A stretch of DNA of 49,638 nucleotides from Bacteroidales bacterium (lineage in GTDB: Bacteria > Bacteroidota > Bacteroidia > Bacteroidales > UBA932), in NCBI GenBank assembly GCA_017428945.1, contig JAFRPW010000038.1, positions 1 through 49,638 of the forward strand, written 5' to 3'. The notes beneath the pieces were generated by a model. The model was not told the origin of the DNA and did not search any database. It worked only from the letters and a program-made list of their open reading frames with translations. The position numbers and the translations under genes are program-made. This document shows positions 1 to 49,638 of this stretch, piece by piece (position 1 is the stretch's first letter; each line of letters opens with the position of its first letter).

Positions 1-50
1 TCTACACGGTAGTAGTGAAGAATCTGTTGTTTAAGGTCCATAGAAATCAT
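1..50 (-). CDS. N-terminal fragment of a probable IS transposase (IstA-like)
   Basis: An ATG at 48-50 on the minus strand opens a frame reading MISMDLKQQILHYYRV before the window ends; a second ATG lies three codons in. The short helical, Gln/Leu-rich start resembles the N terminus of IstA-type transposases that precedes a helix-turn-helix. Only 16 residues are visible, so the family call rests mainly on the IS-like end sequence at 166-212. Confidence 0.4.
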   Translation of the reverse strand, partial: MISMDLKQQILHYYRV

Positions 51-212
51 TGTTTAGAGATTTACTTACGCAAATCTACAACGCTTTCCGTGGTCCCTTT
101 TTCAAATAGAATCGTGGGGGAATTTTACTTTACTATTTACAACCATCTATGACGAACTACCGATAGGCACTTCCGGCACATCCCCAAAGTGCCAATAATG
201 CCCAAAGTGCCA
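1..212 (-). mobile_element. Terminal end of an IS21-type insertion sequence (runs off left edge)
   Basis: Read on the minus strand, the stretch ending at 212 starts TGGCACTTTGGG and repeats the GGCACTT core at least three times (about 206-212, 187-193 and 166-172) ahead of an open reading frame that begins at 50. IS21-family ends start with TG and carry repeated internal copies of a terminal motif, and the first gene, istA, starts a little inside the end. The exact boundary is inferred from the terminal CA at 211-212. The element has inserted only 17 bases before the next gene's ATG. It could be another IS type with repeated ends; the transposase body is outside the window. Confidence 0.5.
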
Positions 213-229
213 TAACAAAAAACAACATT

Positions 230-1837
230 ATGACAGTGAATTCAGAAAAAAACCTTACCTTTGTCAAGGTCGATAAAAGAGTCCGTAAAATGTTATATCC
301 GATAGGCATACAGGATTTCGGGAATATCCGCAGAGACGGGTACGTCTATGTGGACAAGACAGAACTTGTTTACAAACTTGCCCAAACAGGCAAATATTAC
401 TTCCTCAGCCGCCCCCGCCGTTTCGGAAAGAGCCTGTTGGTTTCCACGATGGAAGCCTATTTTAGCGGCAAGAAAGAACTGTTTGACGGGCTGGCCATCG
501 CAGACCTGGAGAAGGAGTGGAATCAGTATCCGATTTTACGTCTGGACTTTAGTGGGGCTAACTATAATACTGAACAAGTTCTTGAGTCAAAGCTGAATTC
601 TTTTCTGAAGTTCTATGAGCAGATTTACTCTTCCGTAAGTAGTGAACCTGTAGCGAGTATACGTTTTGATGCCCTGATTCAGTCTGCATATTCCAAAACC
701 GGAAAGCCCGTTGTCATCCTGATTGACGAATACGACAAACCCATTGTGGATAACCTGGGGGATGATACGCTGGCCGACACCTTCCGCAAGCAGCTTCAGG
801 GTTTCTACAGTGTAATGAAAGCCAAAGACGCCTGCATCAAGTTCGGCTTCCTCACTGGCGTCACCAAGATAGGAAAACTCAGCGTCTTCAGCGGTCTCAA
901 TAATCTGAAGGACATCTCCATGGATGCCCGCTATACTGATATCTGCGGCATTTCCGAGAAAGACCTGAAGAAATATTTCAGTGAGAGTGTCAAGGAATTG
1001 GCAAAGGCAAATGAGTTATCGGTAGAAAAGTGTTACGAACAGTTGGCCAGGATGTATGACGGTTATCATTTCTGCGAGGATACAACCGGCATGTATAATC
1101 CTTTCAGTCTGCTTAATACCTTTGATTCTCTGAAGTTCAAAGAGTATTGGATAGAAACTGGAACTCCGTCCTTCTTGGTCGAAGTAATGAAGCGGACCGA
1201 TTACGATGTTACCGGACTCTCTTCCGAGGAGGCTGACTCTACGCTGTTGACCAATATTGATACTGTTTTCTATAATCCGGTGCCGCTACTCTACCAGAGC
1301 GGATATCTCACCATCAAGGATTACGACAAGGTGACCGGTATTTATACCTTGGGATTCCCCAACGTTGAAGTAAAACATGGATTCCTGTCCTTCCTGCTGG
1401 ACGCCTACACAACGGCCAAGGGTTCCGGTAATCTCTTGATCCGCAAAATGAATAACGACCTACTGACTGGTAAACCGGATGATTTCATGAAGCGGATGGA
1501 AGCTTTTTTTGCCAGGCAGAACTATCAGATCCAGGGAAATGCAGAGAAGGATTTCCAGTATGCGATGAGCATCATCCTCCAGCTGCTGGGAGAGGACCTC
1601 GTCGTCCATACCGAAGATGCAACCTCGGAAGGCCGTATGGATATCCTGGTGGAGGCCCCAAACTTCATCTACATTGTCGAAATCAAAATCAACGATACCG
1701 CCGAGGCAGCCCTGCAGCAGATTGAAGAAAAGGCCTATGCCCGGAAGTTTGCCGATGACAAACGCAAGCTCTTCAAGATTGGCGTCCGCTTTTCCACGGA
1801 GAACCGTTGCATTGATTCCTGGAAGGTAGCTGACTGA
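230..1837 (+). CDS. AAA-ATPase-like protein with C-terminal PD-(D/E)XK nuclease fold
   Basis: A 535-residue protein of the large AAA-ATPase_like (PF09820) plus PD-(D/E)XK (PF08011) family, abundant in Bacteroidota and with no settled function. The family signature PIGIQDF is at residues 24-30 and a degenerate P-loop, SRPRRFGKSLL, near residue 60. A Walker B-type ILIDEYDKP lies near residues 163-171. The C terminus carries GRMDILVEAP followed by YIVEIKIN, the D...ExK core of the nuclease fold. The ATG at 230 is the longest start, but many relatives begin close to Met21 (position 290), and an IS-like end lies 17 bases upstream, so the native promoter and perhaps the true N terminus were displaced. 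Convergent with the efflux operon, with a shared hairpin between them. Confidence 0.85.
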   Translation: MTVNSEKNLTFVKVDKRVRKMLYPIGIQDFGNIRRDGYVYVDKTELVYKLAQTGKYYFLSRPRRFGKSLLVSTMEAYFSGKKELFDGLAIADLEKEWNQYPILRLDFSGANYNTEQVLESKLNSFLKFYEQIYSSVSSEPVASIRFDALIQSAYSKTGKPVVILIDEYDKPIVDNLGDDTLADTFRKQLQGFYSVMKAKDACIKFGFLTGVTKIGKLSVFSGLNNLKDISMDARYTDICGISEKDLKKYFSESVKELAKANELSVEKCYEQLARMYDGYHFCEDTTGMYNPFSLLNTFDSLKFKEYWIETGTPSFLVEVMKRTDYDVTGLSSEEADSTLLTNIDTVFYNPVPLLYQSGYLTIKDYDKVTGIYTLGFPNVEVKHGFLSFLLDAYTTAKGSGNLLIRKMNNDLLTGKPDDFMKRMEAFFARQNYQIQGNAEKDFQYAMSIILQLLGEDLVVHTEDATSEGRMDILVEAPNFIYIVEIKINDTAEAALQQIEEKAYARKFADDKRKLFKIGVRFSTENRCIDSWKVAD

Positions 1838-1877
1838 GTGTCTGGGCCGGTCCTGTGGGAAATGACTGAATAATAAG

Positions 1878-1914
1878 AACTGCCGCCACCTCAACCGAGA
1901 TAGCGGCAGTTTTT
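1878..1914 (+). terminator. Hairpin terminator between convergent genes
   Basis: AACTGCCGC (1878-1886) pairs with GCGGCAGTT (1903-1911), followed by T residues on the plus strand. It lies 41 bases after the AAA-ATPase stop and just before the stop of the convergent TolC gene, so it probably ends the plus-strand transcript and may act both ways. Confidence 0.7.
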
Positions 1915-1916
1915 AC

Positions 1917-3269
1917 TTATATTTCACGGGAGGCAAGGGACTGCCAGGCGCAGACGGCGAGGCGGTAGGAGATTTGGGAGGAGACAAGGCTCTCGCGGGC
2001 GGTGGAGACTTCCAGGGCACAGCGCATGAGCTCGGTGGCGGTGGCCTTCCCGGCAGCGTACATGAGACGCATGCGGTCAAGGCGGGCCTCGGCATTCTCC
2101 ACGGTCTCTTCACAGACTGAAATCTGCTCCCATGAGGTATCTACGTCCAGCCTGAGTTTGTTCTCGAGGAGCGAGAGTTTCTTAAGGAGATACTCCCTCT
2201 CCTCCTTCGCATCCTGCACCTTGTAGCCAAGCCGTTTTGAACGATACGCGGCCTTGCCAAGGTATGTGATGGGCACCTGCACCATGGCGAAGACAAGCCC
2301 GTTGGAGGAGGCGTCACGGGGAAGTGACAGGGCGCTGTAGCTGTATGCCGCGCCCACCGCAACCTGCGGCAGAAGTTTTCCTAAGGCCATTTTCTTCTCA
2401 AGGGCCGCAGCCTTCTCCTGCATTTCCAGAAGCCGGGCCTGGGGCACGGACGACAAGTCGAAGCCATCGGCAAATACGGCGGAAGGCTCGGGCAGCTCTC
2501 CCGGAGTGTCCGAAAGCACCAGCGACGGCAGCGCCAGATAGGAGTACTCGTAACCGATGTCGTCCAGAAGATCCATCTTCAGAAGGCTCATCCCGCCGGA
2601 AAGCTTAGAAAGCCCGGCCTTGAGCTCGGAGCGCTTGAGACGAAGTTCAAAAAGGTCGGCCTCAAGGGCAAGTCCTGCCTTGACGGCGCTGGAAAGGTCC
2701 CTGTCAAGGGCGTCAAGCACATCGGCCGTTTCAAGGAGTATCTTCTGCTTCTGCTGCAGGGCGACGATTCTCCAGTACTTGTTCTCTACGCTGTCACGCG
2801 CCGCCTTCAAAGCCATGGAACCCTGCACTCGGGAGGCTTCCACGCCAAGGCTCGCAAGGCGGTTGCCGCTTACTATCCTTCCCCCGGCATAAAGCGGCTG
2901 CAACAAGGATACAGAAGTGCCATATCCCTTCTGGAACATGGTAAAATACGGTTTCATGCCGTTTTCATAGGCATAGGCAGTGAGCTGCGTATTCAGATCG
3001 TTAGCCGCATCGGAATTCCCCAGCACGTCGCGAAGGGAAATATCCAGAAGCGGATTCAAGGACCGGTATGCCAGCGCGGTCACGCTCACGCGCGGAAGGT
3101 ATTCAAGCCGCGCTTCGGCCTTCTGCGCCTCGGCCTGCAGGACGGCAAGTTCAGCCTTCCTGGAGCTGCGGCTTTCAGAGCACATCTCAAGGCACTCAGA
3201 CAGACTCAGTTCCTGCCCGAGGCACGGAAGCGCCGAAACCAGAAACAGCAGTGTCAAAAGCCTTTTCAT
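1917..3269 (-). CDS. TolC-family outer membrane efflux protein
   Basis: The 450-residue product begins MKRLLTLLFLVSALPCLGQ, a signal peptide, followed by ELSLSECLEMC, the usual first helix of outer membrane efflux (OEP) proteins. Long Ala/Leu/Glu-rich helices alternate with short strands. It would form the outer membrane duct of a tripartite pump. The frame stays open upstream to 3641, but the start at 3269 supplies the signal peptide and gives a 4-base ATGA overlap with the RND pump gene. Last gene of a four-gene minus-strand operon. Substrate is unknown. Confidence 0.9.
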   Translation of the reverse strand: MKRLLTLLFLVSALPCLGQELSLSECLEMCSESRSSRKAELAVLQAEAQKAEARLEYLPRVSVTALAYRSLNPLLDISLRDVLGNSDAANDLNTQLTAYAYENGMKPYFTMFQKGYGTSVSLLQPLYAGGRIVSGNRLASLGVEASRVQGSMALKAARDSVENKYWRIVALQQKQKILLETADVLDALDRDLSSAVKAGLALEADLFELRLKRSELKAGLSKLSGGMSLLKMDLLDDIGYEYSYLALPSLVLSDTPGELPEPSAVFADGFDLSSVPQARLLEMQEKAAALEKKMALGKLLPQVAVGAAYSYSALSLPRDASSNGLVFAMVQVPITYLGKAAYRSKRLGYKVQDAKEEREYLLKKLSLLENKLRLDVDTSWEQISVCEETVENAEARLDRMRLMYAAGKATATELMRCALEVSTARESLVSSQISYRLAVCAWQSLASREI

Positions 3270-6200
3270 TTCTTGTCCTCCTTCTTGAAAAGCTGCCAGT
3301 AGGAAACGGGCATTATAAGTGTGATGAGGAATATGGTGAGCATGGTTCCGAAACAGATCACAACGCCCATCGGCATCCAGAGGAGGTCTCCGCTCACTAT
3401 CATCGGCAAAACGCCCAGGGCCGTGGTGCAGGAGGTGAGGAATATCGGCCTCATGCGCCTCTGTCCGGCATGCATTGCGGCATCGCGCACGCTCTCGTGT
3501 GCGCGGGCCTCCTCTGCGTACTCGAACATCAGGATGCCGTTTCGCACGATGATTCCAACCAGCGATATGAGTCCAAGCACCGCCGTAATGCCAAAATCCA
3601 GCCCGAAGAGCCAGAGCCCGAAGAACGCCCCGAAGAGGCACAGCAGGCTGAGAATCATCGTCAGGGCCGCAATCCTCGCCTTCCCGAAGTGTATCAGGAG
3701 GAAGATGAACAGCACGGCGCAGGCGGCTATGAAAGCCCAGGCAATCTGCGGTCCGACCATCTTGTTCATGGAGGCAAGGCCTCTGTACTCGACGCTCACC
3801 CCTTCCGGAAGCGAGGGAAGAATCTCCTTGTCGATGTAGGCCTTGAGCTGCTTCTGCACCGCCGGCTGGCTGGCTCCCTGCTTGAGGTCGCAGCTAACGG
3901 ACACCGAAGGCCTTCCGCCCATTCTGGAGAGCGTCGCCGGCTCCCACGCAGGCTGCACCGACGCCACCTGCCTCAGGGGAACTTTCACCCCCGGAACGGC
4001 CGTCGCTATCATCATGTCCCCGAAGGAGGCATAGTCCGGCGTGTTGTCGGAATAAAGGTTCACAGGCACCGCCCGGGCGCCTTCCCACAGGGTTGCGATA
4101 TTCTGCCCTCCCAGGGCCGATGCCATGTTCAGCGACAGCACCGCCTTCGAAACCCCCAGCCGTGAGGCCTCGTCCCTGTCCAGAACCAGTTCCACCTCCG
4201 GGGCAAAGTCATCGGCATCGCTGTGCACCCAGTGCGCCTGGGTGTTCAGTGAGGCAAGGTAGGCCGATATCTTCTGCGCCGGCTCAATGAGGGCCTTCCT
4301 GTCGTCGCCGTACAGGCTCACGCACACCGGCGCCTCCACCACCTGGTAGTCCATCTGCTTGAAGTGAATCTGCGTGTCGGGGAAGAGGTGCTCATATTTG
4401 TCGATGTATTCCCTCAGAATCTCGACCGTAGCCTTGTTGGAGACCGTCCTCACGATAATCTGCGCTGTCTGGGGAGACGGCAGGATGGGCGCATACGTTG
4501 CTACAAAACGCGGCGCTCCCGTCCCCACAAAGGCCGTTGCAGACACTATCCTTTCGTCCCGGAGCATAAGGCTCACCAGGGAATCGGCCCTTGCCGATGT
4601 CACCTCCACGGCGGTTCCGGCCTCGGTGGTGAGTTCCGTTACGAAGAAGTCGCGAGCGGCCTTCGGCATCATCTGGATGTTGATGCGGGAGAACATGAAA
4701 AGTCCCAGCGCCACGGCCACAACGCCCATCGCTATCGTGAGCCCGGGATGCCTGAAGCACCAGCCGAGGCAGTTCTCGTAAATCTTCTGAAGGATGCCGA
4801 AGAACCAGTCCTGGGCCCTTGCAATGATGTTTTTCCTGCGTGAGGCTTCCTCTGCCTTTATATATCTGACTTCAAGCGAAGGAACGGACGTTACCGCGTA
4901 GAAGAGGGAGGTCATCAGAGATATCAGGATAATCCAGGGGAACAGTTTCACGAAGTCTCCCAGATAGCCCGTGATGATAACGGTCATGGGGAAGAACATG
5001 AGGCAGATTGCAAGCGTTGCCATGAAGGTGGGCATGAACAGCTCCTTGGCGCTCGCAGCGGCCGCATCGACTCCATGGAAACCGTTCGAAGTCTGCGTCA
5101 TGTAGCCGTCCATGGTTATGATGGAATCGTCCACTATCATCCCGAGGGTTACGATGAGCGCGGCCAGTGTAACCGTGTTGAGGGGCATCCCCGTAATGTA
5201 CATTACCGCAATCGCAACGGCAATGCACACCGGCACTCCGGAGCTTGCAATGAGGGCTGACCGCATGGGAAACAGCATCAGCATCACCACGATGACAACC
5301 AGCATGGATATGAGAAGGTCCCTGAGGAAACTCCATACACTGGTTCCAACGACATGGGGCTGGTCGCTCACGCGGGTTATGTCAACTCCGTCAGGAAGTG
5401 TGCTCCTGTACTCCTGAAGCACATTTTCCACGCTCTTTCCGAATGCCACGATATTGTGGTCCGGCAGCATCTCCACGTTCACTATGAGGCAGGCGTTCCC
5501 GTTGTTGGAAACGTACTGGGTGGGCGTTTTGTAGCGCCTTTCTATGCTTGCGATGTCCTTAAGGCGTACCACCCGGCCCTGAGGGTCGGACCAGATTATC
5601 CTTTCGGCAACCTCCCTCTCGGTTCCCACGGCGGCGGCGATGCTCACCCTTTCGCTCTTTCCGTTATGCACGTACGTGCCCGAAGGGAGCGGCAGCGAAG
5701 CGGCCTGATAGTCCAGGAAAATGGCCGCCGGGTCAATCCCGTAGGCCGACAGCCTTTCCCTGTCCAGGGTTACGGCAATCTCCTCCTCCTGCGTGCCGAT
5801 GACCGTCGCCTTCGCAAGCTCCGGAATGCCCTGGAGCCTGACGGAGAGTTCCTCGGCATATTCCTGCAGCTCCAGGTAGCTCTTTTCCGAAGATTCCATC
5901 GACAGCAGCAGCGAGCTGGTGTTGCCGAAATCGTCCAGCACCGCGACGGTGAGAACTCCGGCGGGAAGCGTGAGCTGCTTTTGCTGCAGGCCCAGCTTTA
6001 TCTTGGACCAGACCTCGTCCTTGAGGCGCTGGGGAACTTCGTCCCTAAGGTCGACATAAATGTAGCAGATGCCGTTTTTCGTAGTGGAATAGGTTCTTTC
6101 CCGGTTCACCTCCTTGAAGGTGAAAAGATAGTCTTCCAGCGGCTTGGTGAGCCTCTCCTCCACCTCGGTGGCGCTTGCGCCGGGATATACGCCGGCAACC

Positions 6201-6370
6201 AGCCCCTGCTTGAGCTGGAAGGTGGGGAACTCGTCCTTGTTCATTCTCACGAGGCCGAATCCGCCAAGCGCGATGAGGACCAGTATCAGGACGGCCACAA
6301 GGCCTTTCTCCCGTACCGCCCACCGTACCCAGGCGGCTATTCCGCCTTCCTTGAGCCTTCCAAGATCCAT
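3266..6370 (-). CDS. RND-family inner membrane efflux transporter (AcrB/HAE1-like)
   Basis: A 1034-residue proton-driven pump subunit. The N-terminal membrane helix is followed by the porter domain (YPGASATEVEERLTKPLE), a block of membrane helices with the paired acidic residues of helix 4 (GMIVDDSIITMDGY), a second porter domain and a second helix block. In helix 10 the proton-relay lysine of AcrB is replaced by arginine (GIIVRNGILMFEYAEE). I recall this Arg form from Bacteroidota RND pumps, so it is not by itself a sign of inactivation. Its start overlaps the adaptor stop by one base (TAATG) and its end overlaps the TolC start by four, so expression is translationally coupled. Substrate (drug, bile salt or other) cannot be read from sequence. 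Confidence 0.93.
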   Translation of the reverse strand: MDLGRLKEGGIAAWVRWAVREKGLVAVLILVLIALGGFGLVRMNKDEFPTFQLKQGLVAGVYPGASATEVEERLTKPLEDYLFTFKEVNRERTYSTTKNGICYIYVDLRDEVPQRLKDEVWSKIKLGLQQKQLTLPAGVLTVAVLDDFGNTSSLLLSMESSEKSYLELQEYAEELSVRLQGIPELAKATVIGTQEEEIAVTLDRERLSAYGIDPAAIFLDYQAASLPLPSGTYVHNGKSERVSIAAAVGTEREVAERIIWSDPQGRVVRLKDIASIERRYKTPTQYVSNNGNACLIVNVEMLPDHNIVAFGKSVENVLQEYRSTLPDGVDITRVSDQPHVVGTSVWSFLRDLLISMLVVIVVMLMLFPMRSALIASSGVPVCIAVAIAVMYITGMPLNTVTLAALIVTLGMIVDDSIITMDGYMTQTSNGFHGVDAAAASAKELFMPTFMATLAICLMFFPMTVIITGYLGDFVKLFPWIILISLMTSLFYAVTSVPSLEVRYIKAEEASRRKNIIARAQDWFFGILQKIYENCLGWCFRHPGLTIAMGVVAVALGLFMFSRINIQMMPKAARDFFVTELTTEAGTAVEVTSARADSLVSLMLRDERIVSATAFVGTGAPRFVATYAPILPSPQTAQIIVRTVSNKATVEILREYIDKYEHLFPDTQIHFKQMDYQVVEAPVCVSLYGDDRKALIEPAQKISAYLASLNTQAHWVHSDADDFAPEVELVLDRDEASRLGVSKAVLSLNMASALGGQNIATLWEGARAVPVNLYSDNTPDYASFGDMMIATAVPGVKVPLRQVASVQPAWEPATLSRMGGRPSVSVSCDLKQGASQPAVQKQLKAYIDKEILPSLPEGVSVEYRGLASMNKMVGPQIAWAFIAACAVLFIFLLIHFGKARIAALTMILSLLCLFGAFFGLWLFGLDFGITAVLGLISLVGIIVRNGILMFEYAEEARAHESVRDAAMHAGQRRMRPIFLTSCTTALGVLPMIVSGDLLWMPMGVVICFGTMLTIFLITLIMPVSYWQLFKKEDKK

Positions 6371-7401
6371 TACTTCTCCACCTTTACTTTCATGCCGGAC
6401 GATACCTTCCTCCGGCCTTCGATTATGACCATTTCACCGTCCTCGATGCCGCCGGTGACGGAAATACCGCTGTAGGAGTATCCTCCCACGTGGATATGCT
6501 TCTTCCCAACGATGCCGCTTTGGTCAACGGTCCAGACATATCGGCCTTCCATGTCCGTCATCACTGCCGATGCGGGGATGACTATGGCGCTGTCCTGCCT
6601 GTCCGTCCCCAGAATTACCTTGCACACCATTCCGGGCATAAGGCCCTCCGGCCTCTTTGCGAGCGAGACCGTGCAGTCGTAGCTGCGTGACAGGGCCGAT
6701 GCGGTGATTCCCTTTGACTGCAGCACGGCGTCGATTTCAATGCCCAGGGCGGGGACGCTCACCACGGCGGCGTCTCCTTCATGGTACTTGTGCAGTTCTG
6801 CCTCCGGGATGGAGAAATCCACGCTCAGGGCACCCAGGTTGACGATGCTCAGGAGCGGTTCTCCCGGTATGAGCTCCAGTGACCTGCTGGTCCAGACCTT
6901 TTCCACGACGCCGTCGAACGGGGCCTTAACGGTGCACTTTTCAAGGGCGCTGCGGGCGGCGGCTTCCGCCGCGCGGGCCTGTTCCACCTTGGCCTTTACG
7001 TTCATGTATTCCACCTCCGTGACGGCACCGCCTTCGTGTACCATCGACACCCTTTTCCAGCCGTCTTCGGCCTGGTCCAGGGAAGCCTTTGCGGCCCTCC
7101 ATGCGCTTTTCAGCGTTTCGGATTCTATCACCGCAAGCACCTGGCCCTTCTTCACGGGATAACCTTCGCGGGCGCTTAACTGCTTCACCGTCCCGTCGGA
7201 AGGGGAACGCAAGGTGGCGTCGAGGTCAGACTGGACAGTGCCCACAAATCCGGCCGATGTCTCCGCAGCGCTCCTTACGGCCGTCATCACCTTTACGGTA
7301 ACGGGCTCAGGAGCCGCCTGTTTCCTGCCAAGCAGGGCGTCCCTCCCGCCGCATGCCGCTGCGAGGAGGACGGTTATGATTATTGCTGCTGTCCTATTCA
7401 T
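6370..7401 (-). CDS. RND efflux periplasmic adaptor (HlyD/AcrA-like lipoprotein)
   Basis: A 343-residue membrane-fusion protein that links the RND pump to the TolC duct. The N terminus MNRTAAIIITVLLAAACG is a lipoprotein signal with Cys at the lipobox, so it is probably anchored in the inner membrane by lipid. The biotinyl-lipoyl halves (ATLRSPSDGTVKQL and CTVKAPFDGVVEKVW) flank a helical hairpin around residues 90-155. Barrel and membrane-proximal domains follow (GLMPGMVCKV, VWTVDQSG). It sits between the small lipoprotein gene, which it overlaps by 8 bases, and the pump gene. Confidence 0.92.
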   Translation of the reverse strand: MNRTAAIIITVLLAAACGGRDALLGRKQAAPEPVTVKVMTAVRSAAETSAGFVGTVQSDLDATLRSPSDGTVKQLSAREGYPVKKGQVLAVIESETLKSAWRAAKASLDQAEDGWKRVSMVHEGGAVTEVEYMNVKAKVEQARAAEAAARSALEKCTVKAPFDGVVEKVWTSRSLELIPGEPLLSIVNLGALSVDFSIPEAELHKYHEGDAAVVSVPALGIEIDAVLQSKGITASALSRSYDCTVSLAKRPEGLMPGMVCKVILGTDRQDSAIVIPASAVMTDMEGRYVWTVDQSGIVGKKHIHVGGYSYSGISVTGGIEDGEMVIIEGRRKVSSGMKVKVEK

Positions 7402-8002
7402 TTGGCGTGGCTATGCAGTTGATTTCACTTTTTGAGACGGTTCCTTCTATGCCTTCGAAATTGTAGTCTCCCTGGTAGGTCATGTTGAAGATAATCATGT
7501 TCTCGTAGCGTTTTCCGCTGCCGCCAACGTCCATCCAGCAGCGGGAGGGAAGTCCCACGCCGCCGTCCTTGCTCACGGTTATGTAGCGTTTGACGGGGCT
7601 CAGGGTGATATTGTCGCCGCCTGCCACGGCTTCGAAAACTACGGGGTCTCCGCCGGTGATGTTCATTGTTACCTTCATGCGGTCCGTGCCGTTTTCCAGA
7701 ATGTGCATCTGGCCGCTTTCGGCAACGATATGCCTTGTGACGGTGGTGTCACGGCTTGCGATGGTGTCAAGCTTCACGTGATAGTTGTAGGTGGTGTCAC
7801 GGAAGGTTAGGGGACCAAGGGATATGGTATGCGGAATGGTATCTATCTTCACGGTGTCTTCCTTTACCGTGTAAATCTTTCCGGAAATTTCAACGGAGCC
7901 TCCGGTTTTGAACGAGTAGTACCCCCGGAACTGTTTCGTGTATTCTTTTGAGCACGCAGACATGGCAAGCACTGCGGCGGCAAATGCAATGAACCTCTTC
8001 AT
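7394..8002 (-). CDS. Small lipoprotein leading the efflux operon, unknown function
   Basis: A 202-residue protein starting MKRFIAFAAAVLAMSACS, a clear lipoprotein signal peptide. The mature part is strand-rich, with many Thr/Asp (DTTYNYHVKLDTIASRDTT), and looks like an all-beta domain; I do not recognise a family. It is the first gene of the operon and its end overlaps the adaptor by 8 bases, so its product is probably made together with the pump. It could be an accessory to the efflux complex or a cell-surface lipoprotein simply co-transcribed. Confidence 0.8.
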   Translation of the reverse strand: MKRFIAFAAAVLAMSACSKEYTKQFRGYYSFKTGGSVEISGKIYTVKEDTVKIDTIPHTISLGPLTFRDTTYNYHVKLDTIASRDTTVTRHIVAESGQMHILENGTDRMKVTMNITGGDPVVFEAVAGGDNITLSPVKRYITVSKDGGVGLPSRCWMDVGGSGKRYENMIIFNMTYQGDYNFEGIEGTVSKSEINCIATPNE

Positions 8003-8022
8003 GACATGTATTTTTAAGCATG

Positions 8023-8030
8023 CAAAGTTA
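8023..8030 (-). promoter_or_regulatory. -7 element for the efflux operon
   Basis: TAACTTTG on the minus strand (8023-8030) fits the Bacteroidota -7 consensus TAnnTTTG exactly and lies 20 bases before the lipoprotein ATG. No good -33 TTTG is visible at the expected distance. Confidence 0.6.
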
Positions 8031-8058
8031 CAAAAAAAATGCCTGCCTTTGCGGCATT

Positions 8059-8229
8059 ATGAAAAGACTTTATCTAATAATTGCCGTGCTTATGACAGCG
8101 GATTTCGCTGCAAATGCGCAATGTTTTGACTTCTCCTCCGCCTCCGGCTCCCGCAATGCCTACGGCCGTGTCCTCACCTCCGCCCAGGCCAAGCCCTACT
8201 CCTCCCGTCAGGCCGTGCTTGGCTGGTAG
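8059..8229 (+). pseudogene. Signal-peptide-bearing gene remnant (56 codons)
   Basis: The frame from the ATG at 8059 starts MKRLYLIIAVLMTADFAANAQC, a good export signal with a cleavage-like ANAQ. It continues for about 35 residues and stops at a TAG directly before the first repeat block (a run of G at 8230, then GAGCATAGCCT, a sequence also found in the 10853-11302 array). It reads like the 5' end of an exported protein whose remainder was lost by recombination or repeat insertion. A short secreted peptide is the other possibility. Confidence 0.45.
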
Positions 8230-8268
8230 GGGGGGGAGCATAGCCTGTAGGTCAAGGCGTTACCATCC

Positions 8269-8448
8269 CTCCCGAAACAGACGCAGAACCGCTGTCATCT
8301 GTTTCGGGAGGTCTTTTAGTCCATATTATTCGCGAAACATACCGCAGCACCAATCCGTCTGTTTCGAGTGTGACCATATGCCGCCAAATGCCAGTATTGA
8401 CCGCTATTTGTACTGAGAAACAGACAAAACACTGCCTGGATTTGTTTC
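8269..8448. repeat. Family 1 palindromes (GAAACA...TGTTTC), three copies
   Basis: Three imperfect palindromes: 8269-8310 (13-bp perfect arms CTCCCGAAACAGA / TCTGTTTCGGGAG, 16-base loop), 8333-8366 and 8417-8448. All share GAAACA and TGTTTC arms of the type surrounding the Y1 transposase at 9872. The same arms recur at 9516-9729, 10853-11299, 16773-16810 and 17025-17059, making at least 14 copies in the window. Confidence 0.85.
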
Positions 8449-8472
8449 GCGGACTAGAAAAACGTATCTTTG
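8441..8472 (+). promoter_or_regulatory. Promoter of the PAS gene, partly built from a repeat
   Basis: TTTG (8441-8444), then exactly 20 bases, then TATCTTTG (8465-8472), matching Bacteroidota -33 and -7 elements. The -33 box overlaps the right arm of a family 1 palindrome. The -7 box ends only four bases before the ATG at 8477. Confidence 0.65.
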
Positions 8473-8476
8473 ACAC

Positions 8477-8824
8477 ATGAAACGCGATTACTTTGAAGGC
8501 GCGGACGTGGCGGTGACCATCTGCGCCAAGGACGGCACCATACTGGACATGAATGCCAAGTCCAAGAAGACATTCCTGAAGCCCGGTATGGAAGATATAA
8601 TAGGCAATAACGTGCTGGACTGCCATCCGGAGCCGGCTCGTTCCCTCCTTGCCGATATGCTCCAGAATCCCCGCACCAACGTGTATACGGTGGAGAAGGA
8701 AGGAGTGAAAAAGCTCATCTTCCAGACCCCATGGTACGATGAAGGCCAGTACGCCGGCTTCATGGAACTGTCCATGGTGCTTCCGGAAGTGATTCCCAAC
8801 AGAGTAAGAAAACCAAAGATATGA
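8477..8824 (+). CDS. Single-domain PAS protein
   Basis: A 115-residue protein that is almost entirely one PAS domain: MKRDYFEGADVAVTICAKDG leads into a conserved GTILDMNAKSKKTF strand-helix segment, and the core ends near FMELSMVLPEV. PAS domains bind small ligands or cofactors, or mediate dimerisation. Here no kinase, cyclase or DNA-binding output domain is fused, so it must signal through a partner or simply bind a ligand. It overlaps the next gene by 4 bases (ATGA). The promoter -7 box ends 4 bases from the start codon, so the message may be leaderless. Confidence 0.8.
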   Translation: MKRDYFEGADVAVTICAKDGTILDMNAKSKKTFLKPGMEDIIGNNVLDCHPEPARSLLADMLQNPRTNVYTVEKEGVKKLIFQTPWYDEGQYAGFMELSMVLPEVIPNRVRKPKI

Positions 8825-9498
8825 AAAAGCTGCTCCTCCTCCTGCTTTTTGGAGGCCCATTAGTGCTGGCCCAGCCAAAACAACTATCAGTAAAAGAGTT
8901 CCTTAAGCTCTCAAAGTCAGATACCACAAGCTATGTGGTCAAAGGCGTTGTGACCAAGGTCAGAAGCACCGTGAGCGGCAGCTTCTACCTGAAAGACAGC
9001 ACCGGTGAGCTCCTGGTCTACGGACTCCGGCACCCGGAGCACAAGGACTGGAACTTCAAACAGATGGATATCGTCAAAGGCGATACCCTTACCGTCCTGG
9101 GCAGGTTCACTGTTTACGACGGCACCACACTGGAGATGAAAGACGGCCGCCTCCTTGCCAAGGCCGATGGCCCGGACCACAACCTCCCCTTCATGGAACG
9201 CCTGGACCGCAAGCCATCGTTCAAAGGCCGGTCCGGAGAAGATGCGGAAAAAGCCTTCTGCGAGTGGGTCCAGGCCCGGGTCAAGACACCCGAAGGCAGT
9301 ACTGGCGGCACCGTGATGGTCCGCTTCGTGGTGGGCCGGAATGGCGGCGTGCAGGAGGTTCAGGTGCACAAGGGCGTGTCGCCTGAACTCAATGCCGAGG
9401 CCGTCCGGATAGTGTCATCGGCCCCCAAATGGAAGCCCGCCATGATGGATGGCGTTGTTGTCCGCATGACATACGTCATTCCGGTTGTATTTCCGTAA
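8821..9498 (+). CDS. Exported OB-fold plus TonB C-terminal domain protein
   Basis: A 225-residue protein. Residues 1-18 (MKKLLLLLLFGGPLVLAQ) are a signal peptide. Residues about 20-115 look like a small OB-fold (VVKGVVTKVRSTVSGSFYLKDSTGELLVYG...DTLTVLGRFTVYDG), a fold used by several periplasmic proteins. Residues about 140-225 match a TonB C-terminal domain (GGTVMVRFVVGRNGGVQEVQV...PKWKPAMMDGVVV). Classical TonB has an N-terminal membrane anchor and a Pro-rich spacer; both are missing, so this is probably not an energy transducer but an exported protein using the domain for binding. Co-transcribed with the PAS gene. Confidence 0.78.
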   Translation: MKKLLLLLLFGGPLVLAQPKQLSVKEFLKLSKSDTTSYVVKGVVTKVRSTVSGSFYLKDSTGELLVYGLRHPEHKDWNFKQMDIVKGDTLTVLGRFTVYDGTTLEMKDGRLLAKADGPDHNLPFMERLDRKPSFKGRSGEDAEKAFCEWVQARVKTPEGSTGGTVMVRFVVGRNGGVQEVQVHKGVSPELNAEAVRIVSSAPKWKPAMMDGVVVRMTYVIPVVFP

Positions 9499-9515
9499 TT
9501 AGTTTTAAGTTTTCA

Positions 9516-9729
9516 CGCGAAACAGACAGAGACCCGTAGTGATTTGTTTCACTGCGGGATTTCTGTCTTTACTACCGTAGTTAATACTCGCGAAACAGAC
9601 GGAGAGACGCTGTGGCGTGTTACGCGGAAGGTTGGGATTGGGAAGGGCGCGTTGAAAGTGTCTGTGAAACTGGTCTGGTGCGGTGAGTTGCTTGCGAAAC
9701 ATAGGAAATGGCGCTGTGGTATGTTTCGC
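9516..9729. repeat. Family 1 palindromes upstream of the transposase, three copies
   Basis: Copies at 9516-9551, 9591-9625 (right arm decayed to TGTTACG) and 9694-9729 (9-bp perfect arms GCGAAACAT / ATGTTTCGC). An extra half-site, TCTGTGAAAC, lies at 9661. Together with the following A+T-rich 9730-9871 stretch they fill the 373-base gap before the transposase. Confidence 0.85.
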
Positions 9730-9871
9730 ATGAAAAAGTATTTTATAACAAACTAAATATCAGAAGATCAAATAAATAAGAAAATAAATCAAAAAAATGC
9801 AAAGTTGTTAATTAGGCGGAATATAAAAACCTACTTATATTGTGTTCGGTTAAACAAAAGACCGAATATAT

Positions 9872-10834
9872 ATGAGAGAAATAGTTCATTTATGCATGTC
9901 ATCACATGACGAGGTCATGTTCAGAAACGAAGCCGACCTGGCGGCCGGCTTTAACACGTTAGCCTTGAAATCTTACCAGACAGATTCCCGCATACTTGCA
10001 GAAGGTTTCATCACTACTCACTTCCACACCCTGGCTCAAACTGACGATTATCATTTGCTGATGCGTCGGTTTCGCTACTGCTATACTCGTTACTTCAACA
10101 GCAAATATAAGAGAAAGGGCAGTTTAGGTGAGAAAAAGTGGTTCAGTATGAAAATTGACGGGGCTTACCATCTTATGACTGCTCTGAACTACGTAATGCG
10201 TCAAGGCTTACACCATGGACTGGCCAGTACGCCTTTCGGGTACAGGCACTGCTCTGCAAATGTAATTTTTCGCAAAGAACTGGGAAAGAACAATGAACCG
10301 GTCCTTATTGATGACGACCAGGTATTCAAATATCTTCCAGACCGCCATAAACTTCCCAAAGGCTGGAGGATGGATGAAAACGGGCTGATTCTAAGGGAGG
10401 ATGTCATAGATACTTCATACGTGGAACAGGTCTATATCACTCCTAGGAATTACCTGTTTCAAATGAATCGTATCACGGATGATAAGGTGTTAGAAGACCA
10501 GAAGAAAGAAAACACCCTTCCGCCCGTGACGCTGGATTCAATAGAACAGGGAGTACAGGGTTTTGACGTCCAGAAAGCCCTCGTCAATGAGCAAGGCCGT
10601 ATAAACAGGACCATAATGACTGATTTAGAACTATGCCACCTTATAGACGATGTCCTTCTTCCCCGCTATATAAAAGACCCCGAGGAGCAGTCCATCTACT
10701 TGCTTCCGATTTCAAAACGGCACGATATGGGCAACATACTATGGCACGCATCCGGTGATTCCAACAAAAAGGACAACCTCCTTGGTGGTAAAACGGTGAG
10801 TCCCTCCCAGATTCGCCGATGCCTTGCTCTATGA
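9872..10834 (+). CDS. Y1-type (HUH) transposase, RAYT-like
   Basis: A 320-residue protein. Residues 1-130 fit the Y1_Tnp fold of REP-associated tyrosine transposases: an HUH-type pair H50-F-H52 (TTHFHTLAQ), a basic segment NSKYKRKGSLGEKKWF as in the RAYT recipient-strand region, and NYVMRQGLHHGL, whose Tyr107 is the candidate catalytic tyrosine. The final 190 residues extend beyond the minimal RAYT and end with a helical, possibly DNA-binding segment (SPSQIRRCLAL). RAYTs are single-copy genes tied to short palindromes rather than classical IS ends. That is the arrangement here, with family 1 palindromes on both sides. It appears intact. Confidence 0.82.
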   Translation: MREIVHLCMSSHDEVMFRNEADLAAGFNTLALKSYQTDSRILAEGFITTHFHTLAQTDDYHLLMRRFRYCYTRYFNSKYKRKGSLGEKKWFSMKIDGAYHLMTALNYVMRQGLHHGLASTPFGYRHCSANVIFRKELGKNNEPVLIDDDQVFKYLPDRHKLPKGWRMDENGLILREDVIDTSYVEQVYITPRNYLFQMNRITDDKVLEDQKKENTLPPVTLDSIEQGVQGFDVQKALVNEQGRINRTIMTDLELCHLIDDVLLPRYIKDPEEQSIYLLPISKRHDMGNILWHASGDSNKKDNLLGGKTVSPSQIRRCLAL

Positions 10835-10852
10835 CAACCTTCCTTCCGTGCT

Positions 10853-11302
10853 GAAACAGACGTAGATGTGCTTCGGTGTGTTTCGTGTGGCGTACAGCGG
10901 GCAAAACAGGCCATTCAGGGCACTATTGATGTGCTGAAACAGATGGGGAAGTGCTGCTGTCTGTTTCGCGGAAGGGTGAGCATAGCCTAAAGACGTTACA
11001 GCAGTGCTTAATGATTGCGAAACAGACGTAAATATGCTTCGGCGTGTTTCGCGTGGCGGACAGCGGGCAAAACAGGCCATTCAGGGCACTATTGATGTGC
11101 TGAAACAGATGGGGAAGTGCTGCTGTCTGTTTCGCGGAAGGGTGAGCATAGCCTAAAGACATTACCGCAGTGCTTAATGATTGCGAAACAGACGTAGATG
11201 TGCTTCGGTGTGTTTCGAGTGGCGTACAGCGGGCAAAACAGGCCATTCAGGGCACTATTGATGTGCTGAAACAGATGGGGAAGTGCCGCTGTGTGTTTCG
11301 CA
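10853..11302. repeat. Tandem array: six palindromes at exact 83-bp spacing (166-bp unit)
   Basis: A 166-bp unit is repeated nearly three times, starting at 10853, 11019 and 11185. Each unit holds two 32-base palindromes, type A (GAAACAGACG...TGTTTC) and type B (GAAACAGATG...TCTGTTTC), alternating at 10853, 10936, 11019, 11102, 11185 and 11268, always 83 bases apart. Between them are conserved stretches such as GCAAAACAGGCCATTCAGGG and GAGCATAGCCTAAAGAC. Part of the latter also occurs at 8236. The unit copies differ at only a few positions, mostly in the A palindrome, so the duplication is recent. There is no gene in 10835-11360. Confidence 0.92.
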
Positions 11303-11325
11303 AGAGAAAGAGCACATGGTCAGCC

Positions 11326-11356
11326 TTTTATTATCTCAAAATAATAGCTATATTTG
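11326..11356 (+). promoter_or_regulatory. Promoter of the GH43-GH88 gene
   Basis: TTTT (11326-11329), 19 bases, then TATATTTG (11349-11356), an exact -7 match. The ATG at 11361 follows after four bases, so a leaderless transcript is likely if this box is used. Confidence 0.6.
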
Positions 11357-11360
11357 AAAT

Positions 11361-14144
11361 ATGAAAAAACTAGCCGTCATAGCCGCACTGCTGGCATTTG
11401 CTGCATGTGCCCCTAAAACCACCGTAAAGTATACCAACCCCGTCCTTCATATGGATTACTCGGATCCGGATGCCATCAGGGTGGGTGAGGACTACTGGAT
11501 GACGGCATCGTCCTTCAACTGTTTTCCCGGCCTGCCCATACTGCACTCAAAGGATCTGGTGCATTGGGAACTGGTGGGCGCTGCGCTTACGGACTATCCC
11601 TCAGACGGTTCTGCCGATGACTTCCGTACCACGGTCCATCACGGCAAGGCGGTCTGGGCCCCGGCAATAAGGTATCACGACGGCTGGTTCTACATCTTCG
11701 TAGGGGACCCGGACCGCGGCATCTTCATGGTGCGTACCCAGGACCCAGCCGGAAAGTGGGAAAAGCCCGTCTGGGTGGTTCGGGAGAAGGGGTTCATCGA
11801 CCCGTGCCCTCTCTGGGACGATGACGGCAGGGCATGGCTCTCCCATGGCCTTGCCGGCTCCCGCGCAGGGCTCAAGAGCGTCCTTTTCGTTGCGCCGATG
11901 TCCCCTGACGGCACCCGTCTGGAAGGCCCTTCCCGCATTGTATACGATGGCCACATGACCCAGCCCACCATAGAAGGCACCAAGCTTTACAAACGGGGCG
12001 GCTGGTACTATATCTTCTCTCCGGCTGGCGGCGTAGCCACCGGCTGGCAGACCGTCCTCCGCTCAAAGGACCCTTACGGCCCCTGGGAAGAGCGCATCGT
12101 GATGGCCTGGGCGCCTGGAACCGTAAACGGTCCCCATCAGGGCGCCTGGGTTGACGCCCCGGACGGCTCCAGCTGGTTCCTCCACTTCCAGGACAAAGGA
12201 GCCTATGGCCGCATAGTCCACCTCCAGCCCATGACCTGGCTTGCCGATGACTGGCCCCTCATAGGCGAAGACCCTGACGGAGACGGCGTGGGCCAGCCTG
12301 TTGCAGGCGGCATGGTACCCTCCGTCATTGCCGTCTGCGACCACTCTGTCATTGCCGGCTGCGACCCCTCTGTCATTGCCGGCTGCGACCGGCAATCTCC
12401 CATCGGCCTGCCCCTGGCCTGGCAGTACCCTGCCATCCCCGGCCCTTACTGGCACATGGCGCTGCCAGATGGCATCAGGCTCTACAGCGTGGAGCAAAAA
12501 TGGCCCTACACCAGCCTCTGGGACTGTCCCAACGTGCTTCAGCAGAAGTTTCCGGCAGAGTACTTCCAGGTTACAGCACGCCTCAGCTTCCAGCCCAATC
12601 CACAGCTTAAGCAGCGCGGAGAAACCGCCGGCTTTGTTGTCATGGGCAACGACTACGCTGGCCTCAGAATCACAGATACCGCAGATGGCGCAGCGCTCAG
12701 CTATATAGAGTGCATAGGCGCTTCAAAGGGTGCCTCGGAAACGGCCTCACAGCTATGCATTCTGCCATATACTTCCAACCCCCAGCCGCACCGATATGAA
12801 TCCCGCAATGTCCCTCTGGTACATTACCCGGACCGCCAGGAAGCCTTGCTATGGGTAAAGTTGGAAGTGGCTCCAAAGTCCGTGGAAGGCAATGTCCCGG
12901 ATGCCATATGCCGTTTCTCCTACAGCCTGGACGGTGACAATTGGACACAGGCCGGCAGTCCCTTCACCGCCCAGCCGGAGCTCTGGATAGGCGCCAAGTG
13001 GGGATTCTTCCATAACCGCTTCAGCCCCAAGAATGACGCCGGATGGCTTGATATCACTCAACTGAAGGTCATTGCATCCAACGCACAGGAGCCAGTCGAC
13101 ACATACAGAATCACATCCCTGGCGTCCAGGCAGTGTGCGAGACTGGAAACGGAGCTTACAGACACCACCATGCCCCGGAACTTCCAGGACGGCAAGGTGA
13201 ATACCTCCAACCTCCGCTGGTGGTGCAGCGGCTTCTATCCCGGAACACTCTGGTACACTTACAAACTGGGCGGAGACACAAAGGAGCTTGCCCTGAGGCA
13301 GACAGCCAAAATGATGGACGTGGAAAAGCTGAACCCGGACCACGACATCGGCTTCCAGGTAATGAGCTCCGTAGCCATGGCTTACAAAGAGACGGGGGAC
13401 AGCCTGTATCTTCCCGTTATCCGCAGGGCTGCGGAAAAGCTGGCGGCCCGTTTCTCTGACGTCACTGGAACCATAAAGAGCTGGGACTGGGATACTTACC
13501 CCGTCATAATAGACAATATGATGAACCTGGAGCTTCTCACCTATGCCTCCAGGCTCTTCAATGAACCAAGGTGGAACGATATCGCAATAACCCACGCCCG
13601 CACAACGGCAAAGAACCACTTCCGCAAGGACTATTCATGCTACCATCTTGTAGACTACAACTCCAAAGACGGCAGCATCCTCAAAAAGCAGACGGTCCAG
13701 GGCTATTCCGACGACTCCGCATGGGCTCGCGGCCAGGCCTGGGCACTCTACGGCTACACAATGATGTACCGTGAAACCGGCCTTGAGGAGTTCCTCTCCC
13801 AGGCGGAGCACATTGCGGCCTTCCTAATGCCAAAGCTCAAAGGCCGCCCTGTCCCCAACTGGGATTACGATGCCCCTGAGCAGCAGGACGACGCATCGGC
13901 CGCGGCCATAATGGCATCGGCCTTCCTGGAACTGGCCACACTATCCGGTAATGGGATGTACCGGACCCAGGCAGAAGAGATTCTCCGGGCACTCTGCACA
14001 GAAAACTACCTCTGCCGGGAAGGCGAGTACGGCGGTTTCATCCTGAGGCACAGCACCGGCCATTATCCCGCAGGCTCGGAGGTGGACGTCCCCATCTCCT
14101 ATGCCGATTATTACTTCATGGAGGCTCTTTGGCGCTATAATTAG
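11361..14144 (+). CDS. GH43 / GH88 fusion glycoside hydrolase, lipoprotein
   Basis: A 927-residue lipoprotein (MKKLAVIAALLAFAACA, Cys16) with two catalytic parts. Residues about 24-320 are a GH43 five-bladed propeller: catalytic-base Asp35 in YSDPDAI, a second conserved Asp in GFIDPCPLWDDDG, and an acid Glu near residue 205 in TIEGTKLY, typical of beta-xylosidase/arabinofuranosidase-like enzymes. Residues about 365-575 form the beta-sandwich often seen C-terminal in this GH43 group. Residues about 590-927 are a GH88 (alpha/alpha)6 unsaturated glucuronyl hydrolase: WWCSGFYPGTLWYTY, Asp662 in HDIGF, Asp718 in VIIDNMMNL, and GYSDDSAWARGQAW. The linker holds a repeat-derived SVIAGCD tandem. Encoded just ahead of kduD and kduI, it would release unsaturated uronates at the cell surface. 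I know these families as separate proteins, so the fusion is unusual. Confidence 0.88.
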   Translation: MKKLAVIAALLAFAACAPKTTVKYTNPVLHMDYSDPDAIRVGEDYWMTASSFNCFPGLPILHSKDLVHWELVGAALTDYPSDGSADDFRTTVHHGKAVWAPAIRYHDGWFYIFVGDPDRGIFMVRTQDPAGKWEKPVWVVREKGFIDPCPLWDDDGRAWLSHGLAGSRAGLKSVLFVAPMSPDGTRLEGPSRIVYDGHMTQPTIEGTKLYKRGGWYYIFSPAGGVATGWQTVLRSKDPYGPWEERIVMAWAPGTVNGPHQGAWVDAPDGSSWFLHFQDKGAYGRIVHLQPMTWLADDWPLIGEDPDGDGVGQPVAGGMVPSVIAVCDHSVIAGCDPSVIAGCDRQSPIGLPLAWQYPAIPGPYWHMALPDGIRLYSVEQKWPYTSLWDCPNVLQQKFPAEYFQVTARLSFQPNPQLKQRGETAGFVVMGNDYAGLRITDTADGAALSYIECIGASKGASETASQLCILPYTSNPQPHRYESRNVPLVHYPDRQEALLWVKLEVAPKSVEGNVPDAICRFSYSLDGDNWTQAGSPFTAQPELWIGAKWGFFHNRFSPKNDAGWLDITQLKVIASNAQEPVDTYRITSLASRQCARLETELTDTTMPRNFQDGKVNTSNLRWWCSGFYPGTLWYTYKLGGDTKELALRQTAKMMDVEKLNPDHDIGFQVMSSVAMAYKETGDSLYLPVIRRAAEKLAARFSDVTGTIKSWDWDTYPVIIDNMMNLELLTYASRLFNEPRWNDIAITHARTTAKNHFRKDYSCYHLVDYNSKDGSILKKQTVQGYSDDSAWARGQAWALYGYTMMYRETGLEEFLSQAEHIAAFLMPKLKGRPVPNWDYDAPEQQDDASAAAIMASAFLELATLSGNGMYRTQAEEILRALCTENYLCREGEYGGFILRHSTGHYPAGSEVDVPISYADYYFMEALWRYN
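12321..12396. repeat. In-frame palindromic element with 24-bp tandem copies inside the GH43-GH88 gene
   Basis: Three 24-bp units start at 12321, 12345 and 12369 and encode SVIA.CD three times (residues about 321-345). The last copy ends in a perfect palindrome, ATTGCCGG (12375-12382), 6-base loop, CCGGCAAT (12389-12396). The stretch sits in the linker after the GH43 propeller and keeps the frame. The peptide SVIAGCDRQSP is of the kind produced when mobile palindromic repeats are translated. Confidence 0.8.
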
Positions 14145-14175
14145 TTGATATTTATTTCAAACGTTTGTATATTTG
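14145..14175 (+). promoter_or_regulatory. kdu promoter with LacI-type operator
   Basis: TTG (14145-14147), 20 bases, TATATTTG (14168-14175). The perfect palindrome CAAACGTTTG (14158-14167) fills the space right against the -7 box. AAACGTTT cores with a central CG are typical of LacI-family operators, so repression by a uronate-sensing LacI-type protein is a reasonable inference; no such regulator is in the window. Confidence 0.6.
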
Positions 14176-14203
14176 CAGAATAACAGCACATAAAAACAAT
14201 ATC

Positions 14204-15007
14204 ATGACCAACATTTTCTCTCTCGAAGGCAAGAACGCATGGATTACCGGCGCTTCTTACGGAATCGGGTTCAACATTGCCAAGGCATTCGTGGCCGCAG
14301 GCATCAAGAACATCATTTTCAACGACATCAACGAGGCGGCCCTGGAGCGCGGTCTCAATAACTACAAAGAGGCCGGCATCACCAACGTGCACGGCTATGT
14401 CTGCGACGTCACCAATGAGGTCGTCGTCAAGGAAACCGTAGAGAGAATACACGCGGAGGTTGGTCAGATAGACATCCTGGTGAACAACGCCGGCATCATC
14501 AAGCGCATCCCCATGCACGAGATGAAGCGCGCGGAATTCCAGCAGGTCATCGACGTAGACCTGGTGGCTCCCTACATCGTCTCCAGCGCCGTCCTTCCGG
14601 AAATGATGGAGCGCCGCGAGGGCAAGATTATCAACATCTGCTCAATGATGAGCGAGCTTGGCCGTGAGACCGTGAGCGCCTACGCCGCAGCAAAGGGCGG
14701 TCTCAAGATGCTCACCCGCAATATCTGCTCCGAGTACGGAGAGTACAACATCCAGTGCAACGGAATCGGCCCCGGCTACATCGCCACTCCCCAGACCGCA
14801 CCTCTTCGTGAAAGGCAGCCCGACGGCTCCCGCCATCCCTTCGACTCCTTCATCTGCGCCAAGACCCCCGCGGGCCGCTGGCTTGAACCGGAAGAGCTTG
14901 GCGGTCCAGCAGTGTTCCTGGCCTCCCACGCATCTGACGCCGTGAACGGCCACATCCTCTATGTGGACGGCGGTATCCTGGCTTACATCGGAAAACAACC
15001 TCAGTAA
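14204..15007 (+). CDS. kduD: 2-deoxy-D-gluconate 3-dehydrogenase / DKI reductase, KduD-like SDR
   Basis: A 267-residue classical short-chain dehydrogenase. It has the cofactor motif TGASYGIG (15-22), NNAG (94-97) and the catalytic Ser147 and Tyr160-x3-Lys164 (AYAAAKGG). KduD reduces 2,5-diketo-3-deoxygluconate to 2-keto-3-deoxygluconate with NADH, after KduI, in breakdown of unsaturated uronates. The frame opens at 14165, but the start at 14204 matches SDR N termini and leaves a 28-base leader after the promoter. One base separates its stop from the kduI ATG. Gluconate 5-dehydrogenase is the closest alternative; the kduI neighbour decides for KduD. Confidence 0.88.
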   Translation: MTNIFSLEGKNAWITGASYGIGFNIAKAFVAAGIKNIIFNDINEAALERGLNNYKEAGITNVHGYVCDVTNEVVVKETVERIHAEVGQIDILVNNAGIIKRIPMHEMKRAEFQQVIDVDLVAPYIVSSAVLPEMMERREGKIINICSMMSELGRETVSAYAAAKGGLKMLTRNICSEYGEYNIQCNGIGPGYIATPQTAPLRERQPDGSRHPFDSFICAKTPAGRWLEPEELGGPAVFLASHASDAVNGHILYVDGGILAYIGKQPQ

Positions 15008-15008
15008 T

Positions 15009-15854
15009 ATGGCAAAAGTTAACTGCACCGTGCGTCAGGCTTCCAGCAACCTGGACGCAAAACACTATGATACAGAGCGTATCCGTAAGGAATATCTGGT
15101 AGAGAACGTGATGGTCCCGGATGAAATCAACATGGTCTACTCCATGTTCGACCGCATCATCGCCGGCGGCGCCGTCCCCGTAAAGGAAGAGCTCGTGCTC
15201 ACCGCCCCGGACATCCTCAGGGCCGATTTCTTTACCCAGCGCCGCGAGCTTGGCATCATCAACGTCGGCGGCACCGGCATCGTCAAGGTAGGGGACGATG
15301 AGTACACCATTCCCTTCAAGGAGGCCATATACATCGGCCGCGGAAACCGCCACGTCTCCTTCCGCAGCCTGGACCCCGCAAACCCCGCCAAGTTCTACTT
15401 CAACTCCGCCACCGCCCACAAGGAAACCGGCGTGAAGCAGATATCCAAGAAGGACGCCGTGGTAATGCACCTGGGCTCCCTTGAAGAGTCCAACGAAAGG
15501 ACCATCAACCGTCTCCTGGTGAAGGAAGTGGTCCCTTGCTGCCAGCTTCAGATGGGTATGACGGAACTGGCTCCCGGAAGCACCTGGAACACCATGCCCG
15601 CCCACACCCACGACCGCCGCATGGAAGTTTACTTCTATTTTGAGCTCCCTGACGATGCCGCAGTTTGCCATTTCATGGGAGAACCCCAGGAAACCCGCCA
15701 CATCTGGATGCACAACGAGCAGGCCGTAATCTCCCCCCAGTGGAGCATTCACAGCGCCTGTGCAACCCGCAATTACACCTTCATCTGGGGCATGTGCGGA
15801 GAGAACGACGACTACGGCGACATGGACGGCTGTAAAACCACAGACCTCAGATAA
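15009..15854 (+). CDS. kduI: 5-keto-4-deoxyuronate isomerase KduI
   Basis: A 281-residue cupin-fold isomerase that converts 5-keto-4-deoxyuronate (DKI precursor) to 2,5-diketo-3-deoxygluconate in the cytoplasm. The metal ligands are all present and offset by three from the E. coli numbering: His199 and His201 (PAHTHDRRMEVYFYF), Glu206 and His248 (SPQWSIHSACA). Length agrees with the family (about 278). The start at 15009 is chosen because the upstream codons belong to the kduD end. Its stop overlaps the next ATG by one base (TAATG). Confidence 0.95.
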   Translation: MAKVNCTVRQASSNLDAKHYDTERIRKEYLVENVMVPDEINMVYSMFDRIIAGGAVPVKEELVLTAPDILRADFFTQRRELGIINVGGTGIVKVGDDEYTIPFKEAIYIGRGNRHVSFRSLDPANPAKFYFNSATAHKETGVKQISKKDAVVMHLGSLEESNERTINRLLVKEVVPCCQLQMGMTELAPGSTWNTMPAHTHDRRMEVYFYFELPDDAAVCHFMGEPQETRHIWMHNEQAVISPQWSIHSACATRNYTFIWGMCGENDDYGDMDGCKTTDLR

Positions 15855-16714
15855 TGAAACGTTTACTCATACTTGCTGCCGCCGTCCTCGGGATGGCGGC
15901 TTGCGCTCCCAAGCCGGAGCATAAAGTCATGGCCCGCGCCGTCCCGGAGCGTGCCGATGACTTCGTCTTCGAAAATGATCTCATTGCCGGCCGCTTCTAC
16001 GGAAAGGCTCTTGAAGGCAACCCCACTTCCCCCGGCCTTGACATCTGGGTAAAACTGCCCGGAAAGCTTGTTGCCGACGAGTGGTATGCCGGTGCAATGG
16101 AAGACCCTGACTACTATCACCACAACCACGGCGGCAAGGACTGCTACAAGGTATCGGTATCCCTTGGCGGCGGCGCCAGCGTGCCTTTCATAGACGGAAA
16201 GCTTTGCTATCCCGCCACCAACTACCGTAGCTGCGAGGTCCTGGAGACCACGCCGGACAAGGTTGTGTTCGCCCTTCACTACCCTCAGTGGGAGGTCGCA
16301 GAAGGCATACTCGTCACCCTTGACAAGAAGATTACCGTCACCGCCGGCAGCTACTTCACAGCTGCGGAAGACACCTACACCTTCACCGGTGCCGATGAGC
16401 TTACTGTCGCCGCCGGTTTCAAGCTCCACAGCGCCCAGGGCACCGTAGCGGAAACTCAGGAAACCGCCTGCAGCTATGCCATCTGGGAGAAGGCATCGGA
16501 CCAGAGCATAGAGCCGGAGGACGGCATGCTTGGCGTAGCCGTCGTCCTTCCCGGTGCAGAGAAGGTCTTTGCATGCGGGGAACTTGACCACGCCCTCCTT
16601 CTCAAGACCATAAAGTCCGGGGAAAGCGTGAACTACTGCTTCGGTTCCTGCTGGTCCAAGGGCAACATCCAGGAGCCCGCGGATTGGTTCAAGATGGTTG
16701 CCGGGCTTAAGTAA
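15854..16714 (+). CDS. DUF4861-family lipoprotein
   Basis: A 286-residue lipoprotein (MKRLLILAAAVLGMAACA) that matches the DUF4861 pattern: an N-terminal FENDLIAGRFYGKALEG, a DYYHHNHGGKDCYKVSVSLGGG segment and a C-terminal CFGSCWSKGNI. The fold is expected to be a large beta-sandwich. The family is common beside pectin and uronate genes in Bacteroidota, but I do not know an established reaction for it. The conserved His-rich HHNHGG stretch could be an active or metal site. Last gene of the kdu operon, so it likely acts on a uronate-containing sugar at the cell surface. Confidence 0.8.
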   Translation: MKRLLILAAAVLGMAACAPKPEHKVMARAVPERADDFVFENDLIAGRFYGKALEGNPTSPGLDIWVKLPGKLVADEWYAGAMEDPDYYHHNHGGKDCYKVSVSLGGGASVPFIDGKLCYPATNYRSCEVLETTPDKVVFALHYPQWEVAEGILVTLDKKITVTAGSYFTAAEDTYTFTGADELTVAAGFKLHSAQGTVAETQETACSYAIWEKASDQSIEPEDGMLGVAVVLPGAEKVFACGELDHALLLKTIKSGESVNYCFGSCWSKGNIQEPADWFKMVAGLK

Positions 16715-16748
16715 CCTGGATCTTTAAGGCTTCTGCAGCCTTTGTTAC
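16711..16748 (+). terminator. Possible hairpin at the end of the kdu operon
   Basis: AAGGCT (16726-16731) pairs with AGCCTT (16737-16742), with an outer GTAAC/GTTAC pair (16711-16715 / 16744-16748). There is no long T run, so the call is tentative. Confidence 0.35.
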
Positions 16749-16772
16749 CCACCTCCGCCATCATCCATGCCC

Positions 16773-16810
16773 CGCGAAACACACCGCGGGGCGTTTTTGT
16801 CTGTTTCGCG
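16773..16810. repeat. Family 1 palindrome, left flank of the composite array
   Basis: CGCGAAACA (16773-16781) and TGTTTCGCG (16802-16810), perfect 9-bp arms, loop 20 bases. Same arms as around the Y1 transposase about 6 kb upstream. Confidence 0.85.
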
Positions 16811-16835
16811 CAGCCCCCCCACCTCCCCAAACACC

Positions 16836-17022
16836 AACTTATCCACCAAAAACGCCAAATCCGTGGACAAACCTGCCAAAACGCCAACTTGTCCACCAAA
16901 AACGCCAAATCGGTGGACAAACCTGGCAAAACGCCAACTTGTCCACCAAAAACGCCAAATCGGTGGACAAACCTGGCAAAACGCCAACTTGTCCACCAAA
17001 ACACCCCTTTTCCGTGGACAAA
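16836..17022. repeat. Family 2: four head-to-tail 50-bp palindromic repeats
   Basis: A 50-bp unit starts at 16836, 16886, 16936 and 16986. Each contains TTGTCCACC, 14 bases, GGTGGACAA (9-bp perfect arms in copies 2 and 3, slightly diverged in 1 and 4), followed by ACCTGGCAAAACGCC. Units abut directly without unique spacers, so this is not CRISPR. Related single copies lie at 28347-28390. The whole block is framed by family 1 palindromes and fills the gap between two operons. Confidence 0.9.
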
Positions 17023-17024
17023 CC

Positions 17025-17059
17025 CGCGAAACCCCGCGGTGTATTTCGTCCGTTTCGCG
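17025..17059. repeat. Family 1 palindrome, right flank of the composite array
   Basis: CGCGAAAC (17025-17032) and GTTTCGCG (17052-17059), 8-bp perfect arms, directly after the last family 2 unit. Confidence 0.82.
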
Positions 17060-17066
17060 CAGGGGA

Positions 17067-17097
17067 TTGTATAGGTAGAAAGGATTGATTATATTTG
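17067..17097 (+). promoter_or_regulatory. Promoter of the radical SAM/lipoprotein cluster
   Basis: TTG (17067-17069), 20 bases, TATATTTG (17090-17097); the ATG at 17119 follows after 21 bases. Good fit to Bacteroidota promoters, immediately after the repeat array. Confidence 0.7.
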
Positions 17098-17118
17098 CAG
17101 TTATTGATAAATAACCAT

Positions 17119-17646
17119 ATGAGAAAGCTGTTATTACCTTTCATGGCTCTGCTGCTCACTGCAGGTTCGTGCACTTCCAGCCTGGACCCGTTTGAGGGCA
17201 CGGATGGCATACGCTTCAACCTGAACGGCAAGAAGTATGTGATGCAGAGCGGTTTACTGGGCCTTGACCCGCTTGTGGAAACAGAAGATGGCTGTATCGT
17301 CAAGGCCAACATGCAGGGACCGTCGTTCCTGGACCTTGTGTCGTTTACCTTGAACCTGTGCGAAGCAGACCAGTTGGCTGTGGACAAGGAATACAATACC
17401 GGAGAGAACGGCATATCGGCAACTATAAAGCCTTACGTTCCAAGCACGCCAACAATTGCGGCTGTTGAAGAAGATACCACAGAGCCCAAGGAAGAAGTAA
17501 AGCCGGAAACTCCTCCCGTGCAGTTGCAGGGCTGGGTAAAGAGAGTGGCTTCGGAGACGGAGCAGCTGGAGATTCTCTTCGAGTTCAACGGCAAAGATAC
17601 GGAAGGCAATGAGTATGTAATCAAGCACGGATTCCTGAGACTATGA
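17119..17646 (+). CDS. Lipoprotein of unknown function, first gene of rSAM cluster
   Basis: A 175-residue protein. MRKLLLPFMALLLTAGSC is a lipoprotein signal with the lipobox Cys at residue 18. The next part, DGIRFNLNGKKYVMQSG, is a short beta segment seen in several Bacteroidales lipoproteins. It is followed by an acidic, Pro/Glu-rich linker (EEDTTEPKEEVKPETPPV) and a beta-rich C terminus (EILFEFNGKDTEGNEYVIKHG). The start at 17119 is chosen over the open frame from 17095, which would put codons inside the promoter. It overlaps the next gene by four bases (ATGA). I do not recognise a family. Confidence 0.82.
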   Translation: MRKLLLPFMALLLTAGSCTSSLDPFEGTDGIRFNLNGKKYVMQSGLLGLDPLVETEDGCIVKANMQGPSFLDLVSFTLNLCEADQLAVDKEYNTGENGISATIKPYVPSTPTIAAVEEDTTEPKEEVKPETPPVQLQGWVKRVASETEQLEILFEFNGKDTEGNEYVIKHGFLRL

Positions 17647-18146
17647 AAAAGATTGTAATTACCATAATTGTCGCCCTTATTGGCATCCAGGCATTTGCCC
17701 AGGGCGGTTTCAGCGTATCTGCAGGTGCTTCCTTCAGCGTTTACGACATGTCTCCCACTGTGGGCGTAACTGCAGCTTATGCAATTCCCGGGTCGTTTAT
17801 CGGCTTTTTCCTTGAGACTGACTGGAATTCTACGTACCATACCCTTGAGGGCGGTCCAAGCCCCCTTGTTGAAAAAACTGCCCGTTTGCATGTGCTTCCC
17901 GGTATCCGTCTCTATTACCTGCAGAAGAGAAAATGCAGGCTGTGGTCCGGATTCGCTTTCGGTGCCCGCCGCGTACGGGAGTCGGAAACCTTCAACGGAG
18001 ATACCGTAGGGTCCACTTCCTGGGGCCTTTCCGCGCAGGACGTCAACTTTGGCTTCTCCTTTGGCCGCAAGCTCACCTTTGACGGCGAGTTTGGCCTTGG
18101 TACCGCCTGGGTAGGAGCAAAATTCGGCATCGGCTACAAGTTCTGA
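17643..18146 (+). CDS. Small outer membrane beta-barrel protein
   Basis: A 167-residue protein with a signal peptide (MKKIVITIIVALIGIQAFAQ) and alternating amphipathic strands typical of an eight-stranded barrel (GGFSVSAGASFSVYDMS, ARLHVLPGIRLYYL, LWSGFAFGARRV, NFGFSFGRKLTFDGEFGLG). It ends in an aromatic residue (GIGYKF), as outer membrane barrels often do. Overlapping start with the preceding lipoprotein suggests joint export and a shared surface role. Confidence 0.82.
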   Translation: MKKIVITIIVALIGIQAFAQGGFSVSAGASFSVYDMSPTVGVTAAYAIPGSFIGFFLETDWNSTYHTLEGGPSPLVEKTARLHVLPGIRLYYLQKRKCRLWSGFAFGARRVRESETFNGDTVGSTSWGLSAQDVNFGFSFGRKLTFDGEFGLGTAWVGAKFGIGYKF

Positions 18147-18193
18147 TGCAAGGTTCCGGTGCTCTCCGTATTGTATAGAAAAAGACCGTTACC

Positions 18194-18796
18194 ATGAAGA
18201 TCAAGTTTTTTCTTATTTACGTATTTGTCGGGATAGCGTTCCTGGCTGTTTCTGCATGGGTTTTTCTGTCCGGCGGACAGAACGCAAAGGCCATTAGGGC
18301 CAAGTACAGGCTTGGCGGCATACTCATCATGGCCTGGGCAATGATTTCCGTAGCCTCTTGCAGTGCCATTGAAGGTTTGATTGATGACAAGGGACAAGTA
18401 ATGTGCTATGATCCGGTTGAGCCGGAACCTACGGAGAACCTCGTGGAGTTCAGTTTCATCAGGGATGAGAGTAAGCAGTACAACAGGGAGAATGATCTCT
18501 GTCCGGGCGATATTATTTCTGCCGAAATAAGGATACCCACTTTCAACAAGTATTTTCTGTACTTGATTACCTATGTTGACGGAAAGAGTACAGAACTCCA
18601 ACGGACGGAACTGTTTGTCGAGGACTTGAAGAACAAGGAGAGTGTCAAATTTGAAGTCCCTGTGAGTGACGCTGTGACTTACAGGGGAGAAGCGCAGGTT
18701 TACGTCCAGGCCTGCGTCTATGACTCAGAGGGCAAGGAATCTTATGGCTGGATTAATGGCGCCGGCAATGGCGTCACGCTTATCAACATAATCTGA
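18194..18796 (+). CDS. Putative lipoprotein paired with a radical SAM enzyme
   Basis: A 200-residue protein with an odd N terminus. A first hydrophobic helix (residues 5-25, FFLIYVFVGIAFLAVSAWVFL in part) is followed by a basic stretch (NAKAIRAKYR, 30-39) and a second hydrophobic run ending in ISVASCS, with Cys56 in a lipobox-like position. The rest (57-200) is soluble and beta-rich with scattered Cys. Its stop overlaps the radical SAM start by one base (TGATG), so the two are translationally coupled. The pairing recalls the TIGRFAM rSAM/lipoprotein system (TIGR04133 enzyme with TIGR04134 lipoprotein), but I could not run the models. It may be the enzyme's substrate. Confidence 0.72.
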   Translation: MKIKFFLIYVFVGIAFLAVSAWVFLSGGQNAKAIRAKYRLGGILIMAWAMISVASCSAIEGLIDDKGQVMCYDPVEPEPTENLVEFSFIRDESKQYNRENDLCPGDIISAEIRIPTFNKYFLYLITYVDGKSTELQRTELFVEDLKNKESVKFEVPVSDAVTYRGEAQVYVQACVYDSEGKESYGWINGAGNGVTLINII

Positions 18797-19797
18797 TGCC
18801 TCGTTTCCACATCAGTAACATAGTCTATGAACTTACCGGAGCCTGCAACCAGTGTTGCAGGTTCTGCTATAATCACTGGCGCCCGGAAGGAGCACCTGCC
18901 CCGGACCCCGCAAGGGCGCGGAAAACGCTCAGGAAGCTGCTCTCACAGTGCTCTGTGGGCACAATCTCTTTCTCCGGCGGGGAACCACTTCTGCTCTCCA
19001 ACATACACAACCTTGTTATCCGTGCACGCCTCAAAGGAAGTCACGTGAACGTACTCACAAACGGTACGCTCCTTACTCAGGACGCTTTGGAGAACTTCGT
19101 GAGTCTTGGCGTGGGTGCCATTCAAATCCCGCTTCTTAGCGCAAATCCGGAAGTCCACGACTATCTTACAAGCCTGAAAGGTTCATGGGAGAAAGCAGTG
19201 GATGCCTTGCGTCGCGCCGGTGGCAAAGGCATTGGCGTATCAGTTCTGGTAATCACTAAGGTCAACGCCCCGGGCGTGTCGGAAACCCTTTCGCTTGTAC
19301 GTGACTGCGGAATCCGCACCGTTATGGTGAACAGATTCAACATAGGTGGAAACGGAATCAGGAACATGCGGGAGCTTGTCCCGGACAGCAAGACCCTCGC
19401 CAGTGCCTTTGCCGCCGTGGAAGCCTTTGCCGCCGCCCATCCGGACATGCGTGTTGTAAGCGGGGTCTGCACACCTCTTTGCTTCCTTGATACGGCCCCA
19501 TATCCCCATATCCAGTTCACAAAGTGCAGTACAGATCTCACCGGTCGTCCCCTCACCGTAAACTACGACGGCGATGTCCGTTTCTGCAACCACTCACCAA
19601 GAGTGCTCGGAAACATATATTCCAGGGTAATTTCTGACATCCTCCAGGATCCGGACATCAATGCCCTGTATGCTGGAATGCCGTCGGAATGCTCTCACTG
19701 CCACCTTCTGGAACGCTGTGGCGGCGGTTGCCGTGCCGCCTCCGAGCAGCTCTACGGCACTTTCTCCAAGCAGGATCCCATAATTGACGTTGGCTGA
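18796..19797 (+). CDS. Radical SAM enzyme with SPASM-type C terminus
   Basis: A 333-residue enzyme. Cys17-x3-Cys21-x2-Cys24 (GACNQCCRFCYNHW) binds the SAM-cleaving Fe-S cluster; SFSGGEPLLLS is the GGE motif. The C-terminal third has a SPASM-like Cys pattern: FTKCSTDLTGRPLTVNYDG, then VRFCNHSP, then CSHCHLLERCGGGC. SPASM enzymes mostly modify peptides or proteins, often forming thioether or carbon-carbon links. The neighbour gene, overlapping by one base, encodes a lipoprotein, so a protein-modification role is the best inference. Radical SAM enzymes with this architecture also activate sulfatases, but no sulfatase is nearby. Confidence 0.88.
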   Translation: MPRFHISNIVYELTGACNQCCRFCYNHWRPEGAPAPDPARARKTLRKLLSQCSVGTISFSGGEPLLLSNIHNLVIRARLKGSHVNVLTNGTLLTQDALENFVSLGVGAIQIPLLSANPEVHDYLTSLKGSWEKAVDALRRAGGKGIGVSVLVITKVNAPGVSETLSLVRDCGIRTVMVNRFNIGGNGIRNMRELVPDSKTLASAFAAVEAFAAAHPDMRVVSGVCTPLCFLDTAPYPHIQFTKCSTDLTGRPLTVNYDGDVRFCNHSPRVLGNIYSRVISDILQDPDINALYAGMPSECSHCHLLERCGGGCRAASEQLYGTFSKQDPIIDVG

Positions 19798-19814
19798 CAA
19801 AACGTGCTGTGAAT

Positions 19815-19912
19815 GTAAAAGGTTCGGAAAACGTGGCCGAACCTTTTACGTTAAATGGCATTATGGGGTGTATGGTGTAAAAGGTTCGGGGGAAAAAACC
19901 GAACCTTTTACA
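19815..19912. repeat. Family 3: two identical 13-bp palindromes
   Basis: GTAAAAGGTTCGG / CCGAACCTTTTAC occurs at 19815-19827 with 19837-19849, and again at 19877-19889 with 19899-19911, 62 bases apart, each with a 9-base loop of different sequence. The second extends to 14 bp (19876, 19912). Identical arms with different loops suggest two insertions of the same element or selection on the stem. They may also end the radical SAM transcript (the right arms are followed by no T run). Confidence 0.88.
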
Positions 19913-19934
19913 TTATTCATATGAAAATTATGCT

Positions 19935-19942
19935 TACATTTG
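19935..19942 (+). promoter_or_regulatory. -7 element abutting the start of the next gene
   Basis: TACATTTG (19935-19942) matches TAnnTTTG; the ATG at 19949 lies six bases on. No clear -33 box at 19-21 bases. Confidence 0.45.
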
Positions 19943-19948
19943 CATAAT

Positions 19949-22063
19949 ATGGGAAACAAGTCAAGCTGGATTGCAATTGTGGCTGCGGCCGTGCTTATTG
20001 CCGGCATTGCTTATGGCGTCATGCGCCTTTACGGGACCGGGACCGGCCGCTCGCAGAAGGAGGCCGCTCCCACGGAGTGGGAAGTCCTTAGGGCGGTGCC
20101 TTCAGATGCCGTGGCCGTCATGGTCTTTGACGGCTCCAAGGCTGCACGCAGGGTCATTGCAGACTCTACAAAGCTCCTCCAGCCCGTTCTGGCATCGGAC
20201 AATCCTGCCCTAATGGAGTATCTGGCCGCATCCGGCAAGTACCGCACTGCGGTGGCCCTCCTTACCAGCGGCTCCCTTGTCCCGCTTGTCATTACCCAGA
20301 CCAACAAGGCCGATTCCGCCTCCGTGGCAGACCTTGCCGCGTTGGCAGAGAAATCCGGCCTTAAGACTGTAGTAAAAGAGAACTTCCTCATCGCATCCAG
20401 GAGCGAGACCTTCCTTGGGTCATCGGCCCGCCATCTGGAGGAAGGATCGTCAATCCTCAATGTAAGGAACCTGGGAGACCTGGCCCAGAAAGTAAAGGGG
20501 CCCGCTGTGGCGTTCCTTAACCATTCCCACGCCGCTAAACTGCTCCAGGTATATTCCACGCCTCCTTTCCGCAAGCAGGCAGCCTTTGTGAAGGACCTCA
20601 CCGCCTGGAGCGCCTGGAGCGTGGCGGAGCTGGAGAAGGACCACATAGTCCTGGAAGGAACTGCCCTGAAAGGAGATGCCGCGGCAAGCTGGTTTGCAGC
20701 CTACAAGGGAGCTCCCGTTCAGCCGGCAGAATTCCCGGAGGCGGTTCCGTACTTTGCCGGCGAGATCATTTCCGTTCCCATTTCGGACACATTCATTGAC
20801 TCCCGCAAGGCTTTCGAGGACGGCCGTGGCCGCCTGTCAAAGCTGGACAAGGCTCTCAAGGATAAGGCTAAGCGTGAATTCACTCCCGCTGAATGGTTCT
20901 CCAGCCTCCAGCCCAAAGAGGCCGTAAAGGTCACCTTTGCAGCAGAAGACGGCACTGAGCGCAGCGTCATCCTCATCCGCAGCGGCAAGGATCTCAAACT
21001 GGGTACGGAAAGCCCCAATCCCTACCGAGGAACCATCGGCCAGATACTTGGTGAGTACTTTGCCATAACGGACACCGTCTGCTCCCAGGCAGGCTCCCGC
21101 TGGAGCGTATGGGGGGACATGCCGGGCGTCCGAGCCTTCACAAAAGGGGACTACACGCTTAAAGAACGCATGACCGATGCCTCTGTCCCTGTACCGGAAG
21201 GCTTCACCGCCTATGCCTCCCTCACGGACAGCCCACTGACCGTTGACGATATCTTCTCCGCCAAATTGGCATCGGCCTTTAAAGACTGGGTTTCCGGCAG
21301 CGGATACGCACCTGCGGTGGCCTCACTGGACCTTTCGGGAGAGAATCCCAGGATGCGCGTGGCCATTTACAAGAGGGCCCTCCGCGGCACCAAGGTCCAG
21401 GTTATGGAAAGGGACACCACCGTTGTAGTCCCCACAGGCCTTTTCCCGGTAACAAACTTCTCTACCGGCAAAACCAACTATCTTTACCAGAACAGCCACC
21501 TTTCCATATGCCTTAACGACGAAAACGGCAAGGGCGTCTGGGGCGTTCCCTTCAAGGAAAGCCTCTGCGGAAGGGTTCAGAACATAGATTACTTCGGAAA
21601 CGGGAAAATCCAGTTCCTGTTCTGCGCCGGCTCAAAGCTCTGGGCCATTGACCGCCTGGGCCACTGGGTGAACGGTTTCCCGGCCTCCCTGGGCAAGCCC
21701 GTCCTCCTTGGTCCCGATGTGTACGATTTCACCGGCGCCTCCGGCTACACCGTCATGGTCCTCCACAAGGACAATACCCTGGAACGGTACAACCTCCACG
21801 GTGCAAAACCCGACGGATGGAAAGGCATCAAGGCCCCGGAGACTGTGAAGAACCTGCCGGAACTTATCGAGGCAGGGGAGAGGCGCTTCTGGGCCGTGCG
21901 CACATCGGTCCGCACCATAATCTATCCCTTCGAGGGAGGAGACCCTGCCGTGAACCCGGAAAGCGGGAAAATGATAAAGCCGGATTCCCAGCTCTTCCTT
22001 AACGGCAAGAGTGTCAAAGCGGAATGCTACGACGGCAAGACACGTGAATTCAAACTGTACTAA
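19949..22063 (+). CDS. Membrane-anchored periplasmic protein, unknown function
   Basis: A 704-residue protein with one N-terminal membrane helix (IAIVAAAVLIAGIAYGVM, about residues 7-24) and a large exported part. The first half alternates helices and strands and includes WEVLRAVPSDAVAVMVFDGS, a pattern reminiscent of DUF3352-type Bacteroidales proteins. The last 250 residues carry short strand repeats (GKIQFLFCAGSKLWAIDRLGHWVNGFP, split by turns) resembling a partial beta-propeller. The open frame extends to a TTG at 19940 inside the -7 box, so the ATG at 19949 is preferred. First in a run with an acyl-CoA ligase, dCMP deaminase and CtpA protease; no role can be named. Confidence 0.72.
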   Translation: MGNKSSWIAIVAAAVLIAGIAYGVMRLYGTGTGRSQKEAAPTEWEVLRAVPSDAVAVMVFDGSKAARRVIADSTKLLQPVLASDNPALMEYLAASGKYRTAVALLTSGSLVPLVITQTNKADSASVADLAALAEKSGLKTVVKENFLIASRSETFLGSSARHLEEGSSILNVRNLGDLAQKVKGPAVAFLNHSHAAKLLQVYSTPPFRKQAAFVKDLTAWSAWSVAELEKDHIVLEGTALKGDAAASWFAAYKGAPVQPAEFPEAVPYFAGEIISVPISDTFIDSRKAFEDGRGRLSKLDKALKDKAKREFTPAEWFSSLQPKEAVKVTFAAEDGTERSVILIRSGKDLKLGTESPNPYRGTIGQILGEYFAITDTVCSQAGSRWSVWGDMPGVRAFTKGDYTLKERMTDASVPVPEGFTAYASLTDSPLTVDDIFSAKLASAFKDWVSGSGYAPAVASLDLSGENPRMRVAIYKRALRGTKVQVMERDTTVVVPTGLFPVTNFSTGKTNYLYQNSHLSICLNDENGKGVWGVPFKESLCGRVQNIDYFGNGKIQFLFCAGSKLWAIDRLGHWVNGFPASLGKPVLLGPDVYDFTGASGYTVMVLHKDNTLERYNLHGAKPDGWKGIKAPETVKNLPELIEAGERRFWAVRTSVRTIIYPFEGGDPAVNPESGKMIKPDSQLFLNGKSVKAECYDGKTREFKLY

Positions 22064-22074
22064 AACGACTATAA

Positions 22075-23730
22075 ATGGAATTTCAATCGGTAAATAAGAT
22101 TCTTCAGAAGAGTTTTATCCAGAACTGGGACCGCCCCGCCCTTACCAATTATCAGGGCATGACCCTGGCTTACAGGGAAGTTGCAACCAGAATAGCCAAG
22201 TTGCACATCGCCTTCGAGCAGTGCGGCCTGGAGAAAGGAGACAAAGTGGCCATCTGCTCGCGCAACCAGGCCAACTGGGGCGTGAGCTTCCTGGCCGCAA
22301 TCACATACGGCGCCGTCGCCGTCCCCATCCTGCACGAGTTCAAGCCCGGCAACATCCACTACCTGGTAAACCACTCCGAGGCCAAGGTCCTCTTTGTGGA
22401 CGACGTAATCTGGGAAGGCCTCATTCCGGAGGAAATGCCGGACCTGCAGGTAATCGTCCAGATAAACACCTTCAAGTTCTACTTTGCGGCTTCGGAAGAG
22501 CTCTACAGCATCCGGGAGCACCTGAACGAGGAGTTCGGAAAGCGTTACCCCAACGAGTTCCGCCCGGAGGACCTCAACTACTATGAAGACTCTGCCGACG
22601 AGCTCGCAATAATCAACTATACCTCAGGCACTTCCGGCTTCTCCAAGGGTGTGATGCTGCCCTACAGGGCGCTCTATTCCAACATAGAGTTCGCCGCAAA
22701 GGATGCCTGCCCCATGCTGAAGGCCGGCATGAACGTAGTTTCCATGCTCCCTACGGCCCACATGTACGGCATGATGTTCGAGTTCCTCTTCGAGATGACA
22801 ATCGGCATGCACGTCCATTTCCTGTCCCGCGTCCCCAGCCCCAAGATTATAATGAAGGCCTTCGGGGAGATTCATCCAGACATCATAATCGCGGTGCCCC
22901 TTGTAATGGAGAAGGTCTACAAGACAAAGCTCAAGCCCCTTATCCACAAGACGCGTTTCTACCGCCGCATCCCTGTGCTTGGCCCTTCCATCGAGAAGAA
23001 ATTCTGCACGGAACTCACCAACTCCTTCGGCGGCCAGTTCGAGGAGGTTATCCTTGGCGGCGCCGCATTCAACCCTGAGGTGGAGAAGTTCCTGCACAAG
23101 ATAGGCTTCCACTACACCGTAGGCTACGGCATGACTGAGTGCGCTCCCATAATCGGCTATGCACACTGGGACAAGGTAAAGGTTGGTTCCGCCGGCCGCG
23201 CCGCCCTGAACATGCAGATACGAATCGATTCAAAAGATCCCCAGAATGTCCCCGGAGAGGTCCAGATTAAGGGCCCCAACGTGTGCCTTGGCTACTACAA
23301 GAACCCCGAGGCCACAGCGGAGGCATTTACAAAAGACGGATGGTTCCGCACCGGAGACATGGGCATCATCGACGGCGACGGCTATCTCTACCTCAGGGGC
23401 CGCTCAAAGTGCATGGTACTCGGTCCTTCCGGCCAGAACATCTATCCCGAAGAGCTTGAGGCGGTTATCAATACCTTCAGCTATGTGGTAGATTCCCTGG
23501 TGATAGAGGACGAGGGCTCCCTCACGGCGCTGGTATATCCGGACTACCACCAGGGAGAGCTTGACGGCATGTCCCTGGAAGAGTTCAAAAAGCACGTCAC
23601 CGGCTTCCTGTCGGCTATCAACCAGGAACTCCCCGGCTATGCCCAGATAAAGAAAATCGAGCTCATGTCCGAGGACTTCGAGCGCACCCCCAAGAAGAGC
23701 ATCAAACGTTATCTTTACCAGAGAGGATGA
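22075..23730 (+). CDS. Long-chain acyl-CoA synthetase / AMP-dependent ligase
   Basis: A 551-residue ANL-superfamily ligase. The AMP-binding motif YTSGTSGFSKG is at 182-192, the GYGMTECAPI motif in the middle, and the hinge and C-terminal signature TGDMGIIDGDGYLYLRGR near residue 425, followed by GQNIYPEELE. It adenylates a carboxylic acid and transfers it to CoA. The sequence resembles bacterial long-chain fatty acyl-CoA ligases (FadD/FAA1-like) more than acetyl-CoA synthetases. Its start is 12 bases after the previous stop; its end overlaps the deaminase by four. Confidence 0.88.
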   Translation: MEFQSVNKILQKSFIQNWDRPALTNYQGMTLAYREVATRIAKLHIAFEQCGLEKGDKVAICSRNQANWGVSFLAAITYGAVAVPILHEFKPGNIHYLVNHSEAKVLFVDDVIWEGLIPEEMPDLQVIVQINTFKFYFAASEELYSIREHLNEEFGKRYPNEFRPEDLNYYEDSADELAIINYTSGTSGFSKGVMLPYRALYSNIEFAAKDACPMLKAGMNVVSMLPTAHMYGMMFEFLFEMTIGMHVHFLSRVPSPKIIMKAFGEIHPDIIIAVPLVMEKVYKTKLKPLIHKTRFYRRIPVLGPSIEKKFCTELTNSFGGQFEEVILGGAAFNPEVEKFLHKIGFHYTVGYGMTECAPIIGYAHWDKVKVGSAGRAALNMQIRIDSKDPQNVPGEVQIKGPNVCLGYYKNPEATAEAFTKDGWFRTGDMGIIDGDGYLYLRGRSKCMVLGPSGQNIYPEELEAVINTFSYVVDSLVIEDEGSLTALVYPDYHQGELDGMSLEEFKKHVTGFLSAINQELPGYAQIKKIELMSEDFERTPKKSIKRYLYQRG

Positions 23731-24134
23731 GCAGCAAATTCGACCACAGCTATCTCCAGATGGCAGAAGTATGGGCCCAGAACTCCTACTGCAAGAGAAG
23801 GAAAGTAGGCGCCCTCATCGTAAAGGACAAGATGATTATATCGGACGGCTACAACGGCACTCCATCCGGTTTCGAGAACATCTGCGAGGACGAAAACGGG
23901 GTCACAAAGCCATACGTCCTTCATGCAGAGGCCAACGCCATAACCAAGGTGGCAAAGTCCGGCAACAGCAGCTCCGGCGCCACGCTCTATGTCACGGCAT
24001 CCCCGTGCATGGAGTGCTCAAAGCTCATAATCCAGTCCGGAATAACCCGCGTGGTATACAGGGATGCCTACCGCCTTATGGACGGCATAGAACTCCTTAA
24101 GCGCGCCGGAATAGAAGTGGAGCAGTCCGAGTAA
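23727..24134 (+). CDS. dCMP deaminase-family protein
   Basis: A 135-residue zinc deaminase. HAEANAI (His66, Glu68) and PCMECSK (Cys94, Cys97) supply the zinc ligands and the catalytic Glu. The N-terminal insert with GYNGTPSGFENICEDE is typical of dCMP deaminase (ComEB-like) rather than cytidine or guanine deaminase. It would turn dCMP into dUMP for dTMP synthesis. Overlaps the ligase gene by 4 bases and the protease gene by 1. Confidence 0.9.
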   Translation: MSSKFDHSYLQMAEVWAQNSYCKRRKVGALIVKDKMIISDGYNGTPSGFENICEDENGVTKPYVLHAEANAITKVAKSGNSSSGATLYVTASPCMECSKLIIQSGITRVVYRDAYRLMDGIELLKRAGIEVEQSE

Positions 24135-25720
24135 TGAAACAGAGCACCCGGCAGATTCTCCAGGTCCTGCTTGGCATCGTAATCGGTGCCATGCTCACCT
24201 TTACCGTGGTCAAATACCGCGATACAAGGCATCTTGTCTCTACCCGTTACGGCGGCAAATGGGCCAAGTTGAACCTGGTCCTGGACCTTCTGGAGAAGAA
24301 TTACGTAGATACAATCAAGACTGCGGAACTCACTGACGCCACCATCTCAGCGGCCCTTGCTTCGCTGGACCCCCACTCGGTCTACCTCCCTCCGGTAGAA
24401 CTTTCGGACTCCGAGGAGCAGCTTGCCGGCGGGTTCGACGGCATAGGTATCCAGTTCAATGTCCCGGCCGATACCGCCATCGTCCTTGAGGTCATCGCCG
24501 GCGGCCCGTCGGAAAAGGCCGGCCTCCTGAAAGGGGACCGCATAGTGAAGGTCGATGACCGCGTCATCGCCGGCGTCAAGTTCCCCCAGGACAGCATGGT
24601 CCGTCTCATGAAGGGCCCGTCCGGTACCCGCGTCACCGTCACCGTCCGCCGCTCCGGGGAAGAGATTCCCTTCGAGATTACCCGCGGGAAAATCCCCGTC
24701 CACAGCGTGGATGCCTACTTTATGCTCTCTGATACAGTTGGTTACATGAGGGTAGGGAAGTTCTCCAGAACCACCTACAAGGAAACCCATGATGCCACGA
24801 GGGAACTTGCCTCCAAAGGCATGAAACACCTTGTCATGGACCTCAGGGCCAATACCGGCGGGTACATGGACCAGGCACTTCTCATGTGCAACGATTTCCT
24901 CGCATCGGGGGACACCATCGTCTACATTGAGGGCCTTCACCGCAAGCGCGAGGTCTTCCGTGCCGATGGCCGCGGCTCCTTCCTGGACATGGGGCTGTCG
25001 GTCCTTATAGGGGAGAGCACGGCAAGTGCCAGTGAAATCTTCGCAGGCGCCATCCAGGACAATGACCGCGGCACCATCGTAGGCCGTCGTTCCTTCGGCA
25101 AAGGCCTTGTCCAGGAGCCATTCTTCTTCACGGATAAGTCCGGCGTCCGCCTCACAGTGGCCCGGTACTACACACCCTCCGGCAGGTGCATCCAGAAGCC
25201 CTATAGCGGGGCCGATGACTACAGCTACGACATCTACCGCCGCTATGCCGACGGCGAGGTTTTCTCCGCCGACAGCGTCCACCTGGACAAGTCCGACGTC
25301 CACCATACCCGCAGCGGCCGCACGGTCTACGGCGGCGGTGGCATCATGCCCGATGTCTTTGTGCCCATGGACACTACCACAACTACCCTGTTCTACCGCC
25401 AGTGCGTCCGCAAGGCCACCACGATGCGTTTTGCATCGGCCATGTTCGACAAGTACGGCTCCAGGCTGTCGTCCATAGATTCCTTCGCCGCCATGGACAG
25501 GTTCCTATCTTCGGAGAACATTGCCGGGCAGTTTGTCCGCTACGCGCTTTCTGCCGACGGCATCCGCTGCACGGACGCCGAGTGGGCCTCCTCCCGCCCC
25601 TACATGCAGCCAGAGGTCTACGCCCTTGTCTCCCGCTACTCGGCCCTTGGCGAAAACGCCTTCTACAAATACTACCTCCCCATCGACAGCACTATAGACG
25701 TTGCCCTGGAGAATCTGTAA
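24134..25720 (+). CDS. C-terminal processing peptidase, S41 family
   Basis: A 528-residue exported protease. An N-terminal helix (QVLLGIVIGAMLTFTVV, 10-26) anchors it in the inner membrane with the rest in the periplasm. A PDZ domain spans about 100-175 (GIGIQFNVPADTAIVLEV...GPSEKAGLLKGDRIVKVDD). The catalytic dyad of tail-specific proteases is present: Ser298 in STASASEIF and Lys323 in SFGKGLVQ, with the family's 25-residue spacing. It trims or degrades proteins from their C termini in the envelope. Last gene of the run, followed by a strong hairpin terminator. Confidence 0.93.
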   Translation: MKQSTRQILQVLLGIVIGAMLTFTVVKYRDTRHLVSTRYGGKWAKLNLVLDLLEKNYVDTIKTAELTDATISAALASLDPHSVYLPPVELSDSEEQLAGGFDGIGIQFNVPADTAIVLEVIAGGPSEKAGLLKGDRIVKVDDRVIAGVKFPQDSMVRLMKGPSGTRVTVTVRRSGEEIPFEITRGKIPVHSVDAYFMLSDTVGYMRVGKFSRTTYKETHDATRELASKGMKHLVMDLRANTGGYMDQALLMCNDFLASGDTIVYIEGLHRKREVFRADGRGSFLDMGLSVLIGESTASASEIFAGAIQDNDRGTIVGRRSFGKGLVQEPFFFTDKSGVRLTVARYYTPSGRCIQKPYSGADDYSYDIYRRYADGEVFSADSVHLDKSDVHHTRSGRTVYGGGGIMPDVFVPMDTTTTTLFYRQCVRKATTMRFASAMFDKYGSRLSSIDSFAAMDRFLSSENIAGQFVRYALSADGIRCTDAEWASSRPYMQPEVYALVSRYSALGENAFYKYYLPIDSTIDVALENL

Positions 25721-25765
25721 CGAATAAAGGCACCTCAACTGCTGGAGGTGCCTTTATTCGCTTTT
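25721..25765 (+). terminator. Strong intrinsic terminator after ctpA
   Basis: CGAATAAAGGCACCTC (25721-25736) pairs perfectly with GAGGTGCCTTTATTCG (25745-25760), 16 bp with an 8-base loop, then CTTTT. Confidence 0.85.
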
Positions 25766-25785
25766 AAATACTAACCAACTAAATA

Positions 25786-25799
25786 ACTAACCGGTTAGT
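25786..25799. promoter_or_regulatory. Perfect 14-bp palindrome between convergent genes
   Basis: ACTAACCGGTTAGT is fully self-complementary without a loop, a form expected for a dimeric DNA-binding protein rather than an RNA hairpin. It follows ACTAACCAACTAAATA, which has related ACTAA steps. It lies 26 bases after the lptB stop and 65 after the ctpA stop; role unknown. Confidence 0.4.
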
Positions 25800-25825
25800 G
25801 TAAATGCAAGAGGCGTGCCAAAATG

Positions 25826-26623
25826 CTAGGCCTGGCCGGTCATTTCCCTGCGGGCGCGTTCTACGGACTTGGAACGCTTGAGGACGAAGCCGGATCCGAG
25901 GTACTTGGTGCGGACGTCTTCATCGGCGGCAAGCTGCTCCGGGGTGCCTTCCTGGAGGATGACGCCCTCATACAGAAGGTATGCGCGGTCTGTGATGGCA
26001 AGGGTTTCACCCACGTTGTGGTCCGTGATGATGACGCCTATGTTGCGGTACTTTAGTTTGGCGATGATGTACTGGATGTCCTCCACGGCAATGGGGTCAA
26101 CGCCGGCGAAGGGCTCGTCCAGAAGGATGAACTTGGGGTCTACGGCAAGGGCGCGGGCAATCTCGCAGCGGCGGCGTTCACCTCCGGAAAGCTGGATTCC
26201 CAGGGACTTGCGCACCTTGGAGAGGTTGAACTCGTCGATGAGCCTTTCCATGCGCTCTACGCGCTGTTCCTTTGTCATATCCTTAGTGGAGGACGATACT
26301 TCCATGACGGACATTATGTTGTCCTCTACGGACATGCGGCGGAAAACGGAAGCCTCCTGAGGCAGGTAGCCGATTCCTTTCTGGGCCCTCTTGTACATTG
26401 GAAGGGTGGTAAGCTCTACGGAGCCGCCCTGGTCGTCGTCAATGAAGATGCGGCCGCCGTTTGGCTTGATCTGGCCGGTGATCATGTAGAAACTGGTGGT
26501 TTTACCGGCACCGTTAGGACCCAGGAAGCCCACAATCTCTCCCTGCTGTACTTCCATGTTAACGCCCTTCACAACCGTGCGGACGCCGTATTTCTTGACA
26601 AGGTTTTCTGCTCTTAGTTTCAT
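25826..26623 (-). CDS. lptB: LPS export ABC transporter ATPase LptB
   Basis: A 265-residue cytoplasmic ATPase that powers lipopolysaccharide extraction from the inner membrane together with LptFG. Walker [10 protein letters not shown] (35-43), the ABC signature [15 protein letters not shown], Walker [14 protein letters not shown] and the switch His in [10 protein letters not shown] are all present. The DPIAVEDIQ and [16 protein letters not shown] blocks are typical of LptB. The dnaX stop lies one base before its start, so the two are co-transcribed; this pairing gives no clear functional link. Confidence 0.93.
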
Positions 26624-26624
26624 A

Positions 26625-28307
26625 CTACTTGGTGTCTAGGGCAAGTTCTGCTGCGAAGGCCTTGAAATCAGGGTTCTTGTCCATGAGGTCCTTGGCCTTC
26701 TCTTCCGGCATGTAGGGTACTTTCTCTACCTCTTCTTCCGGAGTTACGGACACTATGATGTTCACTTTGGGAGTGCCCAGGAGACCGCGGAGTTTTCCTT
26801 CAAGGTCCCTGAGGAGTTTTTCCTCTATCCACTGCTTCTGGGCCTCGTTCTTTACGGTGAAATCTACAATTTTCACGCCGCCGTTCTCGCTTATCTGGAT
26901 GTGGCCGTTGGCAATGGTGCTGGCAAGGCGGGGCTTGTCTGCATACTGCTTGGAGAGCTCTTTCCACTGCAGGCGGACGGTGTCGTCATCCGGCAGCTGA
27001 ACAGTCACAGGAGCCGCTTCCGCGGGTTTTTCCTCTTCCTTTTTCTCCTCCATGAGTGCATTCATCGAAAGAGCCGACCCTGTCTTGGCCGCACGGCGGC
27101 GGGGTGCAGGTGTTGCAGGTGTTACGGCAGAGGTGGCTCCTTCCGGAGCATTTGCCCGTACAGGGTCGCGAAGCGACGCGGAGGAAGGAGCTACCTCTGC
27201 CGTAGCTGCCGGCGCCTTGACCAGGAAGCTGAGCTTCATGAGGGCGTACTCAATGTGCAAACGGGGATTAACGGCGCTCTTGTAAGCGCTTTCACAGCCG
27301 GTAGTGATGCCAAGGGCGTCGAAGAGGAACTTGATGTCGCAGTTTGCGGCCTGTTCCCTATAGCGGCGTTTTAGGGAGTCCGGAAGCTCCAGAAGTGCGT
27401 CCAGTCCACCTGTCTTTGCCACTATGAGGTCCCTGAGATGGGATGACAGGGATGCAACGAAGTGGAGGGCGTTGAAGCCCTTGGCGAGGATCTCGTCAAA
27501 GGAGAGGAGCGCGGCGCCGTAGTTGCCGGAGAGGAAGCTGTCCACCATGGAAAAGCTGTACTCGTAGTCCAGGACGCCAAGGTTGCGGATTACGTCGTCG
27601 TACTTGACTTCCGTTCCGCAGAAGGCTACCGTCTGGTCAAAGATGGTGAGCGCGTCGCGCATGGCGCCATCGGCCTTGGAGGCTATTACGTGGAGGGATT
27701 CATCGTCGATGGTGACCCCTTCCTTGTCTGCGATTCCGCGCAGGTTGCGCACCATGTCCGGGATGCTGATGCGGTTGAAGTCGTAGGTCTGGCAGCGGCT
27801 GAGGATGGTGGGGAGAATCTTGTGCTTCTCCGTAGTGGCAAGGATGAAGATGGCATGTGCCGGGGGCTCCTCCAGCGTCTTGAGGAAGGCGTTGAAAGCC
27901 TGGGTGGAAAGCATGTGGACCTCGTCTATGATGTACACGCTGTACTTTCCCACCTGAGGAGGAACCTGGACCTGGTCCATCAGGGCCTTTATGTCCTCTA
28001 CGGAATTGTTGGAGGCGGCGTCCAGCTCATGTATGCAGTAGGAACGGCCTTCCTTGAAGCTCACGCAGGACTCGCACTCCCCGCACGGCTCCATGTCCGG
28101 TCCCGGATTGGAACAGTTGATCATCTTGGCGAAGATACGCGCCGTGGTGGTCTTTCCCACCCCGCGGGGCCCGCAGAAAAGGTATGCATGCGCCAGCTGC
28201 CCTCTCTTGATGGAGTTTGACAGCGTCCTTGCAATGGTATCCTGGCCGATGAGCGTTTCGAAGGAGTCCGGCCTGTACTTCCTTGCCGATACAATATACT
28301 CACTCAT
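26625..28307 (-). CDS. dnaX: DNA polymerase III gamma/tau subunit
   Basis: A 560-residue clamp-loader subunit. Walker [10 protein letters not shown] (46-54); a zinc module with Cys65, Cys75, Cys78 and Cys81; Walker B IIDEVH (126-131); and a sensor-1 SRC (LSRCQTYDF) mark the AAA+ core. The C-terminal tau-like part (about 430-560) is separated by an Ala/Pro-rich linker. In that linker, residues about 369-395 ([16 protein letters not shown]) are encoded by an 80-bp palindromic element (27124-27203). A -7 box lies six bases upstream of the ATG at 28307. Confidence 0.95.
27124..27203. repeat. 80-bp palindromic element inserted in frame in dnaX
   Basis: ACGGCAGAGGTGGCTCCTTC (from 27124) pairs over 21 bases, with one mismatch, with the sequence ending at 27203 (GGAAGGAGCTACCTCTGCC). 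Inside is a second hairpin, GTCGC GAA GCGAC (27165-27177). The nested structure, 80 bp in total, keeps the frame in the disordered tau linker. Its peptide ([19 protein letters not shown]) looks repeat-derived, and no other part of DnaX resembles it. Confidence 0.82.
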
Positions 28308-28313
28308 AGACTA

Positions 28314-28321
28314 CAAATATA
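28314..28321 (-). promoter_or_regulatory. -7 element of the dnaX-lptB operon
   Basis: TATATTTG on the minus strand, six bases before the dnaX ATG. No convincing -33 box at 19-21 bases. Confidence 0.5.
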
Positions 28322-28346
28322 AGAAAAATCCGCCAATTCCTTAACC

Positions 28347-28427
28347 CGTCCACCAAAAACGCCCACTTCCGTGGATAAACCGGCAAATACTGGTCTTCGT
28401 CCGCAAAAACGGCCATTTTCAGGGACG
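28347..28427. repeat. Family 2-related palindromes, diverged
   Basis: GTCCACCAAAAACGCC...GTGGATAAACCGGCAAA (28348-28387) follows the 50-bp unit of 16836-17022. A more decayed copy, CGTCCGCAAAAACGGCCATT...GGGACG, ends at 28427. They occupy the gap between rpsU and dnaX, whose 187 bases hold no gene. Confidence 0.75.
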
Positions 28428-28437
28428 GCGGGTAACG

Positions 28438-28472
28438 AAAAAACGGTTCCCGTATGCCGGAAACCGTTTTTT
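28438..28472 (-). terminator. Terminator downstream of rpsU
   Basis: AAAAAACGGTT (28438-28448) pairs with AACCGTTTTTT (28462-28472); on the minus strand the stem is followed by a T run. It lies 22 bases after the rpsU stop. Confidence 0.85.
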
Positions 28473-28494
28473 TATATAAAAGGTGCAAATCAGA

Positions 28495-28689
28495 TTACTG
28501 GTCTTCTTCAAGACGGAGCTTCTGAACGTAGATGGCCTTCTGCATAGCCATACGCTTGATCACGGAAGGCTTCTCGAAGTTCTTGCGGGCACGCATCTCG
28601 CGGACGGCGCCGGTCTTTTCGAACTTGCGCTTGAACTTTTTAAGGGCTCTCTCGATGTTTTCGCCTTCTTTAACGGGAACGATGATCAT
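28495..28689 (-). CDS. rpsU: 30S ribosomal protein bS21
   Basis: A 64-residue basic protein (MIIVPVKEGENIERALKKFK, then RKFEKTGAVREMRARKNFEKP) with the full bS21 pattern and normal length. In Bacteroidota bS21, with bS18 and bS6, holds the 3' end of 16S rRNA and hides the anti-Shine-Dalgarno sequence. A single-gene unit with its own promoter, strong ribosome binding site and terminator. Confidence 0.97.
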   Translation of the reverse strand: MIIVPVKEGENIERALKKFKRKFEKTGAVREMRARKNFEKPSVIKRMAMQKAIYVQKLRLEEDQ

Positions 28690-28697
28690 GCTTTTTA

Positions 28698-28707
28698 CAC
28701 CTCCTTT
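28698..28707 (-). promoter_or_regulatory. Strong Shine-Dalgarno sequence of rpsU
   Basis: AAAGGAGGTG on the minus strand, eight bases before the ATG. It is the only full-length Shine-Dalgarno sequence I found in the window; most other starts have none, as is normal in Bacteroidota. A strong SD on rpsU fits autoregulation: when bS21 is scarce, the anti-SD is freed and rpsU is translated better. Confidence 0.85.
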
Positions 28708-28722
28708 TTCTCAAATGGGCTG

Positions 28723-28754
28723 CAAAGATATGATATTTTTTCTTACCCACCAAA
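28723..28754 (-). promoter_or_regulatory. Promoter of rpsU
   Basis: TTTG (28751-28754, minus strand), 20 bases, TATCTTTG (28723-28730): a textbook Bacteroidota promoter, giving a leader of roughly 25 bases containing the Shine-Dalgarno sequence. Confidence 0.8.
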
Positions 28755-28755
28755 T

Positions 28756-30534
28756 TTATTTCACTTCTATTACAAGTTCCAGGGTCTCCTTGGTGCCATC
28801 GGCAAAGGTAAGCACGGCCACAATGCTGTGAGAGCCTGCCGTGAGGGTGACCTCTCCGTTACCGCTGAGGCCGTTGCCGTCGTAGCTCCAGGACACTGAT
28901 ACAGGATTCTGGCCTTCCGCAAGTTCAAGGGTGGGGAAGAAGCCGTCGCCGGCAGCGTAACTGCCGTTTCCGGGATCCGCAATGGCATTAAGGCCCATAT
29001 CCTGGAACGAGGATACAGGAATGTTCGAGTACGTAGCAGTGAGGTGGACCTTTTTATCCTGGGAGGAATATGAGATATTACTCAGTACTACGTCCGTACT
29101 GTTATTGTTCCAGTCTACAGGAGTGTAGGACTTAACGTTCTTTCTGCCGGGGAATACGTAGTCAGAGAGGTAGTAGGATGTGTAGTTCAGCGAGGTGGTA
29201 TTTGCCGCGGGAATCACGTAGAAGCAGGGATGGCTTCCGTAAGCGTTGATGCTGTTGTAGCTTCCCCAATTGGCCCATTGCTGGTAGGGAGTCAATCCTC
29301 CTACTCTCCTTACTGTGGACTTGTCCACGTGATAGATTACAAGGCCTGTGGGCAGATACTTGTCCCAGCCGCTTCCGTCGCGGCACTCGTACAGGAAATA
29401 CTCTCCCTCCACTTCCGTGGGAGTAGTGTATGCAACGCTGTATCTGATGGAAGAGAAACTCACATCCCCGTCAGGAAGCTGTGGAACGTCGCCAGGAGTC
29501 ATCCAGCCAAGCAGTATGCGCTCTTCGGCATTGAAGTACGGTGGAGTGCGTCCATCGTTGAGGTATGCTCCGGAATCCATGGTAGAGAAGTAATACAGGC
29601 CTCCAGCCGAGCCGTTTTTATTGTAGTCGGTATCGTAAAAATCCGGGAGGCCGAGGGAGTGTGCGAACTCGTGGCAGGTGGTGCCGATGCCGCACATATT
29701 GCTGCCGCTGCTGCCGGAAAGCTCGGATGTGCAGAAATAAGCGTCGAATCGCTTGCCGTCAAATATGCTACTGCGGCCAAGGGAGGTGTACTGAAGGTTC
29801 CACTGGTGAGGCCATATGGAATTTGCGGGACCGCCTTCGGCCTCGTTATATCCGGCGTAGTAGAAAAGCGCCATGTCTACATAGCCGTCGTTGTCATAGT
29901 CGTACTTGGAGAAGTCGGCCTCTGCGTCAAGGGCTTTGGCGGCGTGGATGAGGGCCTCTTCCGGCCTGGTGTCGTTGTCATCGCTGTCATTCTTCCCGTA
30001 GTATGCCATGTTGTTGGGAAGGTCCACAGGGCCGTATACGTCAAATACGGGAATGAACTGCCCGTCGGAGTTGTCAAAGTAGAAATCCCTCACAGATCCT
30101 GTTCCGCCGTTAGCGGAATAACCTTCCTGGTTCAGGAGGGCGGTGAATTTGGCGTTGGCATCTGTAGTCTTGAACGTAACGTCGGTGAACTGTACCAGGA
30201 AAACTGGGATGTGGCGCTCTCCATGGGTCATGGCGTTGTCCGTATGGGTGCGTGGCCTGGTTCTGTTTGCCGCCTTCCTTCTTGCGATGGCGTTCTTGCG
30301 GGCTTCAGGATTAATTGTGGAAGGCCTCCACCATCCGTCCTGGTCCTGTTTTACAACTTGATCAGTGCCTGCGATGGTAGTCCAGTTGAAGAACTCGTCT
30401 CCGTGGCGCTGGAGCATGATGGTGGTTCCGTCCGGCTGCACTGCGGTGAAAGGTACGGGGCTGGCCGGGATGGCATTTGCAACAGTGCAGATGAGAGCGG
30501 CAACGGCCGCGGCGATAATATTCCTTGTTCTCAT
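28756..30534 (-). CDS. M6-family secreted metalloprotease
   Basis: A 592-residue exported protease: signal peptide (MRTRNIIAAAVAALICTVANA), a propeptide-like stretch, and a catalytic domain with the zinc motif HEFAH (288-292, TTCHEFAHSLGLPDFYD), the M6 (immune inhibitor A-like) signature. A calcium-binding-like DYDNDGYVD (212-220) lies before it. The C-terminal 120 residues are beta-rich, with a segment GQNPVSVSWSYDGNGLSG resembling an Ig-like domain. There is no T9SS-type C-terminal sorting domain that I can see. Six bases follow the BACON gene, so both are made together. Confidence 0.9.
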   Translation of the reverse strand: MRTRNIIAAAVAALICTVANAIPASPVPFTAVQPDGTTIMLQRHGDEFFNWTTIAGTDQVVKQDQDGWWRPSTINPEARKNAIARRKAANRTRPRTHTDNAMTHGERHIPVFLVQFTDVTFKTTDANAKFTALLNQEGYSANGGTGSVRDFYFDNSDGQFIPVFDVYGPVDLPNNMAYYGKNDSDDNDTRPEEALIHAAKALDAEADFSKYDYDNDGYVDMALFYYAGYNEAEGGPANSIWPHQWNLQYTSLGRSSIFDGKRFDAYFCTSELSGSSGSNMCGIGTTCHEFAHSLGLPDFYDTDYNKNGSAGGLYYFSTMDSGAYLNDGRTPPYFNAEERILLGWMTPGDVPQLPDGDVSFSSIRYSVAYTTPTEVEGEYFLYECRDGSGWDKYLPTGLVIYHVDKSTVRRVGGLTPYQQWANWGSYNSINAYGSHPCFYVIPAANTTSLNYTSYYLSDYVFPGRKNVKSYTPVDWNNNSTDVVLSNISYSSQDKKVHLTATYSNIPVSSFQDMGLNAIADPGNGSYAAGDGFFPTLELAEGQNPVSVSWSYDGNGLSGNGEVTLTAGSHSIVAVLTFADGTKETLELVIEVK

Positions 30535-30540
30535 ATGCCC

Positions 30541-31770
30541 TTACTTTTTAACGATGAAACATGTGCCTGGTTCCGCCTTGAACCATAAGAGCTGGTCGCT
30601 TTCCGCTATTACGGTGGCATTGTACACGGAGTGCATGACCTCCTTGTTGCCGCTCTTGACGACCACATCTACATTGGCCGATGACCCTTCCGCCGCGTCG
30701 GTCTTGATTCCGGAAACGATGACTGCGGAGTATGAACTGCGTTTCATGAGTCTCAGCTCCAGGGAGCCGTCTTTTTCCTTTCGTCCGGCCTGGTTCCATC
30801 CATCGGTTCCAAGTACGTAATCCATACCCGCGATGCCATAGAAACCGGGGGTATTAACGTCAAGGTACGGATCCTTGCCGCTTTGGGTTACAGTTACGGA
30901 GAAGGAAGCATCGCCGCCGGTGAAGCTCACTGTGGCCTGCCTGTCGGCATAAGTATCGTTGGGCTCTGCTACAAAGCTCTCAGTGGCTTCTTTCAGGGCT
31001 TTTGTCTCTATGTGCTTTACCCAAGGTGCGCTGCATTCTATGTTGTAGTCCACATTGGTCCTTGTCCTGACGGCAAACTCTCCGCCCTTCCAGTCGAAGG
31101 AGGCAGTGGAGCCGTCGCCAAGGATGACATCCTTCTGGCCCTGCACCACGGGAATCTCTACGCTCAAGGTCCCGAAGCTGATCTTCAGGGAGCCCTCACG
31201 GGAGCCGATGTTTTCGTTGGGATCAAGGGCGTGGCAGGAAATAGTGGCGTCTCCTGCATATCCTTTCTGAGTGTCAAGGGCCAGCCAGTCTTTTCCGGAC
31301 ACAACTTCCGCTGTCCATGTGGAAGGGGATTTGAAGGTGGCGCTGGAGACTTCCGTCCCGGAAAGGGTTATCGTAGAGGGGCTGAAGTAGGTATCCATTC
31401 CTCCCTGGACGATGTTTACGGAACGCGAGCCCTTTCCTGCAGTGACAGTCAGGCCAAGGGTCCTTGGTCCATTCCCTGTATTTGGAGAGAGAAGAAGGGT
31501 AATCTTGCCCATGTTATCTTTGCCGATGAAAACGTTGTCCACGCTTGCCCAGTCTGTTTGCGAGAGATCAACCTTCCACTTGAGGTCACAGATAACGGTA
31601 ACAAGCAAAGTCTGCTGAAGGGCATCAGGTGTTTCGGTGTCCGGCCTAACAATAAGCATTTCCGGAGTCTTGTAGGCATCGAAATCCAGGATGTCGCATG
31701 CGGAGAATGCTCTGGCAATGAATAAAATGGAGAGGAAATACAATCCCGTCCTTATAATATTTTGCTTCAT
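30541..31770 (-). CDS. BACON-domain lipoprotein
   Basis: A 409-residue protein with a lipoprotein signal (LYFLSILFIARAFSACD, Cys25). It has at least two or three BACON-type Ig-like repeats: LLVTVICDLKWKVDLSQTDW...GSRSVNIVQGG; SATFKSPSTWTAEVVSGKDWL...LSVEIPVVQGQ; and FAVRTRTNVDYNIECSAPWV...SFSVTVTQSGK. BACON domains mediate binding to carbohydrate, mucin or protein at the surface in Bacteroidota. It heads a two-gene operon with the M6 protease, so it may recruit or hold the protease's target. Confidence 0.88.
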   Translation of the reverse strand: MKQNIIRTGLYFLSILFIARAFSACDILDFDAYKTPEMLIVRPDTETPDALQQTLLVTVICDLKWKVDLSQTDWASVDNVFIGKDNMGKITLLLSPNTGNGPRTLGLTVTAGKGSRSVNIVQGGMDTYFSPSTITLSGTEVSSATFKSPSTWTAEVVSGKDWLALDTQKGYAGDATISCHALDPNENIGSREGSLKISFGTLSVEIPVVQGQKDVILGDGSTASFDWKGGEFAVRTRTNVDYNIECSAPWVKHIETKALKEATESFVAEPNDTYADRQATVSFTGGDASFSVTVTQSGKDPYLDVNTPGFYGIAGMDYVLGTDGWNQAGRKEKDGSLELRLMKRSSYSAVIVSGIKTDAAEGSSANVDVVVKSGNKEVMHSVYNATVIAESDQLLWFKAEPGTCFIVKK

Positions 31771-31790
31771 ATTCTGAAAAAAAATGTATG

Positions 31791-31798
31791 CAAATATA
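31791..31798 (-). promoter_or_regulatory. -7 element of the BACON-M6 operon
   Basis: TATATTTG on the minus strand, 20 bases before the BACON ATG. It lies 20 bases from the plus-strand -7 box at 31819, so the two divergent promoters overlap. Confidence 0.6.
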
Positions 31799-31818
31799 AT
31801 AATTATATTCTTTTTTGC

Positions 31819-31826
31819 TACATTTG
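31819..31826 (+). promoter_or_regulatory. -7 element of the EF-hand membrane protein operon
   Basis: TACATTTG (31819-31826), 35 bases before the ATG at 31862. Divergent from the BACON-M6 promoter. Confidence 0.55.
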
Positions 31827-31861
31827 TAATGTAACAAGAAAGTTAACCAAAAGATTGCCAT

Positions 31862-34075
31862 ATGAAAAAGAAATCCCCAGAAACCACGTACCCCTGGAAG
31901 TTCGCTTCCGTGGGCGGAACCGTCAGAGTAAATGTCCAGAGCGGGCAGGACATCGCCCATCTTGGAGAACTTGACCGCAAGCTATGGACAGTCCTCAGCT
32001 GCCCTACCCAGGGCTTGGAATTTGACGCCAGGACGCTGGCCCTCATTGATGTAGACGGCGACGGCCGAGTCCGCGTGGACGAGGTAATCAAGACCGCACA
32101 GTGGCTCACCCGTATCCTCAAGGATCCGGACATCCTCCTCAAGGAGCCCTCGGAGCTGGCCTTCGACCAGTTCAACACTGAAGACCCTGACGGCGCCAGG
32201 CTGCAGGCATCGGCAAGGCAGATTCTTGCAAACCTCAAGCTGGAGAAAGAGGCAATCAGCCTTGAAGACACCGCGGACAACGTAAAGATCTTTGCCGATA
32301 CAAAGTTCAACGGGGACGGAATCATAACTCCCGCGTCGGCGGAGGCAGAGGCCGATGCAAAACTCATAGAGACCATCGCCGGCATCGCTTCCGCAGTGGA
32401 CCGCAGCGGAGCCGCAGGCGTTACAGCAGACCAGATAGAGGCCTTTTACGCCGCCTGTGCGGACTATGTGGCATGGAAAGAAGCCGGTACGGCCGAGGTC
32501 TTCCCTTACGGTGACGCCACCGCAGACGCCCTTGCAGCCGTAGACGCCGTCAAGGCCAAGGTTGCCGATTACTTCATGCGCTGCCGCCTGGTGGGCTTCG
32601 ATGCCGCCATCGCCGGAGCTGTGGACGTCAGCGTAGACAAGATCGCCGCCATCGAGGGCAATCTTGCCGATGCCGCCCCTGAAATCGGTCTCCAGCCCCT
32701 TGCAAAGCCTAACGCTGAGGGAAAACTGGACCTCACCACCGGACTCAATCCCGCGTGGAAGGGTGCAATGGAGGCTATGGCCGCCCTTGTAGCTCCCAAG
32801 AAGAAATCCCTCACGGAGGCCGACTGGAACGCCATCCTGGCATCCTTCGCACCGTATACCGCATGGCTTGGCGCCAAGAAGGGCGCAGAGGTGGAGGCCC
32901 TTGGCCTTGACTGCATAAAGGCCATCCTCAAGGAAGACCGCAAGGCCGCCCTCATGGAGCTTGTGGAAAAGGACAAGGCAGAGGAAGCCAACGCCCTCTC
33001 TATCGAGGAAGTTGACAAGCTTCTCCGCCTCGCCCACAATTTCTACCGCTTCCTTAACAACTATGTGGTCCTGTCAGATTTCTATGCACCGGACCAGAAG
33101 GCAGTGTTCCAGGCAGGCCGCCTGTACATTGACCAGCGCAGCACGGACCTCTGCGTCAAGGTGGCTGGCCCCGCGCCGGAAATATCGTCCCTGAGCGGCA
33201 TGTATATCCTTTACTGCGCCTGCACCAGCGAGAAACTGGGCAAGAGTTTCAATATTGCAGCAGTGCTTACTGACGGCGACGTTGACGGTCTCCGCGTGGG
33301 CAAGAACGCCGTGTTCTATGACAGGGAAGGCAACGACTACACCGCCAAGGTAACCGCCATCGTGGAGAATCCTCTCTCCATCCGTCAGGCATTCTGGAGC
33401 CCTTACAAGAAGGTGGCCCGCCTCATAAGCGACCGCATAGACAAGAAGGCTGCGGAGAAGAACGAAAAGTCCATGTCCGGCCTCACCGCAGCTACCAATA
33501 GCGCAGCGGACGGAAAGGCTCCCGCAGCTCCTTTCGACATTGCCAAGTTCGCCGGCATCTTTGCAGCCATCGGCATGGCCCTGGGCCTTGTTGGCGCCGC
33601 CCTTGCCGGTGTTGTGGCAGCCCTGAAGGGCATTACCTGGTGGCAGGTGCTCATAGTAATCGCCGTAGTGATGCTCATCATCTCCGGCCCGTCCATGTTC
33701 ATCGCATGGAGAAAGCTCCGCAAGCGTGACCTGGGTCCCGTCCTCAATGCCAACGGCTGGGCCATCAATGCCAATGCCCTTGTAAACACCAAGTTCGGCA
33801 AGACCCTCACATCGCTGGCCAAGTTCCCCAAGCTCACCGCGGTGGATGCAGAGGCCCGCAAGAAGGCTGCCCGCAAGCGCTTCTGGTGCTGGTTCTGCGG
33901 CATAATCATAGTAGCCGCAGTGGCTCTATGGCTCTTCAATGTACTTGCCCCCATCGGCATCAAGAGTCCTCTCAAGTGCTACAATCCGGATCCTGTAGAG
34001 GAATGCTGTGAAGCCCCCTGTGAGGCCGAGGCCGAGCCCCAGGCAGAACTGCCTGCTGAAGAAACTGCAGAATAA
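31862..34075 (+). CDS. Large membrane protein with EF-hand-like loop, unknown function
   Basis: A 737-residue protein I cannot assign. Residues 63-74 (DVDGDGRVRVDE) are a good EF-hand calcium loop, and a weaker one follows (KFNGDGIITPASAE). Most of the first 550 residues are helical and Ala/Glu/Lys-rich. Three hydrophobic helices follow near 566-588, 594-616 and 678-700, and the tail is acidic with Cys/Glu (CEAPCEAEAEPQAE). There is no signal peptide, so the long N-terminal part is probably cytoplasmic with the C terminus in the membrane. Its stop overlaps the next ATG by one base. Calcium dependence is only an inference from the loop. Confidence 0.78.
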   Translation: MKKKSPETTYPWKFASVGGTVRVNVQSGQDIAHLGELDRKLWTVLSCPTQGLEFDARTLALIDVDGDGRVRVDEVIKTAQWLTRILKDPDILLKEPSELAFDQFNTEDPDGARLQASARQILANLKLEKEAISLEDTADNVKIFADTKFNGDGIITPASAEAEADAKLIETIAGIASAVDRSGAAGVTADQIEAFYAACADYVAWKEAGTAEVFPYGDATADALAAVDAVKAKVADYFMRCRLVGFDAAIAGAVDVSVDKIAAIEGNLADAAPEIGLQPLAKPNAEGKLDLTTGLNPAWKGAMEAMAALVAPKKKSLTEADWNAILASFAPYTAWLGAKKGAEVEALGLDCIKAILKEDRKAALMELVEKDKAEEANALSIEEVDKLLRLAHNFYRFLNNYVVLSDFYAPDQKAVFQAGRLYIDQRSTDLCVKVAGPAPEISSLSGMYILYCACTSEKLGKSFNIAAVLTDGDVDGLRVGKNAVFYDREGNDYTAKVTAIVENPLSIRQAFWSPYKKVARLISDRIDKKAAEKNEKSMSGLTAATNSAADGKAPAAPFDIAKFAGIFAAIGMALGLVGAALAGVVAALKGITWWQVLIVIAVVMLIISGPSMFIAWRKLRKRDLGPVLNANGWAINANALVNTKFGKTLTSLAKFPKLTAVDAEARKKAARKRFWCWFCGIIIVAAVALWLFNVLAPIGIKSPLKCYNPDPVEECCEAPCEAEAEPQAELPAEETAE

Positions 34076-35229
34076 TGGATACTCCGTTCCCATATTCCCA
34101 GTACGTCACCGGGAAGAATTTCGTGGGGCGTAAGCATGACGTTACTCTCCTGGGCAATATGCTGGCCCAGGGAGAGCACGTCGTCCTCTCCGAACCTCCC
34201 AAGACAGGCAAGACTTCCCTTGTACAGCAGACCCTTGTATCGATGAAGATGCAGGGGAAGAGCTTTGTTGTGGGGCAGTTTTCCGTCCTTAACATACGCT
34301 CCCTGGAGGAACTCCTTCTCAGGTATGGCTCTACTGTGGTGATGATGGCGGGTTCCACGCCGGCGGAGTATGCCTCGATAGTGGAAGAGTATCTTGGAGG
34401 CACCCACTTTGTCTTTGACCCGGCAGCCTTTGCGGAGAGGGGAGAGGTGCTCTCCCTTAACTGGACCCTTGAGAAGGCCGATTTGGATGCCATACTTCGC
34501 TTTCCGTTCAAACTGTCAGCCCAGAGGGGGACGCCGTTGTTCCTTATAATAGACGAGTTCCAATGCGTGACGTTGCTTGAAGACCCGGACAGATTCCTTG
34601 TTCCTCTCAACGCCGCCATGAAGGAATCCCGTGCAGAGGGCCTCAGGGGCTTCTCCTTTATCCTCTGCGGTTCCGGCGTAAACGCAATGCACCGTATTTT
34701 CCGCAGTTCTCTGCTGTTCCACAGGCAGGTGGAGAGGGTGAAACTGTCGCCCATAGATGAAAGGGAGATGGCAGACCACGTCCTCAAGGGCTTCCTGGCC
34801 GGCGGAAAGGTCATAACATCGGAACTCATGCAGGGCGCCTGCGCCCTTTTCAAGGGCCATCCCTGGTACATCAACCATTTCTGCGCAATCTGCGACTCCA
34901 TGACGCGCGGCTATATTATGGAACCCGTGCTGGTAGATGCCCTGTCCTGCCTTGTGAGCGTTCACGAGCCCCGTTTCCAGGACACTGTGAACGGCCTCAC
35001 CACACATCAGGTTAGTTTCCTCAAGGCGGCAGCCCAGGGAGTGACCCGCTTCAGCGCATCGGACGTCATAGCCCGGTACGGCCTTCATTCATCGGCCAAT
35101 GTCAAAAGGGTTAAGGATGCCCTCATGAAAAAGGAAGTGCTCACTTTCGACGAGAACGACGCCCCCGTGTTCCTGGATCCGCTGTTCGAATACTGGGTAA
35201 AGAAATACTATTTCCAGATTGAGCAATGA
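34075..35229 (+). CDS. P-loop ATPase of the archaeal-ATPase/STAND-like type
   Basis: A 384-residue ATPase. Walker A EPPKTGKTSL (near 40-49) and Walker B PLFLIIDEFQ (near 156-165) frame the core. A sensor-like SFILCGSG follows. The C-terminal part (about 290-384) looks like winged helices (QVSFLKAAAQGVTRFSASDVIARYG, then KRVKDALMKKEVL) ending in DPLFEYWVKKYY, a pattern of PF01637-type ATPases found widely in archaea and Bacteroidota. Start is fused to the upstream stop (TAATG) and end overlaps the sirtuin by four bases. Confidence 0.82.
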   Translation: MDTPFPYSQYVTGKNFVGRKHDVTLLGNMLAQGEHVVLSEPPKTGKTSLVQQTLVSMKMQGKSFVVGQFSVLNIRSLEELLLRYGSTVVMMAGSTPAEYASIVEEYLGGTHFVFDPAAFAERGEVLSLNWTLEKADLDAILRFPFKLSAQRGTPLFLIIDEFQCVTLLEDPDRFLVPLNAAMKESRAEGLRGFSFILCGSGVNAMHRIFRSSLLFHRQVERVKLSPIDEREMADHVLKGFLAGGKVITSELMQGACALFKGHPWYINHFCAICDSMTRGYIMEPVLVDALSCLVSVHEPRFQDTVNGLTTHQVSFLKAAAQGVTRFSASDVIARYGLHSSANVKRVKDALMKKEVLTFDENDAPVFLDPLFEYWVKKYYFQIEQ

Positions 35230-35921
35230 AAAAGATAGCAGTACTCACCGGCGCCGGCGTTAGCGCAGAGAGCGGTTTTTCCACCTTCCGTGACAGCGGA
35301 GGGCTGTGGGAGCAGTACGATGTAAACGACGTGGCCTCCATCGAGGGCTGGTACCGCAACCGGAAGCTGGTGCTGGACTTCTACAACGGCCTCCGCGTCC
35401 AGCTCCGTGATGCAAAGCCCAACCGGGCGCATGAGATAATTGCGGAGCTTGAGAAGAAGTACAAGGTGGATGTCATAACCCAGAACGTGGATAACCTGCA
35501 CGAGAGGGCCGGTTCCACGCATGTGGTGCACCTTCACGGGGAGCTCACCAAAGTGCGCCCGGAAAACGGGGTGTACGATAATTCCGGTTCCGAGAGGGAA
35601 GTGATAGACATCGGCTACGATGCCGTCCGCCTTGGAGACCTTGCCCCCAACGGAAGCCAGCTCAGGCCGCACATCGTGTTCTTCGGGGAAGCGGTTCCAA
35701 AGATAGAGCAGGCCATTGACCTTGTTTCTGCGGCCGATATCCTCCTTATCGTGGGCTCGTCCCTGCAGGTCTATCCTGCCGCCGGCCTTTACCGTTATGC
35801 CGGTAACGACACTCATATATATGTTATAGATCCCAAGCCCGTGCCCATCCACGACTCCCGGGTTACCATGATCCCGGAAGTGGCTACCGTGGGCATGCAG
35901 AAGTTTGTGGAGATGCTGTAG
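35226..35921 (+). CDS. Sirtuin (Sir2/CobB-like NAD-dependent deacylase) lacking zinc cysteines
   Basis: A 231-residue Rossmann-fold sirtuin. GAGVSAESGF (9-18) and TQNVDNLHERAG (85-96) bind NAD; the catalytic His is His104 in HLHGEL. Where CobB-type enzymes carry two CxxC zinc pairs, this protein has no cysteine at all (KVRPENGVYDNSGSEREVID), so it should be a zinc-free, small-domain variant. The YxxR pair of desuccinylases is not kept (FYNGLR). It would remove acyl groups from lysines using NAD. It is sandwiched between an ATPase and a GH31 gene; the operon link is unexplained. Confidence 0.85.
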   Translation: MKKIAVLTGAGVSAESGFSTFRDSGGLWEQYDVNDVASIEGWYRNRKLVLDFYNGLRVQLRDAKPNRAHEIIAELEKKYKVDVITQNVDNLHERAGSTHVVHLHGELTKVRPENGVYDNSGSEREVIDIGYDAVRLGDLAPNGSQLRPHIVFFGEAVPKIEQAIDLVSAADILLIVGSSLQVYPAAGLYRYAGNDTHIYVIDPKPVPIHDSRVTMIPEVATVGMQKFVEML

Positions 35922-35925
35922 AGTA

Positions 35926-37473
35926 ATGAAAACAAAGTTACTCTTACTCAGTATGCTATTGGCGCTTTCCTGCAGCAGGGAAGTGCGGATGGATCTCCCG
36001 GAAGGCGTGAGCCTCTGGGGCGGACGTATCAAGGACGGTTCCGCAATGCCTTATGCCGCCGGTTTCACTGCAGACCTCAGGGACAACCGGTCCAACCAGA
36101 CAGCGCCTCTGCTCCTTACTTCTGACGGACGCTATGTATGGAGTGACTCTCCTTTCATTTTTACCGTGCAGGAAGGCGGCGTCAGCTTTGACTCCCAGGT
36201 AGAAATAGTAAAGGCCGGAGAAACCCTTGCCGATGCCTACCGCGCAGCTTCAGCCGCTCATTTCCCTGCAGACGGTAAGCTTCCTCCTGCAGAATTCTAC
36301 CGCTGTCCGCAGTACAATACCTGGATAGAGTTCATGTATAACCAGAACCAGGAAGGCGTTCTGGAATATGCCAGAGGCATTCTGGCAAACGGCCTTCCCG
36401 CCGGCATCATAATGATAGACGACACCTGGCAGGAAGACTACGGCAAGTGGAATTTCCACCCTGCCCGTTTCCCCAACCCCAAAGCCATGTGCGACGAGCT
36501 TCACCGTATGGGCTTCAAGGTAATGCTCTGGATATGCCCCTTCGTGAGCATGGACCAGTACCAGATATGCCAGGAAATAGAATCCGTGGGCGGTTTTCTT
36601 GCTTCTCCGGACGGCAGCGGCCCTTATCCCGTACGCTGGTGGAACGGAACATCGGCAGTACTGGACCTTTCAAATCCCAAGGCCGCAGACTGGTTCCGCG
36701 GTGAGCTGACCCGCCTTACAGACACTTACGGAGTTGACGGTTTCAAGTTCGATGCCGCAGACTTCGAATATTACCCTGCTGATGCAGTTGCTGCAGGCGG
36801 CTCCGTTCCCGGATGGGAGCAGTGCTCGCTCTTCGTTCAGCTGGCAGGGGAGTACCCTTACAACGAGCTTCGCGCCGGCTGGCGAAATGCCGGAAAGCCC
36901 ATTGTCCAGCGCCTCCACGACAAGGCCCATTCCTGGGAAGACCTTGCCAAGCTTATTCCTGAAATGATGGCGGAGAGCCTCATGGGATTCAGTTTCTGCT
37001 GCCCGGACATGGTTGGCGGCGGCAGTTTCGGCACATTCCTTAGCGGCAAGACAGACCAGGAACTCATAGTGCGTTCCGCCCAGGTCCATGCCCTTATGCC
37101 CATGATGCAGTTCTCCCTTGCCCCATGGAGGGTCCTTTCAAAAGAGAACTACGCGGCCGTCCTCAAGGCCGTGAGTATCCGCGACAGCTTCATGGATTAC
37201 ATTGAAGCCCTCTATAAAAAGGCCGCCACAGATGGAGAACCCATTGTGGCCCCGCTTGAATTCCACTTCCCCCATCAGGGCTTTGCATCCGTGAAGGATG
37301 AGTTCATGCTTGGTGACAGAATCCTGGTAGCGCCGGTGCTCACTCCCGGCACCACCCGCACCATTGTACTGCCCCGGGGTACATGGAAAGCCGATGACGG
37401 CCAGATTTACCAGGGCGGTGAGCATTCCATAGACGTACCCGTAGACAGACTCCCTTACTTTGAAAGGCTATGA
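35926..37473 (+). CDS. GH31-family alpha-glycosidase, lipoprotein
   Basis: A 515-residue lipoprotein (KLLLLSMLLALSCS). The GH31 barrel is recognisable: ARGILANGLPAGIIMIDDTWQ, then GFKVMLWICPFVSMD, then the nucleophile Asp in DGFKFDAADFEYY, GSFGTFLSGKTDQELIVRSAQ with its Gly/Arg pair, and the C-terminal DRILVAPVLTPGTTRTIVLP. Length is below the usual 600-800 residues because the N-terminal sandwich is short. It cleaves alpha-linked sugars at the surface. The frame extends to 35905, but the ATG at 35926 provides the lipoprotein signal. It starts four bases after the sirtuin stop. Confidence 0.88.
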   Translation: MKTKLLLLSMLLALSCSREVRMDLPEGVSLWGGRIKDGSAMPYAAGFTADLRDNRSNQTAPLLLTSDGRYVWSDSPFIFTVQEGGVSFDSQVEIVKAGETLADAYRAASAAHFPADGKLPPAEFYRCPQYNTWIEFMYNQNQEGVLEYARGILANGLPAGIIMIDDTWQEDYGKWNFHPARFPNPKAMCDELHRMGFKVMLWICPFVSMDQYQICQEIESVGGFLASPDGSGPYPVRWWNGTSAVLDLSNPKAADWFRGELTRLTDTYGVDGFKFDAADFEYYPADAVAAGGSVPGWEQCSLFVQLAGEYPYNELRAGWRNAGKPIVQRLHDKAHSWEDLAKLIPEMMAESLMGFSFCCPDMVGGGSFGTFLSGKTDQELIVRSAQVHALMPMMQFSLAPWRVLSKENYAAVLKAVSIRDSFMDYIEALYKKAATDGEPIVAPLEFHFPHQGFASVKDEFMLGDRILVAPVLTPGTTRTIVLPRGTWKADDGQIYQGGEHSIDVPVDRLPYFERL

Positions 37474-37515
37474 ACTGATTACCTTTCATTGAGGATAACA
37501 AAAGGTGTATTATTC

Positions 37516-37559
37516 TTTTATTAAAGCCAATTATTTTAGCTAACTTTGCGTAGCTAAAA
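37516..37559 (+). promoter_or_regulatory. Promoter of aldehyde dehydrogenase gene with palindrome over the -7 box
   Basis: TTTT (37516-37519), about 21 bases, TAACTTTG (37541-37548), an exact -7 match. TTTTAGCTA (37534-37542) and TAGCTAAAA (37551-37559), perfect 9-bp arms eight bases apart, enclose the -7 box. A repressor bound there would block polymerase, but the palindrome might also be a hairpin by chance. Confidence 0.55.
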
Positions 37560-37568
37560 CCCAAAACA

Positions 37569-38966
37569 ATGACACTCGAAAACACTACTCCGGAGCGCAT
37601 AGAAGAGCTTGTACTCAAACAGAGGGCTTTCTATGCCACCGGAACAACGCGCGACGTCAAGTGGCGCAAATCACAGCTTAAAGCATTCAACGCCGGGCTC
37701 AAGAAGTGGGAGAAACCCCTTTGCGACGCCCTTTGGCAAGACCTTCACAAAAGCTACGAAGAGGCCTTCATGACAGAACTGGGCCTTGTTTACGGTGAAC
37801 TTGGAGAAGCAATACGCAAAGTAGGAAAGTGGGCAAAGCGGCGCTGCCGGCCCACAAACCTTCCGGTAATGCCTTCTTCCAGCTATATAGTCCGTGAGCC
37901 CCTTGGCTGTGCGCTCATCGTGAGCCCCTGGAACTATCCGGTCCAGCTGCTGCTGAACCCGCTGGTTGGCTGCATAGCCGCCGGATGCACTGCCATTCTG
38001 AAGCCATCGCCCTATGTCCCCAATATCTCCAAAGTAATTGAGGAGTTCATCAAGGACACATTCGCAGAGGAATACGTGGCCGTGGTACAGGGCAACCGCC
38101 TTGTGAACGGAGAACTGTTCCGTCACAAGTACGACATCCTTTTCCTCACCGGCAGCCCTTCACTTGCGCGCATTGCCGCGGCCGCTCAGGCGCAGTACCT
38201 TACTCCAATGATACTTGAACTTGGCGGCAAGAGCCCCTGCATAGTGGACAAGGACGCCAATCTCCGGATTGCTGCCCGCCGCATAGCCTGGGGCAAGTGC
38301 CTCAACAGCGGCCAGACCTGCATCGCCCCGGACTATCTCTTCCTCCATGAAGACATCAAGGACGCCTTTGTGGAAGCCTTCAAGAAAGAACTTGCCGGCC
38401 TGTACCCGGATGGCACGGAGAAGTCGGACAAGTTTGTCCACATAGTCAAGGAGAGTGCCTTTGACCGCCTTACCGGCTATTTCAAGGACGGTAAAATCAT
38501 CGCAGGAGGCCGCTCAAACAAGGAGAATCTCTGGATAGAGCCCACCCTCCTGGAAGGCGTTTCGCCCGATGCCCCCGTAATGCAAGAGGAGATCTTCGGC
38601 CCCATATTCCCCATCATGACATTCAAGGACCGCAAGGAGGTCGAGGACTTTGTGAACGGCCGTGAGAAGCCGCTGGCATTCTACTACTTCGGCAAGGGTT
38701 GCGACGGCTGGGACATAATAGGCAAGACCACCTCCGGCGGCGCCTGCATCAACGATACCATAATGCACATCGCCAACAGCAACGTGCCCTTTGGCGGCGT
38801 AGGCAATTCCGGCATGGGGAGCTATCACTCAGAGCGCAGCTTCCTGGCCTTCACCCATGAGAGAGCGGTCATCAAGTCCCCCACCTGGATAGACCTCAAG
38901 TTCCGCTACATGCCCTACAAACTCTTTGGTATAATCAAGAAAATGCTCCTTCTGAGCGCAGAATAA
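37569..38966 (+). CDS. NAD(P)-dependent aldehyde dehydrogenase
   Basis: A 465-residue ALDH-superfamily enzyme closest to the ALDH3-type (fatty/aromatic aldehyde) group. Motifs: SPWNYPVQLLLNPLVGCIAAG, LTGSPSLARIAAAAQ (cofactor), ELGGKSP with catalytic Glu217, NSGQTCIAPDY with the nucleophile Cys251, and the C-terminal PFGGVGNSGMGSYHSERSF. It oxidises aldehydes to acids. It is followed one base later by a short-chain dehydrogenase, a pair fitting alcohol/aldehyde interconversion. Confidence 0.92.
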   Translation: MTLENTTPERIEELVLKQRAFYATGTTRDVKWRKSQLKAFNAGLKKWEKPLCDALWQDLHKSYEEAFMTELGLVYGELGEAIRKVGKWAKRRCRPTNLPVMPSSSYIVREPLGCALIVSPWNYPVQLLLNPLVGCIAAGCTAILKPSPYVPNISKVIEEFIKDTFAEEYVAVVQGNRLVNGELFRHKYDILFLTGSPSLARIAAAAQAQYLTPMILELGGKSPCIVDKDANLRIAARRIAWGKCLNSGQTCIAPDYLFLHEDIKDAFVEAFKKELAGLYPDGTEKSDKFVHIVKESAFDRLTGYFKDGKIIAGGRSNKENLWIEPTLLEGVSPDAPVMQEEIFGPIFPIMTFKDRKEVEDFVNGREKPLAFYYFGKGCDGWDIIGKTTSGGACINDTIMHIANSNVPFGGVGNSGMGSYHSERSFLAFTHERAVIKSPTWIDLKFRYMPYKLFGIIKKMLLLSAE

Positions 38967-38967
38967 T

Positions 38968-39777
38968 ATGAAAATAGAAGGTAAAACCGTCCTTATCACC
39001 GGTGGATGCTCCGGTATAGGCAAACTCATGGCCATAGGCTGCCTGGAAAAGAAGGCGGCTCAGGTAATAATCTGGGACATCAACGAGGCCGCAATCGCCG
39101 CAACCGTTGAAGAACTCTCATCAAAGGGCAAGGTCTGGGGCACCAGGGCCGATATTTCTTCTCCGGCATCCATCGACGCCGCAGCGGCTGCCACCAAGGC
39201 CGCCTGCCCTCCTGTGGACATCCTCATCAACAACGCCGGCATCATCACCAACAACAAGTTCTTCTGGGAGCAGACGGACAAGGATATCGACCTCACAATC
39301 GATATAGACACAAAGGGAGCCATGTACGTTGCCCTTCGCTTCATCAACGACATGCGTGAGCGCGGAGTGGGCCACATCTGCAACATTGCATCAGCGGCCG
39401 GCATGCTGCCCATCCCCAGGATGTCACTGTACTGCGGTGCCAAGTGGGGCGCCATCGGCTGGTCCGACAGCGTCCGCATAGAGCTGGAACGTGAAAAGAG
39501 CCCGGTGAAGGTAACCACCGTGGCACCTTATTTCATCAATACAGGCATGTTTGACGGCATAAAGTCTGTCTTCAAGGTACAGAAGCCGGAAGTGGTTGCA
39601 AAGAAAGTCCTGAAGGGTATTGAGCGTAACCGCGACTTCGTGGGCATCCCCTTTGGCCAGCACTTCATCCGCTTCAACCAGGGAATATTCCCCAAGGGCC
39701 TGTTCAACCTTGTCTTCGGCGACATCTGCGGCTTATATACCGTGATGGACCACTTTACCGGCAGGGTGAAGAAATAA
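38968..39777 (+). CDS. Short-chain dehydrogenase/reductase
   Basis: A 269-residue classical SDR. TGGCSGIG (11-18), NNAG (88-91), Ser142, Tyr155-x3-Lys159 (SLYCGAKWG) form the active site. The sequence leans to retinol/fatty-aldehyde type reductases (SVRIELEREKSPVKVTTVAPYFINTGMF). It starts one base after the aldehyde dehydrogenase stop, so together they likely act on the same lipid-derived aldehyde or alcohol. Substrate not identifiable. Confidence 0.88.
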   Translation: MKIEGKTVLITGGCSGIGKLMAIGCLEKKAAQVIIWDINEAAIAATVEELSSKGKVWGTRADISSPASIDAAAAATKAACPPVDILINNAGIITNNKFFWEQTDKDIDLTIDIDTKGAMYVALRFINDMRERGVGHICNIASAAGMLPIPRMSLYCGAKWGAIGWSDSVRIELEREKSPVKVTTVAPYFINTGMFDGIKSVFKVQKPEVVAKKVLKGIERNRDFVGIPFGQHFIRFNQGIFPKGLFNLVFGDICGLYTVMDHFTGRVKK

Positions 39778-39790
39778 TTTTGCATAGGGT

Positions 39791-39821
39791 ATTGTAAATC
39801 AACAAATAATTCCTATCTTTG
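39791..39821 (+). promoter_or_regulatory. Promoter of rplU-rpmA
   Basis: TTG (39792-39794), 19 bases, TATCTTTG (39814-39821), a good Bacteroidota promoter. A leader of about 80-90 bases follows. Confidence 0.7.
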
Positions 39822-39910
39822 CAGTCCGATTTTTTAACGGCTGAAAGGCAGAGTAAGTGCTGGGAAGGTCCAGACGCCTCAGGCTCAAACTTTTAAACAA
39901 GTTTTACAAC
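39822..39910 (+). promoter_or_regulatory. 5' leader of rplU, possible r-protein regulatory RNA
   Basis: The 89-base leader is longer than others in this window. It contains a small hairpin AAACTT / AAGTTT (39887-39892 / 39899-39904) right before the start, and GC-rich segments that could pair (GGCTGAAAGG, GCCTCAGGC). Ribosomal protein leaders often bind the encoded protein; no known family is recognised here. Confidence 0.35.
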
Positions 39911-40222
39911 ATGTACGCAATCGTAGACATTGCAAGCCAGCAGTTCAAGGTAGAGGCCGGTCAGGACATCTTCGTCAACCGTCTCCAGGCCAAGAACGGA
40001 GAGGCAGTGGAGTTTGCCAAGGTCCTCCTCATCGACAATGAGGGCGCCGTAAAGGTAGGCACTCCCTATGTAGAAGGAGCAGTTGTCAAGGCCACCGTCC
40101 TGGACGATGACGCAAAGGCAAAGAAAGTGCTCGTGTTCAAGAAGATCCGCCGCAAGGGATTCCAGACTCTGAACGGTCACCGTCAGAAGCTCACCAAGAT
40201 CCACATCGACGCTATCGCTTAA
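39911..40222 (+). CDS. rplU: 50S ribosomal protein bL21
   Basis: A 103-residue protein beginning MYAIVDIASQQFKVEAGQDI, with the bL21 barrel and the C-terminal KKIRRKGFQTLNGHRQKLT. Length is normal for the family. An open frame extends back to 39857, but those codons lie in the leader. Followed 21 bases later by rpmA, the universal bL21-bL27 pair. Confidence 0.97.
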   Translation: MYAIVDIASQQFKVEAGQDIFVNRLQAKNGEAVEFAKVLLIDNEGAVKVGTPYVEGAVVKATVLDDDAKAKKVLVFKKIRRKGFQTLNGHRQKLTKIHIDAIA

Positions 40223-40243
40223 CTTTAAAAGGAGAAACAGATT

Positions 40244-40504
40244 ATGGCACACAAGAAAGGTCAATCCAGTTCCAAGAACGGCCGTGAGTCCCATTCCAAG
40301 AGACTTGGCATCAAGAAGTTCGGCGAAGAGGTCGTAAAGGCCGGCAACATCATCGTACGCCAGAGGGGTACCGCCCACAATCCGGGCCAGGGCGTCGGCA
40401 TGGGTAAAGATCACACTCTTTACGCCCTTGTAGACGGAACCGTAAAGTTCACCCGCAAGCGTGAGAACAAGTCCTATGTCTCAGTAGTTCCCTTCGAGAA
40501 CTAA
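40244..40504 (+). CDS. rpmA: 50S ribosomal protein bL27
   Basis: An 86-residue protein, [20 protein letters not shown], full length for bL27. It begins directly with the mature-type N terminus, with no cleavable extension like that of Firmicutes. A modest AAGGAG lies 12 bases upstream of the ATG. A terminator follows at 40526. Confidence 0.97.
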
Positions 40505-40525
40505 ACGGCAGGACGCAACAGAATC

Positions 40526-40552
40526 AAGGAGGACCTCGCCGTCCTCCTTTTT
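40526..40552 (+). terminator. Intrinsic terminator after rpmA
   Basis: AAGGAGGAC (40526-40534), 6-base loop, GTCCTCCTT (40541-40549), then TTT. Confidence 0.85.
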
Positions 40553-40566
40553 AATTCCCCACATTT

Positions 40567-41838
40567 ATGCTTACACTCAAAACCCTGCGCGAAGACCCGG
40601 AGATGGTCATCCGCAAACTTGCAAAGAAGCATTTCGACGCCCGTGAGATAGTCATGGACGTAATCGCCATGGACGACAGGCGCAAAGCCATACAGCAGGA
40701 ATCCGACGCCCTCCTTGGCCAGCAGAAGAAGGCAGCCGCGGAAATCGGCGCCCTCATGAAGGCCGGCAAGAAGGAAGAGGCAGAGGCCGCAAAGGCACAG
40801 GTCGCAGCCCTCAAGGCCCGCTCCCAGGAGCTCCTTGCAGAGGCCGATTCCAACGCCGCCGCACTCCAGGACAAGCTTGTCCTTCTCCCCAACCTCCCGT
40901 ACGACCTCGTACCGGAAGGCTCCGGCGCAGAGGACAACCTGGTAGTGAAGATGGGCGGACCGGAGCCCAACCTCCCGGAAGGCGCTCTCCCTCACTGGGA
41001 ACTTGCAAAGAAGTACGATATCATCGACTTCGACCTTGGCGTAAAGATTACCGGCGCGGGTTTCCCCGTGTACAAGGGTAAGGGTGCAAAGCTCCAGAGG
41101 GCCCTCATCAACTTCTTCCTGGACCGCAACACTGCTGCCGGTTACAAAGAGGTTGAGCCTCCCGTGATGGTGAATGCGGCATCGGGCTTCGGCACCGGCC
41201 AGCTTCCGGACAAGGAAGGCCAGATGTACCACGCCACCATCGACAATTTCTACATGGTCCCCACCGCAGAGGTGCCTGTGACCAATATTTTCCGCGACGT
41301 CATCCTGGGTGCCGACGAGTTCCCTCAGAAACTCACCGCCTACACCCCTTGCTTCCGCAGGGAGGCAGGTTCCTATGGCAAGGATGTCCGCGGCCTCAAC
41401 CGCCTGCACCAGTTTGACAAGGTGGAAATCGTCCGTGTGGAAAAGCCGGAGAACAGCTATGCTGCTCTGGATGAGATGATTGCACACGTAGAGAGCCTGG
41501 TTAATGAACTTGGCCTCAAGTACCGCATCCTCCGTCTTTGCGGCGGAGACATGAGCTTCACCAGCGCCATCACCTATGACTTCGAGCTCTATAGCGCAGC
41601 CCAGGGCCGCTGGCTCGAGATTTCTTCCGTCTCCAACTTCGAGAGCTACCAGGCCAACCGCCTGCACCTCCGCTACAAGGACCAGGACGGCAAGATGCAG
41701 CTTGCGCACACCCTCAACGGCAGCTCCCTTGCCCTTCCGCGTGTAGTTGCAGCTCTCCTTGAGGACAACCAGAAAGACGGCTACATCGAGATCCCCGAGT
41801 GCCTCAGGCCTTACACCGGCTTCGACCGCATTGACTAG
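40567..41838 (+). CDS. serS: Seryl-tRNA synthetase
   Basis: A 423-residue class II synthetase. The N-terminal coiled-coil arm (about 25-110, KKAAAEIGALMKAGKKEEAEAAKAQ in part) contacts tRNA-Ser. The catalytic domain has class II motif 2 (YTPCFRREAGSYGKDVRGLNRLHQF) and motif 3 (NGSSLALPRVVAALLEDNQ). Complete and of normal length. Its ATG is 15 bases after the rpmA terminator; no separate promoter is evident. A 17-bp stem follows the stop. Confidence 0.96.
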   Translation: MLTLKTLREDPEMVIRKLAKKHFDAREIVMDVIAMDDRRKAIQQESDALLGQQKKAAAEIGALMKAGKKEEAEAAKAQVAALKARSQELLAEADSNAAALQDKLVLLPNLPYDLVPEGSGAEDNLVVKMGGPEPNLPEGALPHWELAKKYDIIDFDLGVKITGAGFPVYKGKGAKLQRALINFFLDRNTAAGYKEVEPPVMVNAASGFGTGQLPDKEGQMYHATIDNFYMVPTAEVPVTNIFRDVILGADEFPQKLTAYTPCFRREAGSYGKDVRGLNRLHQFDKVEIVRVEKPENSYAALDEMIAHVESLVNELGLKYRILRLCGGDMSFTSAITYDFELYSAAQGRWLEISSVSNFESYQANRLHLRYKDQDGKMQLAHTLNGSSLALPRVVAALLEDNQKDGYIEIPECLRPYTGFDRID

Positions 41839-41857
41839 CTCCAGCTAAGTTTTTAAG

Positions 41858-41906
41858 ACCCGCGAAGTACAAATCTTGGCCGATATTTGTACTTCGCGGG
41901 TTGTTT
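41858..41906 (+). terminator. Long stem after serS (family 4 palindrome / terminator)
   Basis: ACCCGCGAAGTACAAAT (41858-41874) pairs perfectly with ATTTGTACTTCGCGGGT (41885-41901), 17 bp with a 10-base loop, followed by TGTTTTT. It should terminate serS. The 17-bp length and the diverged second copy at 41932 suggest it is also a repeat element. Confidence 0.75.
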
Positions 41907-41931
41907 TTAGACAAAAACTGGCATAATCTGT

Positions 41932-41971
41932 CCGCGAGGTACAAACTCATGGTCTTTTTTGGATTTCGCGA
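41932..41971. repeat. Diverged second family 4 copy
   Basis: CCGCGAGGTACAAA (41932-41945) and TTTCGCG (41964-41970) match the arms of the stem at 41858-41901 with substitutions, about 74 bases downstream. Confidence 0.55.
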
Positions 41972-41989
41972 GCATAAGAATGCTCTTAC

Positions 41990-42020
41990 TTGGTTCTTAT
42001 GTCATTTTTTATTAATTTTG
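41990..42020 (+). promoter_or_regulatory. Promoter of the RHS gene
   Basis: TTG (41990-41992), 20 bases, TAATTTTG (42013-42020), with a 27-base leader. A GGAG lies in it at about 42025, too far (about 20 bases) from the ATG to be a normal Shine-Dalgarno. Confidence 0.6.
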
Positions 42021-42047
42021 GAAAGGAGAAATAAACGGGTAAGAGAT

Positions 42048-45000
42048 ATGCATTTAAAACGTTATATAACTGCGGTTTTCATATTATTGGTATCATTCCT
42101 GACGGTCGCCGCACAGAGTGATCCGATAAGCCAGGTATTCTCCCCGAACGCTGCCGAATTGGGTAAATATGGCAAAATACCCGTAAGTTATTTCACCGGC
42201 CTCCCTAATATAAGAATTCCCCTCACCGAAGTTCAAGGGAAGAACCTGACGCTCCCCGTTCATCTTACATATCACGCCGATGGCAACAAGCCGGAGCAGC
42301 ACCCAGGATGGGTCGGACAGGGGTGGACTCTTCATGCCGGTGGATGTATAAACAGAATCATTAATGGATGGAAGGACGAGTTAAGTTATATTGAGTTTAA
42401 GTCCAATTATCCAGAATCAGCAATAATATATCAGCCGGGTTATTTTGACAATATGGCAGATATGTCTATAATGAATTGGATGGACACAACTGTTTTAAAA
42501 CAGTCGTATAATGTTTATTGCCCTATTGATAGGATGCCTGACGAGTTTCAGGTAAACTTAGATGATATACAGGCATCTTTCTACTTTGTCGGAGAGAATG
42601 ATATTCGAATTGTGTCTCAGAGCAACGTTGACTTCAAGGTCGAGTGCCATATGAATGATGGCGAATTAGCTCTATCCTCGGGGCCAAATGATTATGACGG
42701 TTCCTTGGTAATGTATCGTGACGCTATTGATACGAGCATTACATTCAAGGCTCATTTATACAGATACATCGACAAGATAACAATTACCTCGAAAGACGGA
42801 ACCAAGTACCATTTCGGCGGAGACAGAGAATCAATTGAGTTCAGTATTAGACAACGATACAGTAAAGAGTATGCCCAACTTCATCCTTCCGAGCATAAAT
42901 GGAATGCTGTCGGAACTGCAAATACATGGATGTTAACCAAGATAGAAAGACCGGAGGGAGAAGAAATCACATTATCTTATAATCATAATGGAATCCCGAT
43001 TGTAAGAAGTGTTTCACATGAGGTGTTCGGTTTTAATGAAGTTGTCGGAGCTAACCAGAGCAATATGGCCCATTATGTTGCCATTGACACTTTTGCGGGG
43101 ACATTGAATGGTCAGACGAAACCATATTTAGGTATAGGATATCATTTTCTTATGCCCTGCTACCTAACTAATATTTCATCCAACCGTACTGGGGATTATC
43201 TTGTTTTTGAAAAAACCAACTCAACTGAATTAGAATATGAATTCAATCCTCTTGAAATAGATTATCTTGTAGGTACCTTCAACGAACCTTCCAAACCATT
43301 CCCGCCAGCATATCTAAAATCACATAGTACTTATAAAAAACTAACAAATATTCGCGGCCGGCGTGGAACGTTTACGTTTGTTTATAACAACTCTTCTTCT
43401 GAACGGTTACGACTGGAATCCGTTGACATTAAAAACAATAATACCGTTTTAGGAAAGTATTCTTTCGAGTATAACAACGCCCCACAGCCGCATTATAATG
43501 CCAGAGTCTCAGATGTGTTTGGCTATTATAACGGCCAGGCACAACCCGCGTCCCATGCCGATACTGTTGGAATCAATATCAACTGTCTTTATGTTAATCC
43601 GGATTCACTGCAGGCCGGGATTCTGACTAAGATTACTTATCCTACGGGCGGTCATACCACTTTTGAATATGAGCCTCATTCATATGGCAAGATTGCGGGA
43701 CAGTTCCCTTTTTCTGTTTATTCGAGTTCGGGGGTGGTTGGCGGCTTAAGAATAAAAAAGATAACAGATAGTTCCGGGCAGAATAATGGAACGAGACAAT
43801 TCTACTATGTGGACGAATCCGGCCATAACAGTGGGATACTCTCGGGTATACCAAGGTGCTCGGTTTCCGGGACTTTAAAAAGAACGGCAGGGCTATTCCC
43901 CACCGTAACTGTTGAAGATGATTATTCTATTTATCAAGATGCGTCTATCACACCATTATCCTTGACCAGCGGTTGCCATATAACTTATTCTTACGTAAAA
44001 GAAGTCTTGGAAGATGGATCTTACATATACTATCATTATTCAAATCATGATGAAGCAGAATATAGGGATTCCCTTTCAGCAAATACTGCCGGATCCATCA
44101 CGGGGAGAATGATTGGTGATTCTTATATATCAAAAGAGCTTTGTCGCGGCCTTCTCTTGTCAAAAAAAGAGTACTCATCCTCCGGGGTACTTGTTAGGAA
44201 AGATATCTATTCATACTCCTTAGAGCCCAATGAGTTTGTCCCTTCTGTGTCAAGGATATCTTTATGTGGGACTCATGAACCTTTTATCAGACTTAATTAT
44301 AACCGAATATATTGTTATTTCCCGCACCCAACTTACCAAACAACACAAACCTATTTCGATAGTAATACTGCGATAACTGAATCAAATAACTTCGGGTACG
44401 ATAAATACCGTAACCTTACCTTGTTCAGCAAAACTGTCGGTAATCAAACAAAAGAAATCAGAACCAGCTACAGCGGCACAATGGGGTGGGGTAATTACAG
44501 CCACTATCTTATTCCTAAAGGAATTACAGGTTTGCCGGTTGAAAAGAAGACGCTTTTAAATGGTAGTTTCATAGCTGCGGAAATTACTGATTATAACACC
44601 ATTGGCCTTTTTGAGAGCCATTACGCGGCGGAGATTGATACCCCTCTGGCCACTTTTACAAATTATCAAGGTGTCCCAGCTTCTCGTGACAGTCATTATC
44701 CCTCAACGCCTGATATGACAGTGCAAAGCAGGGATTCATATGGTAATCCGAAGACGGTATATACCATGGAAGATGGATATCAGACCTTGGTTTGGAATTC
44801 TGACGGAAACAAGCTTTGTATGAAGGGGCACGGCAATAACAATATGTATTATTATGATTTTGAGAATAATTATACATCTCCAGCCGGATTCAATAGCGAC
44901 CACTGTCACGTGGGCCCGTTTGTCTTGAACTGTACAATCGATTTTGGCGTAGATTATTATTGTGACTACTGGTTGAATACCGGTTCCGGGTGGCATTATT

Positions 45001-48000
45001 ATAAAAGGACCTACCCCGGTGGGAACATTGTTCTGACAACGCAAACGGGAGCTTGTATCGACCAAGTCAGGGTATATCCTGCACTTGCAGATGTCGATAG
45101 CTATACTTGGGATTCTAAAGGTAATCTTCGTAGTATAGTCGACGTCAGAGGTAAAGTGTTTTCCTATGAGTACGATAATCTGGGACGGCTTCTCCGCATC
45201 AAGGATACAGAGGGCGCTACTATTGAAGATTACGACTACAGATATGTTACAGGGGGTAATCAAAACAATAGGAGGGTGCGCCAGAGGTACACCACAACAA
45301 ACTCTGGTGCCACAGCCCCGCATCTGACAGAAATAGAGTATTATGACGGTCTTGGCAGGGACACTCAGAATGTCCAGCGCGGCACCAACATGTCCAGCCT
45401 GGTCACCCTTACTGAATATGACTCGTCCGGAAGGGTCTCGAATTCATGGCTCCCGGTCGGTACCGGGATGAATGGTTTTACGCCATATTCTCGCAGTACG
45501 ATAGTGAATCAAGGATCCGGTACTACCCAATATGCCGATACTGTATTATACGCAACAACCATATATGATAACTCACCTCTTGAGCGAATACGCGAAAAGT
45601 GGGGCCCTGGTAAACAGTGGCGCAATTCAGGAAAGAAAACAGCGTATTCCTATTTTGCAAACCAATCGACCGGAGGAGACCTGACGTGCCGGAGATATGA
45701 GGTGATTCCACAAAATGATACTTTATGGAATCTCCATTTTACCGGAATACATGTTAGTGGGACCTTAAGTGTCGTAAAAACAATTGATGAGGACGGTTTG
45801 AGTAGTTTTGAATTCCGTGACTTTGAAGACAGGATTATTCTGACAAGAGTTGTTAATGGCAACGAGTATTTAGACACTTATTATATATATGATGGCTTCG
45901 GGCGGCTGCAGGCTGTTTTGCCCCCTGAATTGATCAATTACATAGAAGGGAACCTGGGGCAAGTAGTATCACCGTCAGGTGGGGCAAGCATTAAGATGAA
46001 TCATTTTGCGTACCTATACAAATATGATTCTCGTGGTAATTGCATTGCAAAAAAGCTTCCCGGCTGCGGCTGGACTTATATGGTCTATAACAAGCGGAAC
46101 CAAATGGTTTTGTCACAAGATGCAGAACAGCGAAAAACAAACACCTGGCTGTTTGCTTTAAATGATGACCTGGGGCGGATTTGCTTACAAGGAACATCCA
46201 ACGGGACATTGGATGTTTTCTCCGCGCCATTGATAAATACTGACGTCATAGTTCAACGCTCATCTTCTTCATCGTCCACTTACGGCTATGATCTGCTGAA
46301 CTTCCCTTTAAACAATCATACAGTGCATGAAGTGAGCTGGTATGATGATTACGGATTCCGTGGGAGTTGGGGTGTCCCCGATGGCGATGACGCACGTATT
46401 GAAAGGACAGTAGGCGCTGGGGATGGCTCCTCTGTGCCCGCTCCGGGAGCGACCGGAGCAAGCAGCCGTGGTCTTCTCACCGGCCGACTCGAGACCGTTC
46501 TTGGCGGAAGAAGCATTAACAACGATCTATGGAGTGTTTGGTACTATGATTCTCGCGGCAGAGTTGTTCAATACAACAGGGAAAGGATGGACGGCGGGGC
46601 CGACAGGGAAGAGTATTCGTATTCCTTTACGGACGATTTGACGGGCAAGATTATTGTACACGATGTGGGGGCCGCCAATCCTATGACAGAGCATTATTCA
46701 TATAGTTACGATACTTGGCTTCGCCCATCTTCCGTTCAGCATCAATTGGACGGGCGGAATCCGGTTGCTCTTCATCAGTGGACTTATGATTCCATAGGTC
46801 GGATTACAAGTGATAGCCGAAATGGCGTTGCCGGATTAAATACTACATTTAAGACTACAATACGTGGTGGAAGAAGCCAGATTATGACAGGTCTCCAAGG
46901 ACAGACTTTCTTAGAAGAACTTTACTATCAGACTATCCCTCCCACTGGTCCCGTCAATACTCCGTTGTGGAATGGAAGGATTAGTAGAATGGACTGGAGA
47001 GTTGGAGAAGATAGCATGACGCGCAGCTATGTATATAGTTACGATGATGCGTCCAGACTGATATCGGCAGATTATCAGGCATCTTGGGGAGATTCCGACT
47101 TTAGCCGTGCGTATACTTATGATTCTAATGGGAATGTGACATCAATATCGGGGAAAAATAAATCTTCTCTACAACTTAGCGAAGAGCAATTCTCAATGAC
47201 CTTCCCTCATACTGGCAATCAACTCACATCCCTTCTGGGAGAATATGATCGTACCGGTCGTATGACAAAGGATATAACGAATGGAATCAGTCTTATCCAG
47301 TACAATGATTACGACATGCCGGATTTGGTTAATAAAGGCACTACAGCATATTATTATTCCTATACCTCGGGCGGAAGAAAAGTTGAGACTGGAAAAAGAA
47401 TCATAAGGCATATCATTAATCAACCAGTTATTAGATATAGCCCTGTACGGAGTTACGAGGGAAGTGTAGAATACACATTTTCAAACTCGTCAGTTCCTGT
47501 TCTTGACCGGATAATGATAGACGGAGGATACATTGACGCATCCGATAGCACATATCATTTCTTTGTTACAGACCATCTTAGCAGTGTGCGTGCAGTGACT
47601 GATGCTAACGGAAACATCGAACAGGTAAATCATTACGGGCCCTACGGAGAATTGCTTGAAGACAGTCTCCAATCGTTGCCGTTTAGAGTTCTCAATAGCG
47701 ACTTCAATCAATACAAATTCATAGGAAAGGAGTGGGATTCACATATCGCTTCATATGATTTTGGGGCAAGATACTATAGCCAGGCACTGGCCAGATGGGG
47801 CACACAAGACTCGATGGCAGAGGATTACTATAGGTTAAGTCCGTATTCCTATTGTGCTGGAGATCCAGTGAATCATGTGGATAATGAGGGACAGTTCCCG
47901 GAAACAATATGGGATATTGCAAATGCTGTAATGGACGTGTCCAGTTTGGTGGAGAATATCAAAAACCGAAAATGGAAAGCCGCTGCATTGGATGCTGGTG

Positions 48001-48497
48001 GTCTGGTATTGGATATGGCTGCAGTAGCATTACCTTTTGTTCCTGGAGGCGCTGGTAGTGTTATTAAGGCGGCAAAAGTTACAGATAAAGCGATAGACGC
48101 TACGAAGGCCATTGATGGAACTATTGACGCATCTAAATCAATTAATAGAGTAGATGGTGCCGTTAATACTGTTAAAACGGTTCACGGGAATGCGGCCACA
48201 AGTTCAAAAGCACAGCATGCATATGACATAATAGATAAAGAAACGAACAAAGTTGTAAAGACAGGTGTAAGTGGAGGCCCAATTAGAAAGGTCGATGGTA
48301 AGTCATATCGGGCAGAGTCTCAAGTTCGTAAATGGAATAAAGAAGCAGAATATGAACGATATAAATCTGTGATAACTCACAAAGAACCTCAAGGTCCAAA
48401 TGCACGGGGAAATATTTATGAGTATGAAAGGAATCGTGCCAATGAATTAAGAGCAAAAGGTCATTTGGATGACAGAAACCTACACGCAAGGCCATAA
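42048..48497 (+). CDS. RHS-repeat polymorphic toxin with C-terminal URI/GIY-YIG-like nuclease candidate
   Basis: A 2149-residue secreted protein. A signal peptide (YITAVFILLVSFLTVAAQ) leads into a Bacteroidota-type N-terminal region (PISQVFSPNAAELGKYGKIP). YD/RHS repeats recur from about residue 1030 (YEYDNLGRLLRIKD, YIYDGFGRLQAVLP, YTYDSNGNVTSISG). The RHS-associated core spans about 1835-1945: FVTDHLSSVRAVTDANGNI, FGARYYSQALARWGTQD, and a cleavage-type end NHVDNEGQ. A pre-toxin linker follows, then a last domain (about 2053-2149): HAYDIIDKETNKVVKTGVSG, RAESQVRKW and NIYEYERNRANELR. The Y...KTGVS...R...E...N order fits a GIY-YIG (URI) nuclease. The frame opens at 41901, but the ATG at 42048 gives the signal peptide. 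Visibly more A+T-rich than its neighbours. Confidence 0.88.
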   Translation: MHLKRYITAVFILLVSFLTVAAQSDPISQVFSPNAAELGKYGKIPVSYFTGLPNIRIPLTEVQGKNLTLPVHLTYHADGNKPEQHPGWVGQGWTLHAGGCINRIINGWKDELSYIEFKSNYPESAIIYQPGYFDNMADMSIMNWMDTTVLKQSYNVYCPIDRMPDEFQVNLDDIQASFYFVGENDIRIVSQSNVDFKVECHMNDGELALSSGPNDYDGSLVMYRDAIDTSITFKAHLYRYIDKITITSKDGTKYHFGGDRESIEFSIRQRYSKEYAQLHPSEHKWNAVGTANTWMLTKIERPEGEEITLSYNHNGIPIVRSVSHEVFGFNEVVGANQSNMAHYVAIDTFAGTLNGQTKPYLGIGYHFLMPCYLTNISSNRTGDYLVFEKTNSTELEYEFNPLEIDYLVGTFNEPSKPFPPAYLKSHSTYKKLTNIRGRRGTFTFVYNNSSSERLRLESVDIKNNNTVLGKYSFEYNNAPQPHYNARVSDVFGYYNGQAQPASHADTVGININCLYVNPDSLQAGILTKITYPTGGHTTFEYEPHSYGKIAGQFPFSVYSSSGVVGGLRIKKITDSSGQNNGTRQFYYVDESGHNSGILSGIPRCSVSGTLKRTAGLFPTVTVEDDYSIYQDASITPLSLTSGCHITYSYVKEVLEDGSYIYYHYSNHDEAEYRDSLSANTAGSITGRMIGDSYISKELCRGLLLSKKEYSSSGVLVRKDIYSYSLEPNEFVPSVSRISLCGTHEPFIRLNYNRIYCYFPHPTYQTTQTYFDSNTAITESNNFGYDKYRNLTLFSKTVGNQTKEIRTSYSGTMGWGNYSHYLIPKGITGLPVEKKTLLNGSFIAAEITDYNTIGLFESHYAAEIDTPLATFTNYQGVPASRDSHYPSTPDMTVQSRDSYGNPKTVYTMEDGYQTLVWNSDGNKLCMKGHGNNNMYYYDFENNYTSPAGFNSDHCHVGPFVLNCTIDFGVDYYCDYWLNTGSGWHYYKRTYPGGNIVLTTQTGACIDQVRVYPALADVDSYTWDSKGNLRSIVDVRGKVFSYEYDNLGRLLRIKDTEGATIEDYDYRYVTGGNQNNRRVRQRYTTTNSGATAPHLTEIEYYDGLGRDTQNVQRGTNMSSLVTLTEYDSSGRVSNSWLPVGTGMNGFTPYSRSTIVNQGSGTTQYADTVLYATTIYDNSPLERIREKWGPGKQWRNSGKKTAYSYFANQSTGGDLTCRRYEVIPQNDTLWNLHFTGIHVSGTLSVVKTIDEDGLSSFEFRDFEDRIILTRVVNGNEYLDTYYIYDGFGRLQAVLPPELINYIEGNLGQVVSPSGGASIKMNHFAYLYKYDSRGNCIAKKLPGCGWTYMVYNKRNQMVLSQDAEQRKTNTWLFALNDDLGRICLQGTSNGTLDVFSAPLINTDVIVQRSSSSSSTYGYDLLNFPLNNHTVHEVSWYDDYGFRGSWGVPDGDDARIERTVGAGDGSSVPAPGATGASSRGLLTGRLETVLGGRSINNDLWSVWYYDSRGRVVQYNRERMDGGADREEYSYSFTDDLTGKIIVHDVGAANPMTEHYSYSYDTWLRPSSVQHQLDGRNPVALHQWTYDSIGRITSDSRNGVAGLNTTFKTTIRGGRSQIMTGLQGQTFLEELYYQTIPPTGPVNTPLWNGRISRMDWRVGEDSMTRSYVYSYDDASRLISADYQASWGDSDFSRAYTYDSNGNVTSISGKNKSSLQLSEEQFSMTFPHTGNQLTSLLGEYDRTGRMTKDITNGISLIQYNDYDMPDLVNKGTTAYYYSYTSGGRKVETGKRIIRHIINQPVIRYSPVRSYEGSVEYTFSNSSVPVLDRIMIDGGYIDASDSTYHFFVTDHLSSVRAVTDANGNIEQVNHYGPYGELLEDSLQSLPFRVLNSDFNQYKFIGKEWDSHIASYDFGARYYSQALARWGTQDSMAEDYYRLSPYSYCAGDPVNHVDNEGQFPETIWDIANAVMDVSSLVENIKNRKWKAAALDAGGLVLDMAAVALPFVPGGAGSVIKAAKVTDKAIDATKAIDGTIDASKSINRVDGAVNTVKTVHGNAATSSKAQHAYDIIDKETNKVVKTGVSGGPIRKVDGKSYRAESQVRKWNKEAEYERYKSVITHKEPQGPNARGNIYEYERNRANELRAKGHLDDRNLHARP

Positions 48498-48509
48498 AAC
48501 CAAATTATA

Positions 48510-49304
48510 ATGTTTTTAAGAAGAATTATATTTCAGTTAAAAAAAGATAATCATTCTTGGAAAGAGTATGATGAGCTATTGTTGAAACGTTTTGATTACA
48601 ATAGTTATTTTGTTATGCACTATCTGTCAATGCAGATAAGAAAGAAGAATTATCAAACAGATGGGACATACAGTTCTATAGGCGTGAATATTTCTTTGAC
48701 AGATCAATTGATGAATCACAACGTGGTTGCAATGAATCAATTCGGTTGCCTCCATTGTAGTATAATTGTTAGTAAAGAAGAGTTTGAGCAATACTTGCAT
48801 GAGCCTATCATAAGAATAAGAAATGAGTATTATTTAGAGTGGCTTCAAAGAGGCTATCTTTACATTAATAATAATAAAGAGATTCCCGTGGATTTGCTCC
48901 TCAGTCTTCATGACGAATTTAGGAAAAACGGGTACAAAAACGAGATTCTTTTTAAGCAATTGTGTTATAAGCCTTTAGGTATTAAAGTGGTCTTTACTAA
49001 AGTTCTCACAACATCAGAGTTTCACTTAGCTATAAACGCATATGACAGAAATACCGGAGTAATGCTGGCAGAAGGAACGGTGTTCAGGACTGCGCCGGAT
49101 GACGTTTTCTATGCACATGTTATTAAAAATCTTCAAGTTATAGGAGATAAGCTTATTATTCTTGATTTTTTGAATCGACCTACCTTTATCATTGATATTC
49201 CGGGCTTATGCAAAGGCGATGTCCATATTGAATATGCAGGAGATATGTTTAATGAAGAAAAGCAGAGAAAACAGGATGAATTGATTCAGCAACTTATTTG
49301 GTAG
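48510..49304 (+). CDS. Probable immunity protein for the RHS toxin
   Basis: A 264-residue cytoplasmic-looking protein with no signal peptide or membrane helix, starting 12 bases after the toxin stop on the same strand and sharing its A+T-rich composition. Small genes right after an RHS toxin tip are usually the cognate immunity factor. I recognise no domain. The N terminus is basic and aromatic (RRIIFQLKKDNHSWKEYDE) and the C terminus is mixed alpha/beta (LIILDFLNRPTFIIDIPG). It is longer than many immunity proteins. Confidence 0.65.
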   Translation: MFLRRIIFQLKKDNHSWKEYDELLLKRFDYNSYFVMHYLSMQIRKKNYQTDGTYSSIGVNISLTDQLMNHNVVAMNQFGCLHCSIIVSKEEFEQYLHEPIIRIRNEYYLEWLQRGYLYINNNKEIPVDLLLSLHDEFRKNGYKNEILFKQLCYKPLGIKVVFTKVLTTSEFHLAINAYDRNTGVMLAEGTVFRTAPDDVFYAHVIKNLQVIGDKLIILDFLNRPTFIIDIPGLCKGDVHIEYAGDMFNEEKQRKQDELIQQLIW

Positions 49305-49520
49305 TATCTTTTGATAACACTCTGTTCTCACACCCTCGCCTTCAACGGCCGTGCACAGTTAATTGTTGAGGATGAGGACCAGGATGTAAATGCCTGTGTT
49401 GTGGTACGTGTTCTTCAAGATGTTGATGAGTGTCTATGAGATATCCGGAGATAGGTATTCCCGCTAGAAACAGTGCATTATCATTTGTGTTTTATTTGTA
49501 AGCATCCGAACAAGTACGTC

Positions 49521-49572
49521 TGTCAGTTTGTATAAGTGCGGTGTAACTTTGCCCCACTAATACAAACTGACA
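49521..49572. promoter_or_regulatory. 13-bp inverted repeat around the IS66 promoter
   Basis: TGTCAGTTTGTAT (49521-49533) and ATACAAACTGACA (49560-49572) are perfect 13-bp arms with a 26-base loop holding the -7 box. The right arm ends five bases before the ATG. It may limit transposase expression by pairing in read-through transcripts. Confidence 0.6.
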
Positions 49573-49577
49573 TTATT

Positions 49578-49638
49578 ATGATAACACGCGAGCAAATCGA
49601 AGAGATCCAGACGGAGAGCCGGGAGAAGGGCGTCTCCA
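49578..49638 (+). CDS. N-terminal fragment of IS66 accessory protein (TnpA-like)
   Basis: The frame from the ATG at 49578 reads MITREQIEEIQTESREKGVS and is still open at the window end. The helical start, with REQIEEIQ and a KGVS turn, resembles the N terminus of the small orf1 accessory protein of IS66 elements in Bacteroidota. Only 20 residues are seen. Confidence 0.5.
   Translation, partial: MITREQIEEIQTESREKGVS

Follow-up and report, generated by a model that had tools for sequence, protein, structure and literature searches.

RAYTs and REPINs serve as a model for long-lived mobile DNA within bacterial genomes. The experimental work on RAYTs considered here deals with GTAG-tagged hairpins and with E. 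coli or further Proteobacteria, and the E. coli enzyme TnpAREP is described as acting on folded single-stranded DNA hairpins (PMC8266576). Several REP classes per genome are known, with 22 in fluorescent pseudomonads and 13 in stenotrophomonads (PMC3686654). For RAYT subclasses 2.1 and 2.3, whose C-terminal domains are large, the published classification states that no adjacent REP-like sequences were found (PMC6006769). No description of the system presented here was found in a search, mostly outside subscription papers, of the literature on RAYT/REP in Bacteroidales or REP helical spacing.

A RAYT-like gene and its palindromes

The window, meaning the whole stretch of DNA analysed, is 49,638 nt from a Bacteroidales bacterium, and its gene is designated L016. 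The host is a gut or rumen bacterium with a 2.6-Mb genome. The features of the window are as follows (strand given for coding features).

8274..8305: GAAACA-N20-TGTTTC palindrome (pattern search)
8334..8365: window palindrome, +60 from the 8274 copy (pattern search)
8417..8448: window palindrome, +83 from the 8334 copy (pattern search)
9519..9550: window palindrome upstream of the gene (pattern search)
9592..9623: window palindrome with one arm mismatch, +73 from the 9519 copy (mismatch search)
9696..9727: window palindrome just upstream of the gene, +104 from the 9592 copy (pattern search)
9872..10834, + strand: RAYT-like HUH/Y1 transposase gene, 320 aa (ORF, NF047646 match, alignment A3)
10019..10027, + strand: HUH motif HFH, codons 50-52 (alignment; DNA read)
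10190..10192, + strand: putative catalytic tyrosine, codon 107 (alignment)
10853..11299: downstream array of six palindromes in 83-bp steps (10853, 10936, 11019, 11102, 11185, 11268)
16776..16807: dispersed copy of the window palindrome (pattern search)
16863..16996: three GTGGACAA-N18-TTGTCCAC palindromes in 50-bp steps; arms match those beside paralog L115, contig C18
19818..19908: doublet of AAAGGTTCGG-N9-CCGAACCTTT palindromes, +62; arms match those beside paralog L024, contig C9

Alignment A3 comprised 68 proteins, with four short ones skipped and four duplicates removed beforehand (the L046, L055 and L062 proteins were too short to include). The window protein consists of a HUH and tyrosine core (residues ~1-125) and a conserved C-terminal extension (~126-320). 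H50, H52 and Y107 are invariant in 68/68 aligned relatives, and apart from the HUH and tyrosine residues no position is strictly invariant. The protein has the HUH motif and single tyrosine (Y1) of RAYT/TnpAREP enzymes, in a putative catalytic role, and matched NF047646 (REP_Tyr_transpos) over residues 39-126 with E=0.0012, at 18.7 bits where the curated cut-off is 80 bits. Among the 68 proteins, NF047646 matches 15 and PF01797 matches nine at E<=0.01, and paralogs L018 and L022 pass the Pfam cut-off. The Y1_Tnp profile had no match in the window protein, and a PDB sequence search with that protein alone as query found nothing relevant. Profile A1 gave a remote match across the HUH segment (E=0.046) to chain 2xm3, which we take to be an ISDra2-type IS200/IS605 transposase. 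Judged from its sequence, the window protein is a very divergent HUH/Y1 member of the RAYT superfamily.

The window contains 12 exact GAAACA-N20-TGTTTC palindromes, all 32 nt long, against 0.09 expected, and 0/100 shuffles reached 12. Eleven of these, between 8274 and 11299, flank the gene on either side. The initial annotation had counted at least twelve there, which is correct when the mismatched copy at 9592-9623 is included; it had also placed two more 6 kb away, where just one further copy was found. Its statement that the arms are constant held for GAAACA/TGTTTC, which together with an A at position 8 is invariant in the 21 copies known genome-wide, and failed for the GA following GAAACA, which varies (position 7 is G in 16/21 copies; position 26 is C in 10/21). 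The genome-wide count that it had proposed returned these 21 exact copies and none of the reversed control pattern, and nine of the copies are dispersed over four other contigs (C3, C13, C14, C30). The fixed length, the 83-bp period of the downstream array and the nine dispersed copies had gone unmentioned.

A chance origin of the palindromes is ruled out by the shuffles and reversed-pattern controls. A known structured RNA was also rejected as their identity, as no Rfam family reached the gathering threshold in the window. Copies with one arm mismatch were not above the control genome-wide (9 vs 15). In a 780-kb sample there were 7, against 2, 4 and 0 in three controls, a slight excess indicating that some decaying copies exist. 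The spacers of the window family lack conservation and so lend no support to recent movement of that family.

Paralogs with their own arms

The earlier reading had proposed a RAYT-repeat pair and described the RAYTs of Proteobacteria as single-copy in each genome. Here the pair does not stand alone: eleven strong RAYT-like paralogs were found in this genome, plus two partial matches. Proteins of this group are 284-343 aa long with a long C-terminal extension. An own palindrome adjoins the gene in 10/11 paralogs, and none was found beside L114, L116 or L117. At least five paralogs (the window gene, L022, L023, L024 and L115) have additional copies elsewhere in the genome, so that the palindromes both flank the gene and are dispersed, as for RAYTs. 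Palindrome length is fixed within a family. Nine of the paralogs are just 14-59% identical to one another and have differing palindromes, and hence do not represent a single IS in several copies; a lone IS was rejected as the identity of the locus because the paralogs are too diverged.

The L024 family comprises five oriented doublets, one adjoining the gene, with conserved interiors and diverged flanks. As in REPINs, a repeat doublet is dispersed as one unit, though the relative orientation within a pair is hard to define because each palindrome is itself nearly symmetric. The syntenic site of the 19818..19908 doublet is doublet-free in the relative G051 (one such site, with approximate borders). 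On the evidence of sequence, this doublet is a dispersed REPIN-like unit.

Same-arm palindromes in at least three copies were found beside the gene at 19/39 loci and at 0/34 distal controls; with at least two copies the same test was weak (31/39 vs 15/34). This test counted 39/40 loci, the truncated L064 being left out. A second test on 29 new loci, a set outside which L146 falls, found at least two copies at 14/29 loci, against 0/580 shuffles. Similarity of arms tracks protein identity (Mantel r=0.27, 41 loci, 0/2000 permutations).

The gene family is present in 78/91 genomes of the genus, with at least 390 genes, up to 16 candidates per genome having been scored. Repeats equally abundant in close relatives lacking the transposase had been named at the outset as evidence against the pairing. 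This check does not refute it: 90 congeners carry the window arm at background level only (13 copies spread over 12 genomes, none with more than 2; 24 copies of the reversed control in these 90), and four congeners with 55-58% identical proteins contain 0, 0, 0 and 1 copies. Two of the four have GACGTGA arms instead. These arms occur in seven copies in G004 and six in G027, where the proteins are 58 and 57% identical to that of the window, and in one copy each in G087 (protein 51%) and G055 (42% at best), with none in the remaining 146 genomes. Chance may account for the lone copies of G055 and G087, as there was one control match in 150 genomes. In G011 and G070, which have similar proteins, neither arm was found beyond one background copy, nor were arms of their own found. 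The other-family genome G132 had 13 copies of the window pattern, and was set aside as 12/13 share nearly one loop, which looks like an unrelated repeat.

The L024 arm has 29 exact copies in its own genome and 0 in 149 other genomes. The L115 arm has 48, with six in G051 and none in the rest of the 149. G051 (85% complete) has an L115 ortholog (87%) together with its arm, and neither a window-type match nor the window arm. As in RAYTs, there is one repeat class per gene, with an abundance that depends on the cognate gene, in the three own families and one family of relatives counted genome-wide. The pairing of a HUH/Y1 RAYT-like gene with its own palindrome, as first proposed, is supported by these family-specific copies.

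Gene and palindromes might be unrelated neighbours, the palindromes being terminators or phage or CRISPR-like debris. Many copies do lie outside ORFs of at least 100 aa, some of which are probably spurious (12/21 in the window family, 14/28 for L115, 10/11 for L024, 6/6 for L022, 3/4 for L023 and 4/4 for L017). This explanation, which we hold to be very improbable, is already largely contradicted. Pairing is family-specific at many loci, the arms covary with the protein, presence and absence agree at genome level, and Rfam was negative in the window.

Whole-turn spacing and recognition of the sites

Neighbouring palindromes are whole helical turns apart, within 1.5 bp, in 36/36 kept loci of set A. 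This excludes L126 (68 bp, off lattice, AT-rich, unequal spans) and L138, whose protein is that of L052; with L126 kept the count is 36/37. The set takes in L046, L055 and L062 and the near-identical L048 and L063; L029 was entered at 72 from centres (74 by inner arms). With the phase fitted on set A, 10/13 new loci of set B were within 1.5 bp and 13/13 within 2.5 bp, and 0/100,000 uniform draws fitted as well. Set B is 13/14 palindrome-bearing loci, as L171 has just one palindrome on each side. Six own paralogs also fit the phase (17/100,000 uniform draws as good), leaving out L017 (82 bp) and L023; spacing for L019 and L021, whose second palindromes are imperfect, was taken from direct-repeat spacing. 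Deviations of 2-2.5 bp from the lattice are seen in the 60-bp pair of the window and in three set-B loci at 75 bp, which belong to one arm family. Because the loci share ancestry, the helical test contains fewer independent points than its number of loci; the spacing class changed at least five times on the tree. Palindrome span is not quantised (R=0.20, ~0.13 by chance). In L022 homologs of 59% identity the arms differ, with an unchanged span of 37 nt and almost equal spacing (74/75 vs 75). Spacing in whole turns suggests that recognition takes place on double-stranded DNA, and as a sign of this it is simple and open to test.

Under an ordinary RAYT/REP mechanism, single-stranded hairpins would be recognised singly and the even spacing would reflect only the length that a copied unit inherits. 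In its favour, the HUH/Tyr core is intact, E. coli TnpAREP acts on hairpins folded from single strands (PMC8266576), and stable single-strand folds occur here (8270-8309, z -6.4; two copies of the L024 type, z -5.9 and -6.6). The two feet also differ in the L115 family and could mark the strand. However, fold stability is not conserved, as 9515-9554 is like shuffles (z 0.03) despite exact arms, and the spacings of families are whole turns apart, with no such constraint on their spans. Furthermore, GTAG or GTGG was found in 0/118 feet, at the foot or within 8 nt (exact copies, six own-genome families, 780-kb sample). We consider this explanation unlikely, though a serious contender.

Helical phasing would also suit palindromes that are double-stranded operators, with the protein mainly a regulator or nucleoid organiser and the copies held by selection and not transposition. 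The conserved arms and largely diverged loops and spacers of the window family and the C-terminal extension of the aligned proteins are in keeping with this. Against it, L024 doublets resemble copied units, one of them missing from a syntenic site, and the distribution of three own arms, with that of L024 in no other genome, that of L115 in one and that of the window at background level in the genus, is unlike a conserved regulon. The restriction of strict invariance to HUH and Tyr also argues for catalysis, and a mainly regulatory or organising role appears improbable.

The reading we favour, and think rather likely, is a RAYT/REPIN-like system in which sites are recognised as double-stranded phased doublets and spread as REPIN-like elements. 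Its basis is the pairing, the protein-specific arms, the fixed length within families, the doublets, the whole-turn spacing and the lack of a GTAG foot. Two subunits would bind both arms of one palindrome on double-stranded (or cruciform) DNA, and two such complexes on the same helix face would form a synapse. The HUH/Tyr site would then nick and rejoin single strands, and the doublet, as a non-autonomous element of REPIN-like kind, would be copied into further intergenic positions. With orthogonal arms the systems would stay apart and could diversify. The C-terminal extension was put forward early as a possible recognition part and is still a candidate; partial rank correlations by segments of 40 aa give a weak regional covariation signal throughout (0.02-0.21, with the peak at residues 121-160). 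We see an even chance that the wider picture is a HUH transposase radiation in this Bacteroidales genus, using helically phased double-stranded palindrome pairs, with ~10 mutually orthogonal protein/site pairs in one genome.

If phased pairs are read as double-stranded DNA, this departs from the GTAG-tagged, single-stranded hairpin recognition of known RAYTs, and specificity switching and intragenomic competition would become directly testable. With changing sites and a lasting geometry, the genus supplies a naturally varied set of protein/site pairs on which recognition can be mapped.

Comparison with known systems

Genes with private palindromes extend a known kind of mobile DNA. A remote likeness to IS200/IS605 transposases is confined to the HUH segment match. 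In contrast to such near-identical multicopy elements with subterminal hairpins, the nine paralogs are diverged and their palindromes differ. TIRYTs and TIRtrons (PMC3733652) are also RAYT-like genes flanked by repeats other than GTAG-REPs; those repeats are described as long terminal inverted repeats, whereas the palindromes here are short, of fixed span, and arranged as phased doublets or arrays.

With the RAYT/TnpAREP REPtrons of Gammaproteobacteria the system shares HUH and one tyrosine, gene-flanking palindromes that recur elsewhere in the genome, doublet units and one repeat class per gene. Of the RAYT-repeat pair first proposed, the pairing of gene and palindrome stands, and the canonical REP traits do not (no GTAG/GTGG foot; 18.7 vs 80 bits). 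Unlike REPtrons, the Bacteroidales families have no such 5' foot in the six own-genome families, proteins of 284-343 aa with a long C-terminal extension, nearly symmetric fixed-span arms spaced in whole helical turns, and eleven genes in one 2.6-Mb genome, with presence across most of the genus (78/91).

TnpAY1 subclass 2.6 (Quentin et al. 2018, PMC6006769) is similar in being from Bacteroidetes and in having atypical palindromes without GT[AG]G and genomic copies. Its proteins are listed at about 179 aa, and those here are 284-343 aa (320 aa for the window protein). Unlike subclasses 2.1 and 2.3 of that classification, this system combines palindromes with a large C-terminal part. It is thereby relevant to the distinction drawn in PMC6006769, where RAYT subclasses that have palindromes contrast with those that have large C-terminal domains.

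The window palindromes and their gene

The palindrome GAAACA-N20-TGTTTC was found in 12 exact copies in the window, where 0.09 were expected, and all had a total length of 32 nt. Most surround the gene for the window protein, which is RAYT-like.

8274-11299, cluster of 11 exact copies and one copy with a single mismatch, around the gene at 9872-10834 (+)
16776, outlying copy, exact match

Across the source genome (2.6 Mb, 47 contigs, the window being contig C34), 21 exact copies of the arm were present, compared with none of a reversed control. The nine outside the window, on C3, C13, C14 and C30, were mainly in pairs with a spacing of 83 or 72 bp. The 12 arm bases of this family are fixed by the search pattern, but the mismatch spectrum is still informative: one-mismatch copies numbered 9 in the genome, against 15 for the reversed control. 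In a 780-kb sample there were 7, compared with 2, 4 and 0 for three controls, and so a few decaying copies exist, while the one-mismatch count in this sample revealed no tail of decayed copies outweighing the perfect ones. The inner 14 nt had a mean best identity of 0.44 (0.32 for random letters), with 7 of the 11 pairs sharing at least 0.7 identity coming from tandem arrays, and predicted single-strand hairpin stability ranged from z -6.4 to z 0.03 across six folded copies. The arms are kept and the remainder drifts.

The 320-aa window protein matched REP_Tyr_transpos below threshold (E=0.0012, residues 39-126), and a profile search found no Y1_Tnp match. A search of its own genome listed nine matches, itself among them, and a profile built from these nine recovered 13 proteins, 11 of them strongly. 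The paralogs match Y1_Tnp (to E=4.9e-07) and REP_Tyr_transpos (to E=7.6e-11), and the nine-member profile matched a transposase chain in the PDB (2xm3, E=0.046) over the HUH segment. Across 68 aligned relatives, the sole invariant positions were H50, H52 and Y107, corresponding to the HUH pair and the tyrosine. The superfamily is clear despite the sub-threshold profile matches. The load of RAYT-like genes is high, with eleven in this 2.6 Mb genome and at least 390 in the genus, spread over 78 of 91 genomes; none of 59 genomes from other families contained one at E<=1e-20.

Palindromes of the paralogs and of related genomes

Repeat searches around the genes found an own palindrome adjoining 10 of the 11 strong paralogs, and none for the exception, L114, or for the partial matches L116 and L117. 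For L019 and L020 the basis was two copies each, some imperfect. Arms beside the other paralog genes were as follows.

L017, arm GCCGCCTTGACA
L018, arm GTCACAT
L021, arm GCCACCCGTTACGC
L022, arm TGATAAAGG
L023, arm TGGAAGGTCCCC
L024, arm AAAGGTTCGG
L115, arm GTGGACAA

Copies distant from the genes were counted in the 780-kb sample for the window, L017, L022, L023, L024 and L115 arms; all had extra copies away from their genes except the L017 arm, found only near its gene. L116 (C31) and L117 (C29) are more distantly related Y1-like genes (324-372 aa) with no palindrome visible, and the relative G051 has a homolog (L197, 41-43% identical).

Window-type and GTGGACAA-type palindromes both occur within 16776-16996, and different RAYT families therefore share places. 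The GTGGACAA/GTGGATAA arms, at 16863-16996 and in the L115 family genome-wide, resemble the DnaA box, which is TTATCCACA; the likeness may be due to chance or may point to a binding domain of DnaA type. The feet (the bases at the palindrome edge) of the L115 family are asymmetric though the palindrome is symmetric (TTTG in 19 and TTCC in 14 of 38 in the 780-kb sample), possibly a strand mark. Another short palindrome of 22 nt, ATTGCCGG..CCGGCAAT, is repeated in the genome (C14 and C32), has the variants ATTCCCGG and ATGCCCGG, and has been linked to no RAYT-like gene.

Presence was compared across 150 genomes, 91 of the genus (the source genome included) and 59 of other families. The other 90 congeners held 13 copies of the window arm in 12 genomes, at most two each, compared with 24 copies of the reversed control. 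In other families it was present in 34 of 59 genomes, mostly in 1-5 copies; in G132, from another family of the order, a GAAACA..TGTTTC palindrome of 32 nt occurs 13 times, almost always with a single shared loop, and is probably an independent repeat family. Four congeners encode window-like proteins of 55-58% identity (G004, G011, G027 and G070); the window arm is absent from three of them and occurs once in the other. An alternative arm, GACGTGA, was identified in two of the four, G004 (7 copies) and G027 (6 copies), but not in G011 or G070. Elsewhere in the 150 genomes there is one copy in G087 and one in G055, where the proteins most like that of the window are 51 and 42% identical to it, respectively; these single copies may be due to chance.

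The L024 arm had 29 exact copies in the source genome and none in the 149 others, and the L115 arm had 48 in the source genome, 6 in G051 and none in the other 148. G051, whose assembly is 85% complete, serves as a natural experiment. It contains an L115 ortholog (87%) that shares the GTGGACAA arm, and an L023 ortholog (94%) with an identical arm. Its L022 homolog (59%) has another arm, TGCGGAAGG, yet the span is again 37 nt and the spacing is 75 bp, compared with 74/75 in the source genome. No window-type protein, window arm or L024 arm was found in this 85% complete assembly. Gene and repeat go together.

A set of 40 relative loci came from uncultured Bacteroidales or Bacteroidia genomes, with rumen, gut or faeces as the source where the record title states one. 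At least three same-arm palindromes lay within 900 nt of the gene at 19 of 39 loci, compared with 0 of 34 distal controls; for at least two, the figures were 31 of 39 and 15 of 34. In other subfamilies, 14 of 29 loci had at least two palindromes of the same arm and span (0 of 580 shuffles). Arm similarity tracked protein identity (Mantel r=0.27, 41 loci, 0 of 2000 permutations).

L024-family doublets in the 780-kb sample are oriented units with conserved interiors and diverged flanks, found in five places including one beside L024. One is in the window.

19818-19908, L024-type doublet, between ORFs 18796-19797 and 19940-22063

The aligned parts of the corresponding ORF pair in G051 are 83 and 76% identical and lie 71 nt apart, compared with 150 nt in the window, with no doublet between them. 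The exact border of the doublet-free site is imprecise, so the comparison supports, without proving, insertion at 19818-19908.

Helical spacing and a proposed mechanism

Modal spacings among the loci of window-protein relatives were 71-73 (8 loci), 82-84 (25), 93, 104 and 126 bp, and all 36 loci kept, one off-lattice locus (L126, 68 bp) being left out, deviated by no more than 1.5 bp from a 10.5-bp lattice. The phase from this set was then applied to 13 loci of other subfamilies (51, 52, 73, 75 and 83 bp): 10 deviated by at most 1.5 bp and none by more than 2.5 bp, a fit equalled by 0 of 100,000 uniform draws. Six paralogs outside the first set, with the L019 and L021 values taken from direct-repeat spacing, were matched by 17 of 100,000 draws. 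The loci in these tests share ancestry, with at least five changes of spacing class on the tree. Within the window family the spacings were 60, 72, 73, 83 and 104 bp, 60 being 2 bp off the lattice. The lengths of the palindromes themselves followed no such lattice (R=0.20; expectation about 0.13). No prior description of helical phasing was found in the literature searched.

Most likely, the protein would use both arms to recognise each palindrome, with the DNA either double-stranded or extruded as a cruciform. The spacing, the symmetric arms and a hairpin stability that varies between copies suggest the double-strand step. Two palindromes on one helix face would then most likely be synapsed ahead of strand cutting, and HUH/Tyr cutting and rejoining, to which the conserved residues point, would follow.

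Relation to known RAYT systems

Known doublet peaks in P. fluorescens are at 71 and 110 bp (PMC3116915). Multiple repeat classes within one genome are already described (PMC3686654, PMC3733652, PMC2817692), and multiplicity by itself is therefore not new. We conclude that the window system belongs to the RAYT superfamily. Its core is HUH/Tyr, its palindromes are cognate to the gene and its doublets resemble REPINs, as in RAYT/REP/REPIN systems. It departs from them in that none of the 118 feet examined has GTAG/GTGG, the protein scores below the cut-off of the curated profile, and the C-terminal extension is long. In the classification of PMC6006769, subclasses 2.1 and 2.3 have large C-terminal domains and lack palindromes, and the Bacteroidetes subclass 2.6 combines short proteins with atypical palindromes.
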